Assembly: GCA_026417515.1 (NCBI GenBank) | Contig: JAOADC010000009.1 | Coordinates: forward strand, 1 to 33,588 | Origin: Actinomycetota bacterium | GTDB taxonomy: Bacteria; Actinomycetota; Aquicultoria; SKW223 | Reading direction: 5' to 3' | DNA length: 33,588 nucleotides | Shown here: positions 1-33,588 of the stretch, one piece after another | Layout: each line of letters opens with the position of its first letter | Position numbering within the stretch: position 1 is the first letter of the stretch | Notes under the pieces: generated by a model | The model's database searches: none | Seen by the model: only the letters and a program-made list of their open reading frames with translations | What the model was told of the DNA's origin: nothing | Position numbers and translations under genes: made by a program

Positions 1-617
1 ATTAAAGAGAATAATAAAGCACGCAGAAATATAAGAACCCTTGCTTTGTATGGTTTTGCACTTTCAGGTACTGCTTTCTTATGTATGAAGTAATTTGGAT
101 AAGGGAATTATTGTTGATCTTTGGAAGTTCAGTTTATGCTGCTTCCAGTATGCTAACTGCGTTTATGTCAGGACTAATATTGGGTGCCTATATTGAGGAA
201 AAATTGCAGACAAGAGCAAAAATCTCTTTAAAACTTTTGGCTTTCTTGAACTGAAGATTGGATTCTTTGGTTTACTTAAAGTACCTCTAATTAACTATCT
301 CTCACCAGTTTAATTCTTTGTATGCCGCTTCTTCAGGGAGAGTTATTCTTATTTTTCGTTGCGCAGTTTTTGATGGCTTTTCTTATTATGCTAATTCCAA
401 CATCTTTGATGGGGCAACATTTCCATTGGTTTCAAAAATAGAAACAAAGCGAATTGAGAAATTGGGAAAGGATGTTGGAAGCGTTTATTAAATCAATACG
501 CTTGTTTGATCATTGGTTCTTATAATGCTTGTTTTCTTGTAGTACCTCCCCTGACCGTCAAGAATGCAACCCTTATGGCTGCCTCGTTAAATATGGTAGT
601 GGGTATAATTATCCTAC
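1..617 (+). pseudogene. decayed spermidine-synthase-like polytopic membrane protein gene
   Basis: No intact frame exists, but pieces in shifting frames line up with the membrane half of fused MFS/spermidine-synthase proteins. Frame 1 (1-93) reads FALSGTAFL. The next frame (81-254) reads YEVIWIRELLLIFGSSVYA and then SGLILGAYI. After several stops, 361-450 gives PTSLMG, then ATFPLVSKIE, and 470-617 gives GSVY-stop-INTL, IIGSYNACFLVVPP and ATLMAASLNMVVG. These match the family pattern of a YEVxWxR helix, a PTxLMGATFPL loop and a VGxxYxxNTxGxxxGS helix. At least four frame changes or stops separate them, and no catalytic synthase domain follows: the segment runs into the convergent cytochrome gene at about 618. 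Decay followed by 3' deletion is the simplest reading; poor sequence near a contig edge would look similar. The homology call rests on motif recognition only. Confidence 0.6.
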
Positions 618-1805
618 TCAAAGTCCTTCTGTTTCTAACATTGCTTTTGTTAATGGGCTTTCTTCAATATGGCAGAATTCGCAGACATTTCCACCAAATG
701 TTGATGCGTGACACAGACAATTCATATATGGATTACTTTTAGCAGCCTTTTGATGTTCTAAAAACCACCATTCAAAAGGTCCATGCATTGTATCTCCTTC
801 TTCAGGATGGCATCCACAAGCCCTTTTGTTAGTAGCTCCATTTTCAGAATGGCAGCGAACGCAAAGAGATCTATTTTTGAAAGAATTTTTGGCGTGTGTT
901 CTCACAAATATCTGTGGGTGGGGCATCTCTGTTCCATGACAAGGATTACAGGCTGCATCAACTTCTTTTGGATGGCAAACTTTGTAGCACTTTATTGGTC
1001 CTGTTCCTATTTTTTGCACCAATATTGCATCTTCAATTTTGGCTTTGCTTATAGTCACATCCTCATTATGACATCGCTTACATTCCTTCATGGCAAACGA
1101 TTCCTTTCCATTGTGGCATTCAGCGCAAATCTCTTTTGACGGTAAGTTTTTTTCGGAATGGCCTGAGTTTGCATGACAATCGATGCAATTTATAGGGAAT
1201 TCATTACCTGAAACGAAATCAGAATGCCTGACTTTAGTATAAGTTCCAATGGTTTCTTTGATCTCATTAAGATGGCAATATCTACATGAGTCTTCAAAAA
1301 CCTGAATATTTTTGTCACCCTTAGCTAGTTTGAAGTGAATAAGAAGATTTTCAATTTCCCTGGGCAGGCTTTGCATTTTTCCGAGTAAACCAGGACTTGT
1401 GTGACAGAAAATGCAATTAACATTCTTATGAGCCTTGTTGTTTTTGTGATCGTTAAAAGGCTGTTTTATTTCGTGACAAGAAGCACAAAAGTTTTCATCA
1501 TAGTGAGTGTAATAATATCCAAAAGCAAGAGAAAACAAAAAGAGAGACAAGAGAAAAAATCGAATTGCTTTTTCAAATGGAGTTCGCTTCCTTCGAGCCC
1601 TATTTTTTATGGCTCTCTTTATCCGAAGTTGCTTAAGAATACCAGATATGGATAGCGCAGACAAAATAAGTATAAGTACAAGAATTGTTGCTGCGACAAC
1701 GATAACTGCCATCTGTTCTCTGTGCTCGAAAGGATCTGAAAAAATTACTTTAAAATTATTGAGATTTTCGAGTGCCTCTTTTATATTCAGCTGTCCTATC
1801 ATCAT
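618..1805 (-). CDS. membrane-anchored multihaem cytochrome c (NapC/NirT-like), about 9-12 haems
   Basis: Predicted quinol-linked or electron-conduit cytochrome c with 395 residues. I start it at ATG 1805, which overlaps the upstream cytochrome stop as ATGA and has AGAAGG just upstream; the open frame extends 26 codons further but that is the neighbour's coding sequence. Two N-terminal hydrophobic helices (around AVIVVAATILVLILIL and RFFLLSLFLFSLAFGYYY) are followed by FCASCHEIKQPF and CIFCHTSPG, the start of a NapC/NirT-type haem domain. I count nine CXXCH sites (CASCH, CIFCH, CRYCH, CIDCH, CAECH, CKRCH, CNPCH, CVRCH, CEFCH), one CX3CH (CYKVCH) and two CXCH sites (CGCH, CLCH). The helices suggest that haems lie on the outer face of the membrane. 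Its 3' end overlaps the upstream pseudogene remnant on the other strand. Electron partner unknown. Confidence 0.87.
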   Translation of the reverse strand: MMIGQLNIKEALENLNNFKVIFSDPFEHREQMAVIVVAATILVLILILSALSISGILKQLRIKRAIKNRARRKRTPFEKAIRFFLLSLFLFSLAFGYYYTHYDENFCASCHEIKQPFNDHKNNKAHKNVNCIFCHTSPGLLGKMQSLPREIENLLIHFKLAKGDKNIQVFEDSCRYCHLNEIKETIGTYTKVRHSDFVSGNEFPINCIDCHANSGHSEKNLPSKEICAECHNGKESFAMKECKRCHNEDVTISKAKIEDAILVQKIGTGPIKCYKVCHPKEVDAACNPCHGTEMPHPQIFVRTHAKNSFKNRSLCVRCHSENGATNKRACGCHPEEGDTMHGPFEWWFLEHQKAAKSNPYMNCLCHASTFGGNVCEFCHIEESPLTKAMLETEGL

Positions 1806-2815
1806 CTTACCTTCTGTTTCTGGAATACCTTTTCTGGCGTCCAAAATGTTCCAAAATTTGGATGAACGTGTTTTGTATGACATTCAGCGCAGGCGCGAGA
1901 ATCATGACACTTAAGACAATTATCAGTACCAAATTTTTTTGAGATGCTTGCGTGTAGCTTTAGAAAATTATCCCGATGTGGCATTTCTATTCCATGACAG
2001 GAATCACACCTCTTTTTATCATGGCAGGCGTAACATGCACTTACATTTTGCCTGTCAGTGTATTCCCAATGTGAGTAAATCCATGAATCAGGATGAGGTA
2101 TTTTGATTTTTAGATTCTTTGCTAAAACATGGCAGTTTGCGCAGTAATCCTCTTCATGGCACACGCTGCATTTCTTAGATTTCATTGCACCATGAATATT
2201 TATGTAATTATCAGGATGAAATTTTCCATAGATTTCTAAGTTTTTAGAAAGCAGTTCTTTTTTTCGACCTGTATGGCAAATTGAACAATCAGAGGAGGCA
2301 AAAGTGTCGTCATGACAATCCAAGCAAAAAAACATCGAAGGCTTGTAATAAATTCTCTCATTAAGTTTGTGAGCAATTCCACCATGACAGTATGTGCAGT
2401 TCTTCGTAGTTTTCAGGAAATCCTTGTGTCTGACTCTTACTTTTCCTTTTAAAACTTCTTTTCTGACTTCAGGATGGCAATCAAGACAGATTTTGCTGTC
2501 AAAGAAGTAGCCGTTTTTGATCTTTCCTCCCAATAAGAATGATGTTAGGTTCCTAGTGGCATTGATCTGTCCTGCTATAAAATTTGAAATACCCTTTCCA
2601 GGATGGCATACTGAGCATCTCAATTGACTATGGGGACTTAGCTTGAATAGGTTAGAGTAATTCCTTAAGAGATGGCAGGATTTACAGAAGTTGTTTGAAT
2701 TTAAGCTATAGATGTAGATCAATTGGGATGTGAAAAAGGCAGCAATTAAAAAAAGAAAAAGCATCTTGTATTTTTTCTTATAAAAATTGGTATTATTAAA
2801 GGGTGCCTTCGTCAT
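1802..2815 (-). CDS. membrane-anchored 12-haem cytochrome c (NapC/NirT-like)
   Basis: Multihaem cytochrome of 337 residues from ATG 2815; a GTG at 2824 is an alternative start and neither has a strong ribosome site. One uncleaved N-terminal helix (MLFLFLIAAFFTSQLIYIYS) is followed by the NapC/NrfH-like opening NNFCKSCHLLRNYSN, then LRCSVCHPGKG. Twelve CXXCH motifs follow in order: CKSCH, CSVCH, CLDCH, CTYCH, CLDCH, CSICH, CSVCH, CANCH, CYACH, CDSCH, CLKCH, CAECH. Family knowledge: such proteins take electrons from membrane quinol and pass them to periplasmic or surface partners. First gene of a two-gene unit, coupled to the next cytochrome by an ATGA overlap. It is transcribed divergently from the Rex-like regulator. 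Haem attachment would need the Ccm machinery encoded at 6666-11272. Substrate cannot be told from sequence. Confidence 0.9.
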   Translation of the reverse strand: MTKAPFNNTNFYKKKYKMLFLFLIAAFFTSQLIYIYSLNSNNFCKSCHLLRNYSNLFKLSPHSQLRCSVCHPGKGISNFIAGQINATRNLTSFLLGGKIKNGYFFDSKICLDCHPEVRKEVLKGKVRVRHKDFLKTTKNCTYCHGGIAHKLNERIYYKPSMFFCLDCHDDTFASSDCSICHTGRKKELLSKNLEIYGKFHPDNYINIHGAMKSKKCSVCHEEDYCANCHVLAKNLKIKIPHPDSWIYSHWEYTDRQNVSACYACHDKKRCDSCHGIEMPHRDNFLKLHASISKKFGTDNCLKCHDSRACAECHTKHVHPNFGTFWTPEKVFQKQKVR

Positions 2816-2830
2816 AATTTTCACAGATTA

Positions 2831-2856
2831 ATTATACTTTAAATGCCTCTAATCAA
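2831..2856 (-). promoter_or_regulatory. possible promoter of the cytochrome pair
   Basis: On the minus strand TTGATT (complement of 2851-2856) and TATAAT (complement of 2831-2836) lie upstream of the first cytochrome start. The spacer is only 14 bp, shorter than the usual 16-18, so the -10 is better supported than the -35. Confidence 0.35.
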
Positions 2857-2932
2857 GACTTTTAGCGTATTTTTAGAATTTTTAATTACAGTCAAGAATA
2901 ACTAATTAACAAAATTTCGTTTGCTTTTTGAT

Positions 2933-2959
2933 AAATGTTTTATAATATGGTAAACATTT
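2933..2959. promoter_or_regulatory. inverted-repeat operator candidate over the rex-like promoter
   Basis: A perfect 8-bp inverted repeat, AAATGTTT (2933-2940) and AAACATTT (2952-2959), is separated by 11 bp. The spacer begins with TATAAT (2941-2946), a consensus -10 box for the gene starting at 2977. A dimeric repressor bound here would cover the promoter. The spacing differs from the classical Rex site (TTGTTAA or TTGTGAA half-sites four bases apart), which fits a regulator with altered specificity. Autoregulation is inference. Confidence 0.5.
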
Positions 2960-2976
2960 TCCAATTGGAGGTTAAC

Positions 2977-3624
2977 ATGTGTCCGTTGATTGAGCCGCAA
3001 ATTCCTGATGTGGTCCTTGAGCGGTTAGCTCTTTATCATTGTTTCCTTCAAGAATGGATTATGATTTACAAGGACAAGCCAATAACCTCAAAGGAAATGG
3101 CACAAATTCTAGGTTTAACTGACGAAACTGTGAGACGGGATCTTTCCTTTTTAAGCAAGACGGGCGGAAAACCTGGCGTTGGTTACGATGTTAAGGAGCT
3201 CTACGAACTTTTGAGCCAGAAACTCAATCTTGAAGAAAGACTTCCAATTGTATTCATTGGAAACCTAAATCTTCTGGAAGGGCTAAGCGATGTTTTGAAT
3301 TTTGCAAAATTTGGTTTTGTAGTTGAGCGCATTTTTTCTGAAAATCCTGAAGACATCGGAAAACTTTACTACGGATTGAAAGTTTTATCTCTTGAAGAAC
3401 TAAAGCGAGAGAATCTTCCTGAAAACTGCCGATTAGCAGTCGTTATGGTTCATCAGCAATGGCTGAATTATACTCTAAATAAGTTAAAAGAAGCAGGGAT
3501 TAGGGGCGTGCTTAACTTTACACCTTCAGTTACAACACCTTTTCCGGAAGGAATCGAGGGAATTCAACTAAGATATCCGTGTTATTTAAAGATTCTTCAG
3601 TTTAAGACACTTAAAGCTAAGTAG
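2977..3624 (+). CDS. divergent Rex-family redox regulator with eroded NAD-binding loop
   Basis: Transcriptional regulator of 215 residues. ATG 2977 is chosen because GGAGG ends 5 bp upstream; the frame is open further back. The N-terminal winged helix is clearly Rex: PDVVLERLALY, ITSKEMAQILGLTDETVRRDLSFL and GVGYDVKELYELL match the family's RLPLYYR, SSxELA, QVRKDLSxFG and GVGYDV elements. The C-terminal part keeps the Rossmann layout and the closing IRGVLNFTPS. However, the glycine loop (GAGNLGRAL in typical Rex) reads GNLNLLEGL, losing two of three glycines, and the Asp that ends strand two (typically IFD) is Ser (IFSENPEDIG). NAD(H) sensing is therefore doubtful. It faces the cytochrome genes head to head, with an inverted repeat on its own promoter. 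Control of those cytochromes is inferred from position. Confidence 0.82.
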   Translation: MCPLIEPQIPDVVLERLALYHCFLQEWIMIYKDKPITSKEMAQILGLTDETVRRDLSFLSKTGGKPGVGYDVKELYELLSQKLNLEERLPIVFIGNLNLLEGLSDVLNFAKFGFVVERIFSENPEDIGKLYYGLKVLSLEELKRENLPENCRLAVVMVHQQWLNYTLNKLKEAGIRGVLNFTPSVTTPFPEGIEGIQLRYPCYLKILQFKTLKAK

Positions 3625-4117
3625 GTTGAAGGCTGTTTGCAATTTTTTTCAAAGTTTTTAAGAAATCTCTCTTGAGATCCTTGTTGCTTAAAACTTCAAG
3701 AAGACTGCCAAAATATATGAATTCTGCTTTACCAATTTTATTTGGAAAATCAGTCTGGCTTGATTGATTATCTTGACAAAATATAAGAAATTTTCCTGAC
3801 GGGCTAATTAGCATAAGAGAGGAAAAGAACTTATTTTTTTCCTCATCAAGAATGTTTTTAGGAACGAAAGCTAAGATGTAATTCTCAATTCCTAACTTAA
3901 TTAGGTTTCTTAAAAAGAAATCTTCAACTTTTTTTTGAAATATATTTGATTTTTCTGTGTCATTAAATTCGTTGCATATTATAAACCAGGCAGCATTGAA
4001 GTAATTCTTGCCATTTTTAAAAAATTGCCTAATAAATACCCCCTTACTATTCAGAAATTCAAACGAATAAGAAATATCTTCATATCTTTTTTTAATTGAA
4101 ACCTGTTCAAGAACCAT
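3617..4117 (-). CDS. hypothetical protein, 166 residues
   Basis: I do not recognise this protein. It is 166 residues, soluble in appearance, without signal peptide or helix, rich in Phe, Lys and Asn, with alternating hydrophobic stretches (AAWFIICNEF, YILAFVPKN, SLMLISPSGKFLIFCQDN) that suggest an alpha/beta fold. No cysteine pairs or catalytic motif stand out. It converges on the rex-like gene and its stop overlaps that gene's last 8 bp. Only AAAAAG precedes ATG 4117, so translation may be weak. Codon use resembles its neighbours. It may be lineage specific. Confidence 0.6.
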   Translation of the reverse strand: MVLEQVSIKKRYEDISYSFEFLNSKGVFIRQFFKNGKNYFNAAWFIICNEFNDTEKSNIFQKKVEDFFLRNLIKLGIENYILAFVPKNILDEEKNKFFSSLMLISPSGKFLIFCQDNQSSQTDFPNKIGKAEFIYFGSLLEVLSNKDLKRDFLKTLKKIANSLQPT

Positions 4118-4174
4118 CTTTTTAAAGTTTATCAGACAATCTAAGTTTATAATTAAGCAGAAGGGGTGATTATT

Positions 4175-4408
4175 ATGGTAAGGGCTTTCATTTTCATTAC
4201 AGTTGAGCCTGGCTATGTGAAGGATGCTCTCTATGCAATAAAAAATTTAAACGGAGTTCAAAGAGCTTTTGCGGTTACAGGACCTTACGACATCATTGCT
4301 GAGGTAAAAGGCGAATCAATTGAAGAGATTGGGAAGAGCGTTGTTCATAGCATACAGAACATTGAAGGAGTCGAAAGAACCCTAACTTCTATAGTTGTTG
4401 AAATATAA
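4175..4408 (+). CDS. stand-alone Lrp/AsnC effector-binding (RAM) domain protein
   Basis: A 77-residue protein consisting only of the alpha/beta effector domain of Lrp/AsnC regulators: MVRAFIFITVEPGYVKDALY, then NLNGVQRAFAVTGPYDIIAEV and VHSIQNIEGVERTLTSIVVE. The G-x-YD-I-I-A-E-V segment is the family hallmark. There is no DNA-binding helix-turn-helix. ATG 4175 is favoured over GTG 4166 because GGGGTGA (4163-4169) sits 5 bp before it. Such stand-alone domains form ring oligomers that bind amino acids or modulate full-length Lrp proteins. The next gene starts 3 bp after the stop, so the two are probably co-transcribed. Confidence 0.85.
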   Translation: MVRAFIFITVEPGYVKDALYAIKNLNGVQRAFAVTGPYDIIAEVKGESIEEIGKSVVHSIQNIEGVERTLTSIVVEI

Positions 4409-4411
4409 TCA

Positions 4412-4984
4412 ATGAGCCTGAGCAAAAAGGAAGTACGCAAACTTGTCCAGGCAAAAAGAAAAGAAATATCTATTTTGGAACATTCAATTTTAAGCACCAA
4501 AATTGCTGAGTTTGCTTCACGACTTATATCAGAGAAAAATTTGAGGACGATTTCAATTTTTTTGTCATACAATAAAGAACCTCGTACGGATTGCATTGTA
4601 GCCTATGCTCTTCAAAATGGTCTGGAAGTTTATGTACCTGTTGCTGATTACAAGAGGAAGATTCTTTACCATACAAAGCTTGTAGGACTTGCCTTTGTTG
4701 AGATAGATGAGAAGGGTATAAGAGTACCAAGGGAAAGGGAAAATCTTTTATCTCCTGAAGAAACTCATTTTGATGCAGTTTTTTGTCCAGGTATTGCTTT
4801 TGATGTGTCAGGAAACAGAGTTGGCCATGGAGAAGGTCTCTATGATCGTTTTCTAGTAAAAGTTAACCAGACTATTAAGGTAGGCTTAGGATTCGATTTT
4901 CAGATCTTTGACGAACTGGAATCTATGGAACACGATGTCAAAATGGATGTTTTAATAACACAAACAGGGATTATTGAGATCTGA
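4412..4984 (+). CDS. 5-formyltetrahydrofolate cyclo-ligase
   Basis: Converts 5-formyl-THF to 5,10-methenyl-THF with ATP, returning a storage or inhibitory folate to the one-carbon pool. It has 190 residues, normal for the family. The N-terminus KKEVRKLVQAKRKEI matches the family Arg/Lys substrate-binding stretch. The C-terminal signature is FCPGIAFDVSGNRVGHGEGLYDRF in two parts: PGIAFD then RVGHGEGLYDRFL, where most members have RLGYGGGYYDRFL, so two positions are unusual. The start lies 3 bp after the RAM-domain gene and lacks its own ribosome site, implying translational coupling. Symbol usage for this family varies (ygfA, fau), so I leave it blank. It converges on the deacetylase gene with a 14-bp overlap. 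Confidence 0.92.
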   Translation: MSLSKKEVRKLVQAKRKEISILEHSILSTKIAEFASRLISEKNLRTISIFLSYNKEPRTDCIVAYALQNGLEVYVPVADYKRKILYHTKLVGLAFVEIDEKGIRVPRERENLLSPEETHFDAVFCPGIAFDVSGNRVGHGEGLYDRFLVKVNQTIKVGLGFDFQIFDELESMEHDVKMDVLITQTGIIEI

Positions 4985-6065
4985 TTTTTGCAAAGTCTGC
5001 TAGAGTAACAAATACAAAACCTTTCCTAAGAGCTGTTTTTATTATCATTTCTGTTGCTCTGACCGTTCCTTTCCTGCTTCCTCCGCCATCGTGCATCAAG
5101 ACAACAGCTCCTGGAACTAAGTTCCTTTGAACTTTAGAAAAAATTAGATCTGCATTCTGATTTTTCCAATCTTCAGTATCGATTGTCCATAATGAGACCT
5201 TGTAATTTCTTGATTTAAGGTATTGGAGCAATCTTTCGTCATATATACCCATAGGCGGTCTAAACCAAGAAGGCTTTATACCTGTATACTTTTTTACAAT
5301 CTCTTCTGTTTTTCTTACTTCAAAATCTATCCTGTATTTGGATGATTTTCTCAAATTTAAATGACTGTAAGAATGATTGCCGATAAGATGTCCCTGTTTT
5401 GCGATCTGTCTTAAAATTTCTGGATGTCTTTCTGCGTGCTTTCCAATAACAAAAAAAGTTGCTTTCACATGATATTTTTGCAAGACATTAAGTAAGATCG
5501 GTGTATATATTGAAGGCCCGTCGTCATACGTTAGAGCAAGAATCTTTTCCTTAAATCCATCTGTTCTCCTAAATAAAGCACCTCTGCCTTTTTTGGCAAG
5601 AAGTTCATGATTAAAGTTATATCGATCTGATTTACTTACCAGTTTAATAGAAGGAACCCCAGCTCTTTCAAGTTTTATAAAGGGTCCTTTCCCAACAATT
5701 ATTTCTTTAGGTTCATAAAAACTATACTCAGTTACCATTCTTTCCCAAGATAATCTTCTTTTTATGGTAACGACCTTCATGGGATAAAAGATTTTCTTAT
5801 TTAAGCCAAACGTTTCATTTCCTTCTCTGAACTTTAATTTAGACTTTATGGTAATAAAATTGCTGTTTCCTAATTCAACAAACTGCTTATAGGAAGTGTC
5901 TAAATTGTTTCTTTCAAGTAAATTTTCAAAACTCTCACCAAATTTTGCATAAAGGATGGAACCATTGAAGTTTACTGGTATGTTTAAGAGTGAATACCAT
6001 GATAAAGAAGTAATTAAAAGAACTAGAAGTATTAAAACGATTGTTGCTTGTGTAGTTAATTTCAC
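4971..6065 (-). CDS. membrane-anchored polysaccharide deacetylase (NodB domain)
   Basis: Removes N-acetyl groups from an extracytoplasmic glycan such as peptidoglycan (family knowledge). I place the start at GTG 6065, giving 364 residues; the frame is open to 6149 but that would overlap nrdR. From this start, one signal-anchor helix (about 8-24) leads to a 150-residue spacer, part of which (about 95-145) resembles G5/DUF348-type beta modules, a weak call. The NodB domain follows with all motifs: TYDDG (Asp181, Asp182), HSYSH (His231, His235), RPPMG (Arg269 region), a D-x-E-DW stretch and LMHDGG (His325). The three metal ligands are present. Start is divergent from nrdR with only 52 bp between, and no ribosome site is evident. 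Substrate not determinable. Confidence 0.88.
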   Translation of the reverse strand: MKLTTQATIVLILLVLLITSLSWYSLLNIPVNFNGSILYAKFGESFENLLERNNLDTSYKQFVELGNSNFITIKSKLKFREGNETFGLNKKIFYPMKVVTIKRRLSWERMVTEYSFYEPKEIIVGKGPFIKLERAGVPSIKLVSKSDRYNFNHELLAKKGRGALFRRTDGFKEKILALTYDDGPSIYTPILLNVLQKYHVKATFFVIGKHAERHPEILRQIAKQGHLIGNHSYSHLNLRKSSKYRIDFEVRKTEEIVKKYTGIKPSWFRPPMGIYDERLLQYLKSRNYKVSLWTIDTEDWKNQNADLIFSKVQRNLVPGAVVLMHDGGGSRKGTVRATEMIIKTALRKGFVFVTLADFAKIRSQ

Positions 6066-6117
6066 GACTATAAATGATATACTGCTTTTTGTAGAAAACA
6101 AGGTGGGGTGCTGATAA

Positions 6118-6588
6118 ATGCGTTGTCCATATTGTGGCGCAGAAGACACTCAGGTTCTAGATTCAAGGCCAGTTGAGGAAGGTTTCACCATAAGGAGAAG
6201 AAGGTTATGTTCAAAATGCGATAGGCGATTTACCACATACGAAAGACGAGAAATCGGTAAGATGCTTACAGTTATTAAAAAAGACGGCAGAAGAGAACCT
6301 TACAATCGCGATAAGATAATAGACGGACTCTTGGTAGCAACGAGAAAAAGGCCTGTATCTAGGGAAAAGATAGAAGAAATTGCCAACAAAGTTGAGAATG
6401 AGATTTTAAGCGAAGGCGAAAACGAAGTCAGCTCAAAGAAAATCGGTGAGGTTGTTTTAAAACATTTAAAAGATGTTGATGCTGTGGCCTATGTTAGGTT
6501 TGCCTCAGTTTACAGGGAATTTAAAGATATTGACGAGTTCACAAACGAACTTAAGAAGCTTCAAGATCAAGAGAAAGATGGATCATAA
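6118..6588 (+). CDS. nrdR: transcriptional repressor NrdR
   Basis: Nucleotide-sensing repressor of ribonucleotide reductase genes. The 156 residues are the normal length. The N-terminal zinc ribbon has MRCPYC and LCSKCDRRF (Cys3, Cys6, Cys31, Cys34), followed by FTTYERRE and then the ATP-cone domain beginning KMLTVIKKDGRREPYNRDKI. The C-terminal VAYVRFASVYREFKDIDEF is diagnostic. GGTGGGGTG ends 7 bp before ATG 6118, a strong ribosome site. It lies alone between the divergent deacetylase gene and the ccm operon; no ribonucleotide reductase gene is in the window, so its targets are elsewhere. Confidence 0.97.
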   Translation: MRCPYCGAEDTQVLDSRPVEEGFTIRRRRLCSKCDRRFTTYERREIGKMLTVIKKDGRREPYNRDKIIDGLLVATRKRPVSREKIEEIANKVENEILSEGENEVSSKKIGEVVLKHLKDVDAVAYVRFASVYREFKDIDEFTNELKKLQDQEKDGS

Positions 6589-6619
6589 TTTTTCAAGTTA
6601 AATTTCTACTAATTCAGTG

Positions 6620-6625
6620 TATAAT
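6620..6625 (+). promoter_or_regulatory. -10 box for the ccm operon
   Basis: A consensus TATAAT stands 41 bp before the ccmE TTG start in the gap after nrdR. The -35 is weak (GTTAAA, 6597-6602, 17 bp away). This is the only promoter-like site seen before the six ccm genes, which have no gaps large enough for another obvious promoter. Confidence 0.45.
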
Positions 6626-6665
6626 ATTCTAGCTTCAATTAATGTTAAAAAGGCAGGTGTCATCC

Positions 6666-7061
6666 TTGAGCCGCAAAAATAAGATGCTTGTCGGCGGTCT
6701 TCTAGCGTTAATCCTCATCGGTTATTTGATATGGTCTTCCTTCGCCACTGCTTCTCAAAAAAATATTTCTGTGAAGGAAATAGTTGAGAATACTGAGAAG
6801 TACAAAGATGCTCAGATCCGCCTTACTGGTAAAGTTGCTCCTGGGACTATAAAAAAGGAAGGAAAGACCATTGAGTTTGAGATAACTGAAGGGGGTTCGA
6901 ATTTCAAGGTTATTTATAAGGGTGGAGTACCCAACTCTTTCCAGGACAATGCTGATGTTATTGCAGATGGTGAAATATCTGAGGACGGTAGCTATTTTAA
7001 GGCAAAAAGCCTTATTGTGAAGTGTCCTTCAAAATATACAGCAGGGGAAGACAAAAAATAA
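6666..7061 (+). CDS. ccmE: cytochrome c maturation protein CcmE, Cys (CXXXY) variant
   Basis: Periplasmic haem chaperone that carries haem covalently before handing it to the lyase. TTG 6666 is preferred to ATG 6642 because AGGTG (6655-6659) is spaced 6 bp from it; this gives 131 residues. One N-terminal anchor helix (LVGGLLALILIGYLIWSSF) is followed by an OB-fold domain: YKDAQIRLTGKVAPGTI, FEITEGGSNFKVIYKGGVP, DNADVIADGEI. The haem-attachment site reads VKCPSKY, a CXXXY motif in place of the HXXXY of classical CcmE. Cys-type CcmE marks the System I* variant known from archaea and some anaerobic bacteria. First gene of the ccm operon, 25 bp before ccmF. Confidence 0.93.
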   Translation: MSRKNKMLVGGLLALILIGYLIWSSFATASQKNISVKEIVENTEKYKDAQIRLTGKVAPGTIKKEGKTIEFEITEGGSNFKVIYKGGVPNSFQDNADVIADGEISEDGSYFKAKSLIVKCPSKYTAGEDKK

Positions 7062-7086
7062 TAGTTTAGATTGATGAGGTGATTAA

Positions 7087-9054
7087 ATGGTTTCATTAGG
7101 AAACGTATTTACGTGGCTTGGTTTTGTCTCGTCTCTTATTCTTGTTTTCATCTCCTTCAGGTACAGGCCTGAGAATAAATCTTTAAAGAGATTGATAAAT
7201 TATCTCATTTTCGTTCCATTTATTTTCTCGCTCTTAGCGTCAGCAGTTCTTTTAAATGCTTTCCTTACAAGAAACTTCCAAGTAGATTATGTTGCCAGGT
7301 ACTCAAGTTCTGATCTCCCTCTCTTTTACACAGTTACAGCCTTCTGGGCTGGCCAAGAAGGTTCATTGCTTCTCTGGACGTTGCTTTTATCTCTTTTTGC
7401 TATTATTTTTTGGTTTTCTGTAAGAACGAAGAAATATGCTGGTATATCCCTCGGAGTTACATCGATTGTATCTACCTTCTTTTATTTGGTTGTGAGCTTA
7501 CCGGCAAATCCTTTTAGAACTCTTCCTCAGCCAATGAGAGAAGGTTTTGGTCTGAATCCTCTTCTCCAGAACTTAGGAATGGTTTTCCATCCACCAACTG
7601 TTTTCTTCGCCTACGCCCTATTTACTTTTCCATTTGCAATCGCTATCGGTGTTCTTGTTAGTAAGTCTTTTGAAGAAAAAGCCTGGATTAGAGATATGAG
7701 ATTGTGGACAATATTTGCCTGGCTTTTTATTGGAATTGGAAATGTTCTTGGTGCCCTATGGGCTTATGTTGAGTTAGGCTGGGGAGGTTTTTGGGCCTGG
7801 GATCCAGTAGAAAACGCATCATTGCTTCCATGGCTTACAGGCACAGCGCTCCTTCATTCGATTACAGTTTATGAAAAGAAGAAAACGCTAAAGGTCTGGA
7901 CTTTCGCTCTTTCATTCATAAGTTTCTTTTTGTGTATTCTGGGTACCTATATAACAAGGTCTGGTGCCATTGCCTCTGTGCATGCTTTTCAATCTTCACC
8001 AATTGCAGGATATTTCCTTACTGCGCTTATCATAATATTGTTTGTACCAATTTTCATACTGGCTATGCGTTATAAGGACATCCAGGTGGTTGATATAGAT
8101 AACTATCTAACAAGGCAGGGCACCTATGCTATTTCCAACTGGCTTTTTACTGCTTTCACTATCGTCGTTTTATGGGGTACGATGTTTCCTCTTTTCTCAT
8201 CTATATTTGGTAGGGCAAGCTCAGGAGATGAGGGATTATCTGTTGCAAGGGCGTTCTTCGATACATACACAGCACCGATAATGTTTGCAATCGCAATATT
8301 AATTGCCATTTGTCCTCATTTTACTTACAAAGGCGTCGATCTTAAGAAAATCGCCAAATTGCTGGGTTTAGGTTATGTTGTTGGTGCAGTTATTGTAGGT
8401 CTTACCTGGAGCTTTTGGAAAACCAATTTGATTGGCGCTCTTTCAGGAGCAACAGGATTTGCGGGCCTTGTCACCACCTTATACATCTTTATTGAGGACT
8501 ATCTAAGGCATAGGGGAGGCTTCTTGAAGAGGTTTTTACAGAATGGCAGACGTTACGGTGGCTATATAGCCCACATAGGGGCCATTTTGATGTTTATTGG
8601 AGTATTTTCTGCAACTATCTACAAAACTGAGACAAACATCACTCTCAATCAAGGTGAAAGCGCTACATTCAAGGATTTAAAGATAGTTTACGAAGAACCT
8701 GTTTACTTTAAAGGTCCAAATTATGAAAGATATGGTGCAAAAGTAACTCTTGTCGATAGTGGAAATGTAGTTGGAAATCTCTATCCAAGTTTTTCTTATT
8801 ATCCTGCAGGAAACCAGCAGACTTACGAGGTTGACATAGATTGGGGAATATGGAGAGACGTTTACCTGGCGCTTAAAGAAATAAGGGGAAGTGAACCATA
8901 CACAGCAACAATAACAGTCAGCCTTGAACCACTTACAATGTTCATCTGGTTAGGTTCTCTAATACTTTTTACAGGAACAGTTTATGCAATGTGGCCAAGG
9001 AAAAAGCCAATTGAAACTGAATCTGAAAATGATACTGATATTCAAGGAAGCTAA
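7087..9054 (+). CDS. ccmF: cytochrome c haem lyase subunit CcmF
   Basis: Large polytopic membrane protein that moves haem from CcmE to apocytochrome. It has 655 residues, in the CcmF size range. The haem-handling WWD motif is WGGFWAWDPVEN (from about residue 232), followed by SLLPWLTGTALLHS. Further family elements are the early FWAGQEGSLLLW segment, MVFHPPTVFFAYA, and SVHAFQSSP, with His residues in positions typical of haem ligands. The C-terminal HIGAILMFIGVFSATIY and a closing helix before a charged tail complete the pattern. Start ATG 7087 has GAGGTGA upstream. In System I*, CcmF may act without CcmH; no ccmH or ccmG gene occurs in this window. Confidence 0.96.
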   Translation: MVSLGNVFTWLGFVSSLILVFISFRYRPENKSLKRLINYLIFVPFIFSLLASAVLLNAFLTRNFQVDYVARYSSSDLPLFYTVTAFWAGQEGSLLLWTLLLSLFAIIFWFSVRTKKYAGISLGVTSIVSTFFYLVVSLPANPFRTLPQPMREGFGLNPLLQNLGMVFHPPTVFFAYALFTFPFAIAIGVLVSKSFEEKAWIRDMRLWTIFAWLFIGIGNVLGALWAYVELGWGGFWAWDPVENASLLPWLTGTALLHSITVYEKKKTLKVWTFALSFISFFLCILGTYITRSGAIASVHAFQSSPIAGYFLTALIIILFVPIFILAMRYKDIQVVDIDNYLTRQGTYAISNWLFTAFTIVVLWGTMFPLFSSIFGRASSGDEGLSVARAFFDTYTAPIMFAIAILIAICPHFTYKGVDLKKIAKLLGLGYVVGAVIVGLTWSFWKTNLIGALSGATGFAGLVTTLYIFIEDYLRHRGGFLKRFLQNGRRYGGYIAHIGAILMFIGVFSATIYKTETNITLNQGESATFKDLKIVYEEPVYFKGPNYERYGAKVTLVDSGNVVGNLYPSFSYYPAGNQQTYEVDIDWGIWRDVYLALKEIRGSEPYTATITVSLEPLTMFIWLGSLILFTGTVYAMWPRKKPIETESENDTDIQGS

Positions 9055-9061
9055 TTAGATT

Positions 9062-9784
9062 ATGACCCCTGTTATTGAAGTAGATAGATTGGAAAAATCT
9101 TTTGGCCATAAAAAGGCTTTAAGAGGAGTCAATCTCAAGGTTTTTGAAGGCGAATTTATTGTGCTTTTCGGCCCTAATGGTGCTGGGAAAACCACTTTAC
9201 TAAAAAGCATTTCTACGCTAATAAGACCGACCAGGGGTCGCATTCTGTTCAAAGGTAAGGAAATTGATGATGGTTCAATTTCTCTTCGTGAGACAATTGG
9301 TTTGGTATCTCATAACACTCTGCTTTATGAGGATCTTACCGCTTTCGAAAACCTTCTTTTTTACGCAAGGATGTATGGGGTACCTAATCCAAAGCAAAAA
9401 ATCGAAGAATTGCTTCATATGGTCGGGCTTTATCATCGCAAGGATGATGTTGTAAGAACTTTTTCACGAGGTATGCTTCAAAGACTTACCATAGCAAGAG
9501 CAATATTGCACGATCCACCTGTTCTCCTTTTGGACGAACCATATACAGGTCTTGATGTTCAAGCGATGAAAATCCTGGACGACCTTCTTTATAATTTGAA
9601 GGATGGATTAAGAACCTTCATTATGACTTCCCATGATATTCAAAAGGGTTTTGAGCATGCAACAAGATTGGCAATACTTCATTCAGGTGAAATCGTCTTT
9701 GATAAGAAGAAGGAAGAGATTAGCGTTTTAGAGTTTGAGGAAGAGTTTTGGAAGTGGGTAAAGGAAAAAGAGCCGGTTTTTTAA
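9062..9784 (+). CDS. ccmA: haem-exporter ATP-binding subunit CcmA
   Basis: ABC ATPase that powers release of holo-CcmE from the CcmC-haem complex. In its 240 residues are Walker A GPNGAGKT (37-44), a signature sequence FSRGMLQR in place of the usual LSGGQ-type loop, Walker B VLLLDEP and a switch His in MTSHD. The FSxGMxQR signature is typical of CcmA-like ABC proteins. It follows ccmF by 7 bp and overlaps the start of ccmB by 37 bp. The AAGGAAGC stretch inside the ccmF end could serve as ribosome site. Confidence 0.95.
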   Translation: MTPVIEVDRLEKSFGHKKALRGVNLKVFEGEFIVLFGPNGAGKTTLLKSISTLIRPTRGRILFKGKEIDDGSISLRETIGLVSHNTLLYEDLTAFENLLFYARMYGVPNPKQKIEELLHMVGLYHRKDDVVRTFSRGMLQRLTIARAILHDPPVLLLDEPYTGLDVQAMKILDDLLYNLKDGLRTFIMTSHDIQKGFEHATRLAILHSGEIVFDKKKEEISVLEFEEEFWKWVKEKEPVF

Positions 9785-10440
9785 GACAGGTATTTTACAT
9801 AGTAGCAAAAGATTTCAGAGCAGAGTTGAGGACAAAGGAGCTCTTCAACTCAATGTTTCTTTTTGCAATGCTTGCGCTTGTTATTTTCAACTTTTCTTTT
9901 GCAGGCAAGATGCCTGTGAGAGTTCTCTCGGGTGCTATGTGGGTATCATTCCTGTTTGCTTCTGTCCTTGGTTTAAATAGAAGTTTCGTTAAAGAACACG
10001 AGAAGGGTTGCATTGAAGGTCTTCTCATTGCTCCTTGCGAAAGAAGTGTTATTTATTTTGGCAAGTTCCTAGGCAACCTCTTATTCATTTTTCTTGTAGA
10101 GTTAATAGCGCTTCCATTGATTTCGATCTTCTTCTCTAGAAGTGAGATATTTTCTAAGCCTTTCGAGCTTGCTGGTATTCTTGTTCTGGGAAGTTTTGCT
10201 ATTTCAGCAATTGGAACGATACTTTCTGCCATTACAGTCAATACAAGAACAAGGGAGCTTCTATTACCAATACTTCTATTTCCACTTATCTTACCTGTAC
10301 TGATTGCTTCTGTTGAAGTAACCGCCTACATCTTTCAACCAAAAGGCAGTATCATCCAGTGGCTTCGCTTGATAGGTATTTATGATATTATCTTTATCAT
10401 CGTTCCATATTTACTCTTTGATTATGTTGTTGAGGAGTGA
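9748..10440 (+). CDS. ccmB: haem-exporter membrane subunit CcmB
   Basis: Six-helix integral membrane partner of CcmA. The 230 residues start at TTG 9748 (GAGG 7 bp upstream) or GTG 9754; either lies inside the ccmA 3' end. The N-terminal FYIVAKDFRAELRTKELFNSMFLFAMLALVIF and later ENxxGCIEGLLIAP-like stretch (HEKGCIEGLLIAPCERS) are characteristic of CcmB, as is ELLLPILLFPLILPVLIA. Cytoplasmic membrane location. The stop overlaps the ccmC ribosome-binding region, suggesting coupled translation. Confidence 0.95.
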   Translation: MEVGKGKRAGFLRQVFYIVAKDFRAELRTKELFNSMFLFAMLALVIFNFSFAGKMPVRVLSGAMWVSFLFASVLGLNRSFVKEHEKGCIEGLLIAPCERSVIYFGKFLGNLLFIFLVELIALPLISIFFSRSEIFSKPFELAGILVLGSFAISAIGTILSAITVNTRTRELLLPILLFPLILPVLIASVEVTAYIFQPKGSIIQWLRLIGIYDIIFIIVPYLLFDYVVEE

Positions 10441-10445
10441 TTGCC

Positions 10446-11135
10446 TTGAATAAGAAGGCTTTGGACATCATTCTTTATGGCTTGCTCTTGATTGGTATGT
10501 TTGTTTCTCTTTATCTGATCTTTCAGTACGCACCTCCTGCAATCAATCCAACAAACAATCAAACCTGGTACGAACAAAAAATCTTCTACGTCCATGTAAG
10601 TTCAGCCTGGACAGGCTTTTTAGCATTCTTTGTTGTTGCTGTTGCATCGATAATTTTCTTGCGAAACGAAAGTAGGATTGCAGATCTTGTGGCTCAAACT
10701 TCTGCAGAGATAGGCATAGTCTTTACGACACTTACACTAATTTCAGGTCCACTATGGGCGAAGTCTTTTTGGGGACGATACTGGGATTGGTCTGAACCAA
10801 GGTTGGTTACTGCTCTAATACTTTGGTTTCTCTATATTGGATATCTGATCTTACGCTCTTCAGTAGGAGAAGATTTTAGAAGAGCAAGGTTTGCAGCAGT
10901 CTTTGGTATTATCGCTTTCTTAGACGTTCCAATAGTATTTCTTTCAGTAAGATGGTATCGAGCATCTCATCCACCACTTCTTGTTTTTGAACCAGGAGGT
11001 TTGGATCCAAGCATGAAGGTAGCATTTTTCTTCACCTTATTCATCTTTACTGTTTTTTATGTAGTCCTGCTTAGAAATGCTTTAAGAATAAAATTGCTTC
11101 AGGATGAACTAAACAGGCTCAAAGAGGTGATTTAG
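10446..11135 (+). CDS. ccmC: haem-handling protein CcmC
   Basis: Membrane protein that loads haem onto CcmE. TTG 10446 is chosen because GAGGAGTGA (10432-10440) ends 5 bp before it, giving 229 residues; the frame also allows GTG 10437. Family marks are FYVHVSSAW (first axial His), the tryptophan-rich WGRYWDWSEPR that corresponds to the WWD motif, and the second His in SHPPLLVFEPGGLDPSMK. Six hydrophobic helices are visible. The C-terminal tail runs directly into ccmD after 2 bp. Confidence 0.95.
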   Translation: MNKKALDIILYGLLLIGMFVSLYLIFQYAPPAINPTNNQTWYEQKIFYVHVSSAWTGFLAFFVVAVASIIFLRNESRIADLVAQTSAEIGIVFTTLTLISGPLWAKSFWGRYWDWSEPRLVTALILWFLYIGYLILRSSVGEDFRRARFAAVFGIIAFLDVPIVFLSVRWYRASHPPLLVFEPGGLDPSMKVAFFFTLFIFTVFYVVLLRNALRIKLLQDELNRLKEVI

Positions 11136-11137
11136 TG

Positions 11138-11272
11138 ATGCAAACGCTTATGATAGCATATGCAGTTGTATGGGCAATAATATTTGGTTATCTTGTTGTG
11201 CAATATATGAGGATTTCAAGACTGGAAAACGAAATAGAAAACCTTAAAAAAGCCATTGAGAGAAAAAGTTAA
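11138..11272 (+). CDS. ccmD: CcmD-like small membrane protein
   Basis: A 44-residue protein directly after ccmC. ATG 11138 follows GAGGTGA (11124-11130) with 7 bp spacing. A single helix (MIAYAVVWAIIFGYLVVQYM) is followed by a charged coil with Leu, Glu and Lys (SRLENEIENLKKAIERK). Size, topology and position match CcmD, which holds CcmC-haem-CcmE together for release by CcmAB. Last gene of the operon; its stop overlaps that of the convergent gene by a few bases. Confidence 0.85.
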   Translation: MQTLMIAYAVVWAIIFGYLVVQYMRISRLENEIENLKKAIERKS

Positions 11273-11940
11273 TCAACACTTTCTAAGGAATAGGCAGTAA
11301 GTCCAAGCATCTTTACAGTATTTATACATTCTTTTGCCTTTTCTCTATCCATTCTTTCTTCCTCATATAAACTGTCCACTGCAAAATTAGGATCATTGCA
11401 GATTCTTAAAGCATAAAAATTATCAATCTCACTCTCGATTTTTTTAAATCCCAGGAAAGAAGATGCAGGTACAATGACTGATACCTTGTCTGCTCCTTGT
11501 TTTTTCACACATTTGATAACGGCTAGCATTGTTTGACCTGTTGAAATGCCATCATCAACAATTATGATTTGTTTACCTCTGATATCGGGAGGCAGGTAAC
11601 TACCTCTCAGTTTTATAAGCTCGTTTCTTAAGTCTTCTATTATGCTATTAATATAATTTTTAAGTTGTTCCTCTTTTAAGCCTGCTTTTCTAAGCATAAG
11701 TTCATCTAAGACACATGTGCCGTCTGAAGTTACGGCTCCAATCGCTATGAAAGGTTTGCCAATCATAGGAACCTTCTTTGCAATTACAAAGTCTATTGGC
11801 AATTTTTTTTCCTTTGCAAACGAGCAGGAAACTGGAATACCTTTAAGACCTATGCCAATAACTAACGAATTGTTTGTTATGAAACTATCGGGGACTGAGT
11901 TAGCGAGGTATCTACCTGCTTCAATACGATTCTTAAACAT
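11269..11940 (-). CDS. phosphoribosyltransferase-like PRPP-binding protein
   Basis: 223 residues with the type I PRTase fold: an opening with LVIGIGLKGIPV, a PRPP loop IIIVDDGISTGQT and a flanking helix TMLAVIKCVKKQGADKVSVIVPASS. The insertion after DFVIAKKVPMIGKPFIAIGAVTSDG matches the predicted phosphoribosyltransferases of COG1926 rather than any nucleobase-salvage enzyme. Reaction and substrate are not known for most members. Starts at ATG 11940, ends against ccmD. It lies 66 bp beyond the end of the YtxH gene on the same strand, so a shared transcript is possible. Confidence 0.85.
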   Translation of the reverse strand: MFKNRIEAGRYLANSVPDSFITNNSLVIGIGLKGIPVSCSFAKEKKLPIDFVIAKKVPMIGKPFIAIGAVTSDGTCVLDELMLRKAGLKEEQLKNYINSIIEDLRNELIKLRGSYLPPDIRGKQIIIVDDGISTGQTMLAVIKCVKKQGADKVSVIVPASSFLGFKKIESEIDNFYALRICNDPNFAVDSLYEEERMDREKAKECINTVKMLGLTAYSLESVD

Positions 11941-12006
11941 GAAAATATATTACTAAATAATGCGGTAATTATCAAAATTGATATTAATTAACGTATTGGA
12001 TGGACT

Positions 12007-12339
12007 TTATTCTTCGGGTAAAACTTCTATGTCTGAAGGTTCTTCTTTCTTGCTTAAATTTCTAACCTTTTCACTTACTGTCTCTGAAAGTTTTTCAGCT
12101 TTTTCTTTTATTTCTTCCAATTTTTCTTTTGCAGATTTCTTGCTTGTTTCTACTACTTCCTGGATTTCCTGAGCTTTTTCTTGATAAATCTTCTTTCCTT
12201 CTTCTGTATATTCCTCGACTGCTTTCTTTATCATTTCTCTGGTTTCTTTACCAGGTCTTGGCGCATATAGAAGACCGAGTATGCCGCCAACCAGAAGCCC
12301 TAAAAGAAAACTCATAAATCCTGAATCTTTTCTTTCCAT
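12007..12339 (-). CDS. YtxH-family membrane/coiled-coil protein
   Basis: 110 residues from ATG 12339, chosen because AAGGTGG lies about 8 bp upstream; the frame is open to 12366. One short helix GFMSFLLGLLVGGILGLLYAP is followed by RPGKETREMIKKAVEEY, the YtxH/DUF1269-like signature, then a long Lys/Glu heptad-like helix and an acidic tail. Related proteins in Firmicutes are stress-linked but of unknown mechanism. TATAAT on the minus strand (complement 12372-12377) is a plausible -10. Confidence 0.85.
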   Translation of the reverse strand: MERKDSGFMSFLLGLLVGGILGLLYAPRPGKETREMIKKAVEEYTEEGKKIYQEKAQEIQEVVETSKKSAKEKLEEIKEKAEKLSETVSEKVRNLSKKEEPSDIEVLPEE

Positions 12340-12466
12340 CAACGCCACCACCTTAGAGGTTTTCAATGTAAATTATATCACTTCAATATTCTTAAATTGG
12401 CTTTCAGGTAGAACTTAAATTTCAAAATTTTCGTATAAAATTACTAAAACGCTTAAGAGGTTTTCT

Positions 12467-13717
12467 ATGGGCAAGAAGATTATCGATAAGTGGCTCGATC
12501 TTTATTCCAATAGAGTCCATTTAATGCGAACATCTGCTACACGTGATCTGATGAGCACAGCAGAAAGAGCAGATGTTATTTCATTTGCTGGCGGAATGCC
12601 TGCGCCTGAGTCTCTTGATAAGGAAGCTTTTCGTGAGGCTGTTGCAAGGGTTCTTGAAAAAAGGGCTGAGAAGGCTTTTCAGTATGGACCAACAGAAGGT
12701 TTTTACGAAACACGTGAGCTTGCCTGCCAGCTGATGAAGAGAGCCGGACTTAAAGCACATCCAAATGAGGTTATAGTTACAGCAGGTGCACAGCAGGCAC
12801 TTGACCTTATAGCCAAGATATTTCTTGATGAGGGCTCAGAGATAATTGTTGAAGCACCTTCTTACGTAGGAGCGCTAAACGCTTTTCGGGTCTTTCAGCC
12901 AAGAGTTATTTCAATTGAAATTGAAGCGAGCGGTTTAAAAATCGATGAATTTGTAAGAATTCTTGAAGAAAAAAGTATTCCTCCAAAATTCGTTTACCTT
13001 ATTCCAAATTTTCAAAACCCGGCAGGAACTACAACTTCGCTAGAAAAAAGGAAAAGCATTGCTGAGTTATCTAAAGAATATAAGTTTGTGATTATCGAAG
13101 ACAACCCCTATGGAGAACTAAGCTTCTATGGAAAACAGATTGAACCTGTCAGCTTGTTTACTGATAACGCAATTTATTTAGGAAGCCTTTCAAAAATAAT
13201 TTCTCCTGGACTTAGAATCGGCTGGATTTATGCCTCTCCCCCTATACTGCAAAAGATAAATTTAGCAAAACAGGGTGCTGATCTCTGTTCTTCATCGCTA
13301 TCACAGTTGGTTGCTATCGAGTATCTTTCCATAATAGATTTTGATGAGCACATAAGAAAAATCAGAAAGATTTATAGTGAAAAGTGTAAAGCAATGATAA
13401 AAGCACTCGAAGAGTTCTTTCCTGAGGAAGCTAGCTGGACTCAGCCAGAAGGTGGTTTCTTCATCTGGGCAACTATTGATGCTGAGATAGATACTGATGA
13501 TATGCTTTCTTTAGCACTGGAGAAAAAGGTTGCTTATGTTCCAGGATCATCATTTTATTACGAAAACGGAGGATCCAAATCAATGAGACTTTCTTTTTCA
13601 AACCCTTCTCCTGAGGAGATCTACGAGGGTATTGAAAAGCTTGCTGCAGTAATAAAGGAGCAGATTGCTCTATCAAAATCCATTTTTGGTTTCTACGATA
13701 AGAAAGGGGATAGATGA
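12467..13717 (+). CDS. PLP-dependent class I/II aminotransferase (LysN/2-aminoadipate type)
   Basis: 416-residue fold-type I aminotransferase. Motifs: VISFAGGMPAPESL near the start (substrate loop), YGPTEGFYETREL, TAGAQQALDLIAKIF, PNFQNPAGTT, IIEDNPYGEL and the PLP lysine in LGSLSKIISPGLRIGW (Lys243), with C-terminal MRLSFSN. This is the pattern of 2-aminoadipate/kynurenine-type aminotransferases, broad for 2-oxo acids, so the physiological substrate is open. AGAGG precedes ATG 12467. Its stop overlaps the ddl start as ATGA, implying co-translation with cell-wall D-Ala-D-Ala ligase. Confidence 0.92.
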   Translation: MGKKIIDKWLDLYSNRVHLMRTSATRDLMSTAERADVISFAGGMPAPESLDKEAFREAVARVLEKRAEKAFQYGPTEGFYETRELACQLMKRAGLKAHPNEVIVTAGAQQALDLIAKIFLDEGSEIIVEAPSYVGALNAFRVFQPRVISIEIEASGLKIDEFVRILEEKSIPPKFVYLIPNFQNPAGTTTSLEKRKSIAELSKEYKFVIIEDNPYGELSFYGKQIEPVSLFTDNAIYLGSLSKIISPGLRIGWIYASPPILQKINLAKQGADLCSSSLSQLVAIEYLSIIDFDEHIRKIRKIYSEKCKAMIKALEEFFPEEASWTQPEGGFFIWATIDAEIDTDDMLSLALEKKVAYVPGSSFYYENGGSKSMRLSFSNPSPEEIYEGIEKLAAVIKEQIALSKSIFGFYDKKGDR

Positions 13718-14649
13718 TGAAAGTTGCTGTTCTCTGTGGCGGACTTTCAATGGAAAGGAGTGTAAGCCTTTCAAGCGGCGAGAGAGTTTACAATGCACTT
13801 AATGACCTTGGATATACTGCAATTAAGTTTGATCTTTCAGTAAATGACATTGATGAACTCCTTTCATGGAAACCCGACGTAGTCTATATCGCTTTACACG
13901 GAAAAGCTGGAGAGGATGGATCAATTCAGGAAGTACTGGACCTTTATGGTTTGCCCTATACTGGACCTGACGCATTGGGATGTAAATTATCCTTTGATAA
14001 GTGCCTTGCTAAGCAGTTAATGAGGGTTGAGAGTATCCCAACGCCTGATTTTTTCTCCTTTGATGAGAATGTTCTAAAAGAAGTCGGCGCAGGGAAAGTT
14101 CTTGCAAAAGCAGCTTCTGAGCTTGGTTATCCTCTTGTGATAAAGCCTTCAAATCAAGGCAGTTGTTTTGGAGTTAAACTTGTAAGAGAAGAGGCTGATT
14201 TGCCAAGAGGGGCAGTATCAGCTTTAAGTTATGATAACAGGATAATTCTTGAGAAGTTTATACATGGAACTGAAATAACTGTTCCAATCGTTGGTGGAAG
14301 CGTGTTTCCTGCTGTAGAGATAAAGCCACCAGGTGAACTCTTCGATTTCTCAGCAATGTATTCTGCAGGAGAAACAGAATACTTTGTACCTGCAAGAGTA
14401 AGTTCCGGGTTGATGGAAAAGGTCAACGAGATAGCCTTAAACACAGCAAAGATGTTGAAAGTAGAATTGCTTTGCAGGGTAGATATGATAATAGATGAAG
14501 TGAGCAATGTGCCATATGTCATCGAAGTCAATACAAGTCCAGGAATGACACCAACATCATTGCTTCCAATGTCAGCAGAATCTCTGGGTATGACATTTGA
14601 GAAATTGGTTGAAAAGGTACTAATAAGTTCTTTAACTGCGAAAACCTAA
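13714..14649 (+). CDS. ddl: D-alanine--D-alanine ligase
   Basis: ATP-grasp enzyme that makes the D-Ala-D-Ala dipeptide for peptidoglycan. 311 residues, the compact form. Seen: VAVLCGGLSMERSVSLSSG at the N-terminus, ALHGKAGEDGSIQEVLDLY, the ATP-grasp PLVIKPSNQGSCFGV, EKFIHGTEITVPIVGG and the metal/substrate end VIEVNTSPGMTPTSLLP. The N-D-x-x-PG-type metal site is intact as EVNTSPG. Starts at 13714 overlapping the aminotransferase stop; a second ATG at 13717 is possible. Presence shows a cell wall with normal D-Ala ends. Confidence 0.96.
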   Translation: MMKVAVLCGGLSMERSVSLSSGERVYNALNDLGYTAIKFDLSVNDIDELLSWKPDVVYIALHGKAGEDGSIQEVLDLYGLPYTGPDALGCKLSFDKCLAKQLMRVESIPTPDFFSFDENVLKEVGAGKVLAKAASELGYPLVIKPSNQGSCFGVKLVREEADLPRGAVSALSYDNRIILEKFIHGTEITVPIVGGSVFPAVEIKPPGELFDFSAMYSAGETEYFVPARVSSGLMEKVNEIALNTAKMLKVELLCRVDMIIDEVSNVPYVIEVNTSPGMTPTSLLPMSAESLGMTFEKLVEKVLISSLTAKT

Positions 14650-14675
14650 AGAAATTTGATAAAATAATTTGCTGC

Positions 14676-14752
14676 GCCCTCGTAGCTCAGATGGATAGAG
14701 CGCGGGCGTCCTAAGCCCGGCGTCGGGGGTTCGAATCCCTCCGAGGGCGCCA
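14676..14752 (+). tRNA. tRNA-Arg (anticodon CCT)
   Basis: Cloverleaf: acceptor GCCCTCG pairs with CGAGGGC, D arm GCTC/GAGC, anticodon stem CGGGC/GCCCG with loop GTCCTAA (anticodon CCT, reads AGG), T arm with TTCGAAT loop, discriminator G and encoded CCA. It ends 5 bp before the stop of the convergent HD-GYP gene; the T-run after CCA may end transcription. Confidence 0.96.
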
Positions 14753-14756
14753 TTTT

Positions 14757-15452
14757 TTAAAAATGTCTTTCTTTTAAACCTTTTACGAAAGCCTTTACTA
14801 AGTCTGGATCGAATTGTTGGCCTGAATTTTCAGATATTTCTATTATTGCTTTCCTCATCTCGATTGCTTCTCGATAGGGCCTGTTTGAAGTTAGCGCATC
14901 AAAAGTATCTGATACTGCAAGTATTCTTGCAAAAAGGGGTATTTCATAGGCAAACAAGCGAGATGGGTAACCACTTCCGTCCCAGCGTTCGTGATGGTGA
15001 AGTACTGCGTCAACTATAACCTTTTCTATCTGTAAGTTGCTGAGTATTCTTGAACCGATTTCTGGATGCTTTTTTATAATCGTGCTTTCTGTTTCATTTA
15101 AGAGAGTTGGTTTTATAAGCAGTCTTCTGTCAATCATTATCTTGCCAACATCATGAAGGAAAGCAGCAAATTGCAAAGTATCAAGCTCAGAAGAAGAGAG
15201 TCCGATCTCCATTCCAATGATTTTACTGTAATAGGCAACAGACTCTGAATGTCCTTTTGTGTATGGGTCCTTTGCTTCTATAGCGCTTAAAAGAGTTATG
15301 ATCTGAGTTTCTATCGAATTACAGAAACTGAGTTTTCTCAAAAGAGACTTTACATTTGAATCATAGGAATCGCTGTATATCTGTGTTGAAATGTTGTGAT
15401 TGTAAGAAAATTGGATCCTCTTTAATGCTACCTTGCCGTTTTTAAGCTGCAT
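14757..15452 (-). CDS. HD-GYP domain phosphohydrolase, likely cyclic-di-GMP phosphodiesterase
   Basis: 231 residues. After about 45 residues of non-conserved N-terminus comes an HD-GYP domain: KDPYTKGHSE, FLHDVGKIMI (His100-Asp101), KKHPEIGSRIL, LHHHERWDGSGYP (152-163), then RILAVSDTFDALTSNRPYREA and GQQFDPDLVKAF. All metal-binding residues of the family are visible and GYP is intact. HD-GYP proteins usually degrade cyclic di-GMP, some cGAMP. No response-regulator receiver is attached, so its input is unknown. It stands alone between tRNA-Arg and porB. Confidence 0.93.
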   Translation of the reverse strand: MQLKNGKVALKRIQFSYNHNISTQIYSDSYDSNVKSLLRKLSFCNSIETQIITLLSAIEAKDPYTKGHSESVAYYSKIIGMEIGLSSSELDTLQFAAFLHDVGKIMIDRRLLIKPTLLNETESTIIKKHPEIGSRILSNLQIEKVIVDAVLHHHERWDGSGYPSRLFAYEIPLFARILAVSDTFDALTSNRPYREAIEMRKAIIEISENSGQQFDPDLVKAFVKGLKERHF

Positions 15453-15550
15453 TTCTGGCTACATTCTTTCTATAATCTTTGCCAAATTAACCAAAATTAA
15501 ATTATTTTTAAGCGAAATTAGCAAAAATTACAATACTTTTTTAAAAGTTC

Positions 15551-16483
15551 CTAATCTTCCTGTGTTGCTTTCTCCATTATTTCCAGAGTTCTCATCCTTT
15601 TTTCTACCATCTTCTTAAATTGTTCAAGAAGTTCTTCATTTCCTGGTTTAAACAGATGTCTGAACCTTCCTTGAGGTTTTAGCCACTCTTCGACTGGCTT
15701 CAATTCTCTTGGTTTGAAAGTTATTCTGTATTTTCCATCTTCTACCTCGTAAAGTGGCCAGACGCCTGTTTCGACAGCCAGTCTTGCAATCTTTATTCCC
15801 ATCTCAGTGGGATATCTCCAACCTCTAGGACAAGGGGCAATGATATTTAGAACTGCTGGTCCATTTACAGAAAACGCCTTTTCAACTTTTCTTATAAGGT
15901 CCATAAAGTGGGAAGGACTGGCAGTAGCAACATATGGTATGTTATGTGCAACCGCAAAAAGAGTTAAATCCTTCTTTGGCTCTTTTTTACCTGGTTCGAC
16001 TTTACCAACTGGTGTGGTGCTTGTCCAGGCATAGGATGGCGTTGCTGAAGAACGCTGAATACCTGTGTTCATATAAGCTTCATTGTCAAGGCAAACATAG
16101 ACAAATTTATGCTGCCTTTCTAGCGCACCTGATAATGATTGTAAGCCTATATCGTATGTTCCACCATCACCAGCAAACACTACAACATTGTAATCATCAA
16201 TTTTCTTACCTTTTCTCTTCAGGGCTTTGATAGCAGCTTCTATACCGCTTGCAGTAGCAGCAGCATTTTCAAAAGCATTGTGGATGTAGGAAACCCTCCA
16301 GGAAGTATAGGGGTAAACTGTTGTAGAAACTTCGAGACATCCTGTGGAATTAGCAACTACAACTGGCTTGTCAGAAGCCAAAAGTATCTGACGAACTATA
16401 GAGGGCTCTGTGCAACCGGCACATAATCTATGACCCGGTGCGAGCAAATCTTTTTTCAATGCTAATTGCTTGAGCGTTGCCAT
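15551..16483 (-). CDS. porB: pyruvate:ferredoxin oxidoreductase beta subunit PorB
   Basis: Thiamine diphosphate-binding subunit that, with PorACD, oxidises pyruvate and CoA to acetyl-CoA and CO2 and reduces ferredoxin. In 310 residues: LLAPGHRLCAGCTEPSIVRQ (cluster Cys21, Cys24), TPP motif GDGGTYDIG (105-113) with CLDNEAYMNTG, and a further Cys in IIAPCPRGW. The proximal [4Fe-4S] cysteines of PorB are represented. Start ATG 16483 lies 2 bp from the end of porA, with GGTGGA upstream. Last gene of por operon. Confidence 0.95.
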   Translation of the reverse strand: MATLKQLALKKDLLAPGHRLCAGCTEPSIVRQILLASDKPVVVANSTGCLEVSTTVYPYTSWRVSYIHNAFENAAATASGIEAAIKALKRKGKKIDDYNVVVFAGDGGTYDIGLQSLSGALERQHKFVYVCLDNEAYMNTGIQRSSATPSYAWTSTTPVGKVEPGKKEPKKDLTLFAVAHNIPYVATASPSHFMDLIRKVEKAFSVNGPAVLNIIAPCPRGWRYPTEMGIKIARLAVETGVWPLYEVEDGKYRITFKPRELKPVEEWLKPQGRFRHLFKPGNEELLEQFKKMVEKRMRTLEIMEKATQED

Positions 16484-17677
16484 TTAATCCACCTCTTTTC
16501 CTTTGATGCTTATCCAAATTTTTTCAGGGTATTCTTTCCCGTTGCTTGCATCTATTCCAATCTTTAAGGCTTCTTCAATTTCTTCAAGCTCTAGATCACG
16601 TCCTCCAAGTCCATAGATAACGTTAACAACAGGCTTGATGAACCTTTCTTTGTAAAGTGCATTTGTAATGTCTGAACAGAGAGGCGCATAAGATGCACCA
16701 GGTGAGTTTGCTCTGTCAAAAACAACGATTGCTTTAGAATTCTTAAGGATTTCAACAACTTCTTTTTCAGGGAATGGACGGTAAGTTCTGACTTTCAGTA
16801 AACCTGCTTTTATCCCTTTCCGCCTTGCTTCATGGACTATCTCTCGAACAGAACCTGTCAAGCTTCCCATTATTACAAATACTATTTCTGCATCTTCAAT
16901 GAATTCTGTTTCTAGATGTCTGTAATGTCTGCCACTTATCTCTGCAAAACGATCGTAAACTTCTTGGATGACAGGTAGAGAGTTTCTCAAAGCGTCTTCC
17001 TGAACCTTCTTAAATTCGTAGTAGAAACCACCCAATGAATCAAAAGCTCCGACCGTTGTTGGTGTTTCGAGCATATTGTAAGGTGCCTTGTAATCTCCTA
17101 CGAAATTCTTGACAACATCGTCATCTAAAATCGAGACAGCATCTATTGAGTGAGAGATTGTAAAACCATCGAAGTTTATCATTACAGGCAAGAAAACTCT
17201 TTCATTTTCTGCAATCTTAAATGCCATAATGGTTGCGTCGTAGGCTTCCTGAGCATTTTCATTGAAAATCATTATCCAACCAGAATCTCTTGCACCCATG
17301 GCATCTGAATGATCACAGTGAATATTGATGGGCGCAGAGAGTGCTCTGTTGACATTTACTAAAACGATAGGCAACCTTAATCCTGAAGCAATATATAGTT
17401 CCTCCCACATAAGAGCAAGTCCTTGTGCAGAAGTAGCTGTCATACTTCTTGCGCCTGCTGCTGCTGAACCAATCACAGCGCTCATTGCTGAATGTTCGCT
17501 TTCAACTCGAACAAGTTCTGTATCAACCAGACCATTAGCCACATAATTTGAAAATTCTTCCATAATGGTTGTTTGAGGGGTTATGGGATAGGCTGCCACA
17601 ACATCTGGATTTATCTGCTTCATTGCATGGGCAACTGCTTGATTGCCTGTTAAGGCTAAAACTTTTTGCTTGTCCAT
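16484..17677 (-). CDS. porA: pyruvate:ferredoxin oxidoreductase alpha subunit PorA
   Basis: 397 residues from ATG 17677, which follows GAGGAGG with 6 bp spacing; a longer frame to 17692 overlaps porD. The N-terminal VAAYPITPQTTIMEEFSNYV and ESEHSAMSAVIGSAAAGARSMTATSAQGLALM are diagnostic of 2-oxoacid:ferredoxin oxidoreductase alpha subunits, which bind CoA and form the active-site interface with PorB. GLRLPIVLVNVNRALSAPINI favours the pyruvate enzyme. Third in the operon order porC-D-A-B. Confidence 0.95.
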   Translation of the reverse strand: MDKQKVLALTGNQAVAHAMKQINPDVVAAYPITPQTTIMEEFSNYVANGLVDTELVRVESEHSAMSAVIGSAAAGARSMTATSAQGLALMWEELYIASGLRLPIVLVNVNRALSAPINIHCDHSDAMGARDSGWIMIFNENAQEAYDATIMAFKIAENERVFLPVMINFDGFTISHSIDAVSILDDDVVKNFVGDYKAPYNMLETPTTVGAFDSLGGFYYEFKKVQEDALRNSLPVIQEVYDRFAEISGRHYRHLETEFIEDAEIVFVIMGSLTGSVREIVHEARRKGIKAGLLKVRTYRPFPEKEVVEILKNSKAIVVFDRANSPGASYAPLCSDITNALYKERFIKPVVNVIYGLGGRDLELEEIEEALKIGIDASNGKEYPEKIWISIKGKEVD

Positions 17678-17678
17678 G

Positions 17679-17990
17679 CTATTCCTCCTCAATAGCTTCT
17701 TTCATTTCAATTGCATCTTTTGGGCACTCTGCGGCGCAAATGCCACAACCTTTACAATGATCGTAGTCAACTCCAACTACCTTGCCTTCTTCAACCAATA
17801 TGCTTGAGTCAGGGCAGTAGATAAAACAATAGAGACATTGAATGCACTTAGAAAAATCAATCTCTGGCATAAAAGTTTTCCAGGAACCTGTTTTGTAAAG
17901 TTCTGAGTTTCCCGCATCCTGTATATGACCACCGATTGGGTGTTCTTCAGGACTGAATTCTTGTATTCTAGTGATATCTATCTTTTTCAA
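17679..17990 (-). CDS. porD: pyruvate:ferredoxin oxidoreductase delta subunit PorD
   Basis: 103-residue ferredoxin-like subunit with two [4Fe-4S] sites: CIQCLYCFIYCP (Cys49, 52, 55, 59) and CKGCGICAAECP (Cys79, 82, 85, 89). The first 45 residues carry the usual SWKTFMPEID lead-in. It relays electrons from the TPP site to soluble ferredoxin. Stop and start overlap porC by 4 bp, and the end is next to the porA ribosome site, so all four genes are one operon. Confidence 0.95.
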   Translation of the reverse strand: MKKIDITRIQEFSPEEHPIGGHIQDAGNSELYKTGSWKTFMPEIDFSKCIQCLYCFIYCPDSSILVEEGKVVGVDYDHCKGCGICAAECPKDAIEMKEAIEEE

Positions 17991-18556
17991 CCTTCTTGCA
18001 CCTCCTCGTAGGCTCTCTTAGCAGCATCGACATTTCCGCGCACTATCTCTTCAGAGAACTTCTTAGAAAATGATTTCTCGAGAAATTCAAGAACAACTTC
18101 TATGGGTGCGAGATTCAATGCTTTTACCAAGGCACCAATCATTGGCGTATTAGGTATAGGCCTTCCGATTGTTTCGAGAGCAATGTGGGTAGCATTGACA
18201 GTAAACACTTTGTAAGGCTTATTCTCGATATTAAGAACACGCCTTATTGCTTCAGGTGGTTCAGGTGTGTTTATCAGAATCGTACCATTTTCTTTGAGTC
18301 CATTGAGAAAATCAACTGTTCCAATAAGTGTAGCATCTAAGACTGCTACAACATCTGGCCTTCTAATACCTGTTCTTATGTTGATTGGGTTATCGTCTAT
18401 TCTTGTAAAAGCTTGGATGGGTGCACCCATTCTTTCTGGTCCGTACTCTGGAAACGCCTGGAAGTATTTGTTTTGAAAAAGCGCTATATCAGTTAAGAAC
18501 TTTGCTGCGGTTACGACTCCCTGCCCGCCTCTTCCATGCCATCTGATTTCAAGCAT
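17987..18556 (-). CDS. porC: pyruvate:ferredoxin oxidoreductase gamma subunit PorC
   Basis: 189 residues. LEIRWHGRGGQGVVTAAKFL (glycine-rich nucleotide/CoA-related loop), FPEYGPERMGAPIQAFTRI and DVVAVLDATLI are typical of the gamma subunit. First gene of the operon, with AAGGAGG 7 bp before ATG 18556. The 97-bp gap upstream to recR has only weak promoter-like A+T-rich sequence on the minus strand. Confidence 0.95.
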   Translation of the reverse strand: MLEIRWHGRGGQGVVTAAKFLTDIALFQNKYFQAFPEYGPERMGAPIQAFTRIDDNPINIRTGIRRPDVVAVLDATLIGTVDFLNGLKENGTILINTPEPPEAIRRVLNIENKPYKVFTVNATHIALETIGRPIPNTPMIGALVKALNLAPIEVVLEFLEKSFSKKFSEEIVRGNVDAAKRAYEEVQEG

Positions 18557-18653
18557 GCTTAAACCTCCTTAATTGAAAGAAGTTCAAAGCCAACTACAGA
18601 TAAAAAAGAATTTTGATAAGTTTAATAAGTTGTTTTTTGAATGTAAAGAAAAT

Positions 18654-19262
18654 TTATTTTGTGTCAAGAGTCCTCCTCGATTGAAGTGCTTTGGCAATCG
18701 TTATCTCGTCTGCAAAATCAAGGTCACCACCAAACGGGACACCGGTAGCCAGCTGTGTGATTCTTGGCACTTTTCCTTTGAGTAAGCGTAATAGATAGGC
18801 TGCTGTCATTTCTCCCTTAACGTTTGGATTGGTGGCAATTATGACTTCTTCAGGAACTACCTTTTCCACTCGTTCCAGTAGTTCTCTTATTCTCAGTTGA
18901 TCAGGGCCTACACCTTCTTGAGGAGAAATTGCGCCTCCAAGTATATGATAAGTACCTCTGTATTCACCACTTCTTTCAATAGAAATGGCATCCTGTGGTT
19001 GTTCTACGATGCAGATCTGTTTATGGTTCCTGTTTTCGTCAGAACAGATCTGACAGATTTCTTCATCTGAAAGATTGAAACAGATTTGACAGTATCTGAC
19101 ATTATCTTTAAGGTCGATTATTGAATTTGACAGGGATTGGGCTTCTTCTTTTTCCATTTTTAAAATAAAAAAGGCAAGTCTGTATGCTGTTTTTGGACCT
19201 ACTCCGGGAAGTTTTTGAAGTTCTTCAATTAATTTTTCAAAAGCCTTGGGAAGTTTAGCCAC
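18654..19262 (-). CDS. recR: recombination protein RecR
   Basis: Recombinational repair mediator, acts with RecO and RecF to load RecA at gaps. 202 residues: helix-hairpin-helix with LPGVGPKTA (18-26), zinc finger Cys58, Cys61, Cys70, Cys73 (CQIC and CQIC), then a Toprim domain with ICIVEQPQDAISIERSG and GGDLDFADEITIAKAL. GTG start 19262 follows AAAAGG. It lies 7 bp after ebfC and completes the dnaX-ebfC-recR run. Confidence 0.97.
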   Translation of the reverse strand: MAKLPKAFEKLIEELQKLPGVGPKTAYRLAFFILKMEKEEAQSLSNSIIDLKDNVRYCQICFNLSDEEICQICSDENRNHKQICIVEQPQDAISIERSGEYRGTYHILGGAISPQEGVGPDQLRIRELLERVEKVVPEEVIIATNPNVKGEMTAAYLLRLLKGKVPRITQLATGVPFGGDLDFADEITIAKALQSRRTLDTK

Positions 19263-19269
19263 CTTTTCC

Positions 19270-19605
19270 CTAAGCCATTGGTCCTGTAATTGGTGGGAAT
19301 CCTCCTGGCAGGCCTCCTAAGCCTCCAGTTAATTCAGCCATTCTTGCTTCCATATAAGAACGGGCTTTTTCGCTGGCTTCGTTGACTGCTGCAAGAATCA
19401 TATCTTCAAGTTCTTCAGCTTCTATATCTTTTAATATTTCAGGGTCAATTTTTATGGAAATCAGTTGCCCACTTCCATTGACGACCGCTTTAACGACTCC
19501 GCCACCAGCAGTTGATTCAAACTCCATTTTGACAATCTCTTCCTGAAGTTTTGATATTTCAGCCTGAATCCTTTGAGCTTCTTTTAATAGTTTTCCTATG
19601 TTCAT
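19270..19605 (-). CDS. ebfC: nucleoid-associated protein EbfC/YbaB
   Basis: Small DNA-binding protein, 111 residues. N-terminal MNIGKLLKEAQRIQAEISKLQEE, then FESTAGGGVVKAVVNGSGQLISIKIDPE, and a Gly/Pro-rich tail GGLGGLPGGF are standard. AAGGAGG precedes ATG 19605. Location between dnaX and recR is the conserved bacterial arrangement. Confidence 0.97.
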   Translation of the reverse strand: MNIGKLLKEAQRIQAEISKLQEEIVKMEFESTAGGGVVKAVVNGSGQLISIKIDPEILKDIEAEELEDMILAAVNEASEKARSYMEARMAELTGGLGGLPGGFPPITGPMA

Positions 19606-19646
19606 TCTTTACCTCCTTAAAATGGATAAATGATTATAGCAAAGGT

Positions 19647-21269
19647 TTACGATATATCATCTTTATTGTTAAGGTCTCTTTCTCCAACGATTTGGGCTCC
19701 GAATTTTTCAATAATTGCTTTTTCGTAATCGAACAGACCTTGGGGTTCCTGTTCATATTCTACTAAATTCGTATTGTTATTTGATTCTTTTTGGTTGAGG
19801 ATAGTTTCAGATGGTTCAAAAATGTCTTTGATTTCAAACCTTATATTCTCTTTCTTAAAAAATTGTCTAAGTCTCTGGTTTATTTTAGATACATTCTCTT
19901 CTGTAAATATATTTTTTGCTGTTGAGTGAAAGTCTTTTGGGAAAGCAACAACGATCTTTTCGTCACCAAATTCAATTAAATAGGATTCTTTTAAGAACCC
20001 ATGCAAGGCAATTTCAGAAGCATCTGATTGTTTCTTAAAGAATTCAAGAAAGTCATTCCACCTATCTTCCTTGTTTAAGAACATATTATCTACTTGGTTA
20101 GAATCTTGTTGTTTTGAAACCTGGACACTAAAAAGGCCTGTAAAACTTCCCGTACCAGTTTTGATATTGGGCTGCTTAATAGAATTTCTTCCAAAGAATT
20201 TTATTATTGCTGATTCTAATGCAAGTAGAGGGTCCTCTCCGTATCTAACTCTTCCTTCAGCCTGCTCAAGTAGTTCAATCATCCCAAAAATATCGACCTT
20301 TTCAAAATCCCTTGATATCAGGTCATCAAGCAGGTTTTTTTCGATGTGAAAATCCTCATGGTAAGTTCCTGACTGTTTATAAATAAGATATTCAACAATT
20401 GACTGAACCAACGTGGAGATAAGATTTTTTAAATCAAACCCCTGACTATCGACCTCCCTAACTATTCTTATTGCCTGGGTAAGGTTTGCTTCAAGAAGAG
20501 AGGCAAGGAGTTTATGGACAATCTCCTCAGAAACAACACCTGCGACTTTTTGAACAACTTCAGCTGTTATCTTTCCATTTGCAAATGTACGTGATTGTTC
20601 AAGAAGAACGAGTGCATCTCTCATACCGCCGCGTGCTTTTCGTGCAACAAGAACAAGTGCACGCTCGTCGTATTCGTAGCCTTCTTTGTCAGCAACAGTC
20701 TTGAGCCTTTCAACAATTATAGGTAAAGGAAGTTTTCTGAAATCAAAAACCTGACAACGTGATTGAATTGTAGGTATGACCTTATGTTTTTCAGTTGTAG
20801 CAAGAACAAAAACAGCATATGAAGGAGGTTCTTCCAGAGTTTTAAGAAGTGCATTGGACGCGTCTTGGGTGAGCATATGGACTTCATCTATTATGAAAAC
20901 TCTGTATTTCCCTTGAGAAGGATTGAAGTATATATGATCTCGAAGTTCTCGTATGTCGTCTATACCTCGGTTGGATGCGGCATCAATTTCAATAACATCA
21001 AGAAAATTTCCCTGTTGAATGGATCTACAGTTATCGCAAACGCCACATGGATTATCAGTTGGTCCTTCCTTACAGTTAAGTGCTTTTGCTATGAGTCTGG
21101 CTACTGTTGTCTTTCCAGTCCCTCGTGGTCCAGCAAAAAGGTAGGCATGACTGATTCTTCCGGTCTTAAGAGCGTTCTTAATGGTAACAGTGATGTGCTC
21201 TTGTCCAACGACTTCTTCAAAAAAAGAAGGTCTGTATTTTCTATAGAGAGTGAGGTTGGTATCTTCCAT
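19647..21269 (-). CDS. dnaX: DNA polymerase III gamma/tau subunit
   Basis: Clamp-loader ATPase, 540 residues. Features: Walker A GPRGTGKTT (47-55), zinc site Cys66, 75, 78, 81 (CGVCDNC), Walker B FIIDEVHML (126-133), arginine finger in IQSRCQVF (about 171). The C-terminal 170 residues carry the tau region with low conservation but the DnaX-type FPKDF and FGAQIVGERD end. Starts at ATG 21269, 29 bp after the SRP RNA 3' end with AAAAAAGG upstream; a TATAAT on the minus strand in that gap could give dnaX its own promoter. Slippery-site possibility is discussed among rejected items. Confidence 0.96.
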   Translation of the reverse strand: MEDTNLTLYRKYRPSFFEEVVGQEHITVTIKNALKTGRISHAYLFAGPRGTGKTTVARLIAKALNCKEGPTDNPCGVCDNCRSIQQGNFLDVIEIDAASNRGIDDIRELRDHIYFNPSQGKYRVFIIDEVHMLTQDASNALLKTLEEPPSYAVFVLATTEKHKVIPTIQSRCQVFDFRKLPLPIIVERLKTVADKEGYEYDERALVLVARKARGGMRDALVLLEQSRTFANGKITAEVVQKVAGVVSEEIVHKLLASLLEANLTQAIRIVREVDSQGFDLKNLISTLVQSIVEYLIYKQSGTYHEDFHIEKNLLDDLISRDFEKVDIFGMIELLEQAEGRVRYGEDPLLALESAIIKFFGRNSIKQPNIKTGTGSFTGLFSVQVSKQQDSNQVDNMFLNKEDRWNDFLEFFKKQSDASEIALHGFLKESYLIEFGDEKIVVAFPKDFHSTAKNIFTEENVSKINQRLRQFFKKENIRFEIKDIFEPSETILNQKESNNNTNLVEYEQEPQGLFDYEKAIIEKFGAQIVGERDLNNKDDIS

Positions 21270-21298
21270 TGCCTAACCTTTTTTATATATTATAAGTG

Positions 21299-21573
21299 TT
21301 GGCTGCACACCTGCCTTCGACGATAGTAAACCAGCGGTGTTTTCTCAGATATTCCTCCAGTCAGACAATCTCCCAGCAGCGAATTCCTCTGCTTACCGTT
21401 GCTCCCTTCCGGGCCTGGCGGGGTTTGCAGAGTCTTCACTTTGAGAGCTCCGACCTTCAACGGAATATCTGAGAACTCCTTGCTGACCTATATCGCCTCA
21501 GGCAGGAATCCAGCCCTGCTATAGCGGATTGCAGGTTCAGGGCACCGCTACCTCCCCGCCTGGTGCAGCCAAC
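21299..21573 (-). ncRNA. ffs: large bacterial SRP RNA (6S/7S-like, with Alu domain)
   Basis: The minus strand folds as a long rod. The ends GTTGGCTGCAC and GTGCAGCCAAC are perfect complements over 11 bp, at 21573-21563 and 21309-21299. Near the middle the domain IV core CAGGCCCGGAAGGGAGCA is visible with the conserved GGAAG tetraloop region and the asymmetric internal bulge. At about 275 nt it is the long type with an Alu domain, as in Firmicutes and deep-branching bacteria, and not the short 4.5S type. It lies between tRNA-Ser(CGA) and dnaX on the same strand. Confidence 0.93.
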
Positions 21574-21635
21574 GAATAATATTTTATCAGAATTAAAGCA
21601 AAGAATAGTTGCCCTGAGTTTTCTTGATTTCTAAC

Positions 21636-21728
21636 TGGCGGAGGGACAGGGATTTGAACCCTGGTCTCCGCTTTTTGCGGAGAAGCGGTTTTCGAGACCG
21701 CCGCCTTCGGCCACTCGGCCATCCCTCC
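21636..21728 (-). tRNA. tRNA-Ser (anticodon CGA)
   Basis: Minus strand: acceptor GGAGGGA pairs with TCCCTCC, long variable arm CTTCTCCGC/GCGGAGA, anticodon loop CTCGAAA (anticodon CGA, reads UCG), T loop TTCAAAT, discriminator G and encoded CCA. Class II structure typical of tRNA-Ser. 62 bp upstream of the SRP RNA. Confidence 0.96.
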
Positions 21729-21818
21729 AAAACAAGATTTTTATTTGAAGTAAATAGATTTTAAATTATCGACAATCATAATCGATTATTATTTTATGTA
21801 TGAGGGGGGTGAATAAGA

Positions 21819-22019
21819 ATGAAAAACGTTGGACCTATCGACAAAGCCGTCAGATTGAGTATCGCAGCAGTCCTCATCATTCTTTATGCTCTCGGAGTTA
21901 TAAAGGGAGCCTTAGGAATCATTGCGCTCGTCATTGCCTTTGTATTGATTGTGACGAGCCTTACAGGTTTTTGTTTTCTTTACAGGGTTCTTGGAATAAG
22001 CACATTGCGAAAAAAGTAA
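21819..22019 (+). CDS. DUF2892 small membrane protein
   Basis: 66 residues. The N-terminal MKNVGPIDKAVRLSIAAVLI and C-terminal TSLTGFCFLYRVLGIST are the family hallmarks, with two helices between (IIALVIAFVLIVTSL forms the second). Often the Cys in TGFC is part of a thiol-related pair in other members. GGGGGGTGA stands before ATG 21819. Its transcript runs into the convergent tRNA-Arg(CCG). Confidence 0.88.
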   Translation: MKNVGPIDKAVRLSIAAVLIILYALGVIKGALGIIALVIAFVLIVTSLTGFCFLYRVLGISTLRKK

Positions 22020-22022
22020 AAA

Positions 22023-22098
22023 TGGCGCGCCCGGCGCGATTCGAACGCGCAGCCTTTGGCTCCGGAGGCCAACGCTCTATCCGTTGAGCTACGGGCGC
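22023..22098 (-). tRNA. tRNA-Arg (anticodon CCG)
   Basis: Minus strand: acceptor GCGCCCG/CGGGCGC, D arm GCTC/GAGC, anticodon stem TTGGC/GCCAA with loop CTCCGGA (anticodon CCG), T arm GCGCG TTCGAAT CGCGC, discriminator G and encoded CCA. Lies downstream of the cysteine synthase gene on the same strand. Confidence 0.96.
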
Positions 22099-22150
22099 AA
22101 AAAGAACCCAATTGATATTTTAAATACCTGGTAAGGCATTTTAAAAAAGC

Positions 22151-23092
22151 CTATGGTGGGCACTCTGAACAGATAGATGCGAAGAGTGAAGTGCTTAAGT
22201 ATCTATCGCCTCTGTCTGGTAGTATGGTTACAATGTTTCCACTCTTTATTTTTTCGGCGAGTTTAAGTGCGCCAAAAACTGCAGCACCGCTTGACATACC
22301 AACAAATAATCCCTCTTCGTGTGCAAGCCTTCTTGCCATTTCAAAAGCTTCTGCATCATTTACAAAGATATGTTCATCGAGCAGATCTGGATCGTAAATC
22401 AAAGGAACTATTGATTCTTCCATATTCTTTAAACCCTGGATTCGGTGTTTTTTTACAGGTTCTATCCCCATCAGTATGATTGAACTGTTCTTTTCTTTTA
22501 AGAATGTACCAACACCCATAAAGGTTCCTGTGGTGCCAAGACCAGCAGCAAACGCAGTTATGTTTCCATTTAATTCCTCGTATATTTCAGGTCCGGTCGT
22601 TTCGTAATGGGCTAATACATTTGCAGGATTTCTAAACTGATCAGGCATAAAGTAGGTTGTCGGATCTTTTTCTATAAGCTCGTAAGCCCTCCTTATCGCG
22701 CCATCAGTACTTTCTTCTGCAGGAGTGAGAATAACTTCTGCGCCAAGGGCTTCCAGAATTCTCCTTCTCTCAATAGAAACGCAGGCAGGCATATATAGAC
22801 GAATCCTGTAACCTTTGAGGGCACATATCATGGCAAGCGCTATACCGGTATTGCCACTTGTTGGTTCAACAACAATTTTTTCTGGAGTTAAAAGCCCCTT
22901 TTCTTCTGCGTCTAATATCATATAAAGGGCTGGTCTGTCTTTTACAGAACCACCAGGATTTGCACCTTCATATTTGGCAAACAACCTTACATCAGGATAA
23001 AAAGGATTCACTTTTCTTAATTCAATGAGAGGAGTGTTTCCAATTGCAGACAGAAGAGAATTTTGACTTATAAGCTCTTTGGTTTTCTTCAT
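22151..23092 (-). CDS. cysM: cysteine synthase (CysK/CysM family)
   Basis: PLP enzyme joining O-acetylserine (or related) with sulfide to give cysteine. 313 residues: IGNTPLIEL, PLP lysine in GGSVKDRPA (Lys51), PTSGNTGIALA (79-83 and on), GLGTTGTFMGVG phosphate loop and GMSSGAAVFGALKLA. The choice between CysK and CysM, or a phosphoserine variant, cannot be made. ATG 23092 starts only 14 bp after the encoded CCA of tRNA-Ser(GGA), preceded by a GGAAAAAG stretch. The C-terminus ends SICSECPP, with two extra Cys. Confidence 0.92.
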   Translation of the reverse strand: MKKTKELISQNSLLSAIGNTPLIELRKVNPFYPDVRLFAKYEGANPGGSVKDRPALYMILDAEEKGLLTPEKIVVEPTSGNTGIALAMICALKGYRIRLYMPACVSIERRRILEALGAEVILTPAEESTDGAIRRAYELIEKDPTTYFMPDQFRNPANVLAHYETTGPEIYEELNGNITAFAAGLGTTGTFMGVGTFLKEKNSSIILMGIEPVKKHRIQGLKNMEESIVPLIYDPDLLDEHIFVNDAEAFEMARRLAHEEGLFVGMSSGAAVFGALKLAEKIKSGNIVTILPDRGDRYLSTSLFASICSECPP

Positions 23093-23106
23093 CTTTTTCC
23101 GTTTTT

Positions 23107-23201
23107 TGGCGGAGGGAGAGGGATTTGAACCCTCGAGACCCCTTTTGGGGGTCTACGCGATTTCCAGTCGCGCGCACTAGACCAGGCTATGCGATCCCTC
23201 C
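23107..23201 (-). tRNA. tRNA-Ser (anticodon GGA)
   Basis: Minus strand: acceptor GGAGGGA/TCCCTCC, anticodon stem CGCGA/TCGCG with loop CTGGAAA (anticodon GGA), long variable arm built from GACCCC/GGGGTC, T loop TTCAAAT, discriminator G and encoded CCA. Directly upstream of the cysteine synthase start. Confidence 0.96.
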
Positions 23202-23249
23202 AAAGATTTTAAATACAGGAATAAATTTTAGCAGATAAGATAAGTTAGA

Positions 23250-23735
23250 TTAATAGTTGTTAGCTTGCCTGAGTTTTTGAAAAAAGTCTTTTAAGATTTC
23301 AGTGCTTCGCTCCTTTTCAACTCCTGAAATTATCTCTGATACGCGATGGTTGAGTCTTTCGTCAGATAAAAGACTGTAGAGTGATTTCACAGCCCCTGCC
23401 TTGTTATCTTCAGCGCCATATACTACTCTTTCAATACGAGAGAGGACGATTGCGCCGGCGCACATAGGACAGGGTTCAACTGTTACGTAGAGTGTGCAAC
23501 CGCTAAGTCTCCAATTTTTTAATTTTTTGGCTGCTTGCCTGATAGCGATTATTTCAGCATGAGCAGTTGGATCATTTTTTGTTTCTCGCAGATTATGACC
23601 CCTTCCTATGACTTTACCTTCTTTTACAATGACTGCACCAATGGGTACCTCGCCTTTTTTTGCCGCCTTTTCAGCCTCTTTTAATGCTTCTCTCATATAT
23701 TTTTCGTCTTTGCTTTCGTATGAATATTTACTCAT
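23250..23735 (-). CDS. tadA: tRNA-specific adenosine deaminase TadA
   Basis: Deaminates A34 of tRNA-Arg(ACG) to inosine. 161 residues from ATG 23735; a longer frame to 23777 overlaps purU. Zinc and catalytic residues: His59 and Glu61 in TAHAEIIAI, and Cys89/Cys92 in EPCPMCAGAI. GEVPIGAVIVKEGKVIGRGHN and RIERVVYGAED are family marks. The substrate tRNA-Arg(ACG) is encoded at 30399-30475. No clear ribosome site, 4 bp after the purU stop, so coupling with purU is likely. Confidence 0.94.
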   Translation of the reverse strand: MSKYSYESKDEKYMREALKEAEKAAKKGEVPIGAVIVKEGKVIGRGHNLRETKNDPTAHAEIIAIRQAAKKLKNWRLSGCTLYVTVEPCPMCAGAIVLSRIERVVYGAEDNKAGAVKSLYSLLSDERLNHRVSEIISGVEKERSTEILKDFFQKLRQANNY

Positions 23736-23739
23736 ATTG

Positions 23740-24594
23740 CTAATCGCTGAAAACAATCGTCTTTCCATTGTGAACAATTATCTTGTTTTCAATATGTAAT
23801 TTGACCGCTCTTGCTAAAACCAAAACCTCTATGTCCTTTCCTTTTCTTCTCATCTGCTCAACACTGTCTCTGTGGCTGACCTCAATCACACCCTGTGCAA
23901 TTATCGGTCCTTGGTCAAGCTCTTCAGTTACGTAGTGTGCTGTAGCACCTATAAGTTTTACACCTCTCTTATAGGCTTGGTAATAAGGATCAGCACCAAC
24001 AAAGGCAGGCAAGAAGGAATGGTGAATATTGATTATTTGATTTGGATAGAGTTTGACAAAATCGGGAGAGAGTATTTGCATATATCTGGCAAGAACTATG
24101 GTATCAACATTATGTTTTTTAAGTACTTCAATTACTTGCTTTTCCTGTTCTTTCTTTGTTTCTGGTGTTACAGGGAGATAGTAGTAGGGAATGTTATGAA
24201 ACTTAACAGTTTCTTCGTGATCTGGATGGTTCGAAATTACAGCCTTGAGCTCAGCCTTAAATTCACCTGATCTGAAACGATGTAGGAGGTCAAAAAGGCA
24301 ATGCGGCTGTTTTGATGCAAGGATAGCAACTTTTTTCATCTCATCAGAAAAGTAGACCTGAACTTCCTGACCGACTTCATGGCAGACTTTTAATGCATCG
24401 TCAACCAACTTTTTTCTGTCCAATCTGGTTTCTTCGATTTCGAATTCAACTCTCATAAAGAACATTTTTTCGAATGGATCAGTATGCTGATCCAAGTAGA
24501 CTATGTTGCCTTCGTTTTTATAAATCCAGTTGGTTATGGTTGCGATTATCCCTTTTCTGTCTGGTCCTTTTACCAATAGGGTAGCCGTTTTCAT
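23740..24594 (-). CDS. purU: formyltetrahydrofolate deformylase PurU
   Basis: Hydrolyses 10-formyl-THF to formate and THF, releasing formate or balancing folates. 284 residues: N-terminal ACT domain (LLVKGPDRKGIIATITNWIY and on), then the formyltransferase-like domain: VAILASKQPHCLFDLLHRF, VLARYMQILSPDF, INIHHSFLPAFVGADPY (catalytic His) and ATAHYVTEELDQGPIIAQ (catalytic Asp). No ribosome site is evident before ATG 24594. It lies 13 bp after the giant gene's stop and precedes tadA. Confidence 0.95.
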   Translation of the reverse strand: MKTATLLVKGPDRKGIIATITNWIYKNEGNIVYLDQHTDPFEKMFFMRVEFEIEETRLDRKKLVDDALKVCHEVGQEVQVYFSDEMKKVAILASKQPHCLFDLLHRFRSGEFKAELKAVISNHPDHEETVKFHNIPYYYLPVTPETKKEQEKQVIEVLKKHNVDTIVLARYMQILSPDFVKLYPNQIINIHHSFLPAFVGADPYYQAYKRGVKLIGATAHYVTEELDQGPIIAQGVIEVSHRDSVEQMRRKGKDIEVLVLARAVKLHIENKIIVHNGKTIVFSD

Positions 24595-24607
24595 TGTTTA
24601 TCAACTG

Positions 24608-27600
24608 TTACTTTCTTACATAATATGGAAGTCTCAAAGGTTTCATTATGCCAGTATGTGCTCGATGACATGCAGCACAAAGATCGCTATCAGAACTTAC
24701 CTTGCCAGGTGGAATCATAAACTCGTAGGAGATTGATTCATCACCATACTCATTTTTTGAAATGACTCTAAAGTAGTAAATAGTATTTGGAGATAGTCCA
24801 TTAATGGTCACTGAATGAGTTGTAACCAGTTCAGTTGTTTCAGTGGTTTCAAAGGAGTAGGTTTCTGTTGAAGCATGGCTTACAGTATCATAGACAACCT
24901 TAGAAGTGGCAGGAATGTCTGTATACCAGGTTATCGTTGTTGATAGTGTTTCTGTTGTACCAATTAACAAAGGTGAAATGTGAGTTGCTTTCACTTCAGA
25001 AATGATTGGTGCGGGATCTATCCTTATTGCTTCAGAAAATTCTGAGGTGGAACCATCCTTGAAAATGAACGTTGCAACTACAAAATCAGAAGCTGAAGGT
25101 TTCAAAGCATCTAATTTCTTTTCAAATTTAAAGGATCCATTAGAAACCTCAGTTTCTCCTAAATAGAGAGTGGGGTTTCCATGGTTGTCTGACAGATAAA
25201 TTTCAACCCTTCCTTCATCAAAGATAGCGCTTTCAGTTGAGCCAACGTAACCTGAGATGGTAAGAGTTGGCTCCTCATAAATTGCAGCAGTTAACCTCGG
25301 AGAATCTACTCCTAAGTTTGGTTCATCAATACTTATTGAATTGTCAATGGGTTCTTTACCAAAATTGCCAATGTCTATTTTTTCAGCGCAGTTGACATAC
25401 CTGTTTTTGGTAAGTTCAACTCCTGTACCTTCATCTACCTTAACTGCTGTGTTACAAGCAAGAAAACTTACATTGGTTACCCTGCACGCAGAGTCAAAAG
25501 CATATTTACTGCTTGTAAGCACATTTGGATTGATGAAGTCAGTGTAATCTACAGTAGTGTTAGCAAGTGTAAATTTTCCAGTCAAGGCCTCTCTATAAAT
25601 AACAAAAATCGGTGAATCAGAAGAAATTTCAAAACCATCTAAGTTTTCTTTGATTACTAAAAAATCTGGCTTCATCAGCGTTCCTTGCAGAAATAATTTC
25701 CTCGAATTGTTTTCATTCTTCAGCGTTAAATTTGTCGGCGAAAAAGCAGCAATTAAAATGGTATCGCTTTTGAGTGTTGTCCAAAACTTTGTTGCAAGAT
25801 AAGACTCAGGAACAAATGCAACAGAAGAATCATTGTTGAAATCGAGAGAACCAAAGGCAACGATTGGTTTTGAAGAAATCAAAAATGCCGAACAAAGTTT
25901 TCCCTTTAAAGGTTTTAGATTTTCGTTTTCAGTCAGGTCATAGATAATGCCTGGCTCCAAAACTTCTTCAAAGTTAAAAGTTTTTCCGTCTTCTGTTCTT
26001 CCATAGACAGAAATAAATGATTCAGATTCAGAACACACAAGGAGGCTATTTCTAAAAACACCAAAAAGTTTGGTGTCTGCTGGTGGAATATATAACCAAT
26101 CATCTTCATTTTTAATCCGAGCAGAAAGGGCAGATTCTGATTCGATGGATATTGCTCGTTCGCTTTCATTACTCTCTATATTAAGAGGCAAAGTAACTTC
26201 AGATGTGGAGTAGACATCCATTCCAAAATAAAATGTTGCATTCGCACTCGCAATTTCTGATTGGTAAGGGAAAATTGAAAGTTGAAAGCCAGCTGGCAGA
26301 GGAATCAAGAGTTTTTTACTTGCAAAACTTCTCTTTGGTTCGCTACATCCTCTTTCTGAAATAATTGATAATTCTCCACGCTTATAAAATCTTTCAGGTT
26401 TATTGAATTCGAAGATTTTAGAAGAGTATGGGCTGATTATTGATGAAACGTTTGAAAAATCTAGACTAGAGAAACTCTTTCCAGAAACTGCAGCAATTTT
26501 TTCATTAGAAGGTAGAAATGTTTCTATAGAAAATTCTTTGGTGTTTGCTTCTAATATTGCTTTATCTGAAATGGTTTTTCTCTGAACTATTCTTAAATCT
26601 CCAAACGATTTGCTTTTATCGATTACCAGTGTGGATGTCGGTTCTACTAATGATTTGTTTATTGCGAAGGGCACGGATGATAAATCCTTGGCATTAATAA
26701 CCATTAATGATTCGCATAAATCAGAATTCACTCTTAATGAATTTGAAGAGTCAGGATCTTTTGCAGAAATTACTCTTTCATATTGTGGAACGGAAAATAC
26801 TATTCCTTTTTCAAAACCGGATATTTTTAGGTTTTGTATTTCCGTTCCAGGTGAAAGTACATTTAAGCAATATTTAAGCGAGTTTTCGGTGCCTCTAAGA
26901 ATTACTGTTGAAGAAGCCATCGAGTGATTTAGATTGTTACCATCAATCAAAATAGAATCAACAATATCGGGTAAAGTTTCCTTCAGGTTTATATAGAATT
27001 CATCCAAAGATTCAATATAGTTGCCTGATTGCCTCGTTAAGTAAAATCTTATGCTTTGTTTTCCTGGTAAAGCGTTTGCATTGGTTATTGCCTGGCGCAA
27101 CGAGCCCTGTGAAGGCATCAAGGAGTCGTAAGTGTTTACAACCAAGGTGAACGAAAAGCCAAAATCGATTCCCGAAACATATTCTGAATCGTCAAGATGA
27201 ACAGGCGTTATGTGTTCATAAATGTTAAAGGCGGGGTCGGTTTCTTCAGACCAAAAATCAGAAACTATCGGATCTTCCCCACCAGGTTTTATATAGGTTA
27301 TTAATTTTCCATCTATATAGCCGTTAGCAAAGTACTCTTCAGGTATAAAATTCGAAATGGTGTTTTCGTTATCATTAACAGATTCACCACATGATGCTGA
27401 GCTAACGCAAACAAGATAATTTCTTGAGTTCAAGGCAGGTAGGCTATAGATGCCATTCTCATCGGTCACAGTTTCAGCAACAAATCTATCAATAGTGCTT
27501 AGGGTGTCGTTCTCATCCACATCTTCGTAAAGTCTTACTCTTGCGCCCTCAAAAACCCTTTCCCCTTTGTCGTATCTTGCGTTTAAATTTTCGTCTTCAA

Positions 27601-28888
27601 ACACTCTACCTTCGATCTTCTTGAATTTCACAAGTGGATCCACTGGAGCTTTCTTAGCCACAGCAAAAATTCCTGGTTCTCTTATACTTAGCACTGAAAC
27701 TGTTAGAGTTGTTAAATTATCTGAATTTGAAGTGGGGTCATTTAGTAGCAAAAGATTAGGCATTCCTTCAGTACTTGAAATAACGGGAAAAGCACTGCCT
27801 GAAGTATCTGAATTTAGAGAAATAAAGCAAACACCTGAAAAGGGAAGAGTCAGGGATTTCTGGGCAGTTGTCGTTGTTAGGCAATCAACTTCCCTGTAAA
27901 GATCTTTTGAGGCATCAAACAACTGGAAAATGCTAGAGCGAGTCTCAACTTTTAATAAAGAGGCATCGATTGAACTACCCGCTGAAGTTGTGTTGTCTGA
28001 TTCCATCCTGATAAACATTGATGAACCATAATGAGCGTAATCTTTAAATATTGGCTGTAGAAGTCCAAGTTGTGCGTTCTCCATTGGCTGGCTGAAAACT
28101 GATGCAAAGTAAAACAATTGATTTTCCTTGCTACCATTAAAAAGAGACACGCAAGCATTTCTTGATACATAGTTAGAAACAAAGGAATCCACGCTCTGTG
28201 TGGTGGCTTCAAAAATTACATTATTAAAAGAAAATCTACCCGATTTAATTCCCAGGAAGTAAGCAGTTACAGTTTCGGTTACTGTAATGTCCAGAGAAGA
28301 TCTGGCAATGGATGCTTTGAAACCATTACCATCTTTAAAGGCATAAACAGTTACAGGTTTTCCATCGTTTACGTAGGCTGGAGACGAAATCACAATATCT
28401 GGATTTGTAGAAAATTCTAAATCTTTTGGTTCCTTTCCTAATTTTGCCTGGATTACTTCTATTAAATCCATAGTTGAAGTTAGATTCGAGTAAGAGGAAG
28501 CATTATCGTTACCATAATACATATAGATTTTCTTCTTCTCGTGGGCATTAAGTTTCGGGATTTTTACCCATATTATTGCTTCTGTGGTATTTTTTCTGTC
28601 TGGCCATTTTTCAATCCAGTAAGAAAGCATATTTCCATACTCATCTACAAATCGAAGATCCCTACCATCTTCTGCCGTTTGGGAAAAATCAAAGAAATTC
28701 GAATTGAGGTAGATTTTTACCTGTTGATCATATAAATCAGAACCTGATCTCTCTTCCACTTCAATTGGATATCTGAATTTAAAACCTTCAAGCCACTCGG
28801 ATCTGGCGGTCTGCTGAAAATAGAAAAAAATGAAAGTGCTTAGAAAAATAACAATTATCGATAATAATTTGATCTTCTTATTCTTCAT
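24608..28888 (-). CDS. giant exported mosaic protein with terminal c-type haem motif
   Basis: 1426 residues from ATG 28888, with a weak ribosome site. In order: a signal peptide/anchor (about 1-28); a DUF2341 domain (about 32-125: FKFRYPIEVEERSG, DGRDLRFVDEYGN, KKIYMYYGN); an unassigned part; an SdrD_B/Cna-like carboxypeptidase-regulatory domain (about 430-500: GRVFEDENLNARYDKGERVF, TDENGIYSLP); a CSLREA-like beta-helix start (VVNTYDSL then GSLRQAITNANALPG); a long unassigned insertion; a beta-helix remnant (FLACNTAVKVDEGTGVELTK); and a fibronectin-III-like module (LSTTITWYTDIPATSKVVY then INGLSPNTIYYFRVISKNEYG). It ends with DLCAACHRAHTGIM: one CXXCH at 1404-1408, with His1411, as in paired-CXXCH repeats. 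The C-terminus may be cut short: such motifs usually come in pairs or arrays. A surface location is likely. Role unknown. Confidence 0.85.
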   Translation of the reverse strand: MKNKKIKLLSIIVIFLSTFIFFYFQQTARSEWLEGFKFRYPIEVEERSGSDLYDQQVKIYLNSNFFDFSQTAEDGRDLRFVDEYGNMLSYWIEKWPDRKNTTEAIIWVKIPKLNAHEKKKIYMYYGNDNASSYSNLTSTMDLIEVIQAKLGKEPKDLEFSTNPDIVISSPAYVNDGKPVTVYAFKDGNGFKASIARSSLDITVTETVTAYFLGIKSGRFSFNNVIFEATTQSVDSFVSNYVSRNACVSLFNGSKENQLFYFASVFSQPMENAQLGLLQPIFKDYAHYGSSMFIRMESDNTTSAGSSIDASLLKVETRSSIFQLFDASKDLYREVDCLTTTTAQKSLTLPFSGVCFISLNSDTSGSAFPVISSTEGMPNLLLLNDPTSNSDNLTTLTVSVLSIREPGIFAVAKKAPVDPLVKFKKIEGRVFEDENLNARYDKGERVFEGARVRLYEDVDENDTLSTIDRFVAETVTDENGIYSLPALNSRNYLVCVSSASCGESVNDNENTISNFIPEEYFANGYIDGKLITYIKPGGEDPIVSDFWSEETDPAFNIYEHITPVHLDDSEYVSGIDFGFSFTLVVNTYDSLMPSQGSLRQAITNANALPGKQSIRFYLTRQSGNYIESLDEFYINLKETLPDIVDSILIDGNNLNHSMASSTVILRGTENSLKYCLNVLSPGTEIQNLKISGFEKGIVFSVPQYERVISAKDPDSSNSLRVNSDLCESLMVINAKDLSSVPFAINKSLVEPTSTLVIDKSKSFGDLRIVQRKTISDKAILEANTKEFSIETFLPSNEKIAAVSGKSFSSLDFSNVSSIISPYSSKIFEFNKPERFYKRGELSIISERGCSEPKRSFASKKLLIPLPAGFQLSIFPYQSEIASANATFYFGMDVYSTSEVTLPLNIESNESERAISIESESALSARIKNEDDWLYIPPADTKLFGVFRNSLLVCSESESFISVYGRTEDGKTFNFEEVLEPGIIYDLTENENLKPLKGKLCSAFLISSKPIVAFGSLDFNNDSSVAFVPESYLATKFWTTLKSDTILIAAFSPTNLTLKNENNSRKLFLQGTLMKPDFLVIKENLDGFEISSDSPIFVIYREALTGKFTLANTTVDYTDFINPNVLTSSKYAFDSACRVTNVSFLACNTAVKVDEGTGVELTKNRYVNCAEKIDIGNFGKEPIDNSISIDEPNLGVDSPRLTAAIYEEPTLTISGYVGSTESAIFDEGRVEIYLSDNHGNPTLYLGETEVSNGSFKFEKKLDALKPSASDFVVATFIFKDGSTSEFSEAIRIDPAPIISEVKATHISPLLIGTTETLSTTITWYTDIPATSKVVYDTVSHASTETYSFETTETTELVTTHSVTINGLSPNTIYYFRVISKNEYGDESISYEFMIPPGKVSSDSDLCAACHRAHTGIMKPLRLPYYVRK

Positions 28889-29038
28889 TTTTTAAGTTGC
28901 CAATCGTTAATTACTTATTTTTTAAAACCCCTAAACCTTTAATAATTTTAACTTATACATTATAAACGCTTTTTACCTAATGTTTTAAATCGGTCGCAAA
29001 TTATGTAAAATTTAAATCTCGGAAAATTTTTTCTTGTT

Positions 29039-29132
29039 GGAGAGATGGCCGAGAGGCTGAAGGCACTCGCCTGCTAAGCGAGTAGCCCGGCTAAAACCGG
29101 GCTCGAGGGTTCGAATCCCTCTCTCTCCGCCA
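29039..29132 (+). tRNA. tRNA-Ser (anticodon GCT)
   Basis: Class II cloverleaf: acceptor GGAGAGA/TCTCTCC, anticodon stem CTCGC/GCGAG with loop CTGCTAA (anticodon GCT, reads AGC/AGU), long variable arm AGCCCGG/CCGGGCT, T loop TTCGAAT, discriminator G and encoded CCA. A -10 like TAAAAT (29006-29011) lies upstream; an A+T-only 7-bp hairpin (AATTTTT/AAAAATT, 29135-29150) follows. Confidence 0.96.
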
Positions 29133-29212
29133 TTAATTTTTTGAAAAATTTATCTATTGTCTTCAAATAATAGTCTTCCTGTAATTTTCTAAAGTTGTTC
29201 AATACGGTTTAA

Positions 29213-29218
29213 TATAAT
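29213..29218 (+). promoter_or_regulatory. possible -10 of the ARPP-1-like gene
   Basis: TATAAT occurs 150 bp before ATG 29368, in a 235-bp gap after tRNA-Ser. No good -35 is seen at the proper spacing. If used, the mRNA has a leader of about 140 nt containing the palindromes annotated next. Confidence 0.35.
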
Positions 29219-29268
29219 CTTTAATAAAAGGGGGTAGAAAAATCTTCTTTAACTCTCGGGTCCATAAA

Positions 29269-29308
29269 TTAAGTTATCGAAGCAAATTTGCTAACGTATA
29301 GAACTTAA
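29269..29308 (+). promoter_or_regulatory. nested palindrome in the leader of the ARPP-1-like gene
   Basis: TTAAGTT (29269-29275) and AACTTAA (29302-29308) are perfect complements. Between them lies AGCAAATTTGCT (29281-29292), a perfect 12-bp palindrome. On RNA this would be an outer stem with an internal hairpin; on DNA it is two nested dyads. No known riboswitch is recognised. Confidence 0.35.
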
Positions 29309-29347
29309 CCAAATTTTGGGAGTGTTTTTGATGTTTTTTTGAAGCCG

Positions 29348-29363
29348 TTGAAGAAATCTTCAA
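29348..29363 (+). promoter_or_regulatory. 16-bp palindrome at the start of the ARPP-1-like gene
   Basis: TTGAAGA (29348-29354) and TCTTCAA (29357-29363), two bases apart, end 4 bp before ATG 29368 and sit where the ribosome site should be. No Shine-Dalgarno is visible. It could be an operator or a translation-blocking hairpin. Confidence 0.4.
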
Positions 29364-29367
29364 TTGT

Positions 29368-30309
29368 ATGAGAAATGATAAGTCCGTGTACATTAATAGA
29401 TGGAAGATAGTGCCAATTTATACTGATAAGAATGTAGATAGATATATCCTTTTTAGCGAAGCACAGAAAGAAAATGCATTAGTTGTTAAAGAAACAAGAC
29501 AGATCTCTCGTCTTAAAGTCATTAACAAATCGAACAAAAATGTGCTCATAACGCAAGACGAAATAATAACAGGTGGTCTTGAAAAAAGACTCGCTAAAAA
29601 AGCAGTTCTGATTGCTGCAAATTCCGGTGTAGAAATTCCTGTGTATTATCCAAGAAAAGATTGGCTTATTGACTTTAATACATACAATGACATTAATAGT
29701 GATGATCTATCTTTTTTTGAAATCGATAAGCCAAACAAGAAACATATCAGTGAAAGTAGCGAAAAACTTGTTAAATATCGTAAGAGTTCAGTAAAGTCGA
29801 AAAACTTACATCAATCAAAAGGAAATAAAGAAGAAAACGCAGAAATTCATAATATGTCGGAAGAAAATGATCCTGATTGCGTTCAACAAAAAAGCCAAGT
29901 CTACTATAACAAATCTTTTAATTTCGATTTCCCAGACTGGTATAGAGAAATTTTCGACCAGATAAAAAGGAAAATCAAACCTAGAAGAGGACAGACTGGA
30001 ATTGCCTTTTATAATAGCGGTATACTTTGGCATCTCAGATATCTTATTCCAGATAGCAAATTTAAGATTTACCTTCGTACTGCTTTAAATAGTTTTATTC
30101 CTAATCTACTTATAGAACAACCTCCATATTATGAAGGAATTACTAAAAATGATTTTTTCGATAAAATTCGCGAAGCAAAAATTGAAAAATCAGAGTCGTT
30201 AGGAGAAAACTTTACAATTAGGGCTGGTTTTTCATACACTGCATCAGGACTTATTTATAAAGATTCAATCATTTACTTCGCTCTTGATAGATATTACATC
30301 TATTATTAA
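29368..30309 (+). CDS. ARPP-1-like domain protein, function unknown
   Basis: 313 residues, soluble. The N-terminal 100 residues follow the ARPP-1 (ARG and rhodanese-phosphatase-superfamily-associated) pattern: RYILFSEAQKENALVVKE, SRLKVINKSNKNVLITQDEI, then ITGGLEKRLAKKAVLIAANS and EIPVYYPRKDW, equivalent to the family's GE-x-x-x-GG-x-QxR and PV-C-E-x-RW stretches. A polar low-complexity linker (about 125-185) follows. The last 130 residues fit the family C-terminus: RRGQTGIAFYNSGILW and RTALNSF, ending near RAGFSYTASGLIYKDSII. Enzymatic role is unproven even in the family. No ribosome site is seen. Base composition is more A+T rich than neighbours. The domain call is by motif memory only. Confidence 0.6.
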   Translation: MRNDKSVYINRWKIVPIYTDKNVDRYILFSEAQKENALVVKETRQISRLKVINKSNKNVLITQDEIITGGLEKRLAKKAVLIAANSGVEIPVYYPRKDWLIDFNTYNDINSDDLSFFEIDKPNKKHISESSEKLVKYRKSSVKSKNLHQSKGNKEENAEIHNMSEENDPDCVQQKSQVYYNKSFNFDFPDWYREIFDQIKRKIKPRRGQTGIAFYNSGILWHLRYLIPDSKFKIYLRTALNSFIPNLLIEQPPYYEGITKNDFFDKIREAKIEKSESLGENFTIRAGFSYTASGLIYKDSIIYFALDRYYIYY

Positions 30310-30328
30310 CCCTCTACTTAGATTCTTA

Positions 30329-30346
30329 ATGTTAAAACCTTAACAA
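30329..30346. promoter_or_regulatory. Rex-operator-like inverted repeat
   Basis: ATGTTAA, AACC, TTAACAA: a 6-bp perfect dyad (TGTTAA/TTAACA) with a 4-bp spacer. It differs by one base from TTGTTAANNNNTTAACAA, described for Rex in clostridia. It sits 53 bp upstream of tRNA-Arg(ACG) and 20 bp after the ARPP-1-like stop, so a weak terminator hairpin is the alternative. Confidence 0.4.
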
Positions 30347-30398
30347 AAGAAGCGATGCTTTTAATTGCAGCATTTGCAGTTTAAAATATTTGATTGGT

Positions 30399-30475
30399 GC
30401 GCCCGTAGCTCAACTGGACAGAGTAACGGACTACGAATCCGGAGGTTGCAGGTTCGAGTCCTGCCGGGCGCGCCA
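30399..30475 (+). tRNA. tRNA-Arg (anticodon ACG)
   Basis: Acceptor GCGCCCG/CGGGCGC, D arm GCTC/GAGT, anticodon loop CTACGAA (anticodon ACG, to become ICG by TadA), T arm GCAGG TTCGAGT CCTGC, discriminator G and encoded CCA. The first anticodon-stem pair is an A-G mismatch (position 27/43). The other four pairs hold. Substrate of the TadA encoded at 23250-23735. Confidence 0.95.
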
Positions 30476-30533
30476 GATTTTTATAAGTTTAATGGCAATT
30501 CCAGTAAAATCCTAAAATTTTCAGGCTAATTAG

Positions 30534-31046
30534 ATGAAAATTCTTATCATTGGAAAACCGAAATCTGGTAAAACCACACTTGTAAAGAGTTTAGTCAACG
30601 AGTTTAAAGGCTTATCCTTTGCAGGTTTTTTTACTGAAGAAGTGCTTGAGAATAAAGGAAGAATTGGTTTTGACTTGGTTAGCATCAGAGAAGGAAAAAG
30701 AATAGTATTTGCTAGAAAGCGGCTAAAAACGAAACATTTTGTTGGCTCTTATGGTGTTGATGTTGATAGTTTCGAAAAGTTCTTACGCAGTCTTGATTTA
30801 AAAGGAGCAGATTTTGTAATCGTCGACGAAGTTGGAAAAATGGAGTGCCTTTCTTCTTTCTTCAGAGAATGGCTTTTTTGGGTTTATGAAAAATTCGAGA
30901 ACTTGATTGTTACTGCACCAGAAAAGGGAACTGACTTTATAGAAGAATTCAAGAAAAAGCCTGAATTTGTAACGATTTATTTAACACAGCAAAATCGTCC
31001 TACAATAAAGCAAAGGATTTTAGATTTGATTGCCAGTGAACGATAG
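30534..31046 (+). CDS. THEP1-family nucleoside-triphosphatase
   Basis: 170 residues. Walker A GKPKSGKT (7-14), a FAGFFTEEV stretch, GFDLVSIREGKR, and Walker B VIVDEVGKMEC are the THEP1 (COG1618) signature. Members hydrolyse NTPs and are common in thermophiles and archaea; the in vivo role is unclear. It overlaps the endonuclease IV start by up to 17 bp, so the pair is translationally linked, with a possible DNA or RNA repair connection. No promoter or strong ribosome site was found before ATG 30534. Confidence 0.9.
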   Translation: MKILIIGKPKSGKTTLVKSLVNEFKGLSFAGFFTEEVLENKGRIGFDLVSIREGKRIVFARKRLKTKHFVGSYGVDVDSFEKFLRSLDLKGADFVIVDEVGKMECLSSFFREWLFWVYEKFENLIVTAPEKGTDFIEEFKKKPEFVTIYLTQQNRPTIKQRILDLIASER

Positions 31047-31890
31047 GCTTTATGGTGTCCATACTTCAATAGCAGGTGGATTGGAAAGAGCAGTTGAAGA
31101 AGCAACAGCGCTAAAATGCACCACTTTCCAGATTTTCTTACAAAGTCCAAGAATCTGGAAAACTCGAGAACCTGATATTGGAGAAATCGAATCATTTAAG
31201 GATTCTTTGAGAAACGCAGGTTTTAGAGTTTTCTTTGTTCACTGCTCATATCTCATAAACCTGATTTCAGAAAACAAACAGGTAGCAGAGAAATCCTTGA
31301 AAGCATTTATTGAAGAAGTTGAGATATCTTCAATTATCGGTGCAAAATACTATGTTCTTCATTTAAGAGAGAACAGGAAAGAAACATTAACAAATCAATT
31401 AAAAGCCTTAAAAAGTGTTTTTAAATTCCTTGAGCATAATCTGGATTTCAAAGGATGCGGTATCCTGATTGAGAACTCACCTTATGGTGAAAATTTCAGC
31501 AATCTTTTAAATTTGGCTAAAGTTTACGAGGAATTGAAAGAAGTATCTAGTTTTTTAAGTGGAATATGTTTGGATACAGCACATTTGCATGCATATGGAT
31601 ATAACCTTTCAGAAAGAATAGAAGATATCATCAATGATCTTGGATCTGGCGTCTCATTAGTTAAATTAGTGCATCTCAACGATTCGAAATCAGAAGTTGG
31701 CACACGTATGGACAGGCATGAAAATTTAGGACAGGGAAGTATAGGCAGGGTAGGATTGTTAAACTTCCTTAAATTATCTCAATTTTCGAAAACCCCTGTG
31801 ATATTAGAGACGCCAAAGAAGGGTTTAGAAGATGATGAAAAAAACTTACAGGTTTTGAGAGAGTTGTTTTCTCAGGTTAGAAATCAATAG
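31030..31890 (+). CDS. nfo: endonuclease IV (AP endonuclease)
   Basis: Cleaves DNA at abasic sites in base excision repair. 286 residues from TTG 31030; GTG 31036 is an alternative, both inside the THEP1 gene. All nine metal ligands of the family appear in order: VHCSYL, VLHLRE, ILIENS, CLDTAHLHAYG, KLVHLNDSK, RMDRHENLGQG and PVILETP. YGVHTSIAGGLERA matches the opening. The longer C-terminus is normal. Confidence 0.96.
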   Translation: MPVNDRLYGVHTSIAGGLERAVEEATALKCTTFQIFLQSPRIWKTREPDIGEIESFKDSLRNAGFRVFFVHCSYLINLISENKQVAEKSLKAFIEEVEISSIIGAKYYVLHLRENRKETLTNQLKALKSVFKFLEHNLDFKGCGILIENSPYGENFSNLLNLAKVYEELKEVSSFLSGICLDTAHLHAYGYNLSERIEDIINDLGSGVSLVKLVHLNDSKSEVGTRMDRHENLGQGSIGRVGLLNFLKLSQFSKTPVILETPKKGLEDDEKNLQVLRELFSQVRNQ

Positions 31891-31919
31891 GTTAGTTATT
31901 AAGGTAAATTCAAAATTAA

Positions 31920-31940
31920 AAATTCTACTTATGAGAATTT
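31920..31940. terminator. possible bidirectional terminator hairpin
   Basis: AAATTCT (31920-31926) and AGAATTT (31934-31940) with a 7-nt loop, in the gap between convergent nfo and the short-chain dehydrogenase, followed by T-rich sequence on both strands. The stem has little G+C, so it is weak. Confidence 0.3.
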
Positions 31941-31968
31941 GAAATTTTATTTATCTTACAGAATATTC

Positions 31969-32790
31969 TTATCCGATTTTGTAATACTTGCTTATTGCCC
32001 ACAAAAAGATTTTTTCAGGCAGTATTCTTTTTAACAAGACCGCAACTTTTTCGTAGCTGGGACCTACCTGATAACGAAGTTTAGGATTTTTCTTTCTAAG
32101 TAATTTTAAAAGCAGTTTTCCGACTTTTTCAGGTGATGAACCGTGGGTTTCATCTCTCTGAGCAATACTTATAGTTTTCTGCATCTGCGCAGAGTATGGT
32201 GATTTCTGACTTTTTTCAACAAAAACTCTCCTTTGTGTGAATTCAGTTTTCAGATCTCCTGGTTCTATAAGAATTACCTTAATCCCAAATGGTCTTAGTT
32301 CGTGCCAGAGTGCTTCAGTAAGTCCTTCAACAGCAAATTTTGAAGCAGAATAAAAAGGCTGAAAGGGAAGACCAATAATGCCACCAATAGAACTTACATT
32401 GATTATGTATCCCTTTCTTCTCTCTCTCATAAAAGGTAATACTTCTTTTATTACTCGATGAACACCAAAGAAGTTAGTGTTAAATTGTTCAAATGCTTCT
32501 TTCATTGAAGTGTCTTCAACTGAACCAGCAAGGCCAAAACCAGCATTGTTAATGAGAATGTCAATTTTGCCTTCCTTTTCAATAATGAAATTTACAGCCC
32601 TTTTTATTGAACCCTCATCAGTTACGTCCATCTGGATCATGTAGAAATTCTTTTTTACAGTAGTGGGAGGATAGCTTGCCTTTCTACTGGTTCCATAAAC
32701 TATGTAGCCTTTATCGGCAAGCATTTTTGCACAGGCAAGTCCAATACCAGATGAAGCACCTGTTATTAAAACGACTCTTTCTTTTTCCAT
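31969..32790 (-). CDS. short-chain dehydrogenase/reductase
   Basis: 273 residues from ATG 32790; the frame runs to 32844 but that part is tRNA-Ser sequence. Rossmann TGASSGIG (10-17), LINNAGFGLAGS, catalytic Ser in INVSSIGG and Tyr/Lys in YSASK, followed by PGDLKTEF. The classical SDR pattern, NAD(P) dependent; the substrate is not predictable. The start lies 12 bp after the tRNA-Ser(TGA) 3' end, without a clear ribosome site. Confidence 0.92.
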   Translation of the reverse strand: MEKERVVLITGASSGIGLACAKMLADKGYIVYGTSRKASYPPTTVKKNFYMIQMDVTDEGSIKRAVNFIIEKEGKIDILINNAGFGLAGSVEDTSMKEAFEQFNTNFFGVHRVIKEVLPFMRERRKGYIINVSSIGGIIGLPFQPFYSASKFAVEGLTEALWHELRPFGIKVILIEPGDLKTEFTQRRVFVEKSQKSPYSAQMQKTISIAQRDETHGSSPEKVGKLLLKLLRKKNPKLRYQVGPSYEKVAVLLKRILPEKIFLWAISKYYKIG

Positions 32791-32802
32791 AATATAGAAA
32801 CC

Positions 32803-32893
32803 TGGCGGAGGGAGAGGGATTTGAACCCCCGGTGGGCTCATCACCCACTGCGGTTTTCAAGACCGCCGCCTTCGTCCACTCGGCCATCCCTCC
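32803..32893 (-). tRNA. tRNA-Ser (anticodon TGA)
   Basis: Minus strand: acceptor GGAGGGA/TCCCTCC, anticodon stem GCGGT/ACCGC with loop CTTGAAA (anticodon TGA), long variable arm GTGGGTGA-type GTGGG/CCCAC, T loop TTCAAAT, discriminator G and encoded CCA. Lies between the HD-GYP fragment and the dehydrogenase on the same strand. Confidence 0.96.
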
Positions 32894-32959
32894 GAATTAG
32901 CAAGTGAATATGATAATAGATTTTTCTTTCAGTTCCAAATATCAATTAGATGGGTTTGA

Positions 32960-33588
32960 TCAATATTTAAGATCTTTTTCAATTTTTGGTATCATCTCGA
33001 TAAATATATCTACTAATTCAGGTTCGAATTGTTTACCCGCATTTTTCTTAAGTTCCTCTATTGCTTCCTCAACACTTAAGGCTTTTCTATATGGCCTATC
33101 AGACCTCATTTGCCTCATAAGCATCGCAAATGGCTATTATTCTTGCCTCTAAAGGTATCTTTTCTCCTTTTAGTTTGCTAGGATATCCTTTTCCATCAAA
33201 TCTCTCATGATGATGCACAATCCAGGGTATTATGGTTTTAATTCCTGTCTTATTAAGAATGTTGGCTCCAAGGATTGGATGGTTTTTAATTAGTTCGATT
33301 TCCTGACTGCTGAGTGGACCTTCTTTAGAGAGTATAGATTCTGGAATACCTATCTTACCAACATCGTGTAAAAGTGCTGCAATTTGAAGGATCCGGGTTC
33401 GTTCATTATCAAAGTTCATTCTTTTTGCAAATTCCTTCACCATTAGCATCAATCTCTGCGAATGATATCGTGTGTAACTGTCTTTTGCATCAACAGCTGC
33501 AGCCAGGGCTTTTATTGTGTTCAAATAAACTCTTTTGTTCGATATATTATCGTCGGATTTCTTAGACAATAATTTTTCTGTTGTAATT
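32960..33588 (-). pseudogene. HD-GYP domain gene broken by a frameshift, cut by the window edge
   Basis: On the minus strand an HD-GYP domain begins beyond 33588 (frame open to the edge) and reads KDSYTRYHSQR, LLHDVGKIGIP, HHHERFDGKGYP and IIAICDAYEA, then stops at 33099. One base further the conserved continuation appears in the next frame, as SDRPYRKALSVEEAIEELKK then NAGKQFEPELVDIFIEM, running to a stop at 32960. A single extra A near 33108-33111 (GCAAATG in place of GCAATG) would explain it. All catalytic residues lie before the break; the missing end is the conserved C-terminal helix. May be a true lesion or a sequencing/assembly error. Similar to the intact HD-GYP at 14757. Confidence 0.85.

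Follow-up and report, generated by a model that had tools for sequence, protein, structure and literature searches.

The locus raised the question of whether a very large exported protein that ends in a single CXXCH motif is a true single-haem protein, or the front of a longer multihaem protein from which a haem array was deleted where the next gene, purU, begins. Both options were left side by side in the original prediction, which was made from the window (the whole stretch of DNA analysed: 33,588 nucleotides of contig JAOADC010000009.1, Actinomycetota assembly GCA_026417515.1). Homologue comparison favoured the former: the single C-terminal motif was present in all four homologues, on two unrelated architectures, which supports a true single-haem protein at the level of sequence. 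The end of the protein is probably a genuine conserved mono-haem module that derives from the first site of a multihaem protein and would dock on, or make electron contact with, multihaem cytochromes; its haem attachment, surface location and partner are predicted. Unless stated otherwise, the features described below lie on the minus strand of the window.

Extent and domain composition of the giant ORF

The ORF (24608..28888) has an ATG start, encodes 1426 residues (aa) without an internal stop and has a full-length orthologue in G001/L052. The giant exported mosaic protein with one C-terminal CXXCH was confirmed. Direct reading of residues 1-31 (28796..28888) identified an N-terminal signal peptide or membrane anchor, with a basic n-region and a hydrophobic core (MKNKKIKLLSIIVIFLSTFIFFYF). 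The DUF2341 domain (residues 74-144, 28457..28669) was matched by Pfam (2.6e-20 and 9e-22; 73.1 bits, cut-off 23.4) and is 55% identical to the orthologue. The SdrD_B-like beta-sandwich (residues 426-498, 27395..27613) scored 25.6 bits, under the curated cut-off of 29.7. A first beta-helix-like part (residues 581-715, 26744..27148; 42% identity to the orthologue; fold putative) is followed by a fast-evolving insert (residues 716-1130, 25499..26743; 19.5% identity) and by a second beta-helix-like part (residues 1131-1200, 25289..25498; 40% identity), where a weak Pfam Beta_helix match was obtained with the orthologue (E=0.003), which gives the proposed split beta-helix weak support. AlphaFold modelling of residues ~587-1303, with a two-sequence alignment only, gave a mean pLDDT of 39.

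The fibronectin-III (FN3) domain (residues 1291-1395, 24704..25018; 70.5% identity to the orthologue) was recognised by the Pur_ac_phosph_N profile PF16656 (residues 1313-1386; 38 bits, cut-off 30), by the AlphaFold model and by Foldseek matches to FN3 proteins, the match to the fn3 profile PF00041 being below its cut-off. It is followed by the putative haem site DSDLCAACHRAHT (residues 1400-1412, 24653..24691; CXXCH at 24665-24679, His1411 at 24656-24658) and by a 14-residue tail, GIMKPLRLPYYVRK (24611..24652; stop codon 24608-24610), whose RL-YVR residues are common only to the orthologue. The 1426-aa protein contains 15 Cys and 11 His, and its single CXXCH (residues 1404-1408) consists of C1404, C1407 and H1408, with a second His at H1411 and the stop 15 residues past H1411, directly after residue 1426. 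From this composition, 0.0012 CXXCH and 9e-6 CXXCHxxH would be expected by chance per protein. The attributes of a mono-haem c-type cytochrome found here were a CXXCH in an exported protein (N-terminal signal by direct reading) and the conservation of this motif in four of four members.

Homologues and downstream genes

Orthologues were sought in a set of 60 related genomes, the relatives' assemblies being drafts of 150-250 contigs. Module proteins came from the window's own genome (G000), from a genome of the same family (G001), from one of the same order (G002) and from one of another order in the same class (G004). The orthologue in G001 (L052), the nearest genome, has 1484 aa from the listed start and ends in DTDLCAYCHRSHTAVAPRLRLFYVRE-stop; the gene that comes next encodes a tadA-like deaminase, not PurU. 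The proteins of G002 (~1180 aa, ending in DTDLCAACHRGHTA...) and G004 (~1280 aa, ending in ETDLCASCHRSHTA...) stop 32 residues from the first Cys and are followed by an MFS gene or other sequence. The CXXCH is not a chance motif, since it is conserved in three other genomes.

At the locus itself, purU (formyltetrahydrofolate deformylase, 23740..24594) is intact, unrelated and 13 bp downstream of the giant ORF, the gap from stop to start reading TAA-CAGTTGATAAACA-ATG. On the other side, an ARPP-1 domain protein is encoded divergently from the giant ORF (29368-30309, plus strand). No conserved gene neighbour pointing to a partner was found at the four module loci.

Boundaries of and selection on the C-terminal module

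The module consists of one FN3 domain, [IL]PPG, four variable residues (x(4)), [DE][TS]DLCAxCHRxHT and a tail of 13-25 aa. It is carried by architecture A (DUF2341; G000 and G001) and architecture B (BNR-like; G002 and G004), and within each of these pairs homology spans nearly the whole chain. Between A and B the last ~120 residues are common: BLASTP aligned solely A residues ~1262-1413 with the end of B, stopping at HT, and the tail residues past HT are not conserved between the architectures. His1303 and His1338 are invariant in all four members. With the four-sequence alignment, AlphaFold gave a confident FN3 core (pLDDT mostly 80-95) and modelled the haem motif as a short, low-confidence helix; Foldseek with this model returned FN3 proteins.

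Identity in the A pair is 66% in the module versus 33% outside. Synonymous sites are saturated throughout this pair (pS 0.77 both in and before the module), and pN is 0.23 in the module versus 0.49 before it. As part of the same joint judgement as the mono-haem module itself, purifying selection has probably kept the module since its ancestral shortening. A relic in the course of being lost is conceivable, but the selection argues against it.

Occurrence of the module

Among 36 genomes of the class searched by profile, only these four had the complete module, and no further one came from 397 genomes sampled evenly across the phylum. The known members (n=4) all belong to one class, with at most one copy seen per genome, and include all three sampled genomes of the window's own order. 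A codon pattern for D-x-CAxCHRxHT was found in the four module genomes and in two in which the site opens a multihaem array. Whole-protein peptide patterns retrieved no relatives from the contigs of 84,980 species, and a search with the module alignment returned three module loci plus FN3-only matches in other phyla. The module was not found in viral contigs, and a PDB search with it returned FN3 proteins only. Literature searches for a single C-terminal CXXCH with FN3, or for DUF2341 with haem, found nothing on point. The Pfam and NCBIfam releases searched hold no model for a haem-bearing end domain of this kind.

Probable derivation from the first haem site of multihaem proteins

By direct reading, the first site of multihaem proteins in the class follows the pattern P-H-G-x-Y-x-x-D-T-x-x-C-x-x-C-H-x-x-H...LL...C-x-x-C-H. 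Of the 30 listed first sites, 26 have a His 8-13 residues before the first Cys, and in two of the remaining four it is merely displaced by extra residues. The corresponding position is Pro (PPG) in all four single-haem tails, and these tails stop where the second CXXCH of a multihaem protein would come. The profile of an OmcS-like hexahaem family of the class matched OmcS (PDB 6ef8, E=1.2e-8) and OmcE (7tfs, E=1.5e-4), and the part of it that covers the first site also matched the tail of the module protein in G004 (E=1e-7); residues 8-19 of OmcS face the same motif in the profile alignment. The His that OmcS donates to the interface haem is presumably His16, the CHxxH His of this first site. 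When one OmcS-like and one hexahaem protein were each used as a single query against the PDB, no match was obtained, unlike with the family profile.

Judged from these alignments, the tail is the first haem site of a multihaem protein, shortened to one haem and adapted, not decayed, because the upstream His has become Pro, the stop falls at the place of the second CXXCH and the OmcS-like profile matches. The idea that the protein is the front of a multihaem protein thus survives as an old origin, the tail being homologous to a first haem site, and does not hold as damage at this locus.

Relatives that are longer and carry arrays were also found. One is a 7162-aa ORF of G052, from the same phylum, with two DUF2341 matches and ten CXXCH; it lies at ~4003-25488 (minus strand) of contig 9 (L162/L163), flanked on both sides by multihaem ORFs. 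A 1119-aa protein of G066 has a beta-sandwich, then PPGPHGNYQLDSDLCALCHGSHTA, then ten more CXXCH.

Cytochromes and haem maturation in the module genomes

Cytochrome c maturation genes were identified by Pfam at 6642..11135 (plus strand): CcmE, CcmF, an ABC ATPase in the CcmA position, CcmB and a CcmC-like gene. This cluster is compact and lies a few kilobases from the window's two adjacent multihaem cytochrome genes (618..2824, minus strand; NapC/NirT-like, 12 then 9 CXXCH). Neighbouring multihaem pairs similar to these recur in contigs 14, 62 and 68 of the same genome, which has at least 12 multihaem ORFs in 1.25 Mb, two of them inside the window. Because of these Ccm genes and multihaem ORFs, haem attachment would be expected for an exported protein with a CXXCH.

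Paired-CXXCH proteins are present in all four module genomes. OmcS-like hexahaem proteins were found in six genomes of the class (L046, L037, L038, L049, L042/L050 and L040), and OmcS-type filaments may exist in this lineage, given the PDB matches of the family profile to OmcS and OmcE. Contig 62 of the window's genome (L106:2820-3626, plus strand) encodes a 269-aa hexahaem protein with the first site PHGGYTTSTNKCKYCHAVH and a weak OmcS-like profile match (E=6.5e-7); it is a possible candidate partner. L053 (DYIV01000073.1), from a MAG record titled Slackia heliotrinireducens, a label that may be wrong, encodes a large exported mono-haem protein, and its genome has many multihaem cytochromes.

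Alternative explanations

A recent truncation, in which the haem array that followed the first CXXCH was lost at the present start of purU, would fit both the stop at the expected place of a second CXXCH and the 13 bp to purU. Equivalent stops in three other genomes, where different genes lie downstream, the conservation of the tail (LRL-YVR) with the orthologue and the Pro in place of the upstream His in all four members make it extremely improbable. Deletion by purU at this locus was excluded on four assemblies with equivalent stops and different neighbours, and truncation is possible only as an ancestral event. The module might instead be conserved and haem-free, with its cysteines paired in a disulphide or joined with the histidines in a metal site, and with a structural tail. 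A single CXXCH that lacks the usual upstream ligand is indeed unusual and AlphaFold confidence over the tail is low, yet the CXXCH is exact, stands in a multihaem-like context, belongs to an exported protein and occurs in genomes that also encode Ccm and numerous c-type cytochromes, and the second His is invariant; we consider this unlikely. Somewhat less likely again is a C-terminus that acts mainly as a sorting or attachment signal read by an envelope protein, the haem being incidental. Its fixed C-terminal place on unrelated N-terminal architectures is typical of sorting tags, but it lacks a hydrophobic segment, a basic end and any known tag, the residues past HT differ between the architectures and no genome was seen to carry more than one copy.

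An alternative of a different kind keeps the haem and makes the module the cap or anchor of an OmcS-type filament: by mimicking the N-terminal first haem site of a subunit, it would donate its CHxxH His to the terminal subunit, as a ligand of the interface haem there, and in this way tether the filament to a surface protein. One axial ligand of the interface haem in OmcS and OmcE is a His of the adjoining subunit (PMC6584659; PMC9473688), and, according to a review, a terminal OmcS subunit would be left with a five-coordinate haem, its attachment to a membrane anchor being a possibility (PMC7096707). This His donation, with a module that aligns to the OmcS-like first site and through it to OmcS residues 8-19, suggested the idea. 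It predicts that the module is accompanied by full-length OmcS-like proteins, which fails because only one of the four module genomes (G002) has one, although six genomes of the class do; all that the window's genome has is the 269-aa hexahaem protein, in which the match covers the first site. We therefore hold the cap to be a long shot, if a slightly better one than the sorting signal. The same low expectation applies to the general form of the idea, a haem plug whose dedicated role would be to terminate or anchor chains of extracellular cytochromes by supplying an axial His and one haem, wiring filaments or arrays to non-cytochrome surface proteins. The mono-haem docking module is preferred, since the OmcS-like co-occurrence fails.

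Proposed working of the module

The mono-haem docking module would have arisen when the first site of a multihaem (OmcS-like or paired-CXXCH) protein was shortened and then kept by selection, and it would form the terminus of large exported proteins of at least two unrelated kinds. The giant protein would be exported by Sec, and one haem c would be attached by the Ccm system. The FN3 domain would hold out this haem, together with the free His1411, at the distal end of a long surface protein. There the module could dock on multihaem cytochromes outside the cell and pass electrons and/or provide an axial His for a partner haem. A contact point for extracellular cytochromes is suggested by the single c haem, the second invariant His (H1411), the lack of an upstream His and the position at the end of a long surface-type protein. 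The partner is possibly a multihaem protein other than the OmcS-like ones, as all four genomes have paired-CXXCH proteins. The haem-tipped adhesin of the original prediction is putative in all three respects: the bound haem, the exposure at the surface and the adhesion.

It is an open question how chains of extracellular cytochromes begin, terminate and are held at the cell, and the module is a small candidate for such a contact. It would be an example of a multihaem unit that was cut down to a single haem and put to new use on another architecture and, if it merely holds a single haem for surface redox chemistry, it would still be a haem-bearing end domain.

Comparison with known systems

The first haem site of the OmcS family (Geobacter OmcS, PDB 6ef8, and the OmcS-like proteins of the class) matches the tail motif D-T-D-x-C-A-x-C-H-R-x-H-T. 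The module differs from an OmcS-type nanowire in having one CXXCH, not six along the mature chain; it keeps the CxxCHxxH, but C-terminally, behind an FN3 domain, whereas the OmcS site is at the mature N-terminus and has the upstream His that is Pro in all four modules. Doubled-CXXCH domains (Paired_CXXCH_1, PF09699; TIGR01905) comprise two CXXCH ~20-40 residues apart, of which the module has the first half, CxxCHxxH, without the second CXXCH. No significant PF09699 match was obtained at the site, which lies outside the PF09699 matches of the genome, and TIGR01905 gave only 13.6 bits with the G004 tail. Ig/FN3-fused multihaem surface cytochromes (C17 of the window's own genome, 1281 aa with 11 CXXCH, and the 1119-aa protein of G066) have a beta-sandwich directly before the first CxxCHxxH, as in the module, but continue into an array of at least ten haems where the module protein ends. 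The fold and score of the first part of the module are like those of FN3 and purple acid phosphatase N-terminal domains (PF00041, PF16656); generic FN3 domains have no haem site, unlike the module with its invariant His1303 and His1338.
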